From: Oscillospiraceae bacterium
Lineage (GTDB): Bacteria > Bacillota > Clostridia > Oscillospirales > Oscillospiraceae
DNA: 64,000 nt
Assembly (NCBI GenBank): GCA_902761055.1
Contig: CACWIS010000012.1
Span: forward strand, 46,925-110,924
Direction of reading: 5' to 3'
Below, in pieces: positions 1 to 64,000 of the stretch. Numbering within the stretch: the stretch's first letter is position 1; each line of letters starts with the position of its first letter. The notes beneath the pieces were generated by a model. The model did not search any database, was not told where the DNA came from, and worked only from the letters and a program-made list of their open reading frames with translations. A program made the translations under genes and the position numbers.

Positions 1-286
1 GCAGCAGGCCCGAGTAGTTGCAGACGATGATATAGATGAAGAAGGTGGCGAAGATCGGGAAATACTTTCTTGCGTGCTCCCTGCCGAGGAGTTCCTCATA
101 ATAGCCGCGCAGCTTTTCGATCGCGATCTCCGCCGCGCTCTGCAGCGGGCCGGGCACCTCCTTGAGACTGCGCGTGGCGAGCCAGGACAGCAGCGTCAGC
201 ACCGCGATGATCGCCCACATGGTCGTGACGGCGCTCGTCACCTCCAGCGGGCCGATGGAAAAGAGGACGTTTGCGCCATGCTCCAT
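1..286 (-). CDS. atpB: F0F1 ATP synthase subunit a, 5' part
   Basis: This is the N-terminal part of the membrane subunit that forms the proton half-channels of the F-type ATP synthase; the gene runs off the left edge. ATG at 286 follows a strong ribosome site (AGGGAGGTGATTGC). The 95 visible residues start MEHGANVLFSIGPLEVTSA, have a first membrane helix around residues 22-38 (TTMWAIIAVLTLLSWLA), then an amphipathic stretch with PGPLQSAAEI and the beginning of helix 2 (KYFPIFATFFIYI). This order matches AtpB of Clostridia. No gene lies in the 175 bases upstream, so the atp operon may start here. The rest of the operon is outside the window. Confidence 0.85.
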   Translation of the reverse strand, partial: MEHGANVLFSIGPLEVTSAVTTMWAIIAVLTLLSWLATRSLKEVPGPLQSAAEIAIEKLRGYYEELLGREHARKYFPIFATFFIYIIVCNYSGLL

Positions 287-413
287 GCAATCACCTCCCT
301 GAAATGAAAAACTCCGGAAAACGCCGTCTGCAGCGGCCGTTTTCCGCTTGTTTGTTACTTTATATTAAACCATATTCCGCCCGACTAATCAAGGGAGAAA
401 ACGCGCCGGGGCT

Positions 414-444
414 TGAAAAACAGAGGCCGGTCGCCCGGCCTCTG
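414..444 (-). terminator. Rho-independent terminator after the zinc-ribbon membrane protein
   Basis: A perfect 10-bp stem (421-430 with 435-444, loop TCGC) is followed on the minus strand by a run of five T. It sits 17 bases past the stop of the gene ending at 462. Bases 287-413 hold no gene and probably contain the atp promoter. Confidence 0.8.
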
Positions 445-461
445 TGAGGATGCCTGTGTTG

Positions 462-1118
462 TTACGCCTGTCTGAAGTGGATCATGCAGGCGACCTTCTT
501 GCCGAAGATCTCGGCATAGAAGTTGATGCCCTGCTGGCTGTACTTGAGACACTCGATGTTGATCTTGTTGCCGTCGTCGGGATCCACGGTGATCGTGAAG
601 TACTCCTCGTCGGGATCGTCGGAGGACCACTTGACCTTGTCGGTGATCGTCAGCGGCGAGACGTAGGCGTTGATCGGGACGATCTCGCCCGGGGACATCG
701 TGAACTCTTCTCTCTCGTCGTCGTTATAGCGGATCTGCAGCACCTCGACCGTGGGAGGAGGCGTGGGCGTCGGCGTGGGGACCGGCTCGGCGGACGGCAT
801 CTCGGGCTCGACGGTGGGGACCGGAGCGCTCGACTTGCCGGGCCTGACGGAGACGTCGGTGCCGTTGAGGCTTGTCGAGACCATCACGATCACGGCGAGG
901 ATCACGGCGACGACGAGGATCAGGCCGAAGATCATCTGCCATCTTGTATTGCTGCCGGCACGCTCATAAGAGGCGGTGCCGTTCACGGTGCTCGGCGTGG
1001 CGCTGGGCGTGCGGCTGCTCTGGCTGACGCGGCGGGTTCCGCAGTTCGGGCAGCGGCTGCGCAGGGAAGAGAAACGCTCTCCGCAGCGGCGGCACTTGAC
1101 TTCAGGAATCAGGCTCAT
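462..1118 (-). CDS. Zinc-ribbon membrane protein with Ig-like C-terminal region
   Basis: A 218-residue protein of unknown function. Residues 9-27 form a zinc ribbon with two CxxC pairs (CRRCGERF and CPNCGTRR). A single membrane helix lies near residues 62-82, followed by a Pro/Thr-rich linker (PTPTPTPPPTVE). The C-terminal 95 residues look like a bacterial Ig-like fold (MSPGEIVPINAYVSPL, then VKWSSDDPDEEYFTI), which resembles BIG2-type repeats. The zinc ribbon is probably cytoplasmic and the Ig-like part outside. ATG at 1118 has a GGAGGAAGATCC-type ribosome site. It stands alone with its own terminator. The domain reading is visible in the sequence; the function is not known. Confidence 0.7.
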   Translation of the reverse strand: MSLIPEVKCRRCGERFSSLRSRCPNCGTRRVSQSSRTPSATPSTVNGTASYERAGSNTRWQMIFGLILVVAVILAVIVMVSTSLNGTDVSVRPGKSSAPVPTVEPEMPSAEPVPTPTPTPPPTVEVLQIRYNDDEREEFTMSPGEIVPINAYVSPLTITDKVKWSSDDPDEEYFTITVDPDDGNKINIECLKYSQQGINFYAEIFGKKVACMIHFRQA

Positions 1119-1241
1119 GGATCTTCCTCCAATTCTATCTCAACCGATACGATTTGGCTGTTTGGATACAGGATAATAATACAACTTCTGCAAGCTTTCG
1201 TCAAGAGTTTACGTAAAGCTTAAGGCAAGAAATCCGTGCTT

Positions 1242-1268
1242 TTGAAAGGGGGCTTTCCCCCACTTTCA
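1242..1268. other. Imperfect hairpin between genes
   Basis: TGAAAGGGGG-CTTT-CCCCCACTTTCA forms a G/C-rich stem with one bulge, in the gap between ricT (ends 1310) and the zinc-ribbon gene (starts 1118). It has no T-run on either strand, so its role as a terminator is uncertain. The rest of 1119-1309 shows no gene. Confidence 0.4.
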
Positions 1269-1309
1269 GGCGCTTTTCAAAGGGTTTTCCGTCGCCGTCC
1301 GCCCGGGGA

Positions 1310-2572
1310 TCACGGCGCGGCCTGCGGGTTCTTCCCCTTGCCGCGGGAACGGCGGCGGTTGGCGCGCGGCTTCTGTCCCTCCCGGTTTTCGGCTCCCTGT
1401 CGGTTTTCCTTCTTCGCCTCCGCGTTCTTCGGCTCGAGCTTGACGGGCTTGACCGTCGCCCTGCCGCCGCGGCCGGGCTTCTTTCCCCGATCGCCGACGC
1501 GCTCGGGCTTGACCTCGATCTTTTTCTCGCCGCCCTTTTCCGAAGCGCCGGCGTTCTTCTTCTCGCCGCCTCTTCTGCGGCGCGAGCGGTGGGAGCGCTC
1601 CGCGCGCGGCGCGGCGTTCTCGCTCTTCTCCTCGGTCTTCGGCTCGGGGACGACGATGCTGGGCAGATCCCACTCGTCCTTCTCCTCGACGGGTTCTTCC
1701 TCGGGCTCCTCGGGGACGTAGTGCAGCACATGCGGCGGCTCCTCGCCGTCCTTCGGCCGGCCGCCCGGCACGGCGCAAAGCTCGTTGGCCTTGTAGAGGT
1801 GCAGGCTGTCGTCCGTGTCGGAATCGAGCTTGACCTTCACGGTCTGGCGCAGGAGGTTGACCTGCACGGCGGTGCCGTAGCCGTCGATGGTCTCGACGAA
1901 AGCGCCCTGCTTGGGCACCTTTTTCACGAGGTCCTCGTAGGCCCCCTGCTCGTAGCGCAGGCAGCACATCAGTCTGCCGCAGGCGCCGGAGATCTTCGCG
2001 GGGTTGAGCGAGAGGGACTGGACCTTGGCCATCTTGGTCGAGACCGGCTGAAAATCCTCCAGGAACTGGCTGCAGCAGTAGGGTCGGCCGCAGATGCCGA
2101 TGCCGCCGAGCATCTTTGTCTCGTCGCGCACGCCGATCTGGCGCAGCTCGATGCGGTTGCGGAAGATGCCCGCAAGGTCCTTGACCAGCTCGCGGAAGTC
2201 CACGCGCCCGCTGGAAGTGAAGTAAAAGGTGGTCTTGTTGCCCTCGAAATTGCACTCGACGTCGACGAGCTTCATATCGAGACCGTGCTCCGCGATCTTC
2301 TCCTCGCAGATGCCGAAGGCCTCCTTCTCCCGTTTCTTGTTGATCTCCTCGACGCGCAGGTCGTCGTGCGTCGCGATGCGCACGACGCCGCGGAGCGGCT
2401 GGACGACGGCCGTGTCCTCGACCATGTGGTTGCCGCGGGAGCAGTCCGCGATCTCGAGCCCCTTGGCGGTATCGACGATGACCTTGTCGCCGCTGCGGAT
2501 CTCCAGGCCGTTCGGGGCGAAGAAATAGCACTTGCCCCTGTTTTTGAATTTGATACTGACTACTTCGATCAA
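1310..2572 (-). CDS. ricT: RicT/YaaT, PSP1-domain protein
   Basis: RicT (YaaT, PSP1 family) is part of the RicA-RicF-RicT Y-complex that binds Fe-S clusters and stimulates RNase Y mRNA processing in Bacillus subtilis. The PSP1 core covers about residues 1-270 and has the conserved cysteine-rich segments GGIGICGRPYCCSQF and SGACGRLMCCLRYEQ. After it comes a long disordered tail (about 280-420) that is rich in Lys, Arg and Glu, ends in RRRSRGKGKN and may bind RNA. Translation probably starts at TTG 2572, eight bases after GAGGAT; the family N-terminus (VVSIKFKNRGKCYFF) begins right there. It lies just downstream of holB, the usual order in Firmicutes. The basic tail is unusually long and should be read as lineage specific. 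Confidence 0.88.
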   Translation of the reverse strand: MIEVVSIKFKNRGKCYFFAPNGLEIRSGDKVIVDTAKGLEIADCSRGNHMVEDTAVVQPLRGVVRIATHDDLRVEEINKKREKEAFGICEEKIAEHGLDMKLVDVECNFEGNKTTFYFTSSGRVDFRELVKDLAGIFRNRIELRQIGVRDETKMLGGIGICGRPYCCSQFLEDFQPVSTKMAKVQSLSLNPAKISGACGRLMCCLRYEQGAYEDLVKKVPKQGAFVETIDGYGTAVQVNLLRQTVKVKLDSDTDDSLHLYKANELCAVPGGRPKDGEEPPHVLHYVPEEPEEEPVEEKDEWDLPSIVVPEPKTEEKSENAAPRAERSHRSRRRRGGEKKNAGASEKGGEKKIEVKPERVGDRGKKPGRGGRATVKPVKLEPKNAEAKKENRQGAENREGQKPRANRRRSRGKGKNPQAAP

Positions 2573-2587
2573 TGGTTTATCCTCAAC

Positions 2588-3385
2588 TCATTCTTTGATG
2601 GCCCGGACGGCGAGCAGGCCGAAGACGTGCTTCACGCCCGTGTTGACGCGCAGCATCTCCAGCGCGTGCTCCAGCAGCGTCTCGAGATCGTAGATCTCCC
2701 TGTCGCTCATACCGAGCGGGCTTGTTCTTCTGCAAAGCATATCGGTGAGCAGCGCGGCGGCGCACTCGACGAAGCCGCGCGCCGCGGCGGCGTCGAGATT
2801 CTCGTTTGCGGCGAGAAAGCGGAAAAGCTCCGCCTCGTCCCGCTCCGCGCAACGCCTGACAAAGCTCTCCGCCAGCTTCTGCGACTCGGCGTCGGGTTCT
2901 TCGCCGCGCGCGCCGCAGACGAGCTCGGCGCAGCGGGAGCGCACGGTCTCGAGCAGGCTCTCGGCGTTGGCGGCGCAGAGCAGGAAGTACACGCCGCGGG
3001 GCGGCTCCTCGAGCAGCTTGAGCGCCGCGTTCTGCGCCGGGACGTTCATGCTCTCCGCGTCCTCGATCACGTAGACCTTGCGCTCGGCCTCGTTGGGCAG
3101 CACGACGGAGTCCGCGATCACCGCGCGGATCTGATCGACGCCGATCTCGCGCTTCTGCTTGCCCTTGTCATCCTCGAGACGGCGGACCGTGACGAGGTCC
3201 GGGTGGATGCCCTCGCGCACCTTTCGGCAGGCGCGGCATTCTCCGCAGGGGACCGGCCCGGGCGAGGCGCAGAGCAGGGCCGCGGCAAGCCTTCGCGCGG
3301 CCTCGGCGCGCTCCTCGCGCGAGGGAGAGAGCAGGATATAGGCATGGGACAGCTCGTCCGCGCTTTTGAATTGCAGTTCTCTCAT
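2588..3385 (-). CDS. holB: DNA polymerase III delta' subunit
   Basis: HolB is the delta' subunit of the clamp-loader complex that places the sliding clamp on DNA. The 265-residue product has the AAA+ features of the delta' family: SHAYILLSP near the N-terminus, a zinc module (CGECRACRKV) around residues 47-56, IGVDQIRAVIADSVV, the VYVIEDAESMNVPAQNA segment with ALKLLEEPP, and sensor 1 near SRCAEL. It has no intact P-loop, as expected for delta'. ATG at 3385 follows GGAGGCGGCG. It is followed by ricT after 15 bases, the conserved holB-ricT pairing. Confidence 0.9.
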   Translation of the reverse strand: MRELQFKSADELSHAYILLSPSREERAEAARRLAAALLCASPGPVPCGECRACRKVREGIHPDLVTVRRLEDDKGKQKREIGVDQIRAVIADSVVLPNEAERKVYVIEDAESMNVPAQNAALKLLEEPPRGVYFLLCAANAESLLETVRSRCAELVCGARGEEPDAESQKLAESFVRRCAERDEAELFRFLAANENLDAAAARGFVECAAALLTDMLCRRTSPLGMSDREIYDLETLLEHALEMLRVNTGVKHVFGLLAVRAIKE

Positions 3386-3452
3386 CGCCGCCTCCGTCCG
3401 GTTCTGTTCACCCTATCTTGATATTTTACCCCATTCCATGGCGGATAGTCAA

Positions 3453-3487
3453 CAAGAAAAAGCAGGGAGGATCTCTCTCCTCCCTGC
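3453..3487 (-). terminator. Terminator of the DapF-like gene
   Basis: GCAGGGAGGA (3462-3471) pairs with TCCTCCCTGC (3478-3487), 6-base loop, followed on the minus strand by TTTTTCTT. It separates the amino-acid transport/epimerase operon from holB-ricT. Confidence 0.85.
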
Positions 3488-3497
3488 CGCGGCGTCT

Positions 3498-4325
3498 TTA
3501 TCCGATCCGTTTTGTGCGGCCGTACAGCCAGGTCTCGCCGCTGCGCGCATCGCTCTCCACGCGGAGCGTCCCGCCGCGCTGGAGCAGCTCCAGCCGGACG
3601 CGCCCGCCGCGCTGCGCCGCGAGATACATCCCCAGTGCGGAGCAGCCGCTCGCGCAGGACTTTTCCCACACGAGCGTACCGCTGCCCGGGACATAGACCA
3701 GCGGCTCGAGACGGCTCCGCTCCGTGCCGCCGTCCCAGAACAGCAGTCCCAGACAGGGCGCTCCCAGAGCGGCGCACATGCTGCGGATCAGCTCCGCGGC
3801 GCGCGCGCCGTCGTCCCGCAGCGCGGACAGGGGCGAGCGCGGCGCGACGATCGCGTGGCTGATGCCCTCCATTTCGACGAGCGGCAGCGTATCGCGCAGC
3901 GCGCCGCAGACCGCCTCCGTCTCGGTGACCGCAAGCGCCGGCGGCATCGACACGGCGGCGGCGAAGCTGTCGTCGCGCTCGCGCGACAGACGGACCTCGA
4001 TCCCGCGCTCCGTGCCGGAGACGCGCAGGCGCACACGCCGCTCCCCTGCGTCGCAGACGCCGCGGCGGAGCAGACACAGCGCGGCCGCGCTCATCGAGGC
4101 GTTGCCGCAGAATTCGCCGCCCGCCATGTCCAGCTCCGCACGCAGCGCGCCGTCCTCCGGGAAGCGCACGAAGCCGACCTGCTCAAGCGAGGGGTGGAGA
4201 CGCATGAGCGCCGCGGCGAGCTCGCCGCGGCACGCGGGATCGACGGGGCTCTCCACCAGTGCGGTGAGGTTCCCCGTCGGATCGAAGATGCTGTATGAAA
4301 CTGTGCTGTCCAGCATAGCGTCCAT
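3498..4325 (-). CDS. DapF-fold amino-acid epimerase/racemase-like protein
   Basis: A 275-residue member of the diaminopimelate epimerase fold. Both halves of the fold are visible: GGEFCGNASMSAAA at about 69-82 carries one catalytic Cys, and EKSCASGCSALGMYL near 223-237 carries the second. The sequence is divergent from ordinary DapF, which has a longer and more conserved GNGxRC core, so a racemase of another amino acid (the family includes the histidine racemase CntK of staphylopine synthesis) is a real alternative. It lies 57 bases after a polar amino-acid ABC transporter ATPase with no terminator between, so it is probably the last gene of that operon. Fold assignment is firm, substrate is unknown. 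Confidence 0.72.
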   Translation of the reverse strand: MDAMLDSTVSYSIFDPTGNLTALVESPVDPACRGELAAALMRLHPSLEQVGFVRFPEDGALRAELDMAGGEFCGNASMSAAALCLLRRGVCDAGERRVRLRVSGTERGIEVRLSRERDDSFAAAVSMPPALAVTETEAVCGALRDTLPLVEMEGISHAIVAPRSPLSALRDDGARAAELIRSMCAALGAPCLGLLFWDGGTERSRLEPLVYVPGSGTLVWEKSCASGCSALGMYLAAQRGGRVRLELLQRGGTLRVESDARSGETWLYGRTKRIG

Positions 4326-4382
4326 GCCGTCCGCCTTTTCGTTTATTCTCTGTTCCTATATAAAGGCATCGCCGCCGGTTTG

Positions 4383-5171
4383 TCAAGCTCTGTCAAATAC
4401 GCGCAGGAACTGGCGCGTGCGCTCCTCCTGCGGGTCGTCGAGGACCGCGCGGGGATCGCCCTGCTCGACGATCACGCCGCCCGCCATGAAGATCACGCGG
4501 TTGGACACCGCCTTGGCGAAGGGCATCTCGTGCGTGACGACGACCATCGTCATCTTTTCCTCCGCCAGCTGGCGGATGACCTTGAGCACCTCGCCGGTCA
4601 GCTCCGGGTCGAGGGCCGAGGTCGGCTCGTCGAAATAGAGGATCTCCGGGCGCATGGCCAGGGCGCGCGCGATCGCCACGCGCTGCTGCTGGCCGCCGGA
4701 GAGCTGATAGGGATAGGCGTTTTCCTTGCCCTCGAGCCCCATTTTCTTCAGCAGCGCCACCGCCCGCTCGCGGACCTCCTCCCTGTCCTCGCCCTGCAGC
4801 ATCGGCGGCTCGGAGACGTTCTTCAAGACCGAGTAATGCGGGAAGAGCTGGAAGTTCTGGAACACCAGACCGAAGCGCCGGCGGAAGCGGTTGAGCTCCG
4901 CCTTCGGCGCGTAGACGCCGTCCCGGAGCGCGTACTGTCCGTCGTAGAGGATATCCCCGCCGTCCGCCGTCTCGAGGAAGGCGGCGCAGCGCAGCAGCGT
5001 CGACTTGCCGGAGCCGGACGGCCCGATGACGGAGACGACGTTGCCCCGCTCGACCTCGAGGGAGATGTCGCTGAGCACGCACTGGCCGTCAAAGGACTTC
5101 TGCAGGCTGCGGATCTCGAGGATGTCGGGCGCGGCGGGCTCCTGCGCGGTGTTGAGCTTTTCGTCTGTCAT
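4383..5171 (-). CDS. Polar amino-acid ABC transporter, ATP-binding protein
   Basis: ATPase of a polar amino-acid importer (GlnQ/ArtP/HisP family). It has Walker [10 protein letters not shown], the Q-loop [13 protein letters not shown], the ABC signature [16 protein letters not shown], Walker [13 protein letters not shown] and the switch histidine in VVVTHE. It is 262 residues long, somewhat longer than the 240-250 usual because of a short N-terminal extension. ATG at 5171 follows GGGGAGAGGG. It sits 15 bases after the permease gene. Substrate cannot be read from the ATPase; the partner permease and binding protein are of the general glutamine/arginine/histidine/opine type. Confidence 0.92.
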
Positions 5172-5186
5172 GGTCCCTCTCCCCTC

Positions 5187-5834
5187 TCAGCGATAGTAGT
5201 CCAGCCGCTTCTCGATCCGGCCCATCAGCCAGTCGACGATCGCGTTGAACAGATAGTAGAACACGCCGGCGACGAGGAAGGGCATGAAGCTGGTCTGGGA
5301 GTTGGCGATCTGCTTGCCGATCGTGAACATCTCCTGATAGGAGACCGTGAAGGCGATCGACGTGTCCTTGACCAGCGTGACGACCTCGTTCGTCACGCTC
5401 GGCATGATGCGCTTGACCACCTGCGGGAGGATGATCCGCAGGAAGGTCTGCGCCCTGGAATAGCCGAGGACCGTCGCGGCCTCGTACTGGCCGATGGAGA
5501 TCGATTCGATGCCTCCGCGGTAGATCTCCGCGAAATAGGCCGCGTAGTTGATCGCGAAGGCGATGACGACCGGGATCAGCTTGTTGCGGGCGACCGTCGT
5601 GCCGAAGAGATAATAGGGGCCGTAGGTGACGGCCAGCAGCTGCAGCATCAGCGGCGTGCCGCGGAGCACCGTGATGAAAAAGCGGGTGACCGCGGAGACG
5701 ACCTTGAGCTTGCTCATGCGCAGCAGCGCGACGATCATGCCCAGCGGGAGGGAAAAGAGCAGCGTCAGAAAGAAGATGGCGCAGGTCTTGCCGAGACCCT
5801 CGCTCATCTTGACGATCATGGTCATTAGCGACAT
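5187..5834 (-). CDS. Polar amino-acid ABC transporter, permease
   Basis: A 215-residue inner-membrane permease of the HisM/GlnP family with about five helices. Typical features are RGTPLMLQLLAVTYG, NYAAYFAEIYRGGIESI and the EAA-type loop that follows it (QYEAATVLGYSRAQTFLRI, with LPQVVKRIMPS), which docks on the ATPase. Start ATG at 5834 has a GAGG site. The gene is downstream of the binding-protein gene, separated by 120 bases that hold a strong stem-loop, and just upstream of the ATPase gene. The permease is likely to form a homodimer because no second permease is present. Confidence 0.9.
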   Translation of the reverse strand: MSLMTMIVKMSEGLGKTCAIFFLTLLFSLPLGMIVALLRMSKLKVVSAVTRFFITVLRGTPLMLQLLAVTYGPYYLFGTTVARNKLIPVVIAFAINYAAYFAEIYRGGIESISIGQYEAATVLGYSRAQTFLRIILPQVVKRIMPSVTNEVVTLVKDTSIAFTVSYQEMFTIGKQIANSQTSFMPFLVAGVFYYLFNAIVDWLMGRIEKRLDYYR

Positions 5835-5884
5835 GGGGAAAACCTCGTATCCTTACAGTCATGCGGGGAATAAACGCACAAGGG

Positions 5885-5915
5885 CCCGAAAGTGCATGGA
5901 GCATGCACTTTCGGG
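5885..5915 (-). promoter_or_regulatory. Stem-loop between binding protein and permease genes
   Basis: A perfect 14-bp stem (5885-5898 with 5902-5915, loop GAG) lies in the intergenic space of the transporter operon. On the minus strand it has no T-run, so it is more likely a 3' mRNA stabiliser that raises the level of the binding-protein message over the membrane part, as seen in many binding-protein operons, than a full terminator. Confidence 0.6.
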
Positions 5916-5954
5916 TCGTTTTCTTTCACGCGATGCGGCGCCGCGCGCCGGAGA

Positions 5955-6755
5955 TCAGCCGTTGTTGAGGAACAGCAGGTTGTTGACGATCTCGGCGTAC
6001 TCGGGCTTGGACGCGATCTTGGCGTAGGTGCCGTCCGCGACGAGCGCCTGCACGGCCGCATCGACCTGCGCGCAGAGCTCCGCGTCGCCGGAGCGGAACG
6101 CGATGCCGTACTGCTCGGCGCCGAGGTTCTCGTCGATGATCGCAACGCCGGCGTTCTTGGCGGCGTAGCTCGCCGCGACGGGCAGGTCGACGAACACGGC
6201 GTCGACGGCGCCGCCTTCAAGCTCGGTGAAGCAGGTCAGGAAGCTGTTGCAGGTCACGACCTCCTGGAAGCTCGCCGCGAGATCGGCCAGATCGCCGTTG
6301 AGCAGCGCCTCGCCCGAGGTGCCCAGCTGCACCGCCACGACCTTTCCGGCGAGATCCGCCGACGAGGCCAGGCCGCTGTCCGCCTTGACGACGAGGACCT
6401 GGGTGTTGTCATAGTAGGGCTCGGAGATCACATAGCCGGCTTCCTTCATGGTGTCGAGGATCGTCATGCCGGACCAGACGCAGTCGCATTCATTCGAATC
6501 GAGCTGGACCAGCTTCTCGTCCCAGTTGACGCCGAAGATCTTGAGCTCCCAGCCGAGCTTGTCGCAGACCGCCTGGCAGACCTCGACGTCGAAGCCGGAA
6601 TAGGTGCCGTCATCGCCCAGGTAGCTGAAGGGCGGGTACTCCGGGTCGATGCCCATGATAAAGACCTTCTTCTCCGCGGGGGCCGCTTTCTGGCCGCAGG
6701 CGCAGAGCGCGAAGACCATCGTCAGCGCCAGGATCACACAAATCATCTTTTTCAT
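5955..6755 (-). CDS. Polar amino-acid ABC transporter, substrate-binding lipoprotein
   Basis: A 266-residue binding protein of the SBP_bac_3 family. It starts at ATG 6755 (after GGAGGACGAGAAA) with a lipoprotein signal peptide ending in the lipobox LCAC. The mature part opens with the family strand VFIMGIDPEYPPFSYLGDDG and has GFDVEVCQAVCDKLG, CDCVWSGMTIL, and QLGTSGEALL, the usual ligand-site regions for an amino-acid alpha-carboxyl/amino group. First gene of the transporter operon. The clear region 6756-6989 upstream carries its promoter and, on the other strand, that of the Rrf2 regulator. Substrate is unknown. Confidence 0.9.
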   Translation of the reverse strand: MKKMICVILALTMVFALCACGQKAAPAEKKVFIMGIDPEYPPFSYLGDDGTYSGFDVEVCQAVCDKLGWELKIFGVNWDEKLVQLDSNECDCVWSGMTILDTMKEAGYVISEPYYDNTQVLVVKADSGLASSADLAGKVVAVQLGTSGEALLNGDLADLAASFQEVVTCNSFLTCFTELEGGAVDAVFVDLPVAASYAAKNAGVAIIDENLGAEQYGIAFRSGDAELCAQVDAAVQALVADGTYAKIASKPEYAEIVNNLLFLNNG

Positions 6756-6912
6756 TTTTCTCGTCCTCCGTAACAAAACTCGGTGCATGTTGTCTTTGCT
6801 TTTGTATGTTAGCATGATAACACATTAATTAAATAAAGCAATCTTTTTTTGCGCCCTCCTTGTGCGAAAAATGCACAAGTCTTTTTTTGATCTTCCCGCG
6901 CGGCGCTCTTTT

Positions 6913-6962
6913 ATTCCTACCGATCTTGTGGTATATTAAATCCACAGTAAACAAGTAGGAAT
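6913..6962 (+). promoter_or_regulatory. Nested inverted repeats in front of the Rrf2 gene
   Basis: ATTCCTAC (6913-6920) and GTAGGAAT (6955-6962) are perfect inverted repeats. Inside them TGTGG (6927-6931) and CCACA (6942-6946) flank a TATATTAAA -10-like box. The arrangement sits 28 bases before the Rrf2 start, so it is a good candidate for an autoregulatory operator. That the Rrf2 protein binds here is inferred. Confidence 0.5.
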
Positions 6963-6989
6963 TGTTTTCACAGCTGCGAGGTGATCCCG

Positions 6990-7412
6990 ATGAACGTGAC
7001 CAGCAAGGGCCGCTACGCGCTGCGCGTGATGCTCGATCTCGCCCAGCACCCGGACGACGGCTTTGTTTCCCTCAAAACGATCGCGGAGCGGCAGGGGATT
7101 TCGATGAAATACCTCGAGGCCATCGTCGGCAGCCTGAAGAAGGCCGGTCTGCTCGACTCCACCCGCGGCAAGGAGGGCGGATACAGCCTGCTGCGCGCGC
7201 CCGAGGAGTACGGCGTCGGCGAGATCCTGCGCTCGACGGAGGACAAGATCGCGCCGGTGGCCTGCATCAAGGCCGACGGCGTGGACTGCGAGCATGCGCG
7301 CGAGTGCATGACGCTGCCGATGTGGCGCGAGCTCGACGAGCTGACGAACGCCTATCTCGACACCGTCACGCTGCGCGACCTGCTCACGGGCGAGAAATGG
7401 AAAAAAGCATAG
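6990..7412 (+). CDS. Rrf2/IscR-type Fe-S regulator
   Basis: A 140-residue Rrf2-family winged-helix repressor. Helix-turn-helix residues run about 4-60 (SKGRYALRVMLDLA, then LKTIAERQGIS and YLEAIVGSLKKAGLL), followed by the wing STRGKEGGYSL. Three cysteines in the C-terminal third (ACIKADGVDCEHARECMTL) match the cluster-binding pattern of IscR-like members. ATG 6990 is preferred over GTG 6981 because GAGGTGAT then serves as the ribosome site. It lies directly upstream of cysteine desulfurase and IscU genes and probably controls their expression according to Fe-S demand, as IscR does. Cluster binding itself is inferred. Confidence 0.88.
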   Translation: MNVTSKGRYALRVMLDLAQHPDDGFVSLKTIAERQGISMKYLEAIVGSLKKAGLLDSTRGKEGGYSLLRAPEEYGVGEILRSTEDKIAPVACIKADGVDCEHARECMTLPMWRELDELTNAYLDTVTLRDLLTGEKWKKA

Positions 7413-7445
7413 TAAAACAGAAATACACAGAAAGGATCTTCCATC

Positions 7446-8633
7446 ATGTTCGTTTACGCTGACAACGCGGCCACCACCTGCGTGAGCCGCGCCGCGCTCG
7501 ACGCGATGCTCCCCTATCTGCTGGAGGATTACGGCAATCCCTCCAGTCTCTACGCCTTTGGCCAGAAGGCGCAGGAGGGGCTGCAGAAGGCGCGCGAGAC
7601 CGTCGCGCGCTGCCTCAACGCCGAGCCGCGCGAGATCTACTTCACTTCCGGCGGCAGCGAGGCCGACAACCAGGCCATCGTCTCGGCCGCGCGCGTCGGC
7701 GCGCGCCACGGCAAGAAGCACCTGATCTCCACGAAGTTCGAGCATCACGCCGTGCTGCACACGCTCGACAAGCTCCGCAAGGAGGGCTTCGAGGTCACGC
7801 TGCTCGACGTGCACGAAGACGGCGTCGTCCGTCTTGAGGACGTCGAGGCCGCGCTGCGCGAGGACACCTGCCTCGTCACGGTCATGTTCGCCAACAACGA
7901 GATCGGCACGGTCCAGCCCATCGCCGAGATCGGCGCGCTGTGCCGCGAGCGCGGCGTCCCCTTCCACACCGACGCCGTGCAGGCCGCCGGCCACATGCCG
8001 ATCGACGTCAAGGCGATGAACATCGACATGCTCTCGCTCTCCGGCCACAAGTTCCACGCGCCCAAGGGCGTGGGCGTGCTCTACGCGAAGCGTTCGCTGC
8101 CGCTCTTCCCGCTCATCGAGGGCGGCGCGCAGGAGCGCGGCAAGCGCGCCGGCACCGAAAACGTCGCCGGCATCGTCGCGCTGGCCGCCGCGCTGGAGGA
8201 GAGCTGCGCGCACATGGAGGAAAACACCGCCAAGATCATCCCGATGCGCGACCGGCTCTTTGCCGAGCTCTCAAAGATCCCGCACAGCAAGATCAACGGC
8301 AGTCTTGAGCACCACGTCCCCGGCACGGTCAACATGTGCTTCGAGGGCATCGAGGGCGAGAGCCTGCTGCTCCTGCTCGACCGCGAGGGCATCTGCGCCT
8401 CCTCGGGCAGCGCCTGCACCTCCGGCTCGCTCGACCCCAGCCACGTGCTGCTTTCCATCGGTCTGCCGCACGAGGTCGCGCACGGCTCGCTGCGTCTTTC
8501 GATCGGCGAGTACAACAGCATGGACCAGATCGAGCACATCCTTGAGGTCGTCCCCCGCGTCGTCGCCTATCTGCGCGAGATCTCCCCGGTGTGGGACGCG
8601 CTGGAAAAGGGCGAGCAGCCGCATCTGATCTGA
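7446..8633 (+). CDS. iscS: Cysteine desulfurase (NifS/IscS type)
   Basis: PLP enzyme that removes sulfur from cysteine and passes it as persulfide to the scaffold and to tRNA thiolases. The 395-residue product has YADNAATT at the N-terminus, [12 protein letters not shown], the PLP histidine in FEHHAVL, the aspartate in [10 protein letters not shown], the PLP lysine in [11 protein letters not shown] (about residue 203), and the persulfide cysteine in [10 protein letters not shown] (about 327). This short loop version is the IscS/NifS type. It starts 33 bases after the Rrf2 gene (ATG after AAAGGATCTTCC) and is followed 26 bases later by the scaffold gene. The mnmA gene 4 kb downstream is a likely sulfur acceptor. 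Confidence 0.93.
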
Positions 8634-8659
8634 CAGAGAGAATACAGGAGGAAAACAAG

Positions 8660-9091
8660 ATGGCACTTTACAGCGACAAGGTCATGGACCATTTTCAGAA
8701 TCCCCGCAACGTCGGCAAGCTGGACGACGCCGACGGCATCGGCGAGGTCGGCAACGCCAAATGCGGCGACATCATGCGCATGTATATCAAGGTGCGCGAC
8801 GGCGTCATCGTCGACTGCAAGTTCAACACCTTCGGCTGCGGCAGCGCGATCGCTTCGAGCTCGATGGCGACGGAGATGATCAAGGGCAAGCCGGTCGACG
8901 AGGCGCTGGAGCTGTCGAACAAGGCGGTCGTCGAGGCGCTCGACGGGCTGCCCGCCTACAAGCTGCACTGCTCCGTCCTGGCCGAGGAGGCCGTCAAGGC
9001 CGCGGTCAAGGACTACTATGACAAGAACGGCATCGCCTACGATCCCGCGCTGTTCTCCAAGCTTGAGGACTGCGAGCACTGCCACGGGTAA
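8660..9091 (+). CDS. iscU: Fe-S scaffold protein IscU/NifU
   Basis: A 143-residue scaffold on which Fe-S clusters are assembled. The three cluster cysteines are in NAKCGDIMRMY, FNTFGCGSAIASS and KLHCSVLAEEA, and the Asp next to the first Cys (CGD) is present. The C-terminus is CEHCHG, an extra cysteine pair that is common in clostridial NifU-like proteins. ATG at 8660 follows CAGGAGGAAAACAAG. It forms an operon with iscS and the Rrf2 regulator. No separate A-type carrier or HscA/HscB is seen. Confidence 0.92.
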   Translation: MALYSDKVMDHFQNPRNVGKLDDADGIGEVGNAKCGDIMRMYIKVRDGVIVDCKFNTFGCGSAIASSSMATEMIKGKPVDEALELSNKAVVEALDGLPAYKLHCSVLAEEAVKAAVKDYYDKNGIAYDPALFSKLEDCEHCHG

Positions 9092-9107
9092 GCCGGGGCG
9101 GAAAAGC

Positions 9108-9145
9108 AAAAAAAGCTGCGAGCCTTTTCAGCTCGCAGCTTTTTC
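9108..9145. terminator. Bidirectional terminator after iscU
   Basis: AAAAGCTGCGAGC (9111-9123) pairs with GCTCGCAGCTTTT (9131-9143) and is flanked by A-runs and T-runs, so it can stop the iscU transcript and the converging gene that ends at 9155. Confidence 0.9.
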
Positions 9146-9154
9146 GTTTCTCTG

Positions 9155-10300
9155 TTATCTTCTTTTCTTTTTCTTCTTCGGCGCGGCCAGCGAAAGCATC
9201 ATCAGCACGCCCGTCACGACGCCCAGGCCGATGAGGATCTTGCCCTTGACGTCCTGCCGGGAGTTGTCCTCGCTGACGCGGTAGACCGTGTAGCCGCATT
9301 CGCTGCACACGCCCTTCTCCTCGCCGGCATTCTCGCCCTGCGACCAGCTCAGGTGATGCTCGCCCTGGTCGGTGACGGTGCCGTCGGAATACTCGCGCCA
9401 GTGGCTGCTCTCGTTATGCTTCCACAGCGGCGGCAGCGTCGGGACCGGGGTCGCCTCCGGCGCCTCGGGCGCGGCGCTCTCCTCCGGGGCGGGCGTCTCC
9501 TCCGCGGGTGCGGCCGAGGGCTCCGGCGTCGGCTCGGGGGTCGCCTCCGGGCTCGGCCCGGGAGTGGCCTCCGGCACCTTGACCTGGATCGTGGCTTTCT
9601 GCGTGTCGGAGCTATAGACGTTGGTGCTCTCGTAGAAGCGGCACATGATCTGCCAGCCGTTCATCTCCGCGGGGACGTTGTAAATGATGATCCTGCCGAT
9701 GCCGGCGTCGTCGATCGTGATGCCGTTGAAGCGCCCCGCCGCCTCTTTCGTCGTCAGCGTCTCGCTGCCGTCGGGACTGATCAGCAGCCACTTGCTGGAG
9801 GTGGCGAAGTTCGCCGTCGCGACGTAGGACACCAGGCCGCCCGGCTCGATCGCGGGGTCGGTAAGAGGCTGCTTGATGACGATGGGAGACCACACCGGCG
9901 GCTCGATGTTGCGGCGCAGCGAAACGCTCTTGCCGTCCATGCTGACCGAGACGTTCGCGCTCTTGCCGTAGAGATAGCCCAGCACGGTCTGCGAGAAGCA
10001 GTAGCCGTCGTTGGCCGTCAGCGTGACGGTCAGCGTATAGACCTCCTGTTTGAAGGCGTCCGTCGCGGAAAGAGATTTACCCTTGGAATCCATCCACGCG
10101 ACGCTCGAGACCGTCGCGCCGGTCGTGCTGGTCGTGAAGGTGATCTCGCCGGGCGTACGCATCACGACGGCCTCCTTTTCGGAGGTGGCCAGCACCTTTT
10201 CGATGATGACGTCCTCTGCGAAGGCGGGCGCGCCGAGCGCGGAGACGAGCAGCATCACGGTCAGCAGCAGCGTCAGGAGCTTTGATAGCTTTCTATACAT
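9155..10300 (-). CDS. Secreted, membrane-anchored surface protein
   Basis: A 381-residue protein of unknown function. It has an N-terminal signal peptide ([20 protein letters not shown]), two or more Ig-like beta-sandwich regions between about residues 30 and 240, a long Pro/Glu/Ala linker (about 250-290, repeated [11 protein letters not shown] units), a segment [18 protein letters not shown] followed by CSECGY that recurs in many clostridial cell-surface proteins, a C-terminal membrane helix ([19 protein letters not shown]) and a basic stop (PKKKKKRR). ATG at 10300 follows GAGGAGTGCAACGAT. The layout indicates an outward-facing protein held by its C-terminal helix. Binding partner unknown. 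Confidence 0.7.
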
Positions 10301-10431
10301 ATCGTTGCACTCCTCTTTTCGGACACAGGATATTGTTTCTATTGGTTTATTATACATCCCCGATCGTCCCCGGTCAATGCTTTTTCGCCCGCTTTCGCCC
10401 TTTTCGGCCGCGGATGCGCCGCGGAAAAGCA

Positions 10432-10459
10432 TTGTTTTTTGCACGCAATCTGCTATAAT
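10432..10459 (+). promoter_or_regulatory. Promoter of the mnmG operon
   Basis: TTGTTT (10432-10437), 16 bases, TATAAT (10454-10459). It faces mnmG, which starts 58 bases later. Confidence 0.75.
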
Positions 10460-10517
10460 TTGTCCATGCGATGATCATCCTGATCTGACTACTGCTGCAA
10501 GAGGAGTATTTCCGTCC

Positions 10518-12382
<1,865 letters not shown>

Positions 12383-12386
<4 letters not shown>

Positions 12387-13405
12387 AGATCGTTTTAGGC
12401 TTTTCCGGCGGCGTCGACTCCTCCGTGTCCGCCGTGCTGCTGCGCCGCGCGGGCTGGGAGGTCGCGGGCCTGTATATGGACAACGCCGGGGCGGAGGCGA
12501 GAAACTACGCGCTCGAGGCTGCCGCGCGCATGGAGCTGCCGCTGCGCGTGCTCGACGTGCGCGAAGAACTGGAGGAAAAGGTCTGCGCTCCGTTCTGCGC
12601 GGCCTATCTGCGCGGCGAGACGCCCAACCCCTGCATCCTCTGCAATCCGGCGCTGAAGTTCCGCGCGCTCCTCGCCGAGGCCGAGCGCATCGGAGCGGAG
12701 GCGATCGCCACCGGGCATTACGCCCGCGCCGAGGGCGGCGCGCTCTTTCGCGGGCGGCCGGAGAACGACCAGAGCTATATGCTCTGCCGCCTCACGCGCG
12801 ATCAGCTCGAGCGCGCCGTGTTCCCGCTCGGCGGCTTTGCGAAGCGCGAGGTCCGCGCGGCGGCGGAGGAGCTCGGCCTGATGGCGGCGCGCAAGCCGGA
12901 CAGCATGGAGATCTGCTTCATCCCCGACAAGGATTACGCCGGATGGCTGGCGCGCCGCGGCGCCGTGAGCGCGCCGGGCGACTTCCTCTTTCACGGCGAG
13001 GTCGTCGGGCGGCACGAGGGGATCGTGCACTACACGGTCGGACAGCGGCGAAGCGGCCTCCACGAGGGGCGCAAGCTGTACGTCTCCGGCATCGACGCGG
13101 CGACGAACACGGTCGAGCTCGCGCTCTGGGAGGAGCTGTTCAGGACCGAGGTGTCCGCACGGGATTTCAACTGGCTCGTCGACGAGCCGACGGAGCCGCT
13201 GCGCGCCAGCGTCCGCGTGCGGCATACCAAGTGGGAGACGCCGCCCTGCACGGTCTATCCGCTCGGCGGCGGCGAAGTGCGCATCGTCTGCGACGAGCCC
13301 GTCCGCGCGCCCGCGCCCGGGCAGTCCGCCGTGCTCTACGACGGCGAGCGCGTCCTCGGCGGCGGTTTCATCCGCAGACCGAATGAAAAGGAGAGAGAAC
13401 CGTGA
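12383..13405 (+). CDS. mnmA: tRNA-specific 2-thiouridylase MnmA
   Basis: MnmA puts sulfur on C2 of the same wobble uridine (U34) that MnmG modifies. It has the PP-loop [14 protein letters not shown], the catalytic Cys in [12 protein letters not shown] (about 85-90), ATGHYAR, the D-Q-S motif [11 protein letters not shown], and the second catalytic Cys in [11 protein letters not shown]. The C-terminal beta-barrel domains ([10 protein letters not shown] onward) are present. The 340 residues are slightly below the usual 350-370. Its start overlaps mnmG and its stop overlaps the next gene, so the three are translationally coupled. The cysteine desulfurase at 7446 is the obvious sulfur donor. Confidence 0.93.
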
Positions 13406-13680
13406 AGCTGACCGCCTTTATCCTGCCCGGCTGCCCCTACTGCATCCAGGCCCGCGAGCTGATCGCAGAGCTTTGCGCCGGGCACCCGGAATACGCCGCG
13501 ATCGGGATCGAGTGGATCGACGAGTCGGCCGAGCCGCAGCTCGCAGATCGCTACGATTATTACCGCGTGCCGAGCTTTTTCCTCGGGGAGGAGAAGCTCT
13601 ACGAGGCCAGTCCCCTGTGGAGCCGCGCCAGGGCGAAGGAAAAACTGAACGCGATGTTCGCCGCGCTGACGGCCAAATAA
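13402..13680 (+). CDS. Glutaredoxin/thioredoxin-like CPYC protein
   Basis: A 92-residue thioredoxin-fold protein with the active site [11 protein letters not shown] near residues 10-20 and a cis-proline in RVPSFF. GTG at 13402 overlaps the mnmA stop (GTGA), with GGAGAGAGAACC as the ribosome site. The coupling to mnmA suggests that it reduces a disulfide or persulfide that forms on MnmA or on the desulfurase. This role is inferred from position only; it could equally be a general thiol reductant. Confidence 0.75.
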
Positions 13681-13707
13681 AAAAGCCCCCTCAGGGGCTT
13701 TTTTATT
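13679..13707 (+). terminator. Terminator of the mnmG-mnmA-thioredoxin operon
   Basis: AAAAGCCCC-CTCA-GGGGCTTTT followed by more T residues, starting at the stop codon of the thioredoxin-like gene. Confidence 0.92.
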
Positions 13708-13740
13708 TGGCCGGAAGAAAACGGATCCTTCGGAAATTTG

Positions 13741-13768
13741 TTGTTTTCTGCTTCGCATGTGCTATAAT
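13741..13768 (+). promoter_or_regulatory. Promoter of the DJ-1/PfpI gene
   Basis: TTGTTT (13741-13746), 16 bases, TATAAT (13763-13768); the gene starts at 13814. Confidence 0.75.
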
Positions 13769-13813
13769 AAAGCTATCCCATCCGGAACCATACTACAAAA
13801 GGAGGAAACAACA

Positions 13814-14392
13814 ATGGCAAAGAAAGTTCTTCTGCTCTGCGGCGACTTCACCGAGGATTACGAGACCATGGTGCCCTTCCAGGCGCTGGGCGTCCTGGGC
13901 TATCAGGTCGACGCGGTCTGCCCCGACAAGAAGGCGGGCGAGACCGTCGCCACCGCCGTGCACGACTTCCTCGGCGAGCAGACCTACACCGAGCTGCGCG
14001 GCCATAACTTCGCGCTGACCGCCGACTTCGACGCCGTGAAGGTCGAGGACTACGAGGGTCTGTTCATCACCGGCGGCCGCGCGCCCGAGTACATCCGCCT
14101 CAACCCGCGCGTGCGCGAGATCGTGCGCGAGTTCTTTGCGGCCAAGAAGCCCGTCGCCGCGATCTGCCACGGCCCGCAGGTCCTCGCAGCGGCCGGCGTG
14201 CTCGGCGGCTACAAGGCCACGGCCTATCCCGCCGTCGGCCCGGACGTGACGCTCGCGGGCGGCACCTACGTCGAGGTCCCCGTGACCGACGCCGTCGTGG
14301 ACCGCAACCTCGTCACCGCTCCCGCCTGGCCCGCCGACACGGCGATCGTCAGGGAGTTCGCCAAGCTCATGGGCGCGAAGATCGAGATCTGA
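13814..14392 (+). CDS. DJ-1/PfpI family protein
   Basis: A 192-residue member of the DJ-1/PfpI (class I glutamine-amidotransferase-like) family, with enzymes such as YhbO/PfpI glyoxalase-deglycase types. The nucleophile elbow is [14 protein letters not shown], with the catalytic Cys at about residue 117, and [11 protein letters not shown] precedes it. Met at 13814 is the start because AAAGGAGGAAACAACA precedes it. It is monocistronic with its own promoter and terminator. A role in protein or metabolite damage repair is family knowledge, not shown by context. Confidence 0.85.
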
Positions 14393-14416
14393 TCCGCAAA
14401 AGCCATCCCCGTATTC

Positions 14417-14452
14417 AAAAAGACTGCGCCCCGCAGGGGCGCAGTCTTTTTT
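14417..14452. terminator. Bidirectional terminator
   Basis: AGACTGCGCCCC (14421-14432) pairs with GGGGCGCAGTCT (14436-14447); A-run before and T-run after. It serves the DJ-1 gene and the converging ATP-grasp gene. Confidence 0.92.
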
Positions 14453-14458
14453 ATTTTG

Positions 14459-15649
14459 TCACACGCACTCGACCGCGTCGCGGTAGAAGGCGTCCAGCTC
14501 CTCCTGCGTGTCGAACACGGCCAAGAACAGCTGATCGCCCATCGCCTCGGCCAGCGCGGGCGAGAGGCGCTCCATCATGCGCATCTCCTTGGCATAGCGC
14601 GCGGCCAGCTCCTCGTTGCCGTAGCGGAAGCGCTTGCCGTCGCGCCGCCCGACGCAGGCGCAGAAGCGGTGCTCTCCCACGGGCATCTCCGAACGGTCGA
14701 AGGCGACCATGTCCGCCCAGATCTTGTATACGTTGGTGCTGTGGGCGAAGTTGATCATATCCGGCGTGTAGCCGCCGCTGGGGCGCATGTTGACCTCGAG
14801 CGCGACGAGCTGGCCCTTCCTGCCGATGTGCTGGTCGCGCGTGAGCCGGAAGAACTCGAAGTGTACGAAGCGGCTTGTCACACCGAAGCTCTTGACCGCT
14901 GCCCGGCCGAAGGCGCGCGTGTCCTCCGGCAGCTCCTTGAGGATGTGATAGATCGAGTTGTCGTGGTTGTTGACGATGTCCATGATCGCGATGCCGGTGA
15001 TGTTGCCCGTCTCGAAGAGCGGCTCGCCGCGGGAGTCGATGATGGCGTCGTAGGAGTTGATCTGTCCGTCGATGAATTCCTCCATGATATAGGGGAAGCG
15101 GCCGTCCCGCTCTGCGAGGAAGGCTGCGAGCTGCTCGTCGTTTTCCAGCTTGTAGGTGGCCACGGCGCCGACGCCGTTGTCGGGCTTGACGATGACCGGC
15201 CAGCCGACCTCCTCGATGAAGGCGCGGCAGCCCGCCTCGTCGCCGACCATGTGGAAGCGCGCGGTGGGGATCCCGGCGCGGCGGTAGTATTCCTTCATGC
15301 CGGACTTGTACTTGATCCGCGGCACGTCCTCCACGCGGAAGCCGCCCGGGATGTTGAAGTCGCTGCGCAGATGGGCGTCCTGCTCGAGCCAGTACTCGTT
15401 GTTCGACTCGAGGAAGTCGATCCGTCCGTACTTGAAGATGAAGAAGGCCACGGCGCGGTAGACCTCGTCGTAGTTCTCGAGCGAGGAGACCTTGTAGTAT
15501 TCCGTCAGGCTGCTCTTGAGCTCGAAGCTCAGCTCGTCGTAGGGCTGGTCGCCGACGCCGAGGACGTTGACGCCGTCGCAGCGCAGCTCGTGGCAGAACT
15601 GCCAGTAGTTCACCGGAAAGTTCGGGGAGATGAAGATGACGTTTTTCAT
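14459..15649 (-). CDS. ATP-grasp domain ligase
   Basis: A 396-residue ATP-grasp protein. An N-terminal pre-ATP-grasp Rossmann region (NVIFISPNFPVNYWQF) is followed by the ATP-grasp fold: GWPVIVKPDNGVGAVATYKL binds phosphate, YIMEEFIDGQINSYDAI the adenine region, and FEFFRLTRD with ALEVNMRPSGGYTPDMINF supplies the Mg ligands. Such proteins join a carboxylate to an amine or thiol through an acyl phosphate. It is the last of three genes with two esterase-fold genes (gaps of 15 and 3 bases). The product and substrate are not known. Confidence 0.8.
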   Translation of the reverse strand: MKNVIFISPNFPVNYWQFCHELRCDGVNVLGVGDQPYDELSFELKSSLTEYYKVSSLENYDEVYRAVAFFIFKYGRIDFLESNNEYWLEQDAHLRSDFNIPGGFRVEDVPRIKYKSGMKEYYRRAGIPTARFHMVGDEAGCRAFIEEVGWPVIVKPDNGVGAVATYKLENDEQLAAFLAERDGRFPYIMEEFIDGQINSYDAIIDSRGEPLFETGNITGIAIMDIVNNHDNSIYHILKELPEDTRAFGRAAVKSFGVTSRFVHFEFFRLTRDQHIGRKGQLVALEVNMRPSGGYTPDMINFAHSTNVYKIWADMVAFDRSEMPVGEHRFCACVGRRDGKRFRYGNEELAARYAKEMRMMERLSPALAEAMGDQLFLAVFDTQEELDAFYRDAVECV

Positions 15650-15664
15650 TGTGATCGCTTCTTT

Positions 15665-16414
15665 CTATTTCAGGAGTTCCGGTACGAAGTAGCTCACCTG
15701 CTTGAACCACCACGGCCAGTCGTGCGCGACGTCCCAGCCCCAGTAGTCCACCCAGGCGGGGATGCCCTTTTCCACCAGGACGCGGTGCAGCGCGCGGGTG
15801 TGATCCGTCAGCTCCCAGGGCCCCTGCCCGACGCAGACGACGGCGCGGTGGGCGCGATAGAGCGGAAGATAGGGGTGGTCGGCGGGCATGTTCGCCAGAT
15901 AGTGCACCGGGGAGTTGAGATAGACGAGCTCGTCCATATAGCCGTCGAAGCCGTATTCCGCGCCGTACACGCCGCTGAGCGCGAGCAGCTCGTCGAAGAT
16001 CCCGGGAAAGCGAAAATAGAGATTGGCCGCGTGCATCGCGCCGAGCGAGCAGCCGAAGACCAGGATGCCCGGATCGCTCTGCCAGCCGTAGTCCCGGCAG
16101 AAGCCGCGGATATAGGGCGCGACCTCCTCCGTCACATAGCGGATCCATGCCTCGTGGCGGCGGATGCGCCAGCCGGGATCGCCGCCCTTGTTCGACCAGG
16201 TCTCCGTGTCGATCGTGTCCACGGAAAACACCGTGGCCTGTCCGGTCTCGAGAAAGGGAGCCCAGGCGCCGGTCATGCCGAAGTTCTCAAAGTCGAAGAA
16301 GCGGCCGTCCTGACAGGGGATGAACAGCACCGGCTTGCCGCCGCGGCCGTAGACCTTGAGCTCCATATCCCTGTCCAGCGCGGGGCTGTACCATTTTTCG
16401 TAATGCGTCTGCAT
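15665..16414 (-). CDS. Alpha/beta-hydrolase, esterase D-like
   Basis: A 249-residue alpha/beta-hydrolase of the putative-esterase type. The nucleophile elbow is GCSLGAMHAAN near residue 120, and a candidate catalytic His lies near WDVAHDWPWWF in the C-terminal part. No signal peptide is seen, so it acts in the cytosol. ATG at 16414 is 3 bases after the stop of the upstream gene, and that gene's GGAGGAATAA end serves as its ribosome site. It ends in TAG, one of two host genes here that do. It may hydrolyse or transfer the product of the neighbouring ATP-grasp ligase. Confidence 0.72.
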   Translation of the reverse strand: MQTHYEKWYSPALDRDMELKVYGRGGKPVLFIPCQDGRFFDFENFGMTGAWAPFLETGQATVFSVDTIDTETWSNKGGDPGWRIRRHEAWIRYVTEEVAPYIRGFCRDYGWQSDPGILVFGCSLGAMHAANLYFRFPGIFDELLALSGVYGAEYGFDGYMDELVYLNSPVHYLANMPADHPYLPLYRAHRAVVCVGQGPWELTDHTRALHRVLVEKGIPAWVDYWGWDVAHDWPWWFKQVSYFVPELLK

Positions 16415-16417
16415 GGC

Positions 16418-17185
16418 TTATTCCTCCAGCTCATAGAGCAGCGTGGGCAGAAAGAGGGGGATCTGCTTCTCCCAGCTCGCTTCGCAGTGCCGCCCGTCGG
16501 GGACGATGCGCGCCGTCAGCCGGACGCCGCGCTCCGAGAGCAGACGGCTCAAGCGCCAGAAGCGCCGCGCCGTGCCGCGCCGTCCCAGCTCCGTCTCGCC
16601 CATGTCCATATAGAGCACGCTGTCCGTCCCGGGCTCCGCCGTGCGGATCAGCGCCTCCAGGCTTGCCGGGCCGAAGTCCAGCGCCGGAGACAGCGCCGCC
16701 GCGCGGGAAAAGACCTCGTTGAAGCGGCACAGCGCGTACAGGCTCATCAGCCCGCCCATCGAGCTGCCGGCGATGAAGGTGTGCGCCCGGTCCGGCAGCG
16801 TCGGATAATTCCGGTCGATCTCCGGCTTGAAGCTGCGGATCAGCCAGTCCATCGTCAGCGCCCCGCGGCCTTCGATCGTGCCGAAGCCGCGCGCGGAGAA
16901 CGAATAGGGCGCGTATTCCGAGAGACGGCCGTTGTTCGGATCGTGGTTGCACTCCACCGCCGCCACGATCAGCGGCACCCCGTGCTCGTCGAGGTATTCG
17001 CCCAGTCCCCAGCTCTTCCCGTAGGTCGCGTCCTCGTCGAAGAAGACGTTGTGCCCGTCGAACATATACAGCACCGGAAAACGCAGTTCCTCGTCGTCCT
17101 CCGCCGCCTCCGGGAGATAGACATAGGCGCGTCGCGTCTCCTCGCCGGTCAGCTCCGGCAGGGCGACGTCAAAGATCTCGATCAT
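16418..17185 (-). CDS. Alpha/beta-hydrolase, Fes/IroE-like esterase
   Basis: A 255-residue esterase of the enterochelin-esterase-like group. It begins with a short beta-sandwich-like part (ALPELTGEETRRAYVYLPE), then FPVLYMFDGHNVFFDE, an elbow FIAGSSMGGLMSLYAL with the nucleophile Ser near residue 142, and a C-terminal His region (PDGRHCEASWEKQIPLF). No signal peptide. First gene of a three-gene operon with a second esterase and an ATP-grasp ligase; ATG follows GGAGGCTGCGC. Substrate unknown. Confidence 0.75.
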   Translation of the reverse strand: MIEIFDVALPELTGEETRRAYVYLPEAAEDDEELRFPVLYMFDGHNVFFDEDATYGKSWGLGEYLDEHGVPLIVAAVECNHDPNNGRLSEYAPYSFSARGFGTIEGRGALTMDWLIRSFKPEIDRNYPTLPDRAHTFIAGSSMGGLMSLYALCRFNEVFSRAAALSPALDFGPASLEALIRTAEPGTDSVLYMDMGETELGRRGTARRFWRLSRLLSERGVRLTARIVPDGRHCEASWEKQIPLFLPTLLYELEE

Positions 17186-17248
17186 GCGCAGCCTCCGCTA
17201 TTTGAAAGATACCATAGTTTAGCACGGCGGCAGGCAAATTGCAACGGT

Positions 17249-17345
17249 AAGCGTACGGGACTCCCCGAGCTGCGGCTCGGGCCGCCTCGCGGGAAAAACG
17301 TGCCACCGGCACGTTTTTTAACACCGCTCGGTTCGAGTCCCGCGG
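17249..17345. other. tRNA-like fragments and terminator-like hairpin
   Basis: GTACGGGACTC near 17254 repeats an 11-base piece of the tRNA-Glu gene at 17408-17418, and GGTTCGAGTCCCG (17330-17342) looks like a tRNA T-arm. Between them are two hairpins (CCGAGC-TGCG-GCTCGG; AAAAACGTGCC-ACC-GGCACGTTTTT). The T-arm has no matching acceptor or D-arm, so this is at best a tRNA remnant plus terminator. Confidence 0.35.
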
Positions 17346-17360
17346 GAGACGGGGATTATC

Positions 17361-17399
17361 AAAAACATCGGCCCCGCCTTGCGGCGGAGCCGATGTTTT
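17361..17399 (-). terminator. Terminator of the tRNA operon
   Basis: AAAAACATCGGC (17361-17372) pairs with GCCGATGTTTTT (17389-17400), with an inner CCGCC/GGCGG stem. It directly follows tRNA-Glu on the minus strand. Confidence 0.8.
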
Positions 17400-17474
17400 T
17401 GGTGACCCGTACGGGACTCGAACCCATGTTACCGCCGTGAAAGGGCGGTGTCTTAACCACTTGACCAACGGGCC
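17400..17474 (-). tRNA. tRNA-Glu (anticodon UUC)
   Basis: On the minus strand the 75 bases start GGCCCGT and end ACGGGTC-A-CCA with an encoded CCA. The acceptor stem pairs over 7 bp with one G-T. Anticodon stem CCGCC/GGCGG encloses CTTTCAC, so the anticodon is TTC. The T-arm carries GGTTCGAGTCC. Confidence 0.95.
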
Positions 17475-17478
17475 GAAA

Positions 17479-17503
17479 AAAGGCACATATACATGTGCCT
17501 TTA
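17479..17503 (-). other. Hairpin between the two tRNA genes
   Basis: AAAGGCACAT-ATA-CATGTGCCTTT, a 10-bp perfect arm pair in the 29-base gap between tRNA-Met and tRNA-Glu. It may be a processing structure or a terminator for tRNA-Met. Confidence 0.6.
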
Positions 17504-17580
17504 TGGTAGCGGCACCTGGATTCGAACCGGGGACACTTCGGGTATGAACCGAATGCTCTGGCCAACTGAGCTATGCCGCC
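17504..17580 (-). tRNA. tRNA-Met (anticodon CAU)
   Basis: 77 bases with encoded CCA; acceptor GGCGGCA pairs with TGCCGCT with one G-T. Anticodon stem TTCGG/CCGAA encloses TTCATAC, so the anticodon is CAT. The pair-1 G-T argues against initiator tRNA, whose C-A mismatch is typical, so this is elongator Met; a lysidine-modified tRNA-Ile(CAU) cannot be excluded by eye. Confidence 0.9.
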
Positions 17581-17693
17581 ATATGCTATTGAAACAGCAT
17601 GACGATTCTAACAGACGGCAAGCCGGTTGTCAACAAATTTTTTCGCTTTTACAGGTATTTTCTGCGCTGAAAGAGACTCGCGAGCGCGTTCCT

Positions 17694-18422
17694 TCAAGTC
17701 GGCAGATAGGCCATCGGGTCGACGCGCGCGCCGCCGGAACGCATCTCGAAATGCAGATGCGGCGTCTGCGAGACCTCGCAGAGTGCGCTGTGCCCGACCG
17801 TGCCGAGCATGACGCCGCCGTCCACCCACTCGCCCTGCCTGACGCTCGTCTCCGGGGAGAGGTTGGCGTAAACGCTCCTGATCCCGTCGCCGTGGTCGAT
17901 GGTCAGCACCGTGCCGTAGAGGCCGTCGCTGACGATGCTTTCGACCTGTCCGCCGCGCACCGCGACGACGCCGGCGCCCTCCTCGCAGGCGATGTCGATG
18001 CCGCCGTGCGTGCGCCAGTCGTGCATCGTCGCGTCATACCTGAGCACCGAAAGACTGTAGTCGCGCTCGATCACGCCCGCGGCGGGCCAGACGTAGTGCG
18101 GTGCGGCGGGTGCGGCCGCGCTCTCGCTCTGCGGCTCCTCCGGCTCGACGGCGGGGACGGCCGGAGCCGTATCGCCGATCTCGGGCGGGGCGAACTCGCT
18201 CTCGTCGATCCAGTCGCTGCCCTTCGGCGCGGGGGCGATCACCATTTCCACGCGGTGCTCGCCGATCGCGCTGTCGATGCTGTCATTCTCCATAGTCGCC
18301 TTCCCCGTCGCCATGATCCAGGCGGAAACGCCGATCACCGCGGCGCACAGGAAAAGGACTATGTAGAAGCCCTTACCCGTCAGAAATCTCTCCGACCTTC
18401 TGTCGGAGCTGCTGCTGTTCAT
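17694..18422 (-). CDS. M23 peptidase, SpoIIQ-like membrane protein
   Basis: A 242-residue LytM-type zinc peptidase anchored by an N-terminal helix (about residues 19-38, FYIVLFLCAAVIGVSAWIMA). A Pro/Glu/Ala linker follows. The peptidase domain keeps the zinc ligands: HGGIDIA (H..xD) and HLHFEM (HxH) near the C-terminus. SpoIIQ of spore formers has this architecture, but the context gives no sporulation gene, so it may also be a general cell-wall hydrolase. ATG at 18422 follows GGAGGTAAGTT. It lies between tRNAs and eno, transcribed in the same direction as both. Confidence 0.8.
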   Translation of the reverse strand: MNSSSSDRRSERFLTGKGFYIVLFLCAAVIGVSAWIMATGKATMENDSIDSAIGEHRVEMVIAPAPKGSDWIDESEFAPPEIGDTAPAVPAVEPEEPQSESAAAPAAPHYVWPAAGVIERDYSLSVLRYDATMHDWRTHGGIDIACEEGAGVVAVRGGQVESIVSDGLYGTVLTIDHGDGIRSVYANLSPETSVRQGEWVDGGVMLGTVGHSALCEVSQTPHLHFEMRSGGARVDPMAYLPT

Positions 18423-18498
18423 AACTTACCTCCGTTTGCAAGAAATGTCTGCAGTGCTATTCTTGCCCGGAAGCGGAGGGATTATACAGCGGCCGCGG

Positions 18499-18532
18499 CA
18501 AAAAAACGGAGGAAGCCGCAAGGCTTCCTCCG
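18499..18532 (-). terminator. Terminator of eno
   Basis: CGGAGGAAGCC (18507-18517) pairs with GGCTTCCTCCG (18522-18532), followed on the minus strand by seven T. Confidence 0.9.
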
Positions 18533-18551
18533 TCCGATGCCGGGTCGTTTA

Positions 18552-20549
<1,998 letters not shown>

Positions 20550-20706
20550 TTAAACCCAATCAAACAGTGCTTTATTCCCAAGGCGTAACCGTTCTACTTA
20601 GCGCTATTTAGACCCGTTTTTATTTTTCGTTTCTCCAATAAACCACGAAACGAAATGTACAACAGCAGTATATCATCATCAATTCTCTTGTCAAGACATG
20701 CACTTT

Positions 20707-20724
20707 TTGAAAGATAACTTTCAA
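20707..20724. promoter_or_regulatory. Palindromic site TTGAAAG-N4-CTTTCAA (site 1)
   Basis: TTGAAAG-ATAA-CTTTCAA, perfect 7-base arms. Similar 18-base sites lie at 24727 and 29823 in the same element, so it may be an operator for one of the element's regulators. Confidence 0.45.
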
Positions 20725-20845
20725 ACAACTTTTAACATCTCTTTCTCTTCTTTCAAGGCTATTTCATGCATCTTTTTATACGGAATCCATCATCTTTTCT
20801 TGCATAAAATAATTTAGACGTGTATTAGACTATAATCCATGTCTC

Positions 20846-20877
20846 AAAACCGTTGAAAACAGCGGTTTTCTTTTTTT
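20846..20877 (+). terminator. Rho-independent terminator in the element leader
   Basis: AAAACCGTTG (20846-20855) pairs with CAGCGGTTTT (20860-20869) around an AAAA loop and is followed by CTTTTTTT. Confidence 0.7.
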
Positions 20878-21032
20878 GCGTTTTTTCTTCTTGTCGCGTT
20901 TATAGCACAAGTTTTTGGGGTGTCCATGCTATACTTAAATCACAAAGAGGGAAACAAAAGAAACCCTCCAAAACAAAAAAATAAGGGTAGCGACCGACGC
21001 TATAGCGCAAAAAGCGCAGAAAGGATTTACCA

Positions 21033-21446
21033 ATGAAGATCAACATGAGCAAGAAGACCATCGAACTGACCAAGGCCGAGATGAAGGAAGCAAGCGTGTT
21101 TGGCAACGAAGCGTATGACAAGCTTCAGATCGTCCGCCGTGACTACCCCGATTTCAGAGTCGTCGAGATCAAGAACAAGAAAAATACCTCCGATTTTGCC
21201 AACCTGAAAATGGAGACGATTAAGGATTATGTTCTGAAGCATGGTACCGATGAGCAGAAGGCCAACTTCGCGCTTATCAGCAAGCGCACCGTCGGTGAGG
21301 ACGGCGAGTACTGCGAACCGCAGCCCTTCTTTCAGATCAAGGCGTGGTTCCTCAATGAGTTTCCTGAGATCAAGGAGTCGCGCAAGGACTACCGCAAAAA
21401 GGTTATCAGCATCTACGAAGCCGCAGCCGCCAAGAGCGTCGCGTGA
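21033..21446 (+). CDS. Element protein of unknown function, tandem paralog A
   Basis: A 137-residue protein without a family I recognise. Charged, no signal peptide or membrane helix. It shares a pattern with the next gene: FGNEAYDKLQIVRRDYPDFRV is like VGSKEYEQLQACRKDYPNYSV, then basic residues with KN, and near the end FFQIKAWFLNEFPEI is like YPTIKKWFLNTYPEV. The start ATG at 21033 has AAAGGATTTACC. The gene ends in TGA. Codon use is near host values for this gene (GC-richer than the rest of the element). It probably arose by tandem duplication; a role in DNA binding is only a guess from the charge. Confidence 0.6.
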   Translation: MKINMSKKTIELTKAEMKEASVFGNEAYDKLQIVRRDYPDFRVVEIKNKKNTSDFANLKMETIKDYVLKHGTDEQKANFALISKRTVGEDGEYCEPQPFFQIKAWFLNEFPEIKESRKDYRKKVISIYEAAAAKSVA

Positions 21447-21463
21447 GAAAGGAGAAAAGAAAA

Positions 21464-21865
21464 ATGACAAACTACGCCAAGATCAACCATGCTGACAGAA
21501 CCATCGTGATGGATCGCGCCTTTGCGAAGAATGCGCAGATCGTCGGATCGAAAGAATATGAGCAGCTTCAGGCTTGCCGCAAGGATTATCCCAACTACTC
21601 TGTGGTTCAGCGCAAGATCAAGCGCAACGCAGCAAAAGAGTGCTATCGCGGATTGACCTATGTGTACATGGAAGAATACATTGCTTCCCATGAACACGCC
21701 GCGATCTTCCGCAGAAAGTATGATGAACTGAGACTTCTCGCGGAATGCCACTCCATCCGTTATCCCACGATCAAGAAATGGTTTCTGAACACCTATCCCG
21801 AAGTTGCAAGGTTTGGTATGGAAAACCTCGATGTTCGTGAAGTCCCGCTCACTGATGCAGCATAA
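21464..21865 (+). CDS. Element protein of unknown function, tandem paralog B
   Basis: A 133-residue paralog of the preceding gene. Conserved positions include EYEQLQACRKDYPNYSVV and IKKWFLNTYPEV; the two genes differ most in the middle. ATG at 21464 (MTNYAKINHAD) is chosen over an in-frame start 21 bases earlier because GAAAGGAGAAAAGAAAA precedes it. It ends in TAA, and a terminator follows at 21894. The pair forms a two-gene transcription unit. Confidence 0.6.
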   Translation: MTNYAKINHADRTIVMDRAFAKNAQIVGSKEYEQLQACRKDYPNYSVVQRKIKRNAAKECYRGLTYVYMEEYIASHEHAAIFRRKYDELRLLAECHSIRYPTIKKWFLNTYPEVARFGMENLDVREVPLTDAA

Positions 21866-21893
21866 AGGAGAAAAAATTGAATAATGCACGAAG

Positions 21894-21923
21894 TCCCTCT
21901 ATGAGAATTCATAGAGGGATTTT
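21894..21923 (+). terminator. Terminator after the paralog pair
   Basis: TCCCTCTATGA (21894-21904) pairs with TCATAGAGGGA (21909-21919), then TTTTC. It separates the paralogs from the TAG-containing operon. Confidence 0.85.
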
Positions 21924-21966
21924 CATTTGCGCTTTTCCAAAATCGGATTTCAGAAACCGTGAAAAT

Positions 21967-21995
21967 TTGATAAAATCTGAATTTTATGGTATAAT
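21967..21995 (+). promoter_or_regulatory. Consensus promoter of the TAG-containing operon
   Basis: TTGATA (21967-21972), 17 bases, TATAAT (21990-21995). The first gene starts 44 bases downstream with AAAGGAGG, so the operon has all signs of being expressed. Confidence 0.82.
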
Positions 21996-22038
21996 ATAAT
22001 TAGAAAATGAGGGGAAAACGCAAAAAAGGAGGCACAAA

Positions 22039-22575
22039 ATGTATTCATATCCAAACTAGAATTTTATCTAGATCCACAAGCAATCCTACTCACGCGATTT
22101 CTTACAGATTGGAATTAGCGAATGGCAGAGAGCATGCAAAGAATTAACTCCATCTGCATTCAAGGTATATCTGTATCTTGCTAGTAATAAAGACAATTTT
22201 AGAATGGCATTGAGCAAGCAAGATATCAAAGATAAATTAGGGATTTCATTCACGCGTTTCTATGAAGCAATCATGCTTTTAAGGCGAATGCACTATATCT
22301 GTTGCAGTGGCAGCAATCAGTTTCATTTCTTTTTATCTCCAAATCCCGTTTTTGAAAAAGAGTATGGAATTGCGGATTGGGAATCTCCAAATTTGGAAAA
22401 CAATAATCCAAAATCCGAAGAGGAATTCCCAAAAACGGAACAAATTTTCCCGAAAATGAGTATAGAAATAGATAATATAGATAATATAGATATAAAAAAT
22501 ATAAATAAACCAAAACAAACCTTTGCAAATAATACAGCATGGAATGATAACATGGCAAAGGAACTAGGTTTTTAA
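22039..22575 (+). CDS. Replication-initiator-like HTH protein with two in-frame TAG codons
   Basis: A 178-codon gene that starts at ATG 22039 after AAAAAGGAGGCACAAA. Codons 7 and 11 (22057-22059, 22069-22071) are TAG; otherwise the frame is open to TAA at 22573-22575. With TAG as Gln it begins MYSYPNQNFIQIHKQSY. Residues 30-80 resemble the winged-helix part of plasmid/phage replication proteins (ISEWQRACKELTPSAFKVYL, LSKQDIKDKLGISFTRFYEA). The C-terminal third is low-complexity (EIDNIDNIDIKNIN). The only later start (ATG 22204) has no ribosome site, which supports the upstream start. First gene of the recoded operon. Confidence 0.72.
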
Positions 22576-22583
22576 GGAGAATT

Positions 22584-23063
22584 ATGTGTTTTGAAAAAGA
22601 ATTATAGAAATACATATCTTCCCTAAATTGGGAAGAGCGCAAAAGCGCGAACCAAATTCTGAATGATTATCTGAAACAAGGCAAAAACTTGCGTTTCACT
22701 TACTATGCGTTTCGCCAACTCAAAGGCCGCAGCGTCTTAAAATATCGTTTTCTTATGTTCAACAAATCGTTTTAGGATGAGATTCGAATTCAATACTTGC
22801 AGAGCATAGCAGAAGATCTCGATAATATTCTCTTCAATGGCTTGGCCTCAGAAGAGGATCTGCGCGTTATCCAAAAATGGATTGATGTTGATGCGTACAA
22901 TCGCGTCGAACGCACCTTAATAAAGATAAATTGGGGAAACCATGAGAATTATCGTTCTGCTCTTTTGCATTACTTGTTTCGGCTTTTGGAAAATATGAAA
23001 GACATTGATGTTAATGCGATAGACAACTTGATAAACACTATTATTGAGAAGGAGGGAAACTAA
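22584..23063 (+). CDS. Element protein with two in-frame TAG codons
   Basis: A 159-codon gene starting at ATG 22584 (AAGGAGAATT upstream) and ending at TAA 23061-23063. TAG lies at 22605-22607 and 22773-22775. With Gln it reads MCFEKELQKYISSLNWEERK and later FNKSFQDEIRIQYLQS, both natural-looking. No known domain; charged, helical, rich in Leu and Ile. It starts 8 bases after the previous stop, and its TAA overlaps the ATG of the next gene (TAATG). A reader using the standard code would see only the 88-codon piece from TTG 22797. Confidence 0.7.
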
Positions 23064-23323
23064 TGAATTCCACAATACAAAAAAAGTGCTGTTCCTTTTA
23101 CGACAATTACATTCTCCCGCAGTTTCGCGCCGAATGGGAACAGCGCGAGGAATGCGCCTAGCTTTTAGAAGCCTTTCTAGGAGAAGAAGGGATTACTTAT
23201 GAAGAGTTCTTCGATAATATCCAATCTTACTCTCTAGGATATGGTCTGCAGCTTCTAAGTGAAATAAACGATATGATCCCTTTTTTAGATCCAATCATGG
23301 ATTTCGATGATGCAGACATGTAA
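23063..23323 (+). CDS. Small element protein with one in-frame TAG codon
   Basis: An 86-codon gene that starts at ATG 23063, overlapping the previous TAA, with GAAGGAGGG as ribosome site. TAG at 23159-23161 is the only in-frame stop before TAA 23321-23323. It is acidic in its second half (EEGITYEEFFDNIQSYS, PIMDFDDADM) and begins MNSTIQKKCCSFYDNY. No family recognised. With TAG as Gln the joint reads EECAQLLEAFLG. Confidence 0.68.
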
Positions 23324-23342
23324 AAATGATTTCGGAAAACCA

Positions 23343-23423
23343 ATGTCTCAGGCGCGCGCCCTCAAAATAACCACTCGAAGCCAAATCCCGCAAATATCCC
23401 CCCATGGAGGTCAAAAGAAATGA
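23343..23423 (+). CDS. Possible 26-codon coupled ORF
   Basis: ATG 23343 to TGA 23421-23423, overlapping the next gene start (ATGA). The peptide begins MSQARALKITTRSQ. The ribosome site is weak, so this may be chance. Confidence 0.25.
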   Translation: MSQARALKITTRSQIPQISPHGGQKK

Positions 23424-23752
23424 AATACATTGATAATCCGTCAGGCAATTTGCTTTCCCATTGCGGCACATAGGACGGACACGGCGGCCATGCAGCAGAA
23501 CACCGCGAAGAAATGCGGCAGATCGCGCAAGAAGAAATTGCAAAGATTATTCCGCAAATACAGCAAGACGCATATGCGCAAGCCGTAAATGCACTTCTGC
23601 AAGCTTTGTAGGTAGATGTGACTACAGTTGTCGATATTGCTTTAGAAACGGGCGAAAACATCTTTCATGATGCGAGAACAAAGCACGTTATAATGAAAAG
23701 CATATTCGAGACAATAAAACAAAACTTGTAGACAGAATACACCATCAAATGA
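23420..23752 (+). CDS. Element protein with three in-frame TAG codons
   Basis: A 110-codon gene from ATG 23420 (TGGAGG nine bases upstream) to TGA 23750-23752. TAG occurs at 23471-23473, 23609-23611 and 23729-23731; no TAA or TGA occurs before the end. With Gln the joints read HCGTQDGHGG, ALLQALQVDVTTVVD and KQNLQTEYTIK. The middle (REEMRQIAQEEIAKIIPQIQ) is a long helix and may be a coiled coil. No known family. It ends the operon and is followed by about 70 bases, then a terminator. Confidence 0.7.
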
Positions 23753-23824
23753 AAGGCTTTTTCAATACATCTTTGTTGTATTGTTTATATCTTAAAGTCG
23801 ATAAAGTGATGTTGTCACTCAAGC

Positions 23825-23865
23825 AAAAAGAAGAGAAAGAGTTTTGCTCTTTCTCTTCTCTTTTT
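23825..23865. terminator. Bidirectional terminator
   Basis: AGAAGAGAAAGAG (23829-23841) pairs with CTCTTTCTCTTCT (23847-23859), with A-run and T-run flanks. It stops the TAG-containing operon and the converging XRE gene. Confidence 0.9.
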
Positions 23866-24082
23866 ATATCCGTTCGCCCGTTTCCAAGTCAGTAAAGCAG
23901 ACTTCTACAGAACAACCAAGCGCAGACGCAATCTTGTTTATTTCCGCGATCGTGAAATTATCTCGTTTCATCTTGTTTGAGAGATTCTGTCTTGATTGTT
24001 CTGTCAGATCAGCGATCTCCCCCATTGTCTTCCCTTTGCGTTTTGCGATTATACGAATCTTTTCACTTGCCGAAATATCCAT
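23864..24082 (-). CDS. XRE-family repressor
   Basis: A 72-residue helix-turn-helix protein (MDISASEKIRIIAKRKGKTM, then GEIADLTEQSRQNLSNKM). ATG at 24082 follows AAAGAGGTGATTGTT; an in-frame start 60 bases upstream lacks a site. It is the size and type of phage and mobile-element Cro/C1-like repressors. It faces the terminator of the TAG operon on one side and the 24170 promoter on the other, so it probably represses the genes that start at 24252, binding the palindrome in that promoter. Confidence 0.85.
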   Translation of the reverse strand: MDISASEKIRIIAKRKGKTMGEIADLTEQSRQNLSNKMKRDNFTIAEINKIASALGCSVEVCFTDLETGERI

Positions 24083-24169
24083 AACAATCACCTCTTTATG
24101 ATAATACATTGAAAAGTTGATTCTGTCAAATATTATTTTCATTTTTCACGAAGAAATGTAAAATAATGC

Positions 24170-24198
24170 TTGACATTGTACACTTTTTAGTGTAAAAT
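24170..24198 (+). promoter_or_regulatory. Promoter with an operator palindrome in the spacer
   Basis: TTGACA (24170-24175), 17 bases, TAAAAT (24193-24198). TACACT-TTTT-AGTGTA (24179-24194) is a perfect inverted repeat that covers the spacer and touches the -10 box. This is a typical repressor arrangement next to a divergent XRE gene. Confidence 0.8.
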
Positions 24199-24251
24199 AG
24201 GAACTGTAAAGAGGGGTTAACGAACCCCCAAATATGAAAGGAGACTTGCAA

Positions 24252-24527
24252 ATGTCAATCAACGATCTTGAAAGGCGCATCGAGAAGATGCAGGAATGGG
24301 AAGCACTTGCCGAAGAAGCAAGCGCAGAAGCCGAAGCAATCCGCGACGAGATCAAAACCGAAATGCTTGCGCGTGACACTGAGGAGCTTGCGGCAGGACG
24401 CTATATCATCCGTTGGACTTCCGTCCTCAGCAATAGGTTTGATACCTCAGCTTTCAAAAAGCAGTACAACGATCTGTACAAGGCCTTTACAAAGCAGGTT
24501 GCTTCCAAGAGGTTCAGCGTCGCATGA
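24252..24527 (+). CDS. Small coiled-coil element protein
   Basis: A 91-residue protein with a coiled-coil N-terminal half (INDLERRIEKMQEWEALA, then AEAEAIRDEIK) and a C-terminal basic part ending KQVASKRFSVA. This layout is common for small phage-type proteins near recombination genes. ATG 24252 is chosen because AAAGGAGACTTGCAA precedes it (another ATG lies at 24234). First gene after the XRE-controlled promoter. Function unknown. Confidence 0.65.
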   Translation: MSINDLERRIEKMQEWEALAEEASAEAEAIRDEIKTEMLARDTEELAAGRYIIRWTSVLSNRFDTSAFKKQYNDLYKAFTKQVASKRFSVA

Positions 24528-24535
24528 AGAAAGGC

Positions 24536-24572
24536 CACTTGTCTGAACGCCGACCAAAGCCACAGACAAGTG
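24536..24572 (+). other. Hairpin between genes (10-bp arms)
   Basis: CACTTGTCTG (24536-24545) and CAGACAAGTG (24563-24572), perfect, 17-base loop. No T-run. Confidence 0.6.
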
Positions 24573-24592
24573 ACCTCTACCCAAACCAAGAC

Positions 24593-24626
24593 GGAAAGGG
24601 CAAGAACATTATAACTTGCCCTTTCC
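24593..24626 (+). other. Hairpin between genes (12-bp arms)
   Basis: GGAAAGGGCAAG (24593-24604) and CTTGCCCTTTCC (24615-24626), perfect, 10-base loop. No T-run; it lies just upstream of the SprT-like gene and could stabilise mRNA or hide its ribosome site. Confidence 0.6.
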
Positions 24627-24650
24627 AAAAAGGAAAGGACATTTTGAATT

Positions 24651-25301
24651 ATGAAAGAACTGACAAGTTATAATCGCGTTGCAGGATATCTGAACAAGGT
24701 TTTCGATCTGCTCAATCAAGAGTTTTTTGAAAGTGAACTTTCAAGGCCAACGATCACCATTCAAAGCACGCCGAAAGCATACGGTCATTTTTCCTTGCGC
24801 GACGATGCGTGGATTTCCAAAAACGGGAAAACGCATGAGATCAATATCGGCGCAGGAACGCTTGCAAGGCCAATCGAAAATGTATGCGCAACGCTTCTTC
24901 ATGAAATGTGCCATTACTATGACTACATAAACGGCATTCAAGATTGCAGCAGAGGCAATACCTATCACAACAAACGCTTTAAGGCCACCGCCGAAGCTCA
25001 TGGATTGATCGCAAATTATAGCGAACGATATGGATGGAGTCATACAGAGCCAAGCGACGAGCTTCTTGATTTTGTTCTGATTAACGGCCTTTCTGATATC
25101 CTTATCAATCGCAATGAATTCAGCGGCTTTGCTATAGGTGGAACGGGAACACACAGCGGAACGCAGATCACCACCACAACGCGCAAGCCAAGCAGCAGCC
25201 GCAAGTACATCTGCCCTTGCTGCGGAATGATCGTAAGAGCAACGAGGATCGTCAACATTGCTTGTCTTGATTGCGATCAGCAAATGGTTCTCGCGCCGTA
25301 G
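24651..25301 (+). CDS. SprT-like zinc metalloprotein
   Basis: A 216-residue SprT-like protein. The HExxH zinc motif is LLHEMCHYYD near residue 84, with a downstream ligand region (HNKRFKATAEAHGL). The C-terminus has a zinc ribbon (YICPCCGMIVRATRI then CLDCDQQM). SprT-like proteases cleave DNA-protein crosslinks in eukaryotes (SPRTN); prokaryotic roles are unclear. It ends in TAG (25299-25301), followed by TTC GTA TAA, so read-through would add only three residues. This is the only element gene whose first stop is TAG. Confidence 0.8.
   Translation: MKELTSYNRVAGYLNKVFDLLNQEFFESELSRPTITIQSTPKAYGHFSLRDDAWISKNGKTHEINIGAGTLARPIENVCATLLHEMCHYYDYINGIQDCSRGNTYHNKRFKATAEAHGLIANYSERYGWSHTEPSDELLDFVLINGLSDILINRNEFSGFAIGGTGTHSGTQITTTTRKPSSSRKYICPCCGMIVRATRIVNIACLDCDQQMVLAP
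24727..24744. promoter_or_regulatory. Palindromic site TTGAAAG-N4-CTTTCAA (site 2)
   Basis: TTGAAAG-TGAA-CTTTCAA inside the SprT-like gene. Same arms as site 1. It could be chance because it is in coding sequence. Confidence 0.3.
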
Positions 25302-25343
25302 TTCGTATAAGTCAAGAAAAACGAACAGCAAAAGCAAGTGAAA

Positions 25344-25389
25344 CTGCGGAAAAGTTCGAGAGCATCACAGAACGCGAACTTTTCCGCAG
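25344..25389 (+). other. Long hairpin upstream of the small recombinase gene
   Basis: CTGCGGAAAAGTTCG (25344-25358) and CGAACTTTTCCGCAG (25375-25389) form a perfect 15-bp stem with a 16-base loop. There is no T-run. It is 25 bases before the recombinase start. Confidence 0.7.
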
Positions 25390-25414
25390 AACAAATACGA
25401 ACTAGGAGAATATC

Positions 25415-25978
25415 ATGAACAAGAAAACAACTGCTTTAACAACTGAACAATTTAAAGAAATAATCACGACTATGAAAGAAGGAGCTTCGAACTTCCGTCC
25501 TAATGAGCGCATCGCAACTGCGCTTGTCTTGGAAGGTAATTTGGGATTAAGGATTAGCGACATTGTTCATCTTCGTCTTGCAGATATCATTAATGATGGT
25601 GGTCGCTATCGACTATCAATCATCGAGCAGAAAACAGGCAAACAACGCATATTTACTGTTCCACTTGTTATCCAACAGTATATAGAAAACTATTGTCTTC
25701 GCAATGACATTGGACGCAATGAGATCATCTTTCCCATAACCACAAGAGAAGTACAAAAAGTCCTTGCGCGCGTTTGTGACTATTTGGGTTATGAAGGCAT
25801 CAGCACTCACAGTTTCCGAAAATGGTACGCAACGGAGATCTACCGCAACAATGGTTATGACATTGCTCTTGTACAAAGATTGTTGCAGCATAGCAGCGCA
25901 GCCGTGACGCAGCGGTATATTGGAATCGAGCCTCAAAGGATTGAGAAAGCGATTGAAGGCCATGTTGAGCTGATATGA
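25415..25978 (+). CDS. Small tyrosine recombinase (FimB/E size)
   Basis: A 187-residue tyrosine recombinase consisting almost only of the catalytic domain. The catalytic set is visible: Arg in GLRISDIVHLRLADI, Lys in EQKTGKQR, HxxR in THSFRKWYATEIY, His in LLQHSSAAV and Tyr in TQRYIGIEP. FimB/FimE-type inversion enzymes and some small integrases have this size. ATG at 25415 follows CTAGGAGAATATC. A perfect 15-bp inverted repeat lies just upstream. Whether it inverts a segment, resolves dimers or helps the main integrase is not shown. Confidence 0.85.
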   Translation: MNKKTTALTTEQFKEIITTMKEGASNFRPNERIATALVLEGNLGLRISDIVHLRLADIINDGGRYRLSIIEQKTGKQRIFTVPLVIQQYIENYCLRNDIGRNEIIFPITTREVQKVLARVCDYLGYEGISTHSFRKWYATEIYRNNGYDIALVQRLLQHSSAAVTQRYIGIEPQRIEKAIEGHVELI

Positions 25979-25983
25979 AAGGC

Positions 25984-26010
25984 GAGAGGGAAAACCCTCT
26001 CACTTTTCTT
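25984..26010. terminator. Terminator between converging genes
   Basis: GAGAGGG-AAAA-CCCTCTC (25984-26001), followed by ACTTTTCTT on the plus strand. Confidence 0.65.
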
Positions 26011-26012
26011 CG

Positions 26013-26591
26013 CTACTTAACTCTTTCGTATTGATAATTCCCTGAAATATTGTTATTAAAATATCTTCCACAGGATTCTGAGTTTAATAATTCAACAAAA
26101 ACATATTTAGGTATATCGTAGTATACATATGTTCCTGATGATTTGAACTCTACTACCAATATTTTATTGCTTTCATCATATCCGATTCTTGAAATGTTTG
26201 ATGACTTGACAACATGAAATTGGAGTGGATGATCAGTATATTCATATACCCCAACCACTCTTCTTTTGCTCTTCTCCTGAAAAACAGTTTGACTTTTTGA
26301 GATTTCTGCCTTTTGGGGATCGGTTGGTTTTCTTTCAGCATTATGGAAGTTTTGATGGGTGTTTGACCTTTCAGATAGCCGTTTTTCTCCCATCCTTACT
26401 GCTTCTCGCCCAGCAAAAAACATCATAATTCCTGGCGCGCCGATTACAATCCCTAAGAGCAGTCCTTCTAAGCCGTAAAACACCATACTAATGGCAGCTA
26501 AGCATGCTATTACAATTCCTGATACTTCAAGTATTTTCCCACTAGTAATATCTTCTTGAGGACTAGTGTTTCTATGTGGCACGTTACTCAT
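26013..26591 (-). CDS. Membrane protein with KTSC domain
   Basis: A 192-residue protein. Two hydrophobic segments near residues 22-60 (SGIVIACLAAISMVFYG, LLLGIVIGAPGIMMFF) anchor it. The last 60 residues fit the KTSC domain (SSNISRIGYDESNKILVVEF, TYVYYDIPKYVFVELLN), a small fold found in mobile elements and in some RNA- or nucleotide-binding proteins. ATG at 26591 follows AAGAGGATAATT. It is on the opposite strand from the recombinase and downstream of the zinc-ribbon nuclease, so the two may form one unit. Function unknown. Confidence 0.7.
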   Translation of the reverse strand: MSNVPHRNTSPQEDITSGKILEVSGIVIACLAAISMVFYGLEGLLLGIVIGAPGIMMFFAGREAVRMGEKRLSERSNTHQNFHNAERKPTDPQKAEISKSQTVFQEKSKRRVVGVYEYTDHPLQFHVVKSSNISRIGYDESNKILVVEFKSSGTYVYYDIPKYVFVELLNSESCGRYFNNNISGNYQYERVK

Positions 26592-26656
26592 AATTATCCT
26601 CTTAAAATATGAAAAAACGCCTTTCTACAGAATCTTTCATAAGTATTACATCTTCT

Positions 26657-28657
26657 TCATGTCAAATCTTTCTCTGTATCACTATCAGATATAGTAGTTT
26701 CATATACCCAGTGAAACCCTTTGCAAGTCTTTATTGTCCCTCTACAGCAATTTTTGATTGTTTCGCTTTTGCAGTTATAACTCTCTGCTGCTAAAGCAGC
26801 ACTATCAAATCGTTCACCAGTTTCGAGGTTAATCACTGCTTTTGTTCTTGCTTTCGCTCGCCGTTTTATGGAACACTTTGGGCATCCCTCTCCTTTCATC
26901 AAATGGTATGGTGTATTTTCCCAAACGTTTCCGCAAATTCTGCATTTACATTTTATCTTGTTACGAGAACGAGTATATTCGCCCACCACCTCAATATTGT
27001 GGTCAATTTCTTGCATTATTGCTTTAAAATCTTCTGTTGTTCTCATGCGCGAATTACTATATGCCTGCTTTATTATTTGATCCCATTCTGCTTCCGATAT
27101 TGAAACAGATTGAGAAGAGATCATCTCTGCTAGGTTAGTAATAAGCTTTTTTAGTGTTATATTACCTTTTTCTGCTCCTAGGTCTTTTTCAAATACAATA
27201 CAGTCTTGATCAAATGGTTTGCTTTCCTCAGAAAAACTATCAAAAATAAATATCAATCTAATCTCTTTTTGTTCACAGAGTCTTTTTTTCTCAGTGTCTT
27301 GTTTTATTCTAGGCTTATGCCAATACCACGATCCTATTTCAACTGCAGTTTTATACTTTGGCAATAAGATATCAAGTTCTCGTCCTATACTTTGTTTGTT
27401 TCTAGATTTTACTTCTTTTTCTCCAAATACTGCTTTAAAGGCTTCAAACATTACTTGCTCGGAAAATGAAGTCGGTGCATGACAGCACTTTGGACATCCC
27501 GTTCCTTTTAGCAGATTCTGCGGAGTTGCTTTCCAAGTATTACCACACTCTAAACACTTAACCGCTATATTTGTTCTACCATTTACGTATTTCCCAATTA
27601 CTGAAATAGATGGATTAATCTTTTCTAGTTCTTGAACAAACACATCGTGTTGTTTAGTTAAGTTTCCTGCGCAATTAGGACATCCTCCCCCTCGAAGCAG
27701 TACTGTTGGAATTGGATCCCATATATATCCGCATGTCTTACACATGACTCTTATTGGAGTAGTTACCGATTCATACTTCCCTAAAACACAAACGTTTGGC
27801 TGGCTTTTTTTCACCTCATCCAAAAAACCATCATTTGTACGACGATTCTTATCTGCACGTTGTTTAATTGCGCACTTTGGACAACCTCTTCCTGCAAGCA
27901 GACTTCCCGCATTTGGTTCCCAACACTCGCCACATTTTTTACACTTAACTTCAATGTGGTTTTTATTGCCGCGATAAATACCGATTACCTCAATATCAGG
28001 ATTAATCATTCCAAGCTTATCTACATACTCTTCGTGCGGCATCATTCTTGTGTCGGATAATTGTTTGTTAACGCATCTTTTGCAACCATGCCCCTTTAGC
28101 AAATTGCTTGGAAAAGCATCCCATATATAGCCACACCTAGTGCACTGAACTTGTATCTTTGTCTTTGATTTTGAATACTCACCTAGAATAATTATAGATG
28201 GATTGATTTTTCCCATCTCTTCAACAAAAGTGTTGTGTGATTTTGCTTGGTTATTTGCCCTTCTTTCAAGGTTACACTTATTACAGCCTACACCCTTTAG
28301 TAATTGACTTGCCCAGACCTCGCGTCTCTCACCACATAGCAAGCATTCTATTAGCACTTTTTCACTTTTACCTTTATACTCACTAAGAAGCTTTATTGTC
28401 GGATTAATCTTTAAGACTTCTTCAGCAAACTGTTCGTTGCTCTTTCTTTGTTGATCATGAACCCGCTTCATTGAGCATTTTCTACAGCCGTTTCCTCGCA
28501 AGAGACGATCTGGCGTGGTTTCCCACTTATTACCGCACTCTAGGCACTCAACTAAGATTTTTTCTCTTGCCTTAATATATTTTGTCCGTGGAATAATCAT
28601 AGGATTTATTATTGCAAGCTCTTCAAGGAATTGCTCATTTGTCTTTTGTTTTGACAT
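26657..28657 (-). CDS. Seven zinc-ribbon repeats with a PD-(D/E)XK nuclease core
   Basis: A 666-residue multidomain protein. Seven repeats of about 65 residues share NPxI...G.Y....KI.V.C..CG..W...P..LL.G.GC..C, the DUF4379-like treble-clef/zinc-ribbon. Six are N-terminal. Then comes a nuclease core: SFSEQVMFEAFKAVFG, RELDILLPKYKTAVEIGSWY with WH next (the D and E of a PD-(D/E)XK site), and RLCEQKEIRLIFIFDSF. A seventh repeat follows, and the C-terminus (NLETGERFDSAALAAESYNC, ETIKNCC) looks like a NUMOD-type DNA-binding motif of homing enzymes. ATG 28657 follows AAAGGTGATAATA. It may be a defence or homing nuclease; target unknown. Confidence 0.75.
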   Translation of the reverse strand: MSKQKTNEQFLEELAIINPMIIPRTKYIKAREKILVECLECGNKWETTPDRLLRGNGCRKCSMKRVHDQQRKSNEQFAEEVLKINPTIKLLSEYKGKSEKVLIECLLCGERREVWASQLLKGVGCNKCNLERRANNQAKSHNTFVEEMGKINPSIIILGEYSKSKTKIQVQCTRCGYIWDAFPSNLLKGHGCKRCVNKQLSDTRMMPHEEYVDKLGMINPDIEVIGIYRGNKNHIEVKCKKCGECWEPNAGSLLAGRGCPKCAIKQRADKNRRTNDGFLDEVKKSQPNVCVLGKYESVTTPIRVMCKTCGYIWDPIPTVLLRGGGCPNCAGNLTKQHDVFVQELEKINPSISVIGKYVNGRTNIAVKCLECGNTWKATPQNLLKGTGCPKCCHAPTSFSEQVMFEAFKAVFGEKEVKSRNKQSIGRELDILLPKYKTAVEIGSWYWHKPRIKQDTEKKRLCEQKEIRLIFIFDSFSEESKPFDQDCIVFEKDLGAEKGNITLKKLITNLAEMISSQSVSISEAEWDQIIKQAYSNSRMRTTEDFKAIMQEIDHNIEVVGEYTRSRNKIKCKCRICGNVWENTPYHLMKGEGCPKCSIKRRAKARTKAVINLETGERFDSAALAAESYNCKSETIKNCCRGTIKTCKGFHWVYETTISDSDTEKDLT

Positions 28658-28797
28658 TATTATCACCTTTGCATCATGAATCTGAAGTTATTTACAGTAT
28701 AAATTAATTCCCATCTTCATTCAACACCATTAGTTCATACATTGAAAACCATGTTTGCAAATGGTAAACTATTTCATATGAAAGTGAGGCGTGTAAA

Positions 28798-29826
28798 GTG
28801 CCAAAATCGGAAAAGCAGAAACTAAAAACTCTATATGTCGCCAAGTTTTTTCTAGAATACTCCGATGAGAATCATGCTGTCAGCGCAGGAGATATCATTG
28901 ACTACCTAGAAGACGAATGCGACATTACTGCAGACAGGCGCAGCATCTATCGTGATATCGCAGCTTTGCGTGATGATTTTGGAATGGACATTGAAGGTGG
29001 TCAAGGCGGCAGATATCGTCTTGTTTCGCGGCAATTTGATATGGACGATCTCAGAATCCTAGCTGAGTGCGTCAGAGCGGCGAAGTTCATTTCCAATACG
29101 AAATCCAAAGAGATTATTGAATCGTTAGAATCTCTTTGCAGCATCTATGAAGCAGATCAACTGAACTCAGAAATCTATCTTGTAAACAGAGTTAAAACCA
29201 CGCAGAAAGGCACTCTGAACATTCTCAGTACAATCAATGCAGCAATGGCGCGAAAGGTCGACGGCAAGCCGCATGAACCGCAGAAAATCTCTTTCAAGTA
29301 TCTTCGTTATGATGTAAAAGATCTGAATTCTCCCTTAGACAATCGCAAAGGAAATCTCCGAATCGTAAGTCCGTTTTATCTGATTCTAAATGACGGATAT
29401 TATTATCTTCTCGCCTTTGATGATAAGCACAAAGACATTCGCCGCTTCCGCATTGACAGAATGAGAGAAGTAAAGCTTCTCGATGAACCACGTGAAGGCG
29501 CAGAAGCATTTTCCGAAATTGACATGCGAGACTATACGCAGCGCGTTTTCAGTATGTATGAAGGGAAAACGCATCGTGTGACCTTGCGCTTTGTTAAAGA
29601 CCTTCTCGATACGGTTATCGACCGTTTTGGTACTACGGGGGATATCATGTACCATGCAGTAGATTACAATCATTTCTCCGTCACTGTTGAGGTAGATGTA
29701 AGTCCTCAGTTTTTCGCGTGGCTTTGCGGCTTTGGGAACAAGGTCAAAATAATGGAACCGAAAGAGGTAAGGAAGGAATATCAAGACTATCTTGAAAAGA
29801 TCCTTGGTTTGTATGGCCGATATTGA
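28798..29826 (+). CDS. WYL-domain transcriptional regulator
   Basis: A 342-residue regulator. An N-terminal winged helix (residues about 5-75, VSAGDIIDYLEDECDI, DRRSIYRDIAALRDDFG) is followed by a WYL domain (IVSPFYLILNDGYYYLLAF, RRFRIDRMREVKLLD) and a WCX-type C-terminal domain (VTLRFVKDLLDTVIDRFG). WYL proteins bind ligands such as nucleotides or single-stranded nucleic acid and often control defence islands. GTG at 28798 follows GTGAGGCGTGTAAA. It is oriented away from the nuclease gene. Its own operator may be the palindrome at 29823. Confidence 0.88.
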   Translation: MPKSEKQKLKTLYVAKFFLEYSDENHAVSAGDIIDYLEDECDITADRRSIYRDIAALRDDFGMDIEGGQGGRYRLVSRQFDMDDLRILAECVRAAKFISNTKSKEIIESLESLCSIYEADQLNSEIYLVNRVKTTQKGTLNILSTINAAMARKVDGKPHEPQKISFKYLRYDVKDLNSPLDNRKGNLRIVSPFYLILNDGYYYLLAFDDKHKDIRRFRIDRMREVKLLDEPREGAEAFSEIDMRDYTQRVFSMYEGKTHRVTLRFVKDLLDTVIDRFGTTGDIMYHAVDYNHFSVTVEVDVSPQFFAWLCGFGNKVKIMEPKEVRKEYQDYLEKILGLYGRY

Positions 29827-29840
29827 AAGTGAAATTTCAA
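29823..29840. promoter_or_regulatory. Palindromic site TTGAAAG-N4-ATTTCAA (site 3)
   Basis: TTGAAAG-TGAA-ATTTCAA (one mismatch from perfect). It overlaps the WYL stop codon and precedes the next gene by 60 bases. Confidence 0.4.
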
Positions 29841-29899
29841 AACAGGTTTCCTTTTTCTGCGCAATCTGATATAAAAGAATTGAAAGGAGGAATGATATA

Positions 29900-30634
29900 G
29901 TGAAAAAACACGCTAAAACACTTGTTGCGTTAGTTGTTCTCTGTATCATCTTGCCCCTTTCAATAGCCGTGTACGCAGAAAACGGTGGAACTATCGTATA
30001 TTATGGTTCATATGGTTCTTGTTACCATAGAGCAAACTGTACTTACCTAAGTGATCCTATTCCAACCACTCTTTCTTCCGCAGTTGCAAGAGGCTTATCT
30101 CCTTGTTCCAGATGTAAGCCACCAAGATTAGACACATCCAAATCAAACGACAATTCCCCTTATGTTATACCTGACTTCTATCCTAAATACTACGGCTCTT
30201 CAGCGGGAGGTGCAAACAGTGGCGGTGGAGTTGTAGTTATTGTGGTAATTGTTCTTGCGATATTTGGCGTAAGAGCTTTTTCTCGTAAAAGTGGAAGCAA
30301 AACGCAGCCGCAAACTACTCCAGCACCTAAAGCCACTCCAACAGCAAGGCCAACTCCTCCCCCAATAACCACTCCACCACCCAAGACCACACCAACTCCG
30401 ATCCAACCAACGCCGCAACCTGTTCCTCCACTGAAACCATCACAACCTAATCCTCCACTAAGGCCAACCACGCCGAAGCCTTCTCCCACTCCCACCAAGC
30501 CTTCCAACAACGCGCTAAGGTGCCCGAAATGCGGTGCAAAAATGTACTTGAAAACTGGACGCTTTGGGAAATTCTACGGTTGTTCTAGATTTCCTGATTG
30601 TAGAGGATCTAGGAATTATGCTGAACCGTCTTGA
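29900..30634 (+). CDS. Signal-anchored membrane protein with topoisomerase-type zinc ribbon
   Basis: A 244-residue protein with an N-terminal signal helix (VALVVLCIILPLSIAVYA), an Ada-like Cys/His cluster (YHRANCTYL, SPCSRCKPP) on the outside, a second helix (GGGVVVIVVIVLAIFGV), a proline/threonine-rich linker with many PTP repeats and a C-terminal zf-C4 topoisomerase-like ribbon (CPKCGAKMYLKTG, GCSRFPDCRG). The ribbon should be cytosolic. GTG at 29900 follows AAAGGAGGAATGATATA. The combination suggests a link between the membrane and DNA or RNA; no known function. Confidence 0.68.
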   Translation: MKKHAKTLVALVVLCIILPLSIAVYAENGGTIVYYGSYGSCYHRANCTYLSDPIPTTLSSAVARGLSPCSRCKPPRLDTSKSNDNSPYVIPDFYPKYYGSSAGGANSGGGVVVIVVIVLAIFGVRAFSRKSGSKTQPQTTPAPKATPTARPTPPPITTPPPKTTPTPIQPTPQPVPPLKPSQPNPPLRPTTPKPSPTPTKPSNNALRCPKCGAKMYLKTGRFGKFYGCSRFPDCRGSRNYAEPS

Positions 30635-30654
30635 TACTTGTATAAAAGATGTTA

Positions 30655-30690
30655 AAAGAAGCAAGAAACTTGTATGTTTCTTGCTTCTTT
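30655..30690. terminator. Bidirectional terminator
   Basis: AAAGAAGCAAGAAAC (30655-30669) pairs with GTTTCTTGCTTCTTT (30676-30690), loop TTGTAT. It serves the membrane-protein gene and the converging integrase gene. Confidence 0.85.
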
Positions 30691-30707
30691 CTTGTTTGGA
30701 AGATGGT

Positions 30708-31613
30708 TTAGTTTAGGTTTGACAACACACTTGTTTTCTTCGCGTTGGCAATAATCTGAGAATCTTGTATGGATTCAAGATACCGTTGAGTAATCGCAAC
30801 GTTTTCATGGCCTAGTATTCTGCTAAGACTGTAAAGATCAAGTCCATTGTAGATTTGTTGCTGCGCGAAGGTATGTCTGCATGTATGCGGAGATACTCTT
30901 ACCATGGATCTGACGCTAACTGCTTTCGCGCAATCCTTCATGAACTTGTTTACTGCTTGTCCATTCATCCGTTTTCCGTTTTTGGAAAGGAACAGAAAGT
31001 CTTCTGCCTTTCTGCGTTGAAAGTATTTTGCCTTTGCCGCCGTGTACTTCAGAAGCGTTTTTGATACAAGTGGATTCTTTGGAACTACTCTTTCCTTCTT
31101 TCCTTTTCCGTAGACAATGAAATATGAATCTTGAATCTGCGCTTCTCTCATATCGCACAATTCGTTGACGCGAATTCCCGTATCGAACAGCATCATCAAA
31201 ATCAGTTTGTTTCGAATGTCGATATAGTTGTTGCCGTTGTAGTAAGAGATCATCTTCTTAATCTCTTCTCTTGAAAAGGTGTGTATCAGCGTTTTCGGTT
31301 CTTTGACATTTTTGATTTCCGCAGTAATCAGATAATCCTCGTATTTCTCTTTGTACGCATAAGCGCACAGAACCTTTACCGCTTTCAGATTGTCGTTCAC
31401 ATACGACGGTTTACATTGCCGCAACTGATAATGCTTGATGAACGCCTTGACATGCGTTGGCTTCAACTCTTCTAGCTCGTCGAGATCAAACTCTTCTTTC
31501 AAAAAATCCGTGAAATGCCTTAACTGCTTTTTGTAGTTCTCCACTGTCATTTTCGAATACTCTCTGATCTCGCACTCGAAAAGGAACTCCTTGACCAACG
31601 TTTCCATCTTCAT
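30708..31613 (-). CDS. Tyrosine integrase of the element
   Basis: A 301-residue site-specific tyrosine recombinase. The N-terminal core-binding domain (about 1-90) is of SAM-like type (ENYKKQLRHFTDFLKEEF). Catalytic residues: Arg in FDTGIRVNELCDMRE, Lys in YGKGKKERVVP, HxxR in SPHTCRHTFAQQ, His in ILGHENVAI and Tyr in TQRYLES. It ends in TAA. Start ATG 31613 (MKMETLVKEFL) lies right after a hairpin that contains its ribosome site. It is 185 bases from attR, the normal place for an integrase. It most likely recombines at the gapA repeats. Confidence 0.9.
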   Translation of the reverse strand: MKMETLVKEFLFECEIREYSKMTVENYKKQLRHFTDFLKEEFDLDELEELKPTHVKAFIKHYQLRQCKPSYVNDNLKAVKVLCAYAYKEKYEDYLITAEIKNVKEPKTLIHTFSREEIKKMISYYNGNNYIDIRNKLILMMLFDTGIRVNELCDMREAQIQDSYFIVYGKGKKERVVPKNPLVSKTLLKYTAAKAKYFQRRKAEDFLFLSKNGKRMNGQAVNKFMKDCAKAVSVRSMVRVSPHTCRHTFAQQQIYNGLDLYSLSRILGHENVAITQRYLESIQDSQIIANAKKTSVLSNLN

Positions 31614-31656
31614 AAAAAACCTCTTTCTGCCCCAAATAACGGTAAGCAGAAAGAGG
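31614..31656 (-). promoter_or_regulatory. Leader hairpin in front of the integrase gene
   Basis: On the minus strand CCTCTTTCTGC, a 15-base loop and GCAGAAAGAGG (perfect 11-bp stem) are followed by TTTTTT and then the start ATG. The AGAGG part of the stem is the probable ribosome site. The structure can act as a terminator or hide the site. Confidence 0.7.
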
Positions 31657-31680
31657 TTTAACAACGATTTTTGTCTTTCA

Positions 31681-31740
31681 AACAGTTTCTCCAACAGATG
31701 ATTGTTGTTCCAACAGCCAACAGTTTCTCAAATTGAGAGA
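31681..31740. repeat. Short repeats between integrase gene and attR
   Basis: CCAACAG occurs at 31691, 31710 and 31717; AACAGTTTCTC occurs at 31681-31691 and 31719-31729; TCTCAA-A-TTGAGA (31726-31738) is a palindrome. Such clusters beside an att site are typical arm-type binding sites for integrase. Confidence 0.5.
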
Positions 31741-31793
31741 AAAGTTATGGAATTGAGCAAAACTGATTGAAAAGACGCTTTATTGTTGTTTTC

Positions 31794-32931
<1,138 letters not shown>

Positions 32932-33022
32932 CTATTGACAAAAAGCAAGTTTTCATTTGCACGCGGGCGCAGAAAAAAACGCCGAAATTGATGCCTCTTT
33001 CGGCGCTTTCGGGCCGAGGGTC

Positions 33023-33051
33023 TTGTACATTTTGTCGAGAATTGTTATAAT
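33023..33051 (+). promoter_or_regulatory. Promoter of the sensor kinase-like gene
   Basis: TTGTAC (33023-33028), 17 bases, TATAAT (33046-33051); the gene starts 29 bases later. Confidence 0.75.
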
Positions 33052-33079
33052 TGGCAAAAACAGGGGGGATCGTTTCTTC

Positions 33080-34132
33080 ATGCTGACCGTATCATCCAGA
33101 GTGCTCTCGCTTTCGTCCGAGGCCGCGGTGCTCATCCGCGGCGGACGCGTCGCTTACGCCAACGCAAAGGCCGAGAAGCTGCTCGGCGCCGACTGCGTGG
33201 GAAAGCCGGTGCGTGAGCTGTTCAGTCTCGAGATCGTCGAGGCGCAGGCCGGCGTTTTCAGCGCGGACACCGAGATCGCCGGGAAGCGCCGCAACATCCG
33301 CACGGCAAAGCTGGACGACATGCAGGCCTATTTCATCTCCGAGATCGAGCTGCCTCCCGCGCTGATCAACGACGCCTTCCTCTATGCGATGCGCAGCGCG
33401 CTGATGAATCTGCACCTCTCGGCCGATCTCGGCCGCACGCGGGCGGAGGACGCGCAGGATGCGGAGCTCGGCCGCCTGCTGCGCTCGGTGCAGCGCGACG
33501 TCGCCCGCATCGCGCGTCTGCTCGACAACGCCTCCGTCGTGCGGAACGTCGCCGCCGGGGAGCTGGCGGTCTCGCCGGAAGCGATCGATCTCACGGCCCT
33601 GTGCCGCAACACGGTCGACGCGGTCGCCCTGCTGCGCGGCGATCTGAGCTTTTCCTTCAGCTGCGAGGGCGAGATCTGCCTTTACGCCGACCGCGTGCTG
33701 ATCGAGCAGCTGCTCTGTAATCTGATCTCCAACGCGCTCGTCCACGCCGAGGGCTGTACGCGGATCGCGGTCAGTCTTGTCCCCACCCCGACGCAGGCCA
33801 TCCTCTCGGTCAGCGACGATGGCTGCGGCATCGCCGAGGAGCAGATGGCCCACGTCTTTGAGCGCTTCCGCGGCGGCTTCGATCTCTCTACGCTCGACCG
33901 CGGCGCAGGGCTGGGCCTGTCGGTCGTGCGCGCCATCGCGCAGGCGCATCGGGGCACGCTGATGCTCGAAAGCCGCCCCGGCGGCACCTCCGCGCGCGTC
34001 TCGCTCGCGCGCGGGAACTGTCCCGCCGCGCTGCGCAGTCCGGAGGACGAAACGCCCGATATGCATACCCTGCTCACCGCTTTGAGCGTCTGCCTCCCGA
34101 GCGAGTGCTACGACGCAAAGTATATGGACTGA
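33080..34132 (+). CDS. Soluble histidine kinase-like protein lacking the usual phospho-His
   Basis: A 350-residue protein without membrane helices. Residues about 10-90 resemble a PAS domain; the C-terminal 200 have HATPase features: N-box LLCNLISNALVHAEG, G1 VSDDGCGIAEEQ, FERFRGGF, and G2 GAGLGLSVVRAIA. In the dimerisation helix the usual SHELRTPL motif is replaced by YAMRSALMNLHL, so the phosphoryl-accepting His is not in its normal place. ATG 33080 follows GGGGGGATCG. No response regulator gene is next to it. It may be a degenerate sensor or use another partner. Confidence 0.72.
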   Translation: MLTVSSRVLSLSSEAAVLIRGGRVAYANAKAEKLLGADCVGKPVRELFSLEIVEAQAGVFSADTEIAGKRRNIRTAKLDDMQAYFISEIELPPALINDAFLYAMRSALMNLHLSADLGRTRAEDAQDAELGRLLRSVQRDVARIARLLDNASVVRNVAAGELAVSPEAIDLTALCRNTVDAVALLRGDLSFSFSCEGEICLYADRVLIEQLLCNLISNALVHAEGCTRIAVSLVPTPTQAILSVSDDGCGIAEEQMAHVFERFRGGFDLSTLDRGAGLGLSVVRAIAQAHRGTLMLESRPGGTSARVSLARGNCPAALRSPEDETPDMHTLLTALSVCLPSECYDAKYMD

Positions 34133-34143
34133 CCGCCCGATAT

Positions 34144-34190
34144 AAAAAAGGCCCGGGAGCCGTGACTTCTCACGGCTCCCGGGCCTTTTT
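34144..34190. terminator. Bidirectional terminator
   Basis: GGCCCGGGAGCCGTGA (34150-34165) pairs with TCACGGCTCCCGGGCC (34170-34185), A-run and T-run flanks. Confidence 0.93.
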
Positions 34191-34197
34191 CCGTTTT

Positions 34198-35133
34198 TCA
34201 GTACTCGTAGCTGCCGCCGCCGATAAACTCACGGATCAGCGAGTTGCGCGGGACGAGCTCGGGGTCGATATCGCCGAAAAGCTGCAGCGCGGGCAGCACG
34301 GCGCGCAGCTCGTCAAAGCGCTCGATGCCTTCCGGCACGGTCTTGAACAGTTCGGTCGCCGTGCGGTTGAATACCGGCAGCTCATAGGGCAGCGAGGAAT
34401 CAAACTGGTAGTCCGCCTTGTCCTTGAACGGCGAGATGTACGCCTTTTCGCCGCGGCGGACGTTGGCCCACATGCCCATCGTCTCGCTCGGGGCGGAGCC
34501 GCGGAAATTGTAGTCGCGTACCATGCGGCGCACGAGGCGGAACCAGGTGCGCTTGAAGACGACCTTGCCGCCGAAGACGACGTCGCTGCGCGCGGAGATG
34601 TAGAGCTTGAAGGCCTCGGGATGGCGGTCGGTGATCATGTCGTTGAGCGCGTGGATGCCCTCGAAGATCACGATCTCGTCCTTGCCCAGCTTGAGCGACT
34701 TTGACGGCTCGTAGGCGCGCATCTTGCGCGAGAACTCGTACTTCGGCACATAGATGCGCTCGCCGCGCGCGAGCTGCGTGAAGTGCTCGTTCATCAGCTC
34801 CATGTCCAGACACAGCGGGCTTTCCAGGTCGTACTCCCCTTCCGGCGTGCGGGGCGTCGTCTCGGGGCTGATGGTCTTGAAATAGTCGTCCATGCCGACG
34901 TAGTGGCTGCGGATGCCGTGCGTCTCGAGCGCCTCGGAGATCTTCATCGCCGTCGTCGTCTTGCCCGAGCCGGACGGGCCGGACAGCAGCACGATGGGGC
35001 TGTTTTTGCAGTTCTCCACGATGCGCTCCGCGGCCTGCTCGACGTTTTCGCGGTATTTTGCGTCGCCTTCCTCGATCAGACTGACGGGGTCGGAAACGGT
35101 TTTGAAGTTGATGTCCGAAAGCTGGTATGCCAT
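34198..35133 (-). CDS. Uridine kinase-family nucleoside kinase
   Basis: A 311-residue P-loop kinase of the uridine kinase/phosphoribulokinase group. Walker A is VLLSGPSGSGKTTTAMKI. The segments HYVGMDDYFKTI and PEGEYDLESPLCLD match the nucleoside-binding part, and EIVIFEGIHALND is the Walker B region. The longer form of the enzyme often occurs with a TGS domain; here no such domain is present. ATG 35133 follows GGAGGAATAAATC, the end of hemZ is three bases upstream. Function in pyrimidine salvage is likely but not proven. Confidence 0.8.
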   Translation of the reverse strand: MAYQLSDINFKTVSDPVSLIEEGDAKYRENVEQAAERIVENCKNSPIVLLSGPSGSGKTTTAMKISEALETHGIRSHYVGMDDYFKTISPETTPRTPEGEYDLESPLCLDMELMNEHFTQLARGERIYVPKYEFSRKMRAYEPSKSLKLGKDEIVIFEGIHALNDMITDRHPEAFKLYISARSDVVFGGKVVFKRTWFRLVRRMVRDYNFRGSAPSETMGMWANVRRGEKAYISPFKDKADYQFDSSLPYELPVFNRTATELFKTVPEGIERFDELRAVLPALQLFGDIDPELVPRNSLIREFIGGGSYEY

Positions 35134-35136
35134 GAT

Positions 35137-36621
35137 TTATTCCTCCAGTTCGCCGCTTTCGCGGTAAAATGTCCCGATCTGTTCCTTCTCGGCGCAGACG
35201 CCGTCGATGCCCTGTATGTACTCCAGCGGATATTTCGGCGCGATGAAGCGCAGATTGCGCCCGCCGTCGTGCCGGATCAGCTTGGTCGAGCCGCCCGCCC
35301 CCATCGCGAGGATGCTGCACAGCTCCTCCATGATGCAGATGTTGTAGAGGTTGACGCAGCCCTCCCGCGTCCAGCCGACGTTCTCGAAGCCGCCGGACAT
35401 GAACTTCTGCCGGTACAGATAGTAGGGCCCGTAGCCCTCGGCGCGCAGCCGCGCGGAGGCGAAGTCGAGCATCTCTCCGACCTCCTCCGCTCCCGGCAGC
35501 GGCGTGCCCTCGGCGAGGATGCGCGAGCCGCGCTTGAGCGAGAGCGTGTGGACGGTGACGTTCTCCGGCGCGAGGGCGAGCACGGTCTCGAGCGTCGCGC
35601 GGAAGCCCTCCGCGCTGTCGCCCGGCAGCCCGGCGATCAGATCCATGTTCACCGCAAAGCCGCCGACCGCGCGCACCGTTTCCAGCGCCGCGACGATGTC
35701 CGCCGCGCTGTGCCTGCGTCCGATCGCCTCGAGCACCGCGTCGGACATGCTCTGCGGGTTGACGCTGACGCGGTCCACGCCGTGGGCGCGCAGCACCGCG
35801 AGCTTTTCGGCCGTGATCGTGTCGGGCCGCCCGGCCTCGACCGTGTATTCGCGGAGCGCGGAGAGCTCGAAGCAGCTCTCCAGCTTCGCGCACACGCGCT
35901 CGAGCTGTTCCGGCGAGAGCGTCGTGGGCGTTCCGCCGCCGAAATAGACCGCGACCGGGCGCAGTCCCAGACGCCGCGCCTGTTCCCCCGTCGCCTCGAT
36001 CTCCCGCAGCAGCGCGTCGAGGAAGGGTTCGATGAGCTTCATGCTCTTTTCCACGGACTGGCTGACGAAGCTGCAGTAGGCGCAGCGCGTCGGGCAGAAC
36101 GGGATGCCGACGTAGAGGCAGACGTCGCGCCCTTCGAGCGAGTCCGCCGCGGCGAGCGTGTGGCGCGCGGCGTCGAGGCAGAGCGCGGCGCGCTCCGGCG
36201 ACACGTCGTAGTCCCGCTCGAGCCGCACGAGCGCCTCGGCTTCGCCGTTGGCGCGGATCAGAGGCAGCAGCACCTTGCCCGGGCGCACGCCGGTCAGCGC
36301 GCCCCAGACGGGGCGGCGCAGCCCGGAGGCGAGCGCGGCGCGGTACATCGCGTTCTTGACGAGCCGCTGGCAGATCCGCTCGGTCGTGATACGGTCGGTC
36401 AGCGCGCTGTTCTTCGCGCGTGCCGTACCGCGAAAGCGTTTGCCGCCGCGCAGGAGCGCGCAGCTCGCCGTCGTGTAAACGGCCGCGCGGTGCAGCGCGA
36501 CCTCCAGCCGCTCGCCCTCCGGCTCTCCCGCCGGGTACTCCGGCCGCTCGCCGGGGAAAAGCGTCAGCAGCATCTGCTCGACCGCGTAGCGATACTCATG
36601 TCCGGAAAGGTAGATCCTCAC
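35137..36621 (-). CDS. hemZ: Coproporphyrinogen dehydrogenase HemZ
   Basis: HemZ is an oxygen-independent coproporphyrinogen oxidase-like radical SAM protein. The cluster motif is YVGIPFCPTRCAYCSF near residue 170 (CxxxCxxC). An AdoMet region PVAVYFGGGTPTTL follows, then the barrel continues with VNPQSMSDAVLEAIGR. The GTG start at 36621 follows GGGAGAGAAAAC and opens with VRIYLSGHEYRY, as in the family. It forms a two-gene unit with the nucleoside kinase (3-base gap). The presence of HemZ fits the cytochrome genes at 45-49 kb that need heme, though the substrate of HemZ is not settled. Confidence 0.85.
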   Translation of the reverse strand: MRIYLSGHEYRYAVEQMLLTLFPGERPEYPAGEPEGERLEVALHRAAVYTTASCALLRGGKRFRGTARAKNSALTDRITTERICQRLVKNAMYRAALASGLRRPVWGALTGVRPGKVLLPLIRANGEAEALVRLERDYDVSPERAALCLDAARHTLAAADSLEGRDVCLYVGIPFCPTRCAYCSFVSQSVEKSMKLIEPFLDALLREIEATGEQARRLGLRPVAVYFGGGTPTTLSPEQLERVCAKLESCFELSALREYTVEAGRPDTITAEKLAVLRAHGVDRVSVNPQSMSDAVLEAIGRRHSAADIVAALETVRAVGGFAVNMDLIAGLPGDSAEGFRATLETVLALAPENVTVHTLSLKRGSRILAEGTPLPGAEEVGEMLDFASARLRAEGYGPYYLYRQKFMSGGFENVGWTREGCVNLYNICIMEELCSILAMGAGGSTKLIRHDGGRNLRFIAPKYPLEYIQGIDGVCAEKEQIGTFYRESGELEE

Positions 36622-36801
36622 GTTTTCTCTCCCGCGGACGCCGCCGTTTCCGTCCCGTTTGTCTCCGGCGGGGGCGGCGCGGCGTCCGGCTGATCCATTA
36701 TAACAGACTGTCCTGTGGAACTCAACGGTTAAAAAACTTGAATCATCGCGTAATTTGAAGCAAAAACATTGAAATTTCTCCGTTTTTTTGAAAAAAAACA
36801 T

Positions 36802-36830
36802 TTGGTTTTTTTCTGAAAATAGTGTATGAT
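36802..36830 (+). promoter_or_regulatory. Promoter of the CarD-like gene
   Basis: TTGGTT (36802-36807), 17 bases, TATGAT (36825-36830). The gene starts at 36865. Confidence 0.6.
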
Positions 36831-36864
36831 TATACTATGAGTAATAGAGTGGGGGAAATATTGG

Positions 36865-37350
36865 ATGTTTTCCGTCGGTGAGAAGATCATATACGGTGAG
36901 AACGGCGTCTGCACCGTGGACGAGATCGGCGCGCTGCCGATGGACGGGCCGGGCGGCAAGGTCTATTACCACCTCCGTCCGCTGGTCGGAAGCGGCACCT
37001 ATTTCACACCCGTCGACTCGAACGCGTATATGCGCCCGGTCATGAGCCGGGAGGAGGCCGAGGCCTTCATCGCCACGATCCCCGGCATCGAGCCGGCGAT
37101 CTGCAGCGATACGCGCTTCAACCACGTCGACGCGTTCTACAAGGAGCTGTTCAAGCTCCACTCCTGTGAGGCGCTGGTCTCGGTGATCAAGGGCCTCTAT
37201 ACCCGCATGGCCGAACGCAAGACCAAGAGCAGCCGCGCCGAGGCCACGATGAAGCGCGCCAAGGACATCCTGCACGGCGAGCTGTCCGTCGCGCTCGGCA
37301 TCGACATCAGCGAGGTCGAGGATTACATCGCCAGGAGCATCGCGGAATAA
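36865..37350 (+). CDS. CarD-family transcription regulator
   Basis: A 161-residue CarD/CdnL-like protein. An N-terminal RNA-polymerase interaction domain (FSVGEKIIYGENGVCTVDEI, VYYHLRPLVGSGTYFTPVD) is followed by a helical C-terminal domain (KTKSSRAEATMKRAKDILHGE) that contacts DNA at the promoter. It is close to the usual 150-165 length. CarD proteins stabilise open complexes at rRNA and other promoters. It stands alone between hemZ and the MATE gene with its own promoter and terminator. Confidence 0.88.
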   Translation: MFSVGEKIIYGENGVCTVDEIGALPMDGPGGKVYYHLRPLVGSGTYFTPVDSNAYMRPVMSREEAEAFIATIPGIEPAICSDTRFNHVDAFYKELFKLHSCEALVSVIKGLYTRMAERKTKSSRAEATMKRAKDILHGELSVALGIDISEVEDYIARSIAE

Positions 37351-37363
37351 CGAACGAAACGAG

Positions 37364-37389
37364 AAAAGCACCCGGAGGGGTGCTTTTTT
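37364..37389 (+). terminator. Terminator of the CarD-like gene
   Basis: AAAAGCACCC-GGAG-GGGTGCTTTT, followed by T-residues. Confidence 0.9.
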
Positions 37390-37453
37390 GTTGCCTCGGC
37401 GCGCCGCCGGTGGTATCATGTGGTGGAACGTCTCGGAAGGGAGGAGCTTGTCT

Positions 37454-38830
37454 GTGCGTGCCGCGCTGAAAAAACGGGATACGGATATGACCGAGGGCGG
37501 CATCGCGCGCCTGCTCATCGCCTTCGCGCTGCCGCTGATGCTCGGCAACATCTTCCAGCAGCTGTACAACATGGTCGACTCGATCATCGTCGGCAACTTC
37601 GTCGGCAAGCAGGCGCTGGCCGCCGTCGGCTGCACGGGTCCGATCGTCAACATGCTCATCGGCATTTTCGGCGGTCTCGCCGGCGGCGCGGGCGTGGTGA
37701 TCTCCCAGTACTACGGCGCGAAGGACGGCGAAAAGCTGCATCGCGCGGTGCAGACCACCGTTGCGCTGACGCTCTCGCTGTGCGCCGCGCTCACGGCGCT
37801 CGGCGTGCTGGCGACGCCCGTCCTGCTGCGCTGGATGGCCACGCCGGACGACGTGATGGGCGAGGCTTCGGAGTATCTGCGCATCTATTTCTGGGGCATC
37901 TCGGGGATGCTGCTGTACAACATCGGCTCGGGCATCCTCCGCGCCGTGGGCGACTCGCGGCGGCCGCTGTATTTCCTGATCTTTTCCGCCACGCTCAACA
38001 CGGCGCTCGACCTGCTCTTCGTGCGCGTTTTTGCCTGGGGGATCGCGGGCGCGGCTTTTGCGACGGTCGTCTCGCAGGCGCTCTCGGCCCTTCTCGTGTT
38101 CATCCTGCTGATCCGCTCGCGCGAGGATTACCGCATCGAGCCCCGCGCGATCGGCTTCGACGGCGCGATCCTGCGCCGCATCTGCGCCATCGGCATCCCC
38201 TCCTCGCTGCAGATGGGGATCACCGCCGTATCGAACGTGTTTGTCCAGTCCTACATCAACCGCTTCGAGAGCTCCTGCATGGCCGGCTGGGCCGCCTACA
38301 ACAAGCTCGACGCCTTCGCCATGCTGCCGCTGATGGGCCTGTCGATGGCCGTGACGACCTTTGTGGGTCAGAACTACGGCGCGCGCAAGCTCGACCGGGC
38401 GGGCAAGGGTCCTCTCTGCGGCCTCGCGATCGGCACGGCCGTGATGATCGTGATCCTCACGCCGATGATGCTCTTCGCTCCGACGCTGGTGCGCCTGTTC
38501 AACGCAGAGGCGGAGGTCATCGCCTTCGGCACGCTGTTCCTGCGGCTGATCTCGCCGTTCTACCTGCTGTGCACGGTCAATCAGATCTATTCCGGCGCGC
38601 TGCGCGGCGTCGGCGATACGAAGGCCACGATGTATATCATGCTCTTCTCCTTCGTCCTCTTCCGCCAGCTCTACCTTTTCACGGCCTACCGGCTCGGCGG
38701 CGGCATCGTGCCCATCGCGCTGGGCTACCCCGCCGGCTGGATCATGTGCAGCGCGGTCATCCTCGTCTACTACTACCGCTTCGCCCGGAAGAAGGCCGTC
38801 CTCCGCGCCGAGCGGGAGGATCGTATTTGA
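37454..38830 (+). CDS. MATE-family multidrug/Na+ antiporter
   Basis: A 458-residue exporter with twelve predicted helices. N-terminal features LLIAFALPLMLGNIFQQLYN and VDSIIVGNFVGKQALAAVG are the MATE signature region of helix 1 and 2. Repeats of this pattern recur in the second half (MAGWAAYNKLDAFAMLPLMG, MAVTTFVGQNYGARKLDR). GTG 37454 is chosen after GGAAGGGAGGAGCTTGTCT. Probably exports drugs or metabolites in exchange for H+ or Na+. No regulator neighbour. Confidence 0.9.
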   Translation: MRAALKKRDTDMTEGGIARLLIAFALPLMLGNIFQQLYNMVDSIIVGNFVGKQALAAVGCTGPIVNMLIGIFGGLAGGAGVVISQYYGAKDGEKLHRAVQTTVALTLSLCAALTALGVLATPVLLRWMATPDDVMGEASEYLRIYFWGISGMLLYNIGSGILRAVGDSRRPLYFLIFSATLNTALDLLFVRVFAWGIAGAAFATVVSQALSALLVFILLIRSREDYRIEPRAIGFDGAILRRICAIGIPSSLQMGITAVSNVFVQSYINRFESSCMAGWAAYNKLDAFAMLPLMGLSMAVTTFVGQNYGARKLDRAGKGPLCGLAIGTAVMIVILTPMMLFAPTLVRLFNAEAEVIAFGTLFLRLISPFYLLCTVNQIYSGALRGVGDTKATMYIMLFSFVLFRQLYLFTAYRLGGGIVPIALGYPAGWIMCSAVILVYYYRFARKKAVLRAEREDRI

Positions 38831-38854
38831 TATCCGCCTCCCGGCGAGAGGGAT

Positions 38855-38889
38855 AAAAGAGGTCTGCGGCTTTGCCGCAGACCTCTTTT
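38855..38889. terminator. Bidirectional terminator
   Basis: AAAAGAGGTCTGCGGC (38855-38870) pairs with GCCGCAGACCTCTTTT (38874-38889). It overlaps the stop of the converging gene. Confidence 0.9.
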
Positions 38890-40030
38890 ATTTCAGCGAA
38901 TCCTCGTAATAGTAATTGACCAGCAGATCGACGCAGGCGCCGTAGCTCCTGAGCCCGAGCGTCTGGTCGTAGCTGTACAGGAAGCCCTCGTAGACCGTGT
39001 TGGAGGCCTTCCGCACGGGCGTTTCGAACTGCCGCCAGTAGGCGCCGCGCAGAACGAGGTCCCGTTTCACGTTCTCGTCGAGGCCGTCGCAGATCTTCTC
39101 CCAGGCCTCGCCGTCGGCGCGTGCGAGCGCGTTGCCGAGGTGCGTACAGGCCAGCAGCGCGGCGCTGTACACATAGTCGGGATCGCCGTAATCGAGGCAG
39201 GCGAGCACGGCGGTGAAGTTGGCCTCCTGCTCCTTGGCCACGCCGCGCTGATGCGACAGCTCGTGCGCGACCGTGGCCGCCAGATCGCAGGCCGGCGCGT
39301 CGAGGTTGACGTTCGCTTCCGCCGTGAAGGGGAAGAAAAAGCCCGTGAAGTCGAGATAGCTCATGATGCGCGAGCATACGACGCCCTTGGCGGCGAGCGG
39401 CGGCCCGGCAAGACAGGGCCAGTCCCTTTCCGTCTTTTGGAAGACCTCGGGCGAGCGGCGCAGGATCTCCGCGCGGTCCGAGCGGCAGAAGCCTCTCTCG
39501 TCCCGCGGCACCCTGTCCGCGTATTCGCCTGCCATATCCGCGAAGTAGCGCGTCACGCTCTCGAGCTGCTCGACGCTGACCGGCTCGCATCGGAAGCCGC
39601 TTTGGGCGCTGAAGTCGTCGGCGTAATAGTACACGCCCCAGAGCAGGCAGAACAGCGCATAGACCGCGAGCGGCGCGGCGAGCAGCGTCACGAGCGTGCG
39701 GTACAGCCGCCGCAGCCGCTCCCCTCTCCGGATCAGCGCGGCGATCTGGAAGACTATGTAGCCCAGCAGCGCGCAGACCGCGAGCGCGATCAGCAGCTCC
39801 GCGACCGAGAAGGGCACATGCGCGTTGAGCTGCCCGAGCGCGCGGTGCAGCGGCCGCACCGCCTTTTCCGACAGCAGGACCATCAGCGCGTGGTCGGAGC
39901 GCATCAGCAGATGCAGCGCCACGAGCAGCGCCGAGGCGAGCAGCAGCGCGTGCCTCCGCGGACAGAGCGCAAAGATGGCGGCAAGGCCGCGTTTTTTTGT
40001 CAGCGTCGTTTCCATGCCAAAAGGATACAC
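38888..40030 (-). CDS. DUF3810-like membrane metalloprotein
   Basis: A 380-residue protein with three N-terminal helices (LLLASALLVALHLLM, LLIALAVCALLGYIVF, VTLLAAPLAVYALFCLLWG) and a large outside domain. The HExxH zinc motif is ATVAHELSHQRGVAKEQEAN near residue 257, matching DUF3810, whose members carry HELxHxxG. Start is uncertain: GTG 40030 (with GGGG upstream) or ATG 40015. A surface protease role is inferred from the motif. It lies opposite the arc gene cluster. Confidence 0.7.
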   Translation of the reverse strand: MYPFGMETTLTKKRGLAAIFALCPRRHALLLASALLVALHLLMRSDHALMVLLSEKAVRPLHRALGQLNAHVPFSVAELLIALAVCALLGYIVFQIAALIRRGERLRRLYRTLVTLLAAPLAVYALFCLLWGVYYYADDFSAQSGFRCEPVSVEQLESVTRYFADMAGEYADRVPRDERGFCRSDRAEILRRSPEVFQKTERDWPCLAGPPLAAKGVVCSRIMSYLDFTGFFFPFTAEANVNLDAPACDLAATVAHELSHQRGVAKEQEANFTAVLACLDYGDPDYVYSAALLACTHLGNALARADGEAWEKICDGLDENVKRDLVLRGAYWRQFETPVRKASNTVYEGFLYSYDQTLGLRSYGACVDLLVNYYYEDSLK

Positions 40031-40057
40031 CGTTTCGCCCCGCCGTTCAAGCGGTAA

Positions 40058-40095
40058 AATATGACGCGGGACCCTCCCGGGGAGGATCCCGCGTC
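40058..40095 (-). terminator. Terminator of the arc operon
   Basis: GACGCGGGACCCTCC and GGAGGATCCCGCGTC (about 40063-40094) pair with one mismatch; the minus strand then has ATATTTTACC. Confidence 0.65.
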
Positions 40096-40098
40096 CGT

Positions 40099-41031
40099 TT
40101 ATCGGATGATGCGCGTGCCGCAGCGCCCCTCCAGCGCCTCGGCGGCGCGATCGAGCGAGGTGATGACGGCCGTGCCGCCTCCCGCGCCCACGAAGTCCAT
40201 GCAGGCCTCGATCTTCGGCTGCATGCTGCCCGGGGCGAACTCGCCCGCGGCGAGATAGCGCGCGCAGTCGTCGAGCGTGAGCTCGGCGAGCTCCCGCTGC
40301 TCCGGCCTGCCGTAGTGCAGGCAGACGCGCTCGACGGCCGTGAGGATCACGAGCCGGTCCGCGTGCAGCTCGCGCGCCAGCAGTGCGCAGGCGCGGTCCT
40401 TGTCGACGACCGCCGCGACGCCCTCCAGCCCCTCGTCCCGCTCGACGACGGGGATCCCTCCCCCGCCGACGGTGATGACGACCGCGCCCGCGGCGACGAG
40501 CTTTTCGACCGCGCCGCGCTCGACGATGCGCAGCGGCGTCGGCGAGGGCACGACGCGGCGATAGCCGCGCCCCGCGTCCTCGGCGAAGCGCCAGCCCTTC
40601 TCCCTCGAAATGCGCGCGGCCTCTTCCCGCGTATAAAAGCCGCCCACCGGCTTGGTCGGGTTTTCAAAGCCGGGATCCTTCGGGTCGACGACGACCTGCG
40701 TGACGAGGCAGGCGCAGTCGCGCTCGATCCCGCGCGCCCGCAGCTCGCGCCCCAGCGCCTGCTGCAGGTGATAGCCGATATAGCCCTGCGTCATGGCGCC
40801 GCACTCGCACAGCGGCATGCTCGGCGTGCCGCCGCCGTGCATGGCCGCGTAGTCCGTCGCGAGCTGCAGCATGCCGACCTGCGGGCCGTTGCCGTGCCCG
40901 ATGACGAGCTCGCAGCCCCGCTCGACGAGGTCGGCGAGGGGCTTGGCGGTCCTGCGTACGAGCGCGAGCTGCCGCTCGGGCGTGCCGCCCAGCGCGTTGC
41001 CGCCGAGGGCGACGACGATCCGTTCCGCCAT
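40099..41031 (-). CDS. arcC: Carbamate kinase
   Basis: ArcC makes ATP and carbamate from carbamoyl phosphate, the last step of the arginine deiminase pathway. The 310 residues include IVVALGGNALGG, GCELVIGHGNGPQVGMLQL, the long loop with VVVDPKDPGFENPTKPVG and FYT next, ITVGGGGIPVV and the ADP-region RDEGLEGVAAVVDKD. ATG at 41031 overlaps the arcB stop (TAATG). Last gene of the arc operon. Confidence 0.94.
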   Translation of the reverse strand: MAERIVVALGGNALGGTPERQLALVRRTAKPLADLVERGCELVIGHGNGPQVGMLQLATDYAAMHGGGTPSMPLCECGAMTQGYIGYHLQQALGRELRARGIERDCACLVTQVVVDPKDPGFENPTKPVGGFYTREEAARISREKGWRFAEDAGRGYRRVVPSPTPLRIVERGAVEKLVAAGAVVITVGGGGIPVVERDEGLEGVAAVVDKDRACALLARELHADRLVILTAVERVCLHYGRPEQRELAELTLDDCARYLAAGEFAPGSMQPKIEACMDFVGAGGGTAVITSLDRAAEALEGRCGTRIIR

Positions 41032-42026
41032 TACTGCAGCGTCGCCCACAGCACGGCCTTGATCGTGTGCATGCGGTTCTCCGCCTCGCGGAACTGCCGC
41101 GCCTGCGGTCCGAGGAATACCTCGTCGGTGACCTCCATGGCCTCGAGCCCGTATTTCTCATAGATCTCCTCGCCGACCGTCGTGCCGCGGTCGTGGAAGG
41201 CGGGCAGGCAGTGCAGGAAGATGGCCGTCGGCTTGGCCTTGGCGATCAGCGCGCCGTTGACCTGATAGGGACGCAGCAGCGCGATGCGCCGTTCCCAGAG
41301 CTCGGCCGGCTCGCCCATCGACAGCCAGATATCCGTGTAAAGGATGTCGCAGTCCTTCGCGCCCTGCGCGGGATCGTCGGTGAACTCCAGCTCCGCGCCG
41401 GTCTCCGCGGCGACGGCGCGGCACTTCCCGACAAGCTCCCCGGCGGGCATCAGCTCCTTCGGGCCGCAGGCGCAGTAGCGCAGGCCCAGCTTCGCGCAGA
41501 CGACCATGAGGGAGTTGGCGACGTTGTTGCGCGCGTCGCCGAAAAACGTGAGCTTGCGCCCGCGCAGGTCATGGCCGAACTCCTCGCGCGCGGTCAGCAT
41601 GTCTGCGAGCATCTGCGTGGGGTGGAAATCGTCGGTCAGCCCGTTCCACACCGGCACGCCGGAGTACTTTGCCAGGTCCTCGACCACGCGCTGGCTGTAG
41701 CCGCGGTATTCGATGCCGTCGTAGAGACGGCCGAGCACCTTGGCCGTGTCCGCGAGGGATTCCTTTTTGCCCATCTGCGACGAGCCGGGATCCAGGAAGG
41801 TCACGCCCATGCCGAGATCGCGCGCGGCGACCTCAAAGGAGCAGCGGGTGCGCGTCGAGGTCTTCTCGAAGAGCAGCACGATCTGCTTGCCCTCGAGCCG
41901 TCTGTGCGCGATCCCGGCGCGCTTGAGGTTTTTGAATTCTGCGGCGAGGTCGATCAGGGAATCGATCTCCTCCGGCGAGTAGTCCAGCAGGGTAAGAAAG
42001 CTTCTGCCTCTGATATCCAGTCCCAT
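41031..42026 (-). CDS. arcB: Ornithine carbamoyltransferase
   Basis: Converts citrulline to ornithine and carbamoyl phosphate in the catabolic direction. Motifs: FEKTSTRTRCSFEVAARDLG (carbamoyl-phosphate site), HPTQMLADMLTA, the ornithine site IWLSMGEP (catalytic variant of SMGE), and FLHCLPAFHDRGT. 331 residues. ATG 42026 follows GGAGGACAGCGAAC. Placed between arcA and arcC, so the catabolic (arcB) rather than biosynthetic (argF) role is favoured. Confidence 0.94.
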   Translation of the reverse strand: MGLDIRGRSFLTLLDYSPEEIDSLIDLAAEFKNLKRAGIAHRRLEGKQIVLLFEKTSTRTRCSFEVAARDLGMGVTFLDPGSSQMGKKESLADTAKVLGRLYDGIEYRGYSQRVVEDLAKYSGVPVWNGLTDDFHPTQMLADMLTAREEFGHDLRGRKLTFFGDARNNVANSLMVVCAKLGLRYCACGPKELMPAGELVGKCRAVAAETGAELEFTDDPAQGAKDCDILYTDIWLSMGEPAELWERRIALLRPYQVNGALIAKAKPTAIFLHCLPAFHDRGTTVGEEIYEKYGLEAMEVTDEVFLGPQARQFREAENRMHTIKAVLWATLQ

Positions 42027-42047
42027 GTTCGCTGTCCTCCAAACGGT

Positions 42048-43265
42048 TTATTCTCTGATAAGCGGCATCGACATGCAGCGCGGGCCGCCGCGCCCGCGCG
42101 AAAGCTCGGCCGAAGGCATTTCGATCACGTCGATCCCCCGCTCGCGCAGGATCGCGTTGGTCACGTCGTTGCGCTCGTAGACGACGACCCGGCCCGGGGC
42201 GAGGGCCAGCGTGTTCGAGCCGTCGTTCCACTGCTCGCGCGCCGAGGCGATCATATCCTCGCCGCCGCAGGGGATGAGCTCCACCTTTTCCGTGTGCGTG
42301 TATTTCTCCAGGATCTGTGCGAGCGGCGCGTCGACGTGCTCGATGCGCAGATCCTCCGCGCCCGGTCTGATCTCGTAGACCGTCAGCGGGCCGAGGATGG
42401 CGGGATGAACGAGATACTTGTCCCGGTCCAGCTGCGTGAGCACGGTGTCGAGGTGCATGAAGGCGCGCGCGACCGGGATCGAGAAGGCCAGCACCGTGCG
42501 GATCTCCGCCGTCGGATCGGCGAAGAGCCGGCGGGCGGCGGCCTCGATGCCGTCGGGCGAGCTGCGCTCGGAAATGCCGATGGCGATCGTGTCCGCCGTG
42601 AGGTTGAGCAGGTCCCCTCCCTCGAGCGGGGCGAAGCCGTCTCGCTCGCTGTAGCGCGTGACGCGCCCGGCGAAGTCCGGATGGTATTTCAGGATATAGT
42701 CGGCGTAGATCGTCTCGCGCCGCCGCGTCGGGAAGCGCATGCGGTTGACGAACACGCCGCGCCCGACCGAGGCGAAGGGATCGCGCGTGAAGTAGAGATT
42801 GGGCATCGGGTCGACGATGACGTCGTCGGCCGGGGCGATCAGATCCTGCAGCGAGCAGGCCGAGGCGCCGCCCATCTCCTTGAGGGCGATGCCCTCCATC
42901 GTTTTCTCGACGAGGGCCTTGCCGCTGTAGTTCTCCAGCAGATAGTCGCAGAGCCTGTCCCGCCATTTGCCGGTCTTGATGTTGCCCTCGGCCAGCCACT
43001 GATAGAGGAAGGGCCGCACAAGCTCGGTATGCGCGGCGAGCACCTCGCTCATCAGATCCTCCAGATAGACGACCTCGACGCCGTTTTCCCGCAGGATCGC
43101 CGCGAAGGCGTCGTGCTCGCGCTGCGCGTCCTTCAGATAGGGGATGTCGTCGAAGAGCAGCTCGCCGAGCCGTTTGGGCGTCAGCTTGAGCAGCTCGCGG
43201 CCCGGGCGGTGCAGCAGCACCTTTTTCAGCGGGCCGATCTCACTTTGGACACAGATCCCTTTCAT
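42048..43265 (-). CDS. arcA: Arginine deiminase
   Basis: Hydrolyses arginine to citrulline and ammonia. The 405 residues have NLYFTRDPFASVGRGV, the catalytic segment FAPLEGGDLLNL, HLDTVLTQLD, and the nucleophile Cys in GRGGPRCMSMPL at the C-terminus. ATG 43265 (MKGICVQSEIG) follows CAGGAGAAGAGA. It opens the arcA-arcB-arcC operon, 21 bases before arcB. No ArcD antiporter gene is in the window. Confidence 0.94.
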   Translation of the reverse strand: MKGICVQSEIGPLKKVLLHRPGRELLKLTPKRLGELLFDDIPYLKDAQREHDAFAAILRENGVEVVYLEDLMSEVLAAHTELVRPFLYQWLAEGNIKTGKWRDRLCDYLLENYSGKALVEKTMEGIALKEMGGASACSLQDLIAPADDVIVDPMPNLYFTRDPFASVGRGVFVNRMRFPTRRRETIYADYILKYHPDFAGRVTRYSERDGFAPLEGGDLLNLTADTIAIGISERSSPDGIEAAARRLFADPTAEIRTVLAFSIPVARAFMHLDTVLTQLDRDKYLVHPAILGPLTVYEIRPGAEDLRIEHVDAPLAQILEKYTHTEKVELIPCGGEDMIASAREQWNDGSNTLALAPGRVVVYERNDVTNAILRERGIDVIEMPSAELSRGRGGPRCMSMPLIRE

Positions 43266-43300
43266 TCTCTTCTCCTGTCTGTTGAGCTCGGATACAAAGG

Positions 43301-43333
43301 AAAAGGCGCAGCCCGCGCTGCGCCCTTTTCTTT
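43301..43333 (-). terminator. Terminator between argS and the arc operon
   Basis: GGCGCAGC and GCTGCGCC stem at 43305-43324 with A/T-rich flanks on both sides. Confidence 0.75.
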
Positions 43334-43339
43334 TTCCGC

Positions 43340-45007
43340 TCACATGCTCTCCGGAGCGGATACGCCGATGAGCGCGAGCGCGTTGCGCAGCGTGATCATC
43401 GTCGCCTTGACGAGGCCGAGGCGCTGGTTGGTCAGCTCGGGGTCGTCGGGCCGGTTGACCTTGACGGCGTTGTAGTATGCATGGAAGGTCTTGACCAGCG
43501 AGAGGATATAGTCCGTCAGCTTGTTCGGCTTGCGCAGCAGCGCGTCGTTCGCGACCTCGGCCGGGAACTCGCCGATCTTCTTGAGCAGCAGCAGCTCGCG
43601 CTCGTCCGTCAGGCGGTCGTAGCGCTCGGCGCGCACGAAGGCGGGGATCTTCGGGTTCGTGAGGATCGAATTCATGCGCGCGTGCGCGTACTGGGCGTAG
43701 TAGACGGGGTTGTCGTTGTCACGGCTGCGCGCGAGCTTGAGATCGAGGTCCATGTGCGTCGCAACGTCCTTCGACACGAAGAACCAGCGCGCCGCGTCCA
43801 CGCCGATGTCCTCGCACAGCTCGCGCAGACTCAGCGCGTTGCCGGTGCGCTTGGACATTTTGACCTCCCTGCCGTCCTCGACCATGCGGACCATCTGGAT
43901 GAGGTCGACCTCGAGCGTATCCCTCGGATAGCCCAGCGCCGTCAGCGCGGCCTGCATGCGCGTGATGTAGGAGTGGTGATCCGCGCCCCAGAGATCGACG
44001 AGCTTTCCATAGCCGCGCTCGACCTTGTAGACGTGGTTGGCGATGTCCGGCGTGAGGTAGGACAGCGTTCCGTCGCTCTTGCGCAGGACGCGGTCCTTGT
44101 CGTCGCCGTATTCGCTCGAGCGGAACCAGAGCGCGCCGTCCCGCTCGTAGAGCAGGCCCAGCTCCTCCATGCGCGCGAGGCACGCGCGGATGCGCGCGCG
44201 GTCGTTCTCATAGAAGAAGGTCTCGTGCATCCACGAGTCGATGCGCACGCCGTAGGCAAGCAGATCCTTTTCGATCTTTTTCAGCTCCAGCGTCTTGCCG
44301 AGGCGCATGAAATGCTCCATGCGCTCGTCCGGATCGGCGTCGAGCCACCTGTCGCCGTCCTCCGCCGCGATCTCCTCGGCGATGGCGCGGATATCCTCGG
44401 CGTGGTAGCCGTCCTCCGGCAGCGGGTAATCGGCTCCGCGGCCGAAGTGCTCGAAATAGCGCGCGACCAGGGACTTGCCGAGCATCACGATCTGGTTGCC
44501 GGCGTCGTTGACGTAGTATTCGCGCAGCACGTCGTAGCCGCTGGCCTCCATGAGGCGGCAGATGCAGTCGCCCCAGGCGGCGTTGCGCGCGTGGCCGCAG
44601 TGCAGATCGCCCGTCGGGTTGGCGCTGACCCACTCGACCAGGACTCGCCTGCCCTTGCCGCTGTCGTTTTTGCCGTAGTCTTCGCCCGCGTCGAGCACCT
44701 TGTTGATCAGCGCGCCGAGCGCGTCCTGCCGGATGCGGAAGTTGATGAAGCCCGGGCGCGCGACCGTGACGCTCTCGGTCTCGGCGGCGAGCAGCTCGGA
44801 GAGCTTCCCGGCCAGCGGCGCGGCGATGTCCATCGGATTGCGGCGCAGAAAGCGCGAGAGCTTCATCGCGGCGTTCGTGGAATAATCGCCGAAATCGGGA
44901 TTCTGCGGCGTCTCGACGACGTAGAGGCCGTCTTCCGTCTCCAGATCGTATACTTCCTTGACGGCCGTGCGGACGGCGGCGTAGATCTTCGTTTCAAAAT
45001 CGCTCAT
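43340..45007 (-). CDS. argS: Arginyl-tRNA synthetase
   Basis: ArgS charges tRNA-Arg. The 555-residue class I synthetase has the HIGH-type motif NPTGDLHCGHARNAAWGD near residue 130, KMSKRTGNALSLRELCEDIG for the KMSKS loop, and a C-terminal anticodon domain with YAHARMNSIL. ATG 45007 follows GAAGGAGAAAAAGAC. It lies upstream of the arc operon but is separated by a terminator. Functional link to arginine catabolism is only positional. Confidence 0.94.
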   Translation of the reverse strand: MSDFETKIYAAVRTAVKEVYDLETEDGLYVVETPQNPDFGDYSTNAAMKLSRFLRRNPMDIAAPLAGKLSELLAAETESVTVARPGFINFRIRQDALGALINKVLDAGEDYGKNDSGKGRRVLVEWVSANPTGDLHCGHARNAAWGDCICRLMEASGYDVLREYYVNDAGNQIVMLGKSLVARYFEHFGRGADYPLPEDGYHAEDIRAIAEEIAAEDGDRWLDADPDERMEHFMRLGKTLELKKIEKDLLAYGVRIDSWMHETFFYENDRARIRACLARMEELGLLYERDGALWFRSSEYGDDKDRVLRKSDGTLSYLTPDIANHVYKVERGYGKLVDLWGADHHSYITRMQAALTALGYPRDTLEVDLIQMVRMVEDGREVKMSKRTGNALSLRELCEDIGVDAARWFFVSKDVATHMDLDLKLARSRDNDNPVYYAQYAHARMNSILTNPKIPAFVRAERYDRLTDERELLLLKKIGEFPAEVANDALLRKPNKLTDYILSLVKTFHAYYNAVKVNRPDDPELTNQRLGLVKATMITLRNALALIGVSAPESM

Positions 45008-45099
45008 GTCTTTTTCTCCTTCCCCCGGCGTGCCGGAGGAGATTTCTGCTTCCCTGACAGGGATAGAATACCATTTTCTCCCGAATTGTAAACCCTTAT

Positions 45100-45891
45100 T
45101 TACGCATAGGAGTGCAGGCCGGGTATCAGCTTGTTGACGCCGGCGAAGGTGAAGAGGAAGGCCGGGATCGCAAGGATGACGTACCAGCACAGGAACAGAT
45201 CGCTCTTCTCGCGGCGCAGGCGCAGGTGCAGATAGACCGCGTAGATGATCCAGGTGATCAGCGCCCAGACCTCCTTGGGGTCCCAGGTCCAGTAGGCCGA
45301 CCAGGCGGCCTCGGCCCAGACCGCGCCGATGACGATCACCGCCGTCAGCAGCAGGAAGCCCAGCGCGACGAGCCGGTAGCTGATGTACTCGAGCCGCTTC
45401 ATGCGCAGGCTGTCGGGCGATTCGCCCTTCCGGTACTGCAGCACGTAGCGCAGGCTCACGCAGCCCGCGACAAGGAAGGTCGAGTAGGAAAAGACGGCCG
45501 CGCCGATGTGGAAGTCGAACCAGAAGCTGCGCAGCGCGGGCATCAGCTCGCGGATCTCCATGTTCTGGCGCGAGGCGTAGAGCATCAGCAGCGCGACGGA
45601 CGCCATGCCCGCCGCGGCGATCCGGTCGGCGTTCACGCGGGTGCGCGCGACGAGCAGCACGAGCGCGACGCCGAGCGCGAAGCCGCAGGAAAACTCAAAC
45701 TGCGACGAGAGAGGCAGGCGCTGCGCGACGACGCCGCGCCAGGCAAAATAGGCGATATGCGCCAGCAGGCCGAGCACGAACAGCGCCCAGGCCAGCTTCT
45801 TCGGCCCCTCCTTTTTTGCCAGCACGCCCGCGAGCTGGGCGAGCAGCGCGGCGGCGTAGAGGCCCAGCGAGATATAAAACAGCGTCGTCAT
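45100..45891 (-). CDS. ccsA: Cytochrome c biogenesis protein CcsA/ResC
   Basis: CcsA with ResB (Ccs1) exports heme and attaches it to cytochrome c on the outside of the membrane (system II). The 263-residue protein has about eight helices, conserved His in DFHIGAAVFSYSTF and near LLAHIAYF, and the WWD-like segment EAAWSAYWTWDPKEVWALIT. ATG 45891 overlaps the resB stop (ATGA). Operon order nrfA-resB-ccsA shows that the substrate is the multiheme nitrite reductase. Confidence 0.9.
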   Translation of the reverse strand: MTTLFYISLGLYAAALLAQLAGVLAKKEGPKKLAWALFVLGLLAHIAYFAWRGVVAQRLPLSSQFEFSCGFALGVALVLLVARTRVNADRIAAAGMASVALLMLYASRQNMEIRELMPALRSFWFDFHIGAAVFSYSTFLVAGCVSLRYVLQYRKGESPDSLRMKRLEYISYRLVALGFLLLTAVIVIGAVWAEAAWSAYWTWDPKEVWALITWIIYAVYLHLRLRREKSDLFLCWYVILAIPAFLFTFAGVNKLIPGLHSYA

Positions 45892-47099
45892 GTCTGCTCC
45901 TCCTTTTCCGGGGCGAAGCGGCGGCGCAGCTCCATGCGCATCTTCTCGCCGCGCGGTCCGGCGGCCGTCCAGCCTTTCTCATCCGCCTTGACGAGCACGG
46001 GCTGGAGATAAAACGAGAGGAACAGCCCGACGAGCATCAGCACGAAGGCCGTCTCGAGCAGGGCGTTCGCCGCGCGCACGGGCATGGTCTTGATGCGCAG
46101 GCCCGGATAATAGGGATCGAGGAAGTCGAACTCCACTTCCCCGAGCGTGACCGTCTCGCCCGGGCGGATCTCCCGCACGCTCTCGGACACGCCGCCGCGC
46201 ACGACGGCGATCTCATAGAAGACGTAGCTCTCGCCCGCGCCGTCCTCCGGCGTGGCCTCGTAGAGCCCGTAGTATTCGATCCGGTTGGCCGCGTCGAGCG
46301 AGAGGATGCTGCCCCGGTCGAGCTCGAAGAAGTCCGTCGAGCCGTCCGCGGCGCGGGCGAGCACGGCGCCCTCCGCGCCGTAGGTCCACTGGAAGACCTT
46401 GTAGGGCCCGAAGGTCATCGGATAGTTCACGCGGATCTCCTGCGGCGCGCTCTCGCGCCCGTCGGGGAGCGTGATGCGGATGACGCTCGCGTAATCGAGC
46501 GTCCCGGCCTCATCGTACATCGAGAACGAATCCACGGCGATGCGCGCCCCGTCGTCGAGCGTGATCGACGCGCCGGGGCGGCAGCTCTCGTCCGTCACCC
46601 TCGGCAGATACAGCGCCATCGCGCCGAAGATCACCGTCAGCAGGATCGAGAGGTGGATCAGGAAGGTCCCCCAGCGTCCGAAGCCGTTTTTATGAAAGAC
46701 GAAGCTCTCGCCGATCTTCTCCTCCCGGCAGCGGATCGAGGCCATGTACAGGCGCAGCCTCTCCAGTCCGCCCTCGCCCAGGGCGTCCGTGTCCGGCAGC
46801 GCGGCGGCGCGCTCGATCTCGCCTTTTCCGCCGCGCAGCGCGCGGCGCAGCATGCCGAGCGTGCAGGCGAGCATGCTCAGGCACAGCAGCGCGACGAGCA
46901 GGAGGAAGTACCAGCTTTTGAAAACGTCAAAGAGCCGCAGCCGGTAGATCAGCGGATAGAGCCGCGGATAGCTCTCGGCGTAACAGGACAGCTCCTTGCC
47001 CTGCGGCAGCAGCGAGCTGAGGCCGCAGCAGAGCGCAACGCCGACGAGCAGCGCGTTGGCGAAGCGCATCGAGCGCAGGAAGGAGAGGATTCGTTTCAT
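45888..47099 (-). CDS. resB: Cytochrome c biogenesis protein ResB
   Basis: ResB (Ccs1) is the large partner of CcsA. The 403 residues start with RILSFLRSMRFANALLVGVA (helix 1) and have a second helix (WYFLLLVALLCLSMLACTLG) and a third (WGTFLIHLSILLTVIFGAMA), a large outside domain (about 185-355) and a C-terminal helix (ALLETAFVLMLVGLFLSFYL). The order is as in the family. ATG 47099 is 70 bases after the nrfA stop; a C/G-rich hairpin lies between. Confidence 0.88.
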   Translation of the reverse strand: MKRILSFLRSMRFANALLVGVALCCGLSSLLPQGKELSCYAESYPRLYPLIYRLRLFDVFKSWYFLLLVALLCLSMLACTLGMLRRALRGGKGEIERAAALPDTDALGEGGLERLRLYMASIRCREEKIGESFVFHKNGFGRWGTFLIHLSILLTVIFGAMALYLPRVTDESCRPGASITLDDGARIAVDSFSMYDEAGTLDYASVIRITLPDGRESAPQEIRVNYPMTFGPYKVFQWTYGAEGAVLARAADGSTDFFELDRGSILSLDAANRIEYYGLYEATPEDGAGESYVFYEIAVVRGGVSESVREIRPGETVTLGEVEFDFLDPYYPGLRIKTMPVRAANALLETAFVLMLVGLFLSFYLQPVLVKADEKGWTAAGPRGEKMRMELRRRFAPEKEEQT

Positions 47100-47116
47100 A
47101 CAGTCCCCTTATACGG

Positions 47117-47146
47117 AAAGCCGCCCGCCCCAGCGGGCGGGCGGCA
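47117..47146 (-). terminator. Hairpin after nrfA
   Basis: GCCGCCCGCCC and GGGCGGGCGGC with loop CAGC (47120-47145). Weak T-run, so probably partial termination or stability before resB. Confidence 0.5.
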
Positions 47147-47169
47147 AAGTGCTTTTTCTTCTCTCGGGA

Positions 47170-48780
47170 TCAGGACGCGCCTCTCATCAGATTGACGGCC
47201 TGGTTGGTCAGCTCCTCGGCCTTGTCGAGGCAGAAGTCGGTCAGCGTCGGGTTATGGGCGCCCTCGGCGTTCTCGACAAAGACGAAGTCCCAGTAGAACT
47301 GGGCGTCGCGGGCGATGGCGCGCACCTCGTCGAGCTTGCTCTCCGGCATCTCGCCCTTCTCCACCGCGGCGGCCAGCAGCTCGGTGAGGTACTCGAGCTC
47401 ATAGCCGATGGAGTAGGTCCTGGCCTCGATCCTGGCCTGGGTCTCGTGCACCTCGGAGACGAGGTCGACGTGGCACTTGGAGCACTCGTTCTCGATCAGC
47501 TCGGGGTTGTCCAGCGGGCTGATGAGGTTGTGGCTGCGGTAGGTCATGCCGTTGTCCTTGGTCTCGGTCGGCATGTGGCAGTCGGCGCAGGTATAGGTCG
47601 CGCGGTGCTGGCTGCCCTCGCCGAGGAAGGTCTCGAACTCGGGGTGCTGCACCTTGATCTGCTTGACGCCGGTGCGCGGGTTGGTCCAGTCGCTGAAGGC
47701 CTCGCCGTTGGAGAAGTTCGCCGGGTCGTTGAAGTAGGCGAGCATCGCCGTCGGGTGCATGCTCTCGATCGAGCTGTGGGCGATCGTGGTGGCCTTGGTC
47801 TCCGGCTCGAAGTAATACTCGTTGTGGCACTGGCCGCAGGCGAGGTTGGCGGCGTCGATCTTCTCAAAGTCGTCGCCCACCGCGTCGATCCAGTAGGTGT
47901 GGGTCACGGTGATCTTGCCGGGCTCGTTGGCGTGGCAGTTGAAGCAGCTGATGCCCTCGACGATCTTGCCCTGCACCTCGGTCCAGTCGTACTTGTAGGC
48001 CTGGACGCCTTCCTCGTTGACCATGTTGGTGAAGTCCGGGGTCTTGCAGGTCCAGCAGTTGGCCATCGGGTGCGGGCGGGCGGTGTGCTCGATGTCCACG
48101 ACGTCGTAGTAGTGCCCTCTCGCGCTGCCGTAGTCCTTGGCGAAGCCGTAGCCCTCGTAGAGCGTGCGGAGCATCGGGTACTGCGCAAGGTAGTCGACGA
48201 TCTCGTCGCTCTCTTTGGTCATCTCCCAGCTCGCGTAGATCTCGGGGTATTTCTCGGCCCAGTCGGCGGCGTGCATCACGGTCACGCCGGAGTTCGTCTC
48301 GACCTTCGCGGCGACCTGCTCGACCTTGACGATCGAGCCGCCGAACACGCCGGGATCGAGCCCGCCGTTCTTCAGCGCGTCGAAGATCGCGGCCTTGATG
48401 CCGTCGGAGGACAGCGTCGCGCCGGAGACGGCGTCGATCTTCAGGCTCTGCGCGTCGTAAATGGTCTTGGGCATGGACTGGATCGCCCGGGAGCCGATGC
48501 CTTCCGTCTCCTGGTCGTCGACGATCTTGATCTGGTAGATGCGGTCGTTCGTCGCGGCGATCTGCACGGTGATGTCGCCGTTGCGGCCCTGGCCGACGCC
48601 CGTGAGCGTCAGCGCACCGGCCGGGACCTCGCTGTCGGCTACGCCGGCCTGACGGCCCGCGGCGCCGGAGGCCGCGTTGAAGATCGCGACGGCGGCGATG
48701 AACAGGGCGCACAGGACGGCGACCAGATCGTCTCTGCGGATCTTCTTGAGAAAGGATGCCTTTTTCTTCTTTTTCTTCAT
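47170..48780 (-). CDS. nrfA: Cytochrome c nitrite reductase NrfA with N-terminal FMN-binding domain
   Basis: A 536-residue ammonia-forming nitrite reductase. The NrfA part (about 160-536) has the special heme-1 site CWTCK and four CxxCH sites (CFNCH, CGQCH, CADCH, CSKCH). Before it, residues about 55-145 form an FMN-binding domain (PF04205-like) with DAVSGATLSSDGIKAA, where the Thr of SGAT is the flavin site in relatives such as RnfG. An N-terminal helix (LVAVLCALFIAAVAIFNAAS) anchors it outside the cell membrane. ATG 48780 follows GAGGGGAAC. No NrfH is present, so the flavin domain may deliver electrons. Confidence 0.88.
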   Translation of the reverse strand: MKKKKKKASFLKKIRRDDLVAVLCALFIAAVAIFNAASGAAGRQAGVADSEVPAGALTLTGVGQGRNGDITVQIAATNDRIYQIKIVDDQETEGIGSRAIQSMPKTIYDAQSLKIDAVSGATLSSDGIKAAIFDALKNGGLDPGVFGGSIVKVEQVAAKVETNSGVTVMHAADWAEKYPEIYASWEMTKESDEIVDYLAQYPMLRTLYEGYGFAKDYGSARGHYYDVVDIEHTARPHPMANCWTCKTPDFTNMVNEEGVQAYKYDWTEVQGKIVEGISCFNCHANEPGKITVTHTYWIDAVGDDFEKIDAANLACGQCHNEYYFEPETKATTIAHSSIESMHPTAMLAYFNDPANFSNGEAFSDWTNPRTGVKQIKVQHPEFETFLGEGSQHRATYTCADCHMPTETKDNGMTYRSHNLISPLDNPELIENECSKCHVDLVSEVHETQARIEARTYSIGYELEYLTELLAAAVEKGEMPESKLDEVRAIARDAQFYWDFVFVENAEGAHNPTLTDFCLDKAEELTNQAVNLMRGAS

Positions 48781-48951
48781 GTTCCCCTCCGCAGCGCCGC
48801 AGCGGGCGCGTCCTCTCTTCTCTTTGGAAAAGTCATCCAAAATGTGCCAGATTTCAGTTTCAGTCTACCATAGCGGGGTGAAATAAGCAAGAGGATAAAC
48901 TGGCCAAGAAAGCCCGCGGCAAACTGCGCATTATGCCGAAGCCCTCCGTTT

Positions 48952-49521
48952 TCAGTCAAGGACGAGCCCGTCGGACGACACGATCTCCGCCCCCGCGCGC
49001 GCCATGTCGGCGAGGTTGCTCTCCTGGATCTCCGCCGTCACGGAGGAGGTGCAGTCGGAGAGCACGGTCACGTCGTAGTCCAGCGAGATCGCGTCGTAGC
49101 AGCTGGTGCGGATGCAGTTGGGCGTGGTCGTCCCCGCGAGGATCACGCGCTCCGTGCCGAGGCGGCGCAGCAGCGCGTCGAGCTCCGTGCCGAAGAAGGC
49201 CGAATAGCGCGGCTTGACGATGTGACAGTCCTCCGGCGCGCTGCCGAACTCCGGCGGCATGGCCGCGGAGATCGCCTCGTCGCAGCCGGGCGAGAGCGGC
49301 CGTCCGCCCGCGAGGAAGGCCGCGCGGCGCGGCTTTTCCACGTCGCTGCCGTCGGCGGCGTAGGCGCGCGTGACGAACACGACCGGCACGCCCGCGGCGC
49401 GGCAGCGTGCGATCACGCGCGCGCAGGCCGGCACGGTCGCCGGAGCGCCGGCGATATACAGCGGCGAGCGCGGCGAGAGGAACCCGTTTTGCATGTCGAT
49501 GACCAGAAGCGCGCTTTTCAT
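48952..49521 (-). CDS. Isochorismatase-family cysteine hydrolase
   Basis: A 189-residue hydrolase of the nicotinamidase/isochorismatase type. The catalytic Asp is in LLVIDMQNGFLS, Lys in HIVKPRYSAFFG, and the Cys in GTTTPNCIRTSCYDAI with a cis-peptide pattern. The substrate may be nicotinamide, an N-carbamoyl amine or another amide. It is a single gene; ATG 49521 follows GGGGGAGACAGCC. Confidence 0.8.
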   Translation of the reverse strand: MKSALLVIDMQNGFLSPRSPLYIAGAPATVPACARVIARCRAAGVPVVFVTRAYAADGSDVEKPRRAAFLAGGRPLSPGCDEAISAAMPPEFGSAPEDCHIVKPRYSAFFGTELDALLRRLGTERVILAGTTTPNCIRTSCYDAISLDYDVTVLSDCTSSVTAEIQESNLADMARAGAEIVSSDGLVLD

Positions 49522-49667
49522 GGCTGTCTCCCCCTTTTTGTGTCCTTGCGGACAGTATAAAGGAAAACGCGAGAATACTCAAGAGGCGGCGCGCGAAGAA
49601 AGAGGTTTACAACGCCGCGAAAAGCTGTTAAAATATTTGAAGGAACAGTCGGAGAGGAGGTCTCGCC

Positions 49668-50300
49668 ATGCCGGAAGCCGTGCTCGGATGCTGCATCATC
49701 GGATACCTGCTCGGAAACATCAACCCCGCCTTTTTGTTTGCCCGGCACAAGGGCTACGATCCGCGCGTCGACGGCTCGGGCAACGCGGGCGCGTCCAACG
49801 CCTACATCCTCGCCGGGAAGCTCGCCTTCTTCGTGACCGCGAGCCTCGACATCCTCAAAGCCTTCCTCGCCTGCCGGATCTGTCGGGCGCTCTTCCCCGC
49901 GCTGACGCTCGCCGCGCCGATCGGCGGCGTCGCCTGCGTGCTCGGCCACATGTATCCCGCCGCGCTGCGCTTCCGCGGGGGCAAGGGGCTTGCCAGCATC
50001 GGCGGCGTGATCCTGTCCTGGGACTGGCGCTTCTTCCTCGCGCTGCTCGCCCTGGCGATCCTCATCGCTTTCCTGACGAACTACATCTGCTTCGTCGCGC
50101 CGACGATCTCCCTGCTTTTCCCCGCGCTGTATTATCTCCGGACGCAGTTTTTGCCCGCGGCGCTTGTGCTGCTGATCCCCGCCGTCCCGATCTTCTGCAA
50201 GCACCTCGAAAACTTCCGCCGCATCCGCGCGGGCACCGAAGTGCGCATGAGCTATCTGTGGAACAAGGACGGCGAACTGCACCGCACCGGGCGCGGCTGA
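49668..50300 (+). CDS. plsY: Glycerol-3-phosphate acyltransferase PlsY
   Basis: PlsY uses acyl-phosphate to acylate glycerol-3-phosphate, the first step of phospholipid synthesis. The 210-residue membrane protein has motif 1 GSGNAGASNAYILAGK, motif 2 GHMYPAALRFRGGKG and motif 3 HLENFRRIRAGTE, at the right spacing. It has five or six helices. ATG 49668 follows GGAGAGGAGGTCTCGCC. Motif 1 has a substituted tail (usually SxGxTNxxR), which could be a lineage variant. Confidence 0.88.
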   Translation: MPEAVLGCCIIGYLLGNINPAFLFARHKGYDPRVDGSGNAGASNAYILAGKLAFFVTASLDILKAFLACRICRALFPALTLAAPIGGVACVLGHMYPAALRFRGGKGLASIGGVILSWDWRFFLALLALAILIAFLTNYICFVAPTISLLFPALYYLRTQFLPAALVLLIPAVPIFCKHLENFRRIRAGTEVRMSYLWNKDGELHRTGRG

Positions 50301-50419
50301 TTTTTTCCCGCTCCGGGAGGGGAAAAGCGCTTGTCTCCCGCGCTGGCTTGTGATATGATCGTATTTGAATGAAGAATCGGTCCGAGAGACGTATGAATAA
50401 GAAAGGAGCGCGTATCCAC

Positions 50420-51061
50420 ATGGTGATCCCGACCATCCATTTTCGCAGCGAATACAGCCAGATCCCGCTGCGCATCGCAAAGGGGCATTTTGCCACCGGT
50501 CACAGCCACATCAATTATTTCATCGACATGACCTACACCAAGCACCGTCTGGCCGAGGCGCGGCAGGCCGCGCTCGAGCTGGCGGTCAAATTCCAGAGCT
50601 CCCGCGTCGTGGATACGATCCTGTGTCTCGACGGCACGGAGGTGCTCGGCACCTGCCTGGCGGAGGAGCTGATCGCCGAGGGCATCGGCAACGAGAACGA
50701 GCACAACACGCTCTACGTCGTCACGCCCGAGACCACCTCCGGCAACCAGCAGATCTTCCGTGAGAACATCGCGCATCTGATCCGCAACCGCCACGTCCTG
50801 ATCCTCGCCGCCTCGCTGACGACCGGTACGACCGCGCTCGAGGCCATCCAGGCAGTCCGCTACTACGGCGGTATTCCCGTGGGCGTCTGCTGCATTTTCT
50901 CCTGCATCGACACCTGCGACGGTTTCCCCGTCACGAGCCTGTTCCAGTCCAAGATCCTCGACGACTACCGCTCCGTCTCCGCGTCCCAGTGCCCGCTGTG
51001 CAAGGCCGGCGTCCGGATCGACGCGCTCGTCAACAGCTACGGCATTTCGAGCTTCCTGTAA
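50420..51061 (+). CDS. Orotate phosphoribosyltransferase-like protein, intact copy
   Basis: A 213-residue phosphoribosyltransferase-fold protein. The PRPP loop region is VLILAASLTTGTTALEAI; the hood has TILCLDGTEVLGTCLAEEL. The C-terminus has CPLCKAGVRID, a pair of cysteines. ATG 50420 follows AAAGGAG. A second, truncated copy lies at 62206-62700 with about 95% identical residues over the shared 165. Its exact substrate is not known; orotate is the nearest named family. Confidence 0.8.
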   Translation: MVIPTIHFRSEYSQIPLRIAKGHFATGHSHINYFIDMTYTKHRLAEARQAALELAVKFQSSRVVDTILCLDGTEVLGTCLAEELIAEGIGNENEHNTLYVVTPETTSGNQQIFRENIAHLIRNRHVLILAASLTTGTTALEAIQAVRYYGGIPVGVCCIFSCIDTCDGFPVTSLFQSKILDDYRSVSASQCPLCKAGVRIDALVNSYGISSFL

Positions 51062-51078
51062 AAGGCGAATAAAACGGA

Positions 51079-51108
51079 GGAGAGGCCCAAAGGGCCTCTC
51101 CTTTTTTT
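51079..51108 (+). terminator. Terminator of the intact PRTase gene
   Basis: GGAGAGGCCC-AAA-GGGCCTCTCC followed by seven T. Confidence 0.92.
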
Positions 51109-51172
51109 ATCCGATGAACGCATCTTCCGCGCCCGCGCCGCCCGCGAGGGCAGCGCAGCCCCCGGGCCGTGA

Positions 51173-51191
51173 ATTCAACCCACAGTTGAAT
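51173..51191. promoter_or_regulatory. Palindrome upstream of the broken regulator gene
   Basis: ATTCAAC-CCACA-GTTGAAT (51173-51191). The second copy has TCAACC-TGC-GGTTGA at 62792-62806, so the palindrome is kept although the bases differ. Confidence 0.5.
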
Positions 51192-51304
51192 CATATCAAT
51201 TTTCTCGTTATTTGCGAATCGCCGCTGCTGCGGTATGATACTGACGCAGGCTGCAAAAAGCAAAGCGGAAGGAGCAAAAACCATGGATACCTTGCTGATC
51301 GGAC

Positions 51305-51673
51305 CTGCGTCCCCGTCGAGGTATAGATCAGCCCCTCGGTATCGACAAAGGCGAACTTATCGAGAGAATAAAGCTGCTTCATCCGGCGCTGATAGGCCTC
51401 CAGATGCGACTTGTCGCTCAGGTTCTCCTCGCGCAGCTGGTCGACGGCGATGCGGATCACGTCGATCTTGCTGTGCAGATTGTTCTCCACGACCTGCTCG
51501 CGGCGCCCCGCCAGCTCGTCGAGATACATCCGGCTGACCGTACGGACCGCCCTGTCCGTGTCCCGGCGCGCGATCACTCCCATCCCGATCGTGCCGACGA
51601 CGAGGATGATCGCAAGGATCGCGCCGCCGACGATCGCGATCGCCTTCGTTCGGCTTTTTCCGACATTCTGCAT
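51305..51673 (-). pseudogene. Broken sensor gene, N-terminal part
   Basis: A gene starting at ATG 51673 encodes a helix (IAIVGGAILAIILVVGTIGMG) and a sensory helix/Cache-like start (VSRMYLDELAGRREQVVEN to DKFAFVDTEGLIYTSTGTQ). The homologous frame ends at about 51305, where it meets the PRTase/regulator repeat; the signalling domain is missing. Downstream codons belong to other DNA. The neighbours suggest a lost kinase or GGDEF domain. Confidence 0.7.
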
Positions 51674-51807
51674 GAATATCGCCTCCTGAGGGATTTTGGA
51701 AAGCTGCTCCGAAAATATTTTTTTATATCATTAGGAACAGTCTCTTTGACAGAGCGAATGGGAAAAATCAAAGGATTATTTTTTTCTTCCGCCTTTATGT
51801 GTGCATA

Positions 51808-51836
51808 TTGACGCTTTTTGAGTTTTTTCTTATAAT
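51808..51836 (+). promoter_or_regulatory. Promoter of the REC-GGDEF-EAL operon
   Basis: TTGACG (51808-51813), 17 bases, TATAAT (51831-51836). The gene starts at 51888 with AGGAGG. Confidence 0.85.
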
Positions 51837-51887
51837 ACAATTAATAACAGGCTGCACGCTTGCCGCTGTGCACAGGAGGTCTGAAAA

Positions 51888-53615
51888 ATGCTGACGGAAG
51901 CCCAAACACTGTTTCGCCCTTCCGCTGAGAAACGGCGCATCCTGCTCGTCGAGGACGAGCCGATCAATCAGGAGATCCTCAGAGCATATCTCGAGGACAG
52001 CTATGAGATCCTTGTCGCGCCCTCCGGCGCGGAGGCGCTGGAGCTGCTGCACGCGCAGTACGAAACGCTCAGCCTGATCCTGCTGGATCTGAATCTGCCG
52101 GACATCCACGGGCTGGAGCTTCTGCGCCGGATCAAGGAGGATTCCCGCTCGAGCCGTCTGAGCGTGATTGTGATGACCGCGGACAGCGAGGCAGAGGTGG
52201 ATAGTCTCACGCTCGGCGCGATCGACTTCATCCCCAAGCCCTATCCGCAGCAGAAAGTCGTGCTGGCGCGCATCATGCGCACGATCGAGCTCTCCGAGGA
52301 CCGGGATACTCTGAGCCATACGGAGCGCGACCACCTCACGGGGCTTTACAACCGGGATTTTTTCTATCGCTACGTCATCCAGCTTGACGCCCATCACAAG
52401 GATCTCCCGACCGACGCGGTCGTGCTGGACGTCAACCATTTTCATACGATCAACGAGCGTTACGGCAAACGCTACGGGGACGAGCTGCTCCGGCGTCTGG
52501 CCGGGTGGATGCTCTCGCGCCTGGAGCGTGAGGGCGGCATCGCCTGCCGCAGCAAGGCGGACACCTTTTTGGTCTACTGGCCGCACCGCGAGGATTACGA
52601 CGCTCTGCTCGAGGAGCTCTCGGAGTATCTTGACGCCGATATGGGCAGCAAGGGCCATGTCCGGCTCCGGATGGGCGTCTACGCCGACGCCGACAAGAGC
52701 CTGGACGCTGAGCGCCGCTTCGACCGCGCCAAGCTTGCGGCCGACACGGTCAAGGAAAGCGCCTCAAACGCGGTCGGCCGCTACGACCGCTCGCTGCATG
52801 AGGCGGAGCTGCTTTCCGAGCAGCTGATCGAGAGCTTCCCAGACGCCATACGCCGGAGGGAGTTCCAGGTCTATTACCAGCCAAAATTCAACGTCCGGCC
52901 GGACAGCCCGGTGCTCCACAGCGCCGAGGCGCTGGTCCGCTGGAAGCACCCCGCGCTGGGCATGGTCAGTCCCGGCGTATTCATCCCGCTGTTCGAAAAA
53001 AGCGGCCTGATCCAGACGCTGGACCAGTATGTCTGGGCCGAGGCGGCCGCGCAGATCCGCAGATGGAAGGAGAGCTTCGGCGTCACGCTGCCGGTCTCGG
53101 TCAACGTCTCGCGCGTTGATCTGTTCGACCCGCTTCTCAAAGAGAAGCTTCGCGGCATCGTGGAGGATAACGGCCTCGGCTTCGGCGAGCTGCTGCTGGA
53201 GATCACGGAGTCCGCCTATGCCGAGGATTCCCGGCAGCTCGTGGAGGCGGTCCGTCAGCTGCGCGCGCTGGGCTTCCGCATTGAGATGGATGATTTCGGC
53301 TCGGGCTATTCCTCGCTGAGCATGCTCTCGGCCCTGCCGATTGATATCCTAAAGCTGGATATACGCTTCATCCGCAGCGCCTTCGCCGAGCACAGGGACA
53401 CGCGTTTGCTCGACACCGTGGTCCGGCTGGCGGGCGCCTACGCGCTGCCCGTCGTGGCAGAGGGCGTAGAGACGGCCGAGCAGGTCGCCGCACTGCGAGC
53501 GGCCGGCTGCCGCTTCGTGCAGGGCTACTATTTTTCTCGCCCGCTCCCGGCAGGAGAATTTGAACGCTTTATCGAAGAACGGATCCGGCAGGAGGCTTCG
53601 TTTCAGAACGACTGA
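51888..53615 (+). CDS. REC-GGDEF(degenerate)-EAL c-di-GMP phosphodiesterase
   Basis: A 575-residue signalling protein. REC domain (about 17-135): RILLVEDEPINQEILRAYL, phospho-Asp in LILLDLNLPD, Lys in DFIPKPYP. GGDEF-like domain (about 150-290): the active GGDEF is replaced by SKADTFLVY, so no cyclase activity is expected. EAL domain (about 300-560) is intact: SAEALVRWKHP, NVSRVDLFDP, EITES, DDFGSGYSSLSML, KLDIRFI and VAEGVET. It should degrade c-di-GMP on phosphorylation of REC. It heads the pilus-gene island; the matching HPt gene lies at its end. Confidence 0.9.
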   Translation: MLTEAQTLFRPSAEKRRILLVEDEPINQEILRAYLEDSYEILVAPSGAEALELLHAQYETLSLILLDLNLPDIHGLELLRRIKEDSRSSRLSVIVMTADSEAEVDSLTLGAIDFIPKPYPQQKVVLARIMRTIELSEDRDTLSHTERDHLTGLYNRDFFYRYVIQLDAHHKDLPTDAVVLDVNHFHTINERYGKRYGDELLRRLAGWMLSRLEREGGIACRSKADTFLVYWPHREDYDALLEELSEYLDADMGSKGHVRLRMGVYADADKSLDAERRFDRAKLAADTVKESASNAVGRYDRSLHEAELLSEQLIESFPDAIRRREFQVYYQPKFNVRPDSPVLHSAEALVRWKHPALGMVSPGVFIPLFEKSGLIQTLDQYVWAEAAAQIRRWKESFGVTLPVSVNVSRVDLFDPLLKEKLRGIVEDNGLGFGELLLEITESAYAEDSRQLVEAVRQLRALGFRIEMDDFGSGYSSLSMLSALPIDILKLDIRFIRSAFAEHRDTRLLDTVVRLAGAYALPVVAEGVETAEQVAALRAAGCRFVQGYYFSRPLPAGEFERFIEERIRQEASFQND

Positions 53616-53650
53616 ACGATTTTTGATCAAGCCGGAGGGAGGTGAGGTCT

Positions 53651-54601
53651 TTGCGGCGAAAAGCAATTCTTCCGGCGCTTCTGCTGGCGCTGTGCCTGCT
53701 TTTGAGCGGCTGCGGAACAGCCGGGCCGTGGGAAGGCGAAGTGCCGGAGCTGCAGATTCCGTCCGCCGCCGAGCCGCAGCGTGAGGAACTCACGCCCTAT
53801 GAGGCGCCTCCCCTCGCCACGTCGTCCTTTCACCCGGACAGAGCGGAGGGCAGCGCCGAGGCCATGATCGATCTCTCCGCCGTCAGCGAGGGCTATGTGG
53901 CTGTGTCAGCCATCTCGGAGCGCCGCCTGAAATTTCAGGTGATCAAAGATGAGCTTACATACAATTATGATCTCTCCTCCGACGGGGAGCCTTCGATCTT
54001 CCCGCTCCAGTGCGGCGACGGAAGCTATGTCTTCCGCATTGTGGAGAACATCGAAGACAACAAATACGTCCAGGTCTATCGTACGGATTGTGAGGTCGAG
54101 ATGCTGGACGAGTTTCAGCCCTTCCTGCGCCCGAGCGACTATGCCCGCTATGACGCGCAGTCCGAATGCGTGCGCGAGGCGGCGCGGCTCGCCTCGGCCT
54201 GCTCGGACAAGCTTGAGGTCGTTTCCTCGGTGTACGGCTTCGTGTGCGAAAATATCCGCTACGACTATGAGAAGGCCTCCTCCGTCAAGATCGGCTATCT
54301 GCCGGACGTCGACGAGACGCTGCGCAGCGGCAAGGGCATCTGCTTTGATTATGCGTCACTGGCAGCGGCAATGCTGCGCAGTCAGGGCATCCCGACCAAG
54401 ATCGTCTTCGGCTACGTCGCGCCGGACGATCTGTATCACGCCTGGAATATGTTTTATACCGAGGAAAGCGGCTGGGTGACCGTCAGCTTCGAGGTGAGCG
54501 GCAAGAACTGGAATCGCATCGACCTGACTTTCGCGGCGGGCGGCGCGGATGACGCATTCATAGGAAACGGAAGCAATTACACAGATGTGTATTTTTATTG
54601 A
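53651..54601 (+). CDS. Transglutaminase-fold lipoprotein
   Basis: A lipoprotein of about 316 residues. Signal peptide ends at LLLSGCGTAG (lipobox LSGC). A transglutaminase-like domain in the second half has the catalytic Cys in GKGICFDYASLAAAML, His in DDLYHAWNMFY and Asp in NRIDLTF. The first half (about 70-170) is beta-rich. The start is probably TTG 53651 (GGAGGTGAGG upstream); a GTG nine bases earlier is possible. Transglutaminase-like proteins can cross-link or cleave proteins on the cell surface. It follows the phosphodiesterase gene by 35 bases and precedes the pilus platform gene by 13. Confidence 0.78.
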   Translation: MRRKAILPALLLALCLLLSGCGTAGPWEGEVPELQIPSAAEPQREELTPYEAPPLATSSFHPDRAEGSAEAMIDLSAVSEGYVAVSAISERRLKFQVIKDELTYNYDLSSDGEPSIFPLQCGDGSYVFRIVENIEDNKYVQVYRTDCEVEMLDEFQPFLRPSDYARYDAQSECVREAARLASACSDKLEVVSSVYGFVCENIRYDYEKASSVKIGYLPDVDETLRSGKGICFDYASLAAAMLRSQGIPTKIVFGYVAPDDLYHAWNMFYTEESGWVTVSFEVSGKNWNRIDLTFAAGGADDAFIGNGSNYTDVYFY

Positions 54602-54614
54602 CAGGAGGAGCGGG

Positions 54615-55658
54615 ATGGAAAAGAAACACCTGGATATGCTCGGCGTCAGCGCCTTTTGCGAGAGCATGGCGATGATGGTCCAATCCGGCATCCAAACCGA
54701 CGAGGCGATCGCGCTGCTGCAGAGTGAGAACCGGAACGGCGGAGTCCTGGAACAGGGACTGCGTGAGATGAAAGCCCTTGTGGAACAGGGCGGCTCTCTG
54801 GCCGAAGCAATGGAGACCGCCGGCATTTTTCCGGATTATGCCGTGCGCATGGTCGAAGCGGGCGAGAGCTCCGGACGACTCGAAAACGTGCTGTTCCGGC
54901 TTGCGCGTTACTATGCCGATCAAAAGACGCTCTCCGAAAAGCTGCGCGGCGCGGTCACCTATCCGGCCGCCATGCTGCTGCTCATCATCGCGGTGCTTTC
55001 CGCCATGCTGGCCGTCGTTCTGCCGGCCTTCCGCGCTGTGTATGACCGCCTGACGGGCAGCCTTGCCGCATCATCCTACGCCTACATCCGCTGGGCAGGG
55101 GCCTTCTGCGCCGCCGCGCTCGCCGCGATGGCCCTGCTTGCGCTTGCGCTGTTTATCGGGCTGCTGCTGTGGAAGCATGGGCAGCGCCGCACCGTGCTCA
55201 CGGTGCTGGAGAAGTTCCCGCGCTGCCGCTCGATCATCAGGACCAACGCGCTCTTCCGCTTCTGCTCCGCGCTGGGGACCTACCTCGCAAGCGGCGAGCT
55301 GCAGGACGAGGCGGTACTCGCGAGCATCCCGATGGCCGACCACGAGGGTGTGGAGGAAAAGCTCCGCGGGCTCGCCAAAGGCATGGAGGAGGGCCACAGC
55401 ATCGCGCAGGCGGCATGGGACGAGCAGCTCTTTGAACCGGTTTACGGCCGTATGCTGCTCGCGGGAGAGCGCAGCGGCTCTCTGGAGCATGTGCTCGAGC
55501 GGCTGACGGAGCTTTTGGAAGAGGACGTCGGGCATCAGGTCGACGGCCTCGTCGAGATCGTCTCCCCGGCGCTCTCCGGTATCCTGATGGTGACGATCGG
55601 TTTGACGCTCATCAGCGTGATGCTTCCTCTCATCGGGATGATGAACGCCATCGGCTGA
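54615..55658 (+). CDS. Type IV pilus platform protein PilC/GspF family
   Basis: A 347-residue membrane protein of the GspF fold. It contains two similar halves: FCESMAMMVQSGIQTDEAIAL near residue 12 and FRFCSALGTYLASGELQDEA near residue 212; the helices are LLLIIAVLSAMLAVVLPAF, AALAAMALLALALFIGLLLW and GILMVTIGLTLISVMLPLIG. The platform anchors the assembly ATPase in type IV pili and type II secretion. It is shorter than the usual 400. ATG follows AGGAGGAGCGGG. PilB and PilD are not seen. Confidence 0.85.
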   Translation: MEKKHLDMLGVSAFCESMAMMVQSGIQTDEAIALLQSENRNGGVLEQGLREMKALVEQGGSLAEAMETAGIFPDYAVRMVEAGESSGRLENVLFRLARYYADQKTLSEKLRGAVTYPAAMLLLIIAVLSAMLAVVLPAFRAVYDRLTGSLAASSYAYIRWAGAFCAAALAAMALLALALFIGLLLWKHGQRRTVLTVLEKFPRCRSIIRTNALFRFCSALGTYLASGELQDEAVLASIPMADHEGVEEKLRGLAKGMEEGHSIAQAAWDEQLFEPVYGRMLLAGERSGSLEHVLERLTELLEEDVGHQVDGLVEIVSPALSGILMVTIGLTLISVMLPLIGMMNAIG

Positions 55659-55668
55659 GGAGGGCGCC

Positions 55669-55986
55669 ATGTACTCGGATTACAGAAAACAGAGAAGCGG
55701 CCTGCTCCTTTTCGCACTCGCTCTGTTGCTTCTGGCCGTGCTGACAGCGACCGCCTTCGGCCATTCGGGGCGCGACATCAGCGAGGAGGGCGCGGCGGCC
55801 ATCCGCGAGACGGTGCGGCGCAGCGCGCTGCAATGCTATGTCGTGGAGGGCGTCTATCCTCCCGATCTGCAGTACCTGAGGGAAAACTACGGTCTCCAGG
55901 TCAATACAGAGGATTATCTCGTGGTCTATGACTGCTTTTCCTCCAATCTGCCGCCGTCGATCCGCGTGGTCGTACGCGGATCGTGA
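55669..55986 (+). CDS. Small one-helix protein of the pilus locus (1)
   Basis: A 105-residue protein with a hydrophobic helix near residues 11-29 (GLLLFALALLLLAVLTATAF) and a soluble part (CYVVEGVYPPDLQYLRENYG) with a short Tyr/Pro-rich core that resembles minor pilin-like or pseudopilin-like proteins of Clostridia. There is no clear prepilin cleavage motif, so it may be a pilus-accessory protein. It begins 10 bases after the GspF stop. Confidence 0.6.
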   Translation: MYSDYRKQRSGLLLFALALLLLAVLTATAFGHSGRDISEEGAAAIRETVRRSALQCYVVEGVYPPDLQYLRENYGLQVNTEDYLVVYDCFSSNLPPSIRVVVRGS

Positions 55987-56000
55987 GGGAGGGACGAAAC

Positions 56001-56468
56001 GTGAAGCAAAACGGAAAGAATCCGATCCTGCTTCTGTCGGTCGGCCTCGCGGCGCTTTTTCTTCTGGGCTTTCTCCTGCTGGTCGCTTTCGGCGCGCGGA
56101 GCTATCGCGACATTGTGGACAGCCAGTACGCCAACATGGACGCGCGCTCTCTCGGCGCGTATCTCGCTGCGAGCGTGAAGGCCAACGACAGCCGCGGCGC
56201 TCTTCGCACGGAGGACTCCGCTTACGGAGAGGTGTTCGTCGTGACAGACGCGGACTCCGGCTACGCGCTCCGCTACTACCGCTTCGACGGGCAGCTCGTG
56301 GAGGACTTTGCGCGGGACGGGGCACCCCTTGCGCCCGAAGAGGCGCAGAGGATCGGACCTACGGAGCGTTTTTCCGTCGAGTTCGGTGATGGCGGACTGG
56401 TGATCGTGAGCACCGACGCAGGCCGTACGCTTTTGCGTCTGCGCAGTGCAGAGGAGGCGGCGCCGTGA
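56001..56468 (+). CDS. Small one-helix protein of the pilus locus (2)
   Basis: A 155-residue protein with one helix (LLLSVGLAALFLLGFLLLVA) and a beta-rich outside part (YGEVFVVTDADSGYALRYYR, RFSVEFGDGGLVIVSTD). It resembles DUF4860-type proteins of clostridial pilus loci, a tentative match. GTG 56001 follows GAGGGAGGGACGAAAC. It ends 4 bases past the start of the next gene. Confidence 0.55.
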   Translation: MKQNGKNPILLLSVGLAALFLLGFLLLVAFGARSYRDIVDSQYANMDARSLGAYLAASVKANDSRGALRTEDSAYGEVFVVTDADSGYALRYYRFDGQLVEDFARDGAPLAPEEAQRIGPTERFSVEFGDGGLVIVSTDAGRTLLRLRSAEEAAP

Positions 56469-56905
56469 AAAGACAACAATTGACTTCATTCTATTTTGAG
56501 GCGCTTCTGCTTGTCGCCGCCTTTGCGGCGATGATTCTTGTGCTGACGGGGGTGTTCGGCACGGCGAGGGCCCGGAGCGTCGAGGCACGGCGGCTCACGC
56601 GGGCTGTCACGCTCGCAGCCAACGCGGCAGAGGCCGTGTCGGCTGCGGACAGCGCTGAACAGACGGCAGCGCTGCTTGACGAGGGCGGCAACGTCCGCAT
56701 CACGGCAAACGGGCTTGAAGCGGCCTATCTCGCCGACGGCAGCCCCTGCCCGGACGGGAACGGCGCGCTGTGCCTGACCGTGAGCTGGGAACCCTCCGCG
56801 GAGGATGCCGCGCTTGTTGTGAGCCGGATCGCCGTCTACGCCGCGGAGGAGACGCCCGTCTACACGCTGGAGACGTCGCATTATCGGAAGGAGGCGGCGT
56901 CATGA
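56465..56905 (+). CDS. Small one-helix protein of the pilus locus (3)
   Basis: A 146-residue protein with a helix near residues 10-30 (YFEALLLVAAFAAMILVLTG) and an outside part that ends in a short beta region (DAALVVSRIAVYAAEE). The hydrophobic N-terminus with preceding KRQQLTS could fit a type IV pilin-like helix, but no G/FxxxE cleavage motif is evident. It overlaps both neighbours by 4 bases (ATGA). Confidence 0.55.
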   Translation: MKRQQLTSFYFEALLLVAAFAAMILVLTGVFGTARARSVEARRLTRAVTLAANAAEAVSAADSAEQTAALLDEGGNVRITANGLEAAYLADGSPCPDGNGALCLTVSWEPSAEDAALVVSRIAVYAAEETPVYTLETSHYRKEAAS

Positions 56906-57300
56906 AGAACCCTCCGATCCGCCTGGGACCGCTGGCGCTGCTGCTGACGGTCATCAGCATCTGCCTTGCGATCCTCGCGATCCTGGCCTTCTCGACCTCG
57001 CGGGCGGACATGCGCCTGGCCGAAAAATATGCCGAGACCGTGCAGGCGCGCTATGCGCTTGAAAAGGACGGCCAGGAGTACCTGTGCCGGCTGAACGCCG
57101 GGCGCGAGGCCGCGCCGGAGCCGGACGAGGACGGCGTGCGCCGCATCGAACTCGAGCGGGGCGGTTGTCTGCTCAGTATCGCGCTGCTCGACGACGGACA
57201 GGGCGGCTGGACCGTGCTCTCGTGGCGTCAGGAAAAGCGCTGGGAGCAAAATGAAACGATTGACAATCTCTGGAGCGGCAGCTTCGGAAAGGAAGGTTAG
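56902..57300 (+). CDS. Small one-helix protein of the pilus locus (4)
   Basis: A 132-residue protein with a helix (LGPLALLLTVISICLAILAI) after a short N-terminus, then a charged segment (RADMRLAEKYAETVQARYAL) and a small beta part (GCLLSIALLDDGQGGWTVLS). It ends in TAG at 57298-57300; a read-through would continue in frame through TCC into the ATG of the PilT-like gene, which is a coincidence of spacing. Probably a pilus-accessory protein. Confidence 0.55.
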   Translation: MKNPPIRLGPLALLLTVISICLAILAILAFSTSRADMRLAEKYAETVQARYALEKDGQEYLCRLNAGREAAPEPDEDGVRRIELERGGCLLSIALLDDGQGGWTVLSWRQEKRWEQNETIDNLWSGSFGKEG

Positions 57301-57303
57301 TCC

Positions 57304-58362
57304 ATGGATATTCTGGAAATCCTGCAAATAGCAGTCTCGGCCGACGCTGCGGACGTGTTTCTTGTCGCCGGCCTCCCCCTGACCTTCAAGTGCGGCGGCC
57401 GCCAACGGCGCATGGAGGGCGAAACGCTGATGCCCGATGTGATCCGAACCCTCGTCGACGAGATCTACACGGTCGGCGGCCGCAGCAGGGCCAATCTGGA
57501 ACGCGGCGCGGACGACGACTTTTCCTTTGCCGTTCCCCGGCTTGGGCGCTTCCGTGTCAATGTGTTCCGGCAGCGCGGCTCGCTGGCCGCTGTGATCCGC
57601 GTCATCCGCTTCGGCCTGCCGGATCCCGCTGCGCTCGGCATTCCCGAGAGCGTGCTCTCGCTCGCAGAGAACAAGAAGGGACTCGTGCTCATCACCGGAT
57701 CGGCCGGAACGGGCAAGTCCACGACGCTGGCCTGCATGATCGACCGAATCAACAAAAGCCGGGACTGCCACATCATCACGATGGAGGATCCCATTGAGTA
57801 CATCCACCGGCACGACAAGGCAATCGTCACGCAGCGCGAGATCTCCATCGACACGCCGGGCTATCTCGAGTCGCTGCGTTCGGCGCTGCGCGAGAGCCCG
57901 GACGTGATCCTGCTCGGCGAGATGCGCGATTACGACACGATCTCCGCAGCTATCACGGCGGCGGAGACAGGCGTGCTGCTGCTCAGCACCCTGCACACGA
58001 GCTCCGCAGCCAACACGATTAGCCGCATCCTCGACGTTTTTCCCGCCAACCAGCAGAAGCAGGTGAAGATCCAGCTTGCACAGATCCTCAAGGGCGTCGT
58101 ATGCCAGCAGCTCGTGACGGGCGTCGACGGCAGACAGATCCCTGTTTTTGAGATCATGAAAACTACGACGGCGATCGCCAATATGATCCGCGAAGACAAG
58201 CTCCACCAGCTCGAGTCGGCCATGCAGGCCGGCGCGGCTGAGGGCATGTGCACGATGGACGGCAGCCTGCTGAAGCTGTTTAGGGAGGGGCGTATCACAA
58301 AGGACACCGTGCTGCTGAGCTGCGTCAACTACGAGTCGATGGCCAAGCGTCTGGGAATGTGA
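57304..58362 (+). CDS. pilT: PilT-like pilus ATPase
   Basis: A 352-residue hexameric ATPase of the PilT/PilB superfamily. Walker A is LITGSAGTGKSTTLACMID, the Asp box follows (IITMEDPIEYIHRHDKAIVT), Walker B is PDVILLGEMRDYDTISAAIT, and the His box STLHTSSAANTISRILDVF is present. The N-terminal PilT domain (AADVFLVAGLPLTFKCGG) is short. ATG 57304 follows AAAGGAAGGTTAGTCC. No PilB is in the window, so this ATPase could power retraction or the whole system. Confidence 0.9.
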   Translation: MDILEILQIAVSADAADVFLVAGLPLTFKCGGRQRRMEGETLMPDVIRTLVDEIYTVGGRSRANLERGADDDFSFAVPRLGRFRVNVFRQRGSLAAVIRVIRFGLPDPAALGIPESVLSLAENKKGLVLITGSAGTGKSTTLACMIDRINKSRDCHIITMEDPIEYIHRHDKAIVTQREISIDTPGYLESLRSALRESPDVILLGEMRDYDTISAAITAAETGVLLLSTLHTSSAANTISRILDVFPANQQKQVKIQLAQILKGVVCQQLVTGVDGRQIPVFEIMKTTTAIANMIREDKLHQLESAMQAGAAEGMCTMDGSLLKLFREGRITKDTVLLSCVNYESMAKRLGM

Positions 58363-58372
58363 GGGCCGCGGC

Positions 58373-59617
58373 ATGAGAATGACGGACATGCAGGAAAACG
58401 TACTGTACGTGCGGATGCTCGGCGGCTTCTCCGTGCAGTGGAACGGCAAGCTGATCGCCGGCGGCTCCAAGGCCAACGGCTCGCAGTTCGCCTATCTGCT
58501 GCAGATCCTGATCCACAACCGGGACAGGGGCGTGAGCCGCGACAAGCTCGAAGAACTGCTCTTCGAGGATCGCGACATGAGCAACATCCACCACGCCCTG
58601 CAGAGCGTGATCTACAACGCAAAGAAAAAGCTCGAGCAGGCGGGTCTGCCGCCGGTCAATTACATCGAGCAGAAAAAGGGCGTGTTCTTCTGGACGGGGG
58701 AAATCCCGCTCGTCGAGGACGCGGCGGACTTTGAGGGATTGTTCCGCAAGGCAGAAACCGCGGAGGACGAAAACGAGCGCGTCGCCTTGTATCTGGATGC
58801 CTGCCATTGCTACACGGGGGAGTTTCTGCCCATGCAGGCGGCCGTTATTTGGGCCGCGCACGAGGCGCGTCGCTACCGCGAGATGTTCTGCGACTGTGTG
58901 GAGAAGGCCGCGCAGCTGCTGCGGCTGCATCAGGATTTCTTCCAGATGGAGGAACTGGGCGCCTACGCCGCCAAGGTCGATCCCCTGGCCGACTGGGAGC
59001 CCGTGACAATGGAGGCGCTGGCCTCTATGGGCCGCTACGAGGAGGCGCGCAAGCTCTACGAGGACACGGTGGACTACTACTTCAACGAGCAGGGCCTGCG
59101 CCCGTCGAAGAAGCTGATGGCGCAGTTTGAACGGCTGGGCGACGAGATGATGCACCGCTACGCCGTGCTCGACCAGATCCAGGAAGCGCTCTCCGGCAGG
59201 AACGACGACAGTCCGGGCGGCTACTACTGCAGCTATCCGGTCTTCCAGGGCATCTACCGCATGATCGAGCGCATGCTCGAACGCGGCGGGCAGTCGGTCT
59301 ATCTGATGCTGTGCACGGTCGTGGACGGCAAGGGCAATCCGATGCGCGACGGTCCGATGCTCGAGGAGTTGAGCAAACGCATGGGCGACGCGATCCGGCG
59401 CACGGTCCGCCGCGGCGACGCGCTGACGCAGTACGGCAAGGGGCAGTATCTCGTGCTGCTGGTGAACACGACGCGCGAAAACTGCGTCGTCATTCAAAAG
59501 CGAATCAACGATCGCTTTATCATCGGCCGTCAGCGCTCGGCGATCCGGTACTACGTCAACAGCGTGTTCTGGGAGCCGGACATTGACCGGTCGGGCAGGG
59601 GAGAGCGGCGGCCATGA
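58373..59617 (+). CDS. SARP/BTAD regulator fused to degenerate GGDEF domain
   Basis: A 414-residue protein. The N-terminal half is a SARP-type winged helix (LYVRMLGGFSVQWNG, SQFAYLLQILIHN, DKLEELLFED) with the BTAD tetratricopeptide region (YREMFCDCVEKAAQLLRLHQ). The C-terminal part resembles a GGDEF domain, with VRRGDALTQYGKGQYLVLLV; the GGDEF motif is replaced by GKGQY, so it is likely to bind rather than make c-di-GMP. It may couple c-di-GMP to transcription of the pilus genes. It sits 11 bases after PilT. Confidence 0.8.
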   Translation: MRMTDMQENVLYVRMLGGFSVQWNGKLIAGGSKANGSQFAYLLQILIHNRDRGVSRDKLEELLFEDRDMSNIHHALQSVIYNAKKKLEQAGLPPVNYIEQKKGVFFWTGEIPLVEDAADFEGLFRKAETAEDENERVALYLDACHCYTGEFLPMQAAVIWAAHEARRYREMFCDCVEKAAQLLRLHQDFFQMEELGAYAAKVDPLADWEPVTMEALASMGRYEEARKLYEDTVDYYFNEQGLRPSKKLMAQFERLGDEMMHRYAVLDQIQEALSGRNDDSPGGYYCSYPVFQGIYRMIERMLERGGQSVYLMLCTVVDGKGNPMRDGPMLEELSKRMGDAIRRTVRRGDALTQYGKGQYLVLLVNTTRENCVVIQKRINDRFIIGRQRSAIRYYVNSVFWEPDIDRSGRGERRP

Positions 59618-60090
59618 CGAAAACGCAGTGGTATATCGGCGCGCCGAACGGCGTAGTATTGTGTGTGAACGCGCTGCGCGCCTGCGGACCGGCGGGGCGG
59701 CTGTTCCACAGCTACAGGACGGACGCCGTCGAATTCGACGGAGCCGATCAGATGATCTTTCACATGGAAGAGCTTTACAACGCACTGAATTTCCCGCATC
59801 CCGGAACCAATGAGAGAAGCTTTGCGCCCGTGAAAAAAACGGAAACACATTATACGGAGAAGGACAGAATCATGAAAGACGAAGCGCTTTTAAGCAAGCA
59901 CGGCGATCTCGGCACCTTTATCGTCCGTGTCCAGCACCGGCAGAACAGCAGCTGGCAGGGACGGATCACCTGGATGGAACAGGATAAGACGATCTCCTTC
60001 CGTTCGGTATGGGAGATGGTCAAGCTGATCGAAAACGCCGTCGAAACCGTCAGCTCGGAGGAGAACGCGGAGGACGCCCCGCACTGGTAA
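59614..60090 (+). CDS. Hypothetical protein of the c-di-GMP locus
   Basis: A 158-residue protein that overlaps the SARP gene by 4 bases (ATGA). No known domain. It has a beta-rich C-terminal region (LGTFIVRVQHRQNSSWQGRI, EQDKTISFRSVWEMVKLIEN) that could be a small PilZ-like or other barrel, but no RxxxR motif is visible, so I do not call it PilZ. ATG 59614 follows CGGGGAGAGCGGCGGCC. Confidence 0.5.
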   Translation: MTKTQWYIGAPNGVVLCVNALRACGPAGRLFHSYRTDAVEFDGADQMIFHMEELYNALNFPHPGTNERSFAPVKKTETHYTEKDRIMKDEALLSKHGDLGTFIVRVQHRQNSSWQGRITWMEQDKTISFRSVWEMVKLIENAVETVSSEENAEDAPHW

Positions 60091-60152
60091 GACCGGCCAT
60101 GCGCGGACAGCACAGAGGGGACCCGGCGAAGGCCGGGAACAGAGGTGAGGAC

Positions 60153-61517
60153 ATGAACGAAACCGATACCCTGCGGGAGCAGAAAAAAAAGAACGGGATC
60201 CGTCTGGGTCGCTTTCACGCCATTGCCGCGGCGCTCTTTGCCGTGCTGTCGCTTCTTCTGCTGCTCTCGACTTATCTCACGGGCCGAGGCTTTTCCCGCG
60301 CAGAGGAGGCGACCGAGCGCTATATCACGGCCCAGCAGGCGGCGGCGGACATGCAGGCCGCGTCCGACTATCTGACCGCGGAGGCGCGCGGTTTCATCGC
60401 CACGGGCAATCCGGCGAGGGTGAGTCAGTTTTTTGAAGAAGTGAACAGTATACGAAGACGCGACCGCGCGCTGGAGGAGATCGAAAAGATTCTGAATAAC
60501 CCCTCCGCCTATGCTTATTTGAGCGCCGCAAAAGACAGCTCCGACGAGCTTCTGGAGATCGAGTGCTACGCGATGCGCCTTGCTGCGGAGAGCTACGGCC
60601 TTTCGCCTGCGAAATTGCCCGAGAGGCTCCGCACGATTACCCCGGACGATGCGGACCTCCGGCTTTCGGCGGAGGAGCAGCGCGGCAAGGCCTTGGAGAT
60701 GGTCTTTGACGAGACGTATCAGGGACACAAGGACTCGGTCAACCAAAATGTGTCTTTGAGCGTCGAGGCGCTCATCGACGAGACGCGCGCAGAACAACTG
60801 GAAAGCGCGGCACAGCTTCTGCTGATGATCCGCCGGGAGAGAGTCCTGATCATCGCCATGCTGCTGTTGGCGCTGCTTCTGGTCCTCTCGACCGTGCGGC
60901 TTGTCACGCGGCCGCTGCAGAACTATATCCGCCATATCCGCCTTGACGAGACGCTGCCCGAGGAGGGAGCAAGCGAGCTGCGCTTCCTCGCACGTACCTA
61001 CAACGAGGTACGCGCGCAGAACATCCGCCGCCGCGAGCAGCTCAATTACGACGCGACGCACGACGCGCTCACCGGCGTATTCAACCGCGGCGTCTTTGAA
61101 AAGCTGCGCACACGATTCGACGGGCAGGACAAGACGCTGCTGATCGTCGATATCGATCGCTTCAAACAGATCAACGATCAGTACGGCCACGATGTCGGCG
61201 ACCGGGCGCTGTGCTATGTGGCGGCGCTCCTGCAGGAGAGCTTCCGGGCGGAGGATTACATCTGCCGTATCGGCGGGGACGAGTTCGTCGTCATCATGGT
61301 GCACACGGGTTCCTCTCTGCGCGAGATGCTGGAGAGCAAGTTCCGCCGGATCAACGAGCGCCTGCAAACGCCCGTAGACGGCCTGCCGCCGATCTCGCTG
61401 AGCGTGGGCGTGGCTTTCGGGGACAGGGAAAATCCCGGCGACGACATTTTCAAGGATGCCGACACGGCCCTGTACCGCACGAAAAGCGTACGGCTCGGCG
61501 GAATTGAATTCTACTGA
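60153..61517 (+). CDS. Membrane diguanylate cyclase
   Basis: A 454-residue sensor cyclase. Helix 1 (AIAAALFAVLSLLLLLSTYL) and helix 2 (LLMIRRERVLIIAMLLLALL) flank an outside sensory part of about 200 residues, rich in helices. A short linker leads to a GGDEF domain that is intact (YDATHDALTGVFNRGVFEKL, IVDIDRFKQINDQYGHDVGD, RIGGDEFVVIM). An inhibitory site RAED lies five residues before the GGDEF. It should make c-di-GMP and be fed back. ATG 60153 follows GAGGTGAGGAC. Confidence 0.9.
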   Translation: MNETDTLREQKKKNGIRLGRFHAIAAALFAVLSLLLLLSTYLTGRGFSRAEEATERYITAQQAAADMQAASDYLTAEARGFIATGNPARVSQFFEEVNSIRRRDRALEEIEKILNNPSAYAYLSAAKDSSDELLEIECYAMRLAAESYGLSPAKLPERLRTITPDDADLRLSAEEQRGKALEMVFDETYQGHKDSVNQNVSLSVEALIDETRAEQLESAAQLLLMIRRERVLIIAMLLLALLLVLSTVRLVTRPLQNYIRHIRLDETLPEEGASELRFLARTYNEVRAQNIRRREQLNYDATHDALTGVFNRGVFEKLRTRFDGQDKTLLIVDIDRFKQINDQYGHDVGDRALCYVAALLQESFRAEDYICRIGGDEFVVIMVHTGSSLREMLESKFRRINERLQTPVDGLPPISLSVGVAFGDRENPGDDIFKDADTALYRTKSVRLGGIEFY

Positions 61518-61532
61518 AGAAAGGAAATGCCT

Positions 61533-61877
61533 ATGCTTTCGATCGACATGCTGCAGCAGTTCGGCGCCAATACCCGGGAGGGGCTCGGCCGCTGCATGAA
61601 CAACGAGACTTTTTATCTCCGCCTTGTAAACATGGGGCTGGACGACGCCAGCTTCGACAGGCTTGAAGCGGCTCTGCGAAACGACGACCGAAAAGCCGCC
61701 TTCGAGGCCGCTCACGCGCTCAAGGGCGTGATGGGCAACCTTGCGCTCACCCCGCTCTATGAGCAGCTCTCGGAGCTGACGGAGCTGCTGCGTGCAGATA
61801 GCGACGCAGATTATCCGGCTTTGCTCAACGAAATAATGGAAAAACGCCGCGCACTGATCGCGTTCCGCGGCGACTGA
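61533..61877 (+). CDS. HPt phosphotransfer protein
   Basis: A 114-residue four-helix phosphotransfer protein. The phospho-His is in AAHALKGVMGNLALTPL (motif HxLKGxxxN). No kinase domain. ATG 61533 follows AAAGGAAATGCCT (an ATG six bases earlier is also possible). It probably relays phosphate to the REC domain of the phosphodiesterase at 51888; the kinase part of the chain is missing in this region (broken sensor at 51305). Confidence 0.85.
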   Translation: MLSIDMLQQFGANTREGLGRCMNNETFYLRLVNMGLDDASFDRLEAALRNDDRKAAFEAAHALKGVMGNLALTPLYEQLSELTELLRADSDADYPALLNEIMEKRRALIAFRGD

Positions 61878-62205
61878 AAGCGGAAGAGAATGAAAACGTC
61901 GCTGTTTTCAGCGGGATATGCCTCTAAATGCTGGTTTGAAAACACCGCAAGGAATACTTTTGCATAGTGAGCCGTCCTCCCACCCGTGAATGTGGAAGAC
62001 GGCAAACGATGACTCTATCAACAAGAGCGAATCCCGAGAGGATTTGTGGTCTGACGATGTCGGCTTTACGCAGGAATACTTTGTGTATTGCAAGAAAAGA
62101 CGACGAAGTCAGGGCGCAAAGCATCCGGGAGGCGCCGAAGTTGATGGGGTCAGCGTTTGCCCAGGGCAGGTATCAAGTCCAAAAAAGAATCACGCAGCAG
62201 TGAGA
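61878..62205. other. Intergenic junction without recognised gene
   Basis: About 330 bases between the HPt gene and repeat copy 2. Codons are mixed and no start with a ribosome site or known motif is seen. Sequence is less GC-rich than the neighbours (about 61920-62100). It may be a remnant at the edge of the island. Confidence 0.5.
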
Positions 62206-62700
62206 GCCGCGCGCGAGCTGGCCGTCAAGTACCAGACCTCCCGCGTCGTGGACACGATCCTGTGCCTCGACGGGACCGAGGTGCTCGGCACCTGTCTGGC
62301 CGAGGAGCTGATCGCCGAGGGCGTCGGCAACGAGAACGAGCACAACACGCTCTATGTCGTCACGCCCGAGACCACCTCCGGCAACCAGCAGATCTTCCGC
62401 GAGAACATCGCGCACCTGATCCGCAACCGCCACGTTCTGATCCTCGCCGCCTCCCTCACGACCGGCACGACCGCGCTTGAGGCGATCCAGGCGGTGCGGT
62501 ACTACGGCGGCGTCCCCGTGGGCGTGTGCTGCATCTTCTCGTGCATCGACACCTGCGACGGCTTCCCGGTCACGAGTCTGTTCCAGTCCAAGATCCTCGG
62601 CGACTACCGCTCGGTTTCCGCGGCCCAGTGCCCGCTGTGCAAGGCCGGCGTCCGGATCGACGCCCTGGTCAACATCTACGGCATCTCGAGCTTCCTGTAA
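62200..62700 (+). pseudogene. PRTase copy 2, 5' truncated
   Basis: The last 165 residues of the phosphoribosyltransferase are present (ARELAVKYQTSRVVDTILCL to CPLCKAGVRIDALVNIYG), but the first about 50 residues of the intact copy are missing and there is no ribosome site (only GTG 62200). It is nearly identical to 50420-51061, with conservative changes. Confidence 0.85.
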
Positions 62701-62710
62701 AAGGCGGATA

Positions 62711-62748
62711 AAAAAAAGGAGAGGCGCTTGCGCCTCTCCTTTTTTTTG
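62711..62748 (+). terminator. Terminator of PRTase copy 2
   Basis: AGGAGAGGCG-CTTG-CGCCTCTCCT followed by eight T. Confidence 0.92.
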
Positions 62749-62791
62749 CCGCGCCGCCCGCGGGGGCAGCGCGGCTCCCCGGGCCGCAAGA

Positions 62792-62806
62792 TCAACCTGC
62801 GGTTGA
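62792..62806. promoter_or_regulatory. Palindrome upstream of the XRE gene
   Basis: TCAACC-TGC-GGTTGA. It is also present, with changed bases that keep the symmetry, at 51173-51191. A candidate operator of the XRE protein. Confidence 0.5.
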
Positions 62807-62896
62807 GTTTCTTCAATTTTCAAGTTATTTACGAATCGCCGCTGCTGCGGTATGATACTGACGCAGGCCAAAAAAGCAAATCAGGAGGAGCGAATC

Positions 62897-63439
62897 ATGG
62901 ATACGTTGCTGATCGGACAGTATATCAAGTGCTTGCGGAAAACTGCGGGCATGACGCAGAAAGAGCTCGCCGAAAAACTGAACGTTTCTTTTCAGGCCGT
63001 CTCAAAATGGGAAAACGGCGATACGCTTCCGGACACGGGCATTCTCCTCGAGCTGTGCGACGCGCTGAACACGACGGCGGACAAGCTGCTCAACGGAGGA
63101 CGCCTCGCGGCGGTCGAGCGCAGGATGATGCGGCTGGAAGACGTTATGACGGGGTTTCACTATCTGGAAAGCATCGGAGAACTCTTCGGTGAAGACTGCA
63201 CGTTCTTCACGGGCATGATCAAGGGGATCAACGAAACGATGAATATCGATCTGCTTGCCTATTTGAAGGATCCCGAGACGCGGGAGGTCATGTATGCGGA
63301 AGTGCTGATCCAGGGGATCCTTTCCGGCCGGACCGTGGATATGGACGAGATCGAGGCCGGCTTCGCAAACAAGTCGATGATCGAGACGATCCGGCGGTAT
63401 CTTTCAAAGGCCGCCGGAGCTCCGGAGGCGACGGCATAA
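62897..63439 (+). CDS. XRE-family regulator with C-terminal domain
   Basis: A 180-residue protein. The HTH (residues about 5-60, GQYIKCLRKTAGMTQKELAE, LNVSFQAVSKWENGDTLPD) is followed by a helical C-terminal domain (about 80-170) that could bind a ligand or partner. ATG 62897 follows GGAGGAGCGAATC. The promoter upstream has TTACGA, 16 bases, TATGAT. The palindrome at 62792 may be its operator. The truncated start of a second copy lies at 51283. Confidence 0.85.
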   Translation: MDTLLIGQYIKCLRKTAGMTQKELAEKLNVSFQAVSKWENGDTLPDTGILLELCDALNTTADKLLNGGRLAAVERRMMRLEDVMTGFHYLESIGELFGEDCTFFTGMIKGINETMNIDLLAYLKDPETREVMYAEVLIQGILSGRTVDMDEIEAGFANKSMIETIRRYLSKAAGAPEATA

Positions 63440-63515
63440 CGGCTCCGGGAGCAGTTCCCGCGCAGCTCCGCCGATCCGTATTTCTCTTTCACACGGCGGG
63501 ACTGCCATGCAGCAG

Positions 63516-63555
63516 GAAACCTCTTTTGCCTGCGGCAGACAAAAGAGGTTTCTTT
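63516..63555. terminator. Terminator
   Basis: AAACCTCTTTTG (63517-63528) and CAAAAGAGGTTT (63540-63551), with an inner TGCC/GGCA stem, then CTTT. Confidence 0.8.
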
Positions 63556-63639
63556 GATGTATAAGAGCGCATAAAAGATACGAAGCCACAGCAAGTCCGC
63601 CTAAAGAGGCATGCTGAACTGTTCGACAAATCGGAATTG

Positions 63640-63888
63640 TTAGTCTATAACCTCTCCATGAATACAAACTCTACCCTCATCTGGACATTGAGCATCAAAT
63701 ACTTTTGCACGTCCTTCTCCATAATCAAGTGAAGCTCCATTCTGTAGCGCATAGACCGAAGGATATATGTTATTCCACAGTTCATGGCATAAAGGTGGGC
63801 ACAAATCTTCAACTATAAATTCCTGTTCTTTTTTGAAATACCCACATCTACATTTACTCTCTGTAATTGTAAGCTTAACTTTTGGCAT
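63640..63888 (-). CDS. TIGR04076 family protein
   Basis: An 82-residue protein of unknown function. The TIGR04076-like pattern is visible: KVKLTITESKCRCGYFKKEQ, LCPPLCHELWNNIYPSVYAL and a C-terminal CPDEGRVCIHGEV with Cys pairs. The Cys arrangement suggests a metal or redox site. ATG 63888 follows GGGGGGATAATA. Confidence 0.75.
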   Translation of the reverse strand: MPKVKLTITESKCRCGYFKKEQEFIVEDLCPPLCHELWNNIYPSVYALQNGASLDYGEGRAKVFDAQCPDEGRVCIHGEVID

Positions 63889-63928
63889 TATTATCCCCCC
63901 TACAAACTCCGATTTCATTACCGGCAAA

Positions 63929-64000
63929 TTACAGCTTCAATACAGCCGGCATTTCTCCGAGATCTTCATATAGTTCAGGCTTTTCAACAAAGCCCAGAGA
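63929..64000 (-). CDS. C-terminal end of an unidentified gene
   Basis: 24 codons are visible, ending KPELYEDLGEMPAVLKL and TAA. The rest is outside the window, so no family can be named. Confidence 0.45.
   Translation of the reverse strand, partial: SLGFVEKPELYEDLGEMPAVLKL

What the first reader, a model, noticed from the sequence alone, without database searches (positions are those of the whole stretch)
22039..23752. Four consecutive genes with eight in-frame TAG codons: recoded operon in a mobile element
Genes at 22039, 22584, 23063 and 23420 each start at ATG, three of them with a clear AAGGAG(G)-type ribosome site and the fourth with TGGAGG. They end at TAA, TAA, TAA and TGA. Between start and end they have in-frame TAG at 22057, 22069, 22605, 22773, 23159, 23471, 23609 and 23729, but no in-frame TAA or TGA. 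Random decay of an AT-rich region should also give TAA and TGA. A consensus promoter (21967-21995) and TAATG overlap of two genes support expression. Replacing TAG by Gln gives natural joints. Host genes use TAG as stop (15665, 57298). This looks like code-15-type TAG-to-Gln recoding, known from some gut phages, here limited to one operon of an integrated element.
Basis: partly seen in the sequence, partly recalled or inferred. Interest (0 to 1): 0.95.

Follow-up and report, generated by a model that had tools for sequence, protein, structure and literature searches.

The report
Mobile elements with amber-locked genes
A small mobile DNA element in a gut-type bacterium, and its relatives in a dozen other species, write one set of genes with a stop codon standing for glutamine, which suggests that these genes stay locked until something, perhaps an invading virus, supplies the means to read that codon.

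Summary
In detail: four ORFs at 22039-23752 contain 8 in-frame TAG and no internal TAA/TGA, in a host that uses TAG as a stop. They lie in an 11.3 kb element inserted at the 3' end of gap, between perfect 64-bp repeats.

Relatives make it more than one odd locus. In 31 copies of ORF1 (genomes and phages) one site is always Gln or TAG (TAG 5, CAA/CAG 26). Twenty-four TAG genes from 13 elements hold 42 internal TAGs. A GIY-YIG nuclease (T4 endonuclease II-like) after ORF1 has TAG at the same codon in 5 elements; a sixth copy has Ser there but three other TAGs. Integrase, WYL-regulator and other core genes showed no TAG after their start.

So TAG is most likely read as Gln, confined to a replication/nuclease gene set. 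No CUA tRNA was found in the elements or in five hosts whose tRNA matches were all scanned; two large phages with ORF1 relatives carry one. Best explanation: a translational lock opened by a suppressor supplied in trans, probably by a TAG-recoded phage. The Gln reading is strongly supported; the supplier is inferred. Leaky readthrough or an unrecognised own decoder remain possible.

The parts
20460..20523 (.). left att repeat, 64 bp, identical to 31798-31861 (copy of the 3' end of gap)
31798..31861 (.). right att repeat inside the 3' end of the resident gap gene
21033..21446 (+). first of a pair of related small proteins found again in the relatives; no TAG
21443..21865 (+). second of the pair; no TAG
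21967..21995 (+). promoter-like site TTGATA-17-TATAAT before the TAG genes
22039..22575 (+). ORF1, winged-helix protein, weakly like replication initiators; TAG at 22057 (invariant Gln site) and 22069
22584..23063 (+). ORF2, unknown; TAG at 22605 and 22773
23063..23323 (+). ORF3, unknown, TAATG overlap with ORF2; TAG at 23159
23420..23752 (+). ORF4, with a homologue in G1345 that also has an early TAG; TAG at 23471, 23609, 23729
23829..23859 (+). terminator-like hairpin after the TAG genes
23864..24142 (-). Cro/CI-type repressor; no TAG
24234..24527 (+). small protein, phrog_6244/434-like; no TAG
24651..25301 (+). SprT-like protein; its own stop is TAG
25415..25978 (+). second tyrosine recombinase; no TAG
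28798..29826 (+). WYL-domain regulator, found again in the relatives; no TAG
30708..31694 (-). tyrosine integrase next to the right att repeat; no TAG

Best explanation
The element is a small integrative element, probably a phage-satellite-like parasite of Oscillospiraceae and related Clostridia. Maintenance and integration genes use the standard code; the gene set around ORF1 (winged-helix, replication-initiator-like protein, small proteins, and in relatives a GIY-YIG or another nuclease-like protein) is written with UAG for Gln. In an uninfected host UAG ends translation, so these genes are off even if transcribed. They become readable only when an efficient UAG-to-Gln suppressor is present, most likely the CUA tRNA of an infecting TAG-recoded phage; replication and nuclease functions then start. 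Shown from sequence: TAG stands at Gln sites, in many elements, in this gene set, and no CUA tRNA was found in the elements or in five hosts whose tRNA matches were all scanned. Inferred: efficient suppression, its supply in trans by a phage, and the role as a trigger.
For: One ORF1 site is Gln or TAG in 31 of 31 copies (TAG 5, CAA 18, CAG 8). Over TAG columns 187 of 345 non-TAG partner residues (54%) are Gln, against 39% of 1,758 at CAA/CAG columns and 2.7% elsewhere (counts over BLAST pairs, duplicated loci and related sequences included; see the Against line). Stops of all kinds inside alignments: Gln is the commonest partner at 12 of 34 TAG, 1 of 35 TAA, 0 of 15 TGA sites. The GIY-YIG gene has TAG at one codon in 5 of 6 element copies. 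TAG and Gln codons swap between homologues in the GIY-YIG and nuclease-like genes. Core genes outside the set: one TAG in 69 alignments with 331 CAA/CAG codons, and it lies before the ATG; ORF1: 10 TAG, 123 CAA/CAG in 30 alignments. The first TAG lies nearer the 5' end than if dealt at random over Gln codons (0.26 against 0.38, P 0.005; relatedness not corrected). The base after TAG is T in 1 of 42, after CAA/CAG in 21 of 140 (p 0.03). Phage records G897 and G898 hold ORF1 relatives and a CUA tRNA; that of G897 is most like host tRNA-Gln by a small margin. Exact att repeats were found for 7 of 10 elements tested.
Against: No phage was shown to infect these hosts, and no expression data exist. 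132 of the 187 Gln partners come from the single ORF1 site; at the other TAG columns Gln makes up 55 of 213 (26%), less than at CAA/CAG columns. Phage G896 has TAG in its ORF1, no CUA tRNA among 9 tRNA matches, and ends 2 of 24 ORFs with TAG; phage contigs L309 and L310 have TAG-rich early genes and no tRNA; all are fragments or may be. About half of predicted table-15 phages lack a Sup-CTA tRNA (375 of 715 have one; PMC11210395, passages seen), so its absence does not prove supply from outside. G897, the best candidate supplier, also ends 2 of 22 standard-code ORFs with TAG, and G898 with 7 TAGs in 25 table-15 ORFs is not far from G895 (3 in 26), which has no CUA tRNA. In 15 of 24 genome copies ORF1 has no TAG. 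In G890 and G1342 the profile match runs past the TAA that ends ORF1, and these two ORFs are shorter (113 and 107 codons) than the rest, so they may be cut short. In G625, L309, L310 and L311 the GIY-YIG site is Ser, Gly, Gly and Phe.
Confidence: 0.52

Rival explanations
1. Leaky or programmed readthrough: the host's own tRNA-Gln reads UAG at low rate as near-cognate, keeping these proteins scarce; no outside suppressor is needed.
For: Gln at the sites fits a near-cognate tRNA-Gln (recalled knowledge); phage G896 has one early TAG in ORF1 and no CUA tRNA found; T is rare and A common after TAG.
Against: Several TAGs per gene (3 in window ORF4 and G1345 ORF1; 3 each in a G571, a G1302 and a G1361 gene) would multiply losses. 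By eye the contexts of the 42 TAGs share no fixed motif.
Confidence: 0.2
2. The element (or a companion locus) makes its own decoder that was not recognised, for example an odd tRNA, a tRNA-modifying factor or a release-factor antagonist.
For: Nearly half of table-15 phages lack a recognisable Sup-CTA tRNA; several element genes have no known function.
Against: No tRNA match in the window element at E up to 10; a scan of six element regions for CUA anticodon stem-loops found one, without a T-loop; ARAGORN found no CUA tRNA in the element loci.
Confidence: 0.17
3. The TAG genes are recent captures from TAG-recoded phages, silent passengers that are drifting.
For: ORF1 relatives occur in phages with a CUA tRNA; two ORF1 copies may be cut short by TAA.
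Against: TAG codons shared by diverged elements (ORF1 Gln7, GIY-YIG codon 54, nuclease-like codon 42), no other internal stop seen in the 24 genes (with the caveat on their choice), exact att repeats in 7 of 10.
Confidence: 0.07
4. Decay or assembly error.
For: The gap gene beside the element shows a frameshift in this assembly.
Against: The same pattern in separately assembled genomes of several families.
Confidence: 0.02

Closest known systems
Code-15 (TAG to Gln) phages such as recoded Crassvirales
   Same: TAG as Gln inside genes, standard-code hosts, suggested role of CUA suppressor tRNA and of recoding in timing expression (PMC10879173, PMC11210395, passages seen; Borges 2022 known only from its citation and from recall, not held)
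   Different: Here the carriers are 5-12 kb integrative elements; in the window element no virion gene was recognised, and no CUA tRNA was found; the recoded genes are replication-like and nuclease-like, not structural or lysis genes
Phage-inducible chromosomal islands and other phage satellites
   Same: Small, att-bounded, integrase plus repressor-type regulators, no virion gene recognised in the window element
   Different: No helper, packaging or capsid-interference function was shown; the proposed trigger is the helper's genetic code, not a helper protein
T4 endonuclease II (DenA), GIY-YIG family
   Same: Similarity of the gene after ORF1 in five relatives to phage endonuclease II (the name DenA is recalled) and to Pfam GIY-YIG
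   Different: Holds in-frame TAGs; substrate and role unknown; not present in the window element (own genome without match)

Membership tests
Code-15 genetic element | TAG stands at positions that are Gln in homologues | tested here: met
   met at several sites, not at all
Code-15 genetic element | TAG used as sense throughout the genome | tested here: not met
   only one gene set; other element genes end in TAG, e.g. SprT at 25301
Code-15 genetic element | own Sup-CTA tRNA (present in about half of such phages) | tested here: not met
Code-15 genetic element | peptides with Gln at TAG | not testable with these tools
   needs mass spectrometry
Phage satellite (PICI-like) | small att-bounded element with integrase and repressor, no virion genes | tested here: met
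   window element: (15 proteins scanned; marginal hits of the repressor to terminase small subunit, E 0.011, and of ORF4 to VG15, E 0.093, disregarded); relatives not scanned in full
Phage satellite (PICI-like) | induction and packaging by a helper phage | not testable with these tools
   no helper identified
GIY-YIG endonuclease II (relatives of the window element) | GIY-YIG domain match across the TAG codon | tested here: met
   2 of the 5 copies scanned: PF01541 residues 29-113, 23.0 and 22.8 bits against a cut-off of 22.6; phrog_1111
Pyrrolysine at UAG | tRNA with CUA anticodon in the host | tested here: not met
   none in 34/34, 44/44, 30/30, 40/40 and 41/41 tRNA matches of five hosts; assemblies 81-96% complete; ARAGORN labels a CUA tRNA 'Pyl'

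The most novel reading that the evidence does not exclude
Resident mobile elements sense infection by a virus through the virus's genetic code: their replication and nuclease genes are locked by UAG codons and are translated only when a TAG-recoded phage brings its suppressor tRNA, so the code itself is the trigger for awakening, and possibly for attacking the invader.
Probability: 0.4. Interest if true: 0.96.

Novelty: new variant of a known kind. Interest (0 to 1): 0.88.

Why it matters
Stop-codon recoding is known from phages that change the code for themselves. A family of non-phage elements that keep UAG in a fixed gene set while their hosts and their other genes keep it as a stop would show recoding used as a lock, and would make a testable new way in which one mobile element detects another. 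It also means that standard annotation cuts these genes into fragments and hides an element family found here in 23 Clostridia genomes.

Tried and rejected
Host-wide recoding was rejected: TAG ends 5 of 40 long host ORFs. Chance decay was rejected by the homologues. A tally of all stops in all six frames was too noisy, because antisense frames were included; it was replaced by a culled one, in which most TAA and TGA sites lie, by eye, before a start or at an end, and by a tally on chosen genes. Two further possible TAG sites (L139:13747, partner Glu; L140:1949, partner Lys) were not followed. I first read the G403 nuclease-like ORF from an upstream start with 4 TAGs; the better start leaves 2. 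One search used a stretch of that gene that begins before this ATG; both TAGs are in either version. ORF2 and ORF3 found no homologues among the 30 loci searched. PADLOC named none of the six TAG genes scanned except a weak PDC-S14 hit for the G587 GIY-YIG; NCBIfam gave nothing for 21 ORF1 members. Weak ORF1 hits (E above 1e-6, mostly the HTH part only: 19 of 22 rows, 9 of 17) were dropped before the counts; one of these, G831:C24, E 4e-4, holds 1 TGA and 1 TAG inside its match. The G544 copy (E 2e-6) was counted although only positions 3-27 match and the rest is unrelated. Of the 398 genomes of the phylum sample only the window's own had a match at 1e-10. tblastn searches with ORF1 gave nothing in phages (window and G147 proteins) or plasmids (G147 protein). 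Viral scans with single proteins gave nothing. A last scan found only the two known L309/L310 contigs. The PDB fold search gave only weak hits, best primosome DnaB at E 0.019. Eight literature searches listed no title or abstract start that describes such elements; several lists were cut (10 of 29, 15 of 26, 10 of 75, 10 of 16 shown) and only open-licence PMC papers are held; Borges 2022 was not held.

Full report
Check of the observation. The window is G000:C12:46925-110924 of a 1.89 Mb assembly that is 81% complete. Under table 15 the ORFs are 178, 159, 86 and 110 codons. The host uses TAG as a stop: 5 of 40 long non-overlapping ORFs, picked mechanically outside the element, end in TAG, and reading TAG as sense fuses two unrelated proteins at 15665.

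The element. A perfect 64-bp direct repeat at 20460-20523 and 31798-31861 marks an insertion at the 3' end of gap, spacing 11,338 bp. Inside are a tyrosine integrase next to the right repeat, a second recombinase, a Cro/CI-type repressor, a WYL regulator, a SprT-like protein, a KTSC protein and a CapR/DUF4379 HNH-type endonuclease. No virion or packaging family was recognised in the 15 element proteins scanned, apart from marginal hits that I disregard (repressor to a terminase small subunit, E 0.011; ORF4 to VG15, E 0.093). Genes outside the TAG set use all three stops; SprT ends in TAG.

Relatives of ORF1. A family-wide search found a second genome, G147, with a 39% identical ORF1 that has a TAG in the aligned place. 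The named record of that contig is an Oscillospiraceae MAG, class Clostridia. Six searches with growing alignments made 1,669 genome look-ups, overlaps included (150, 391, 70, 345, 398 and 315 genomes). I read 24 genome copies of ORF1 in 23 genomes (G587 has two; G544 is a fragment), five IMG/VR loci (L100 and L101 carry the same protein), a second copy in L104 and one in L290: 31 copies. Nine of 24 genome copies have TAG in ORF1: window, G147, G403, G554, G587:C15, G890, G1342, G1338, G1345. One N-terminal site ('PN-Q-K/R') is TAG in 5 copies (window, G147, G554, G587:C15, phage G896), CAA in 18 and CAG in 8. In the 21-member alignment A3, Gln7 is one of five invariant columns (TAG was translated as Gln there). 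A ribosome site lies before the ATG, upstream of the TAG.

Other TAG genes. A GIY-YIG gene follows ORF1 in G587, G1338, G1302, G1361 and G789 and has a TAG at one and the same codon in all five, also where ORF1 has none. A sixth copy, G625, has Ser there and TAG at three other codons. Homologues in phage contigs have Gly (L309 and L310, with 4 and 5 TAGs elsewhere) or Phe (L311, no TAG) at the site. Two copies match Pfam GIY-YIG across the TAG, just above its cut-off; they hit phrog_1111 endonuclease, and one hits T4-type endonuclease II. A nuclease-like ORF in G403 and G571 shares one TAG codon; of the others, one in each faces Gln and one in G571 faces Asn. Calling it PD-(D/E)XK rests on a recalled motif; no family was hit with assurance. 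Window ORF4 has a homologue in G1345 with an early TAG near similar residues, though BLAST does not align the two TAGs. A small gene before ORF1 has TAG in G890, G1342 and G1338. In all, 24 TAG genes from 13 elements hold 42 internal TAGs, 142 CAA/CAG and no internal TAA/TGA. Thus 13 of the 24 ORF1-bearing elements have at least one TAG gene among those I read; the other 11 were not read in full. The genes were chosen as open under table 15, so the stop count alone is not a test; the Gln partners in homologues are.

Statistics. Partner residues at TAG columns are Gln in 187 of 345 cases (54%), against 39% of 1,758 at CAA/CAG columns and 2.7% elsewhere. These are counts over BLAST pairs with duplicated loci and related sequences. 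132 of the 187 come from the one ORF1 site; at the other TAG columns Gln is 55 of 213 (26%). In the tally that treats all three stops alike, Gln is the commonest partner at 12 of 34 TAG, 1 of 35 TAA and 0 of 15 TGA sites (p 5e-5). In ORF1 of the nine elements, TAG makes up 7 of 13 Gln-type codons in the first 12 codons and 7 of 60 later (p 0.002). Over 24 genes the first TAG lies earlier than random dealing over Gln codons gives (0.26 against 0.38, P 0.005). The base after TAG is A 23, C 13, G 5, T 1. None of these tests corrects for relatedness or for the number of tests. Core genes outside the set show one TAG in 69 alignments (331 CAA/CAG codons), and that one lies before the ATG.

Search for the decoder. 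RF00005 matches were scanned with ARAGORN, and the few it did not call were read by eye: none has CUA in G000 (34 of 34), G147 (44 of 44), G403 (30 of 30), G890 (40 of 40), G554 (41 of 41) and G587 (34 of 40). The assemblies are 74-96% complete. The hosts of the other TAG elements were not scanned. No tRNA match lies in the window element at E up to 10. Phage records G897 (89 kb) and G898 (181 kb) each carry a CUA tRNA; G896 (179 kb, 9 matches) and G895 (52 kb, 12 matches) have none among their matches. The G897 tRNA is most like host tRNA-Gln(ttg), by a small margin; the G898 one is most like tRNA-Arg(cct). G897 has 22 TAGs in 8 of 27 table-15 ORFs of the 20 kb read, three of them in its ORF1 relative, but 2 of its 22 standard-code ORFs also end in TAG; G898 has 7 TAGs in 6 of 25, G896 3 in 3 of 24, G895 3 in 3 of 26, so recoding is likely for G897 and unclear for G898. 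Hosts of these phages are not known.

Structure. The ORF1 model has mean pLDDT 73.9, good from about residue 10 to 110, and looks like a winged helix; PDB matches are weak. With the weak PHROG hit to replication initiation proteins (E 0.005; E 1e-4 for the G897 relative) a replication or regulatory role is likely, not shown.

Att sites. Exact direct repeats bound the elements of the window (gap, 64 bp), G403 (tRNA-Leu, 59 bp, 9.6 kb), G147 (tRNA-Pro, 49 bp, 6.5 kb), G1338 (tRNA-Ala, 84 bp, 5.0 kb), G587 (tRNA-Lys, 46 bp, 6.7 kb), G1345 (98 bp in a gene, 9.2 kb) and G789 (tRNA-Ser, 53 bp, 11.8 kb); none was found by the same test for G890, G1342 and G674.

Conclusion. TAG read as Gln in one gene set is well supported. 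That UAG acts as a lock, opened in trans by a recoded phage, is my inference from the early position of TAGs, their presence at shared codons, the need to pass several TAGs per gene, the lack of a found decoder in the elements, and the presence of ORF1 relatives in phages with a CUA tRNA. Against it stand the ORF1 copies without TAG, phage contigs with TAG genes and no such tRNA seen, the two short ORF1 copies, and the fact that 340 of 715 predicted table-15 phages have no Sup-CTA tRNA (PMC11210395, passages seen).

Noticed in passing
window 31794-32850, minus strand: The gap gene is split by a frameshift near its residue 50 in this assembly; assembly error or mutation, not resolved.
   Followed up: partly
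L176:5698-5771 (phage G897): A tRNA with anticodon UUA beside many others in a phage that also has a CUA tRNA; it could read UAA.
   Followed up: no
L309:1332-2535 and L310:1327-2533: Phage contigs whose replication initiator and GIY-YIG genes hold TAGs while terminase and endolysin genes do not, the reverse of recoding in late genes.
   Followed up: partly
window 26657-28666, minus strand: CapR/DUF4379 zinc-finger HNH-type endonuclease within the element.
   Followed up: no
L131 and L132 (G587): One genome holds two ORF1 copies, one with and one without TAG.
   Followed up: no
L305:8403-8834, L131:9501-9929: In these two the GIY-YIG start overlaps the ORF1 stop, with a ribosome site before it, which suggests coupled translation.
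   Followed up: no
L130:2496, minus strand: A small ribbon-helix-helix-like frame in G571 has TAG where G403 has Gln; not counted among the 24 genes.
   Followed up: no
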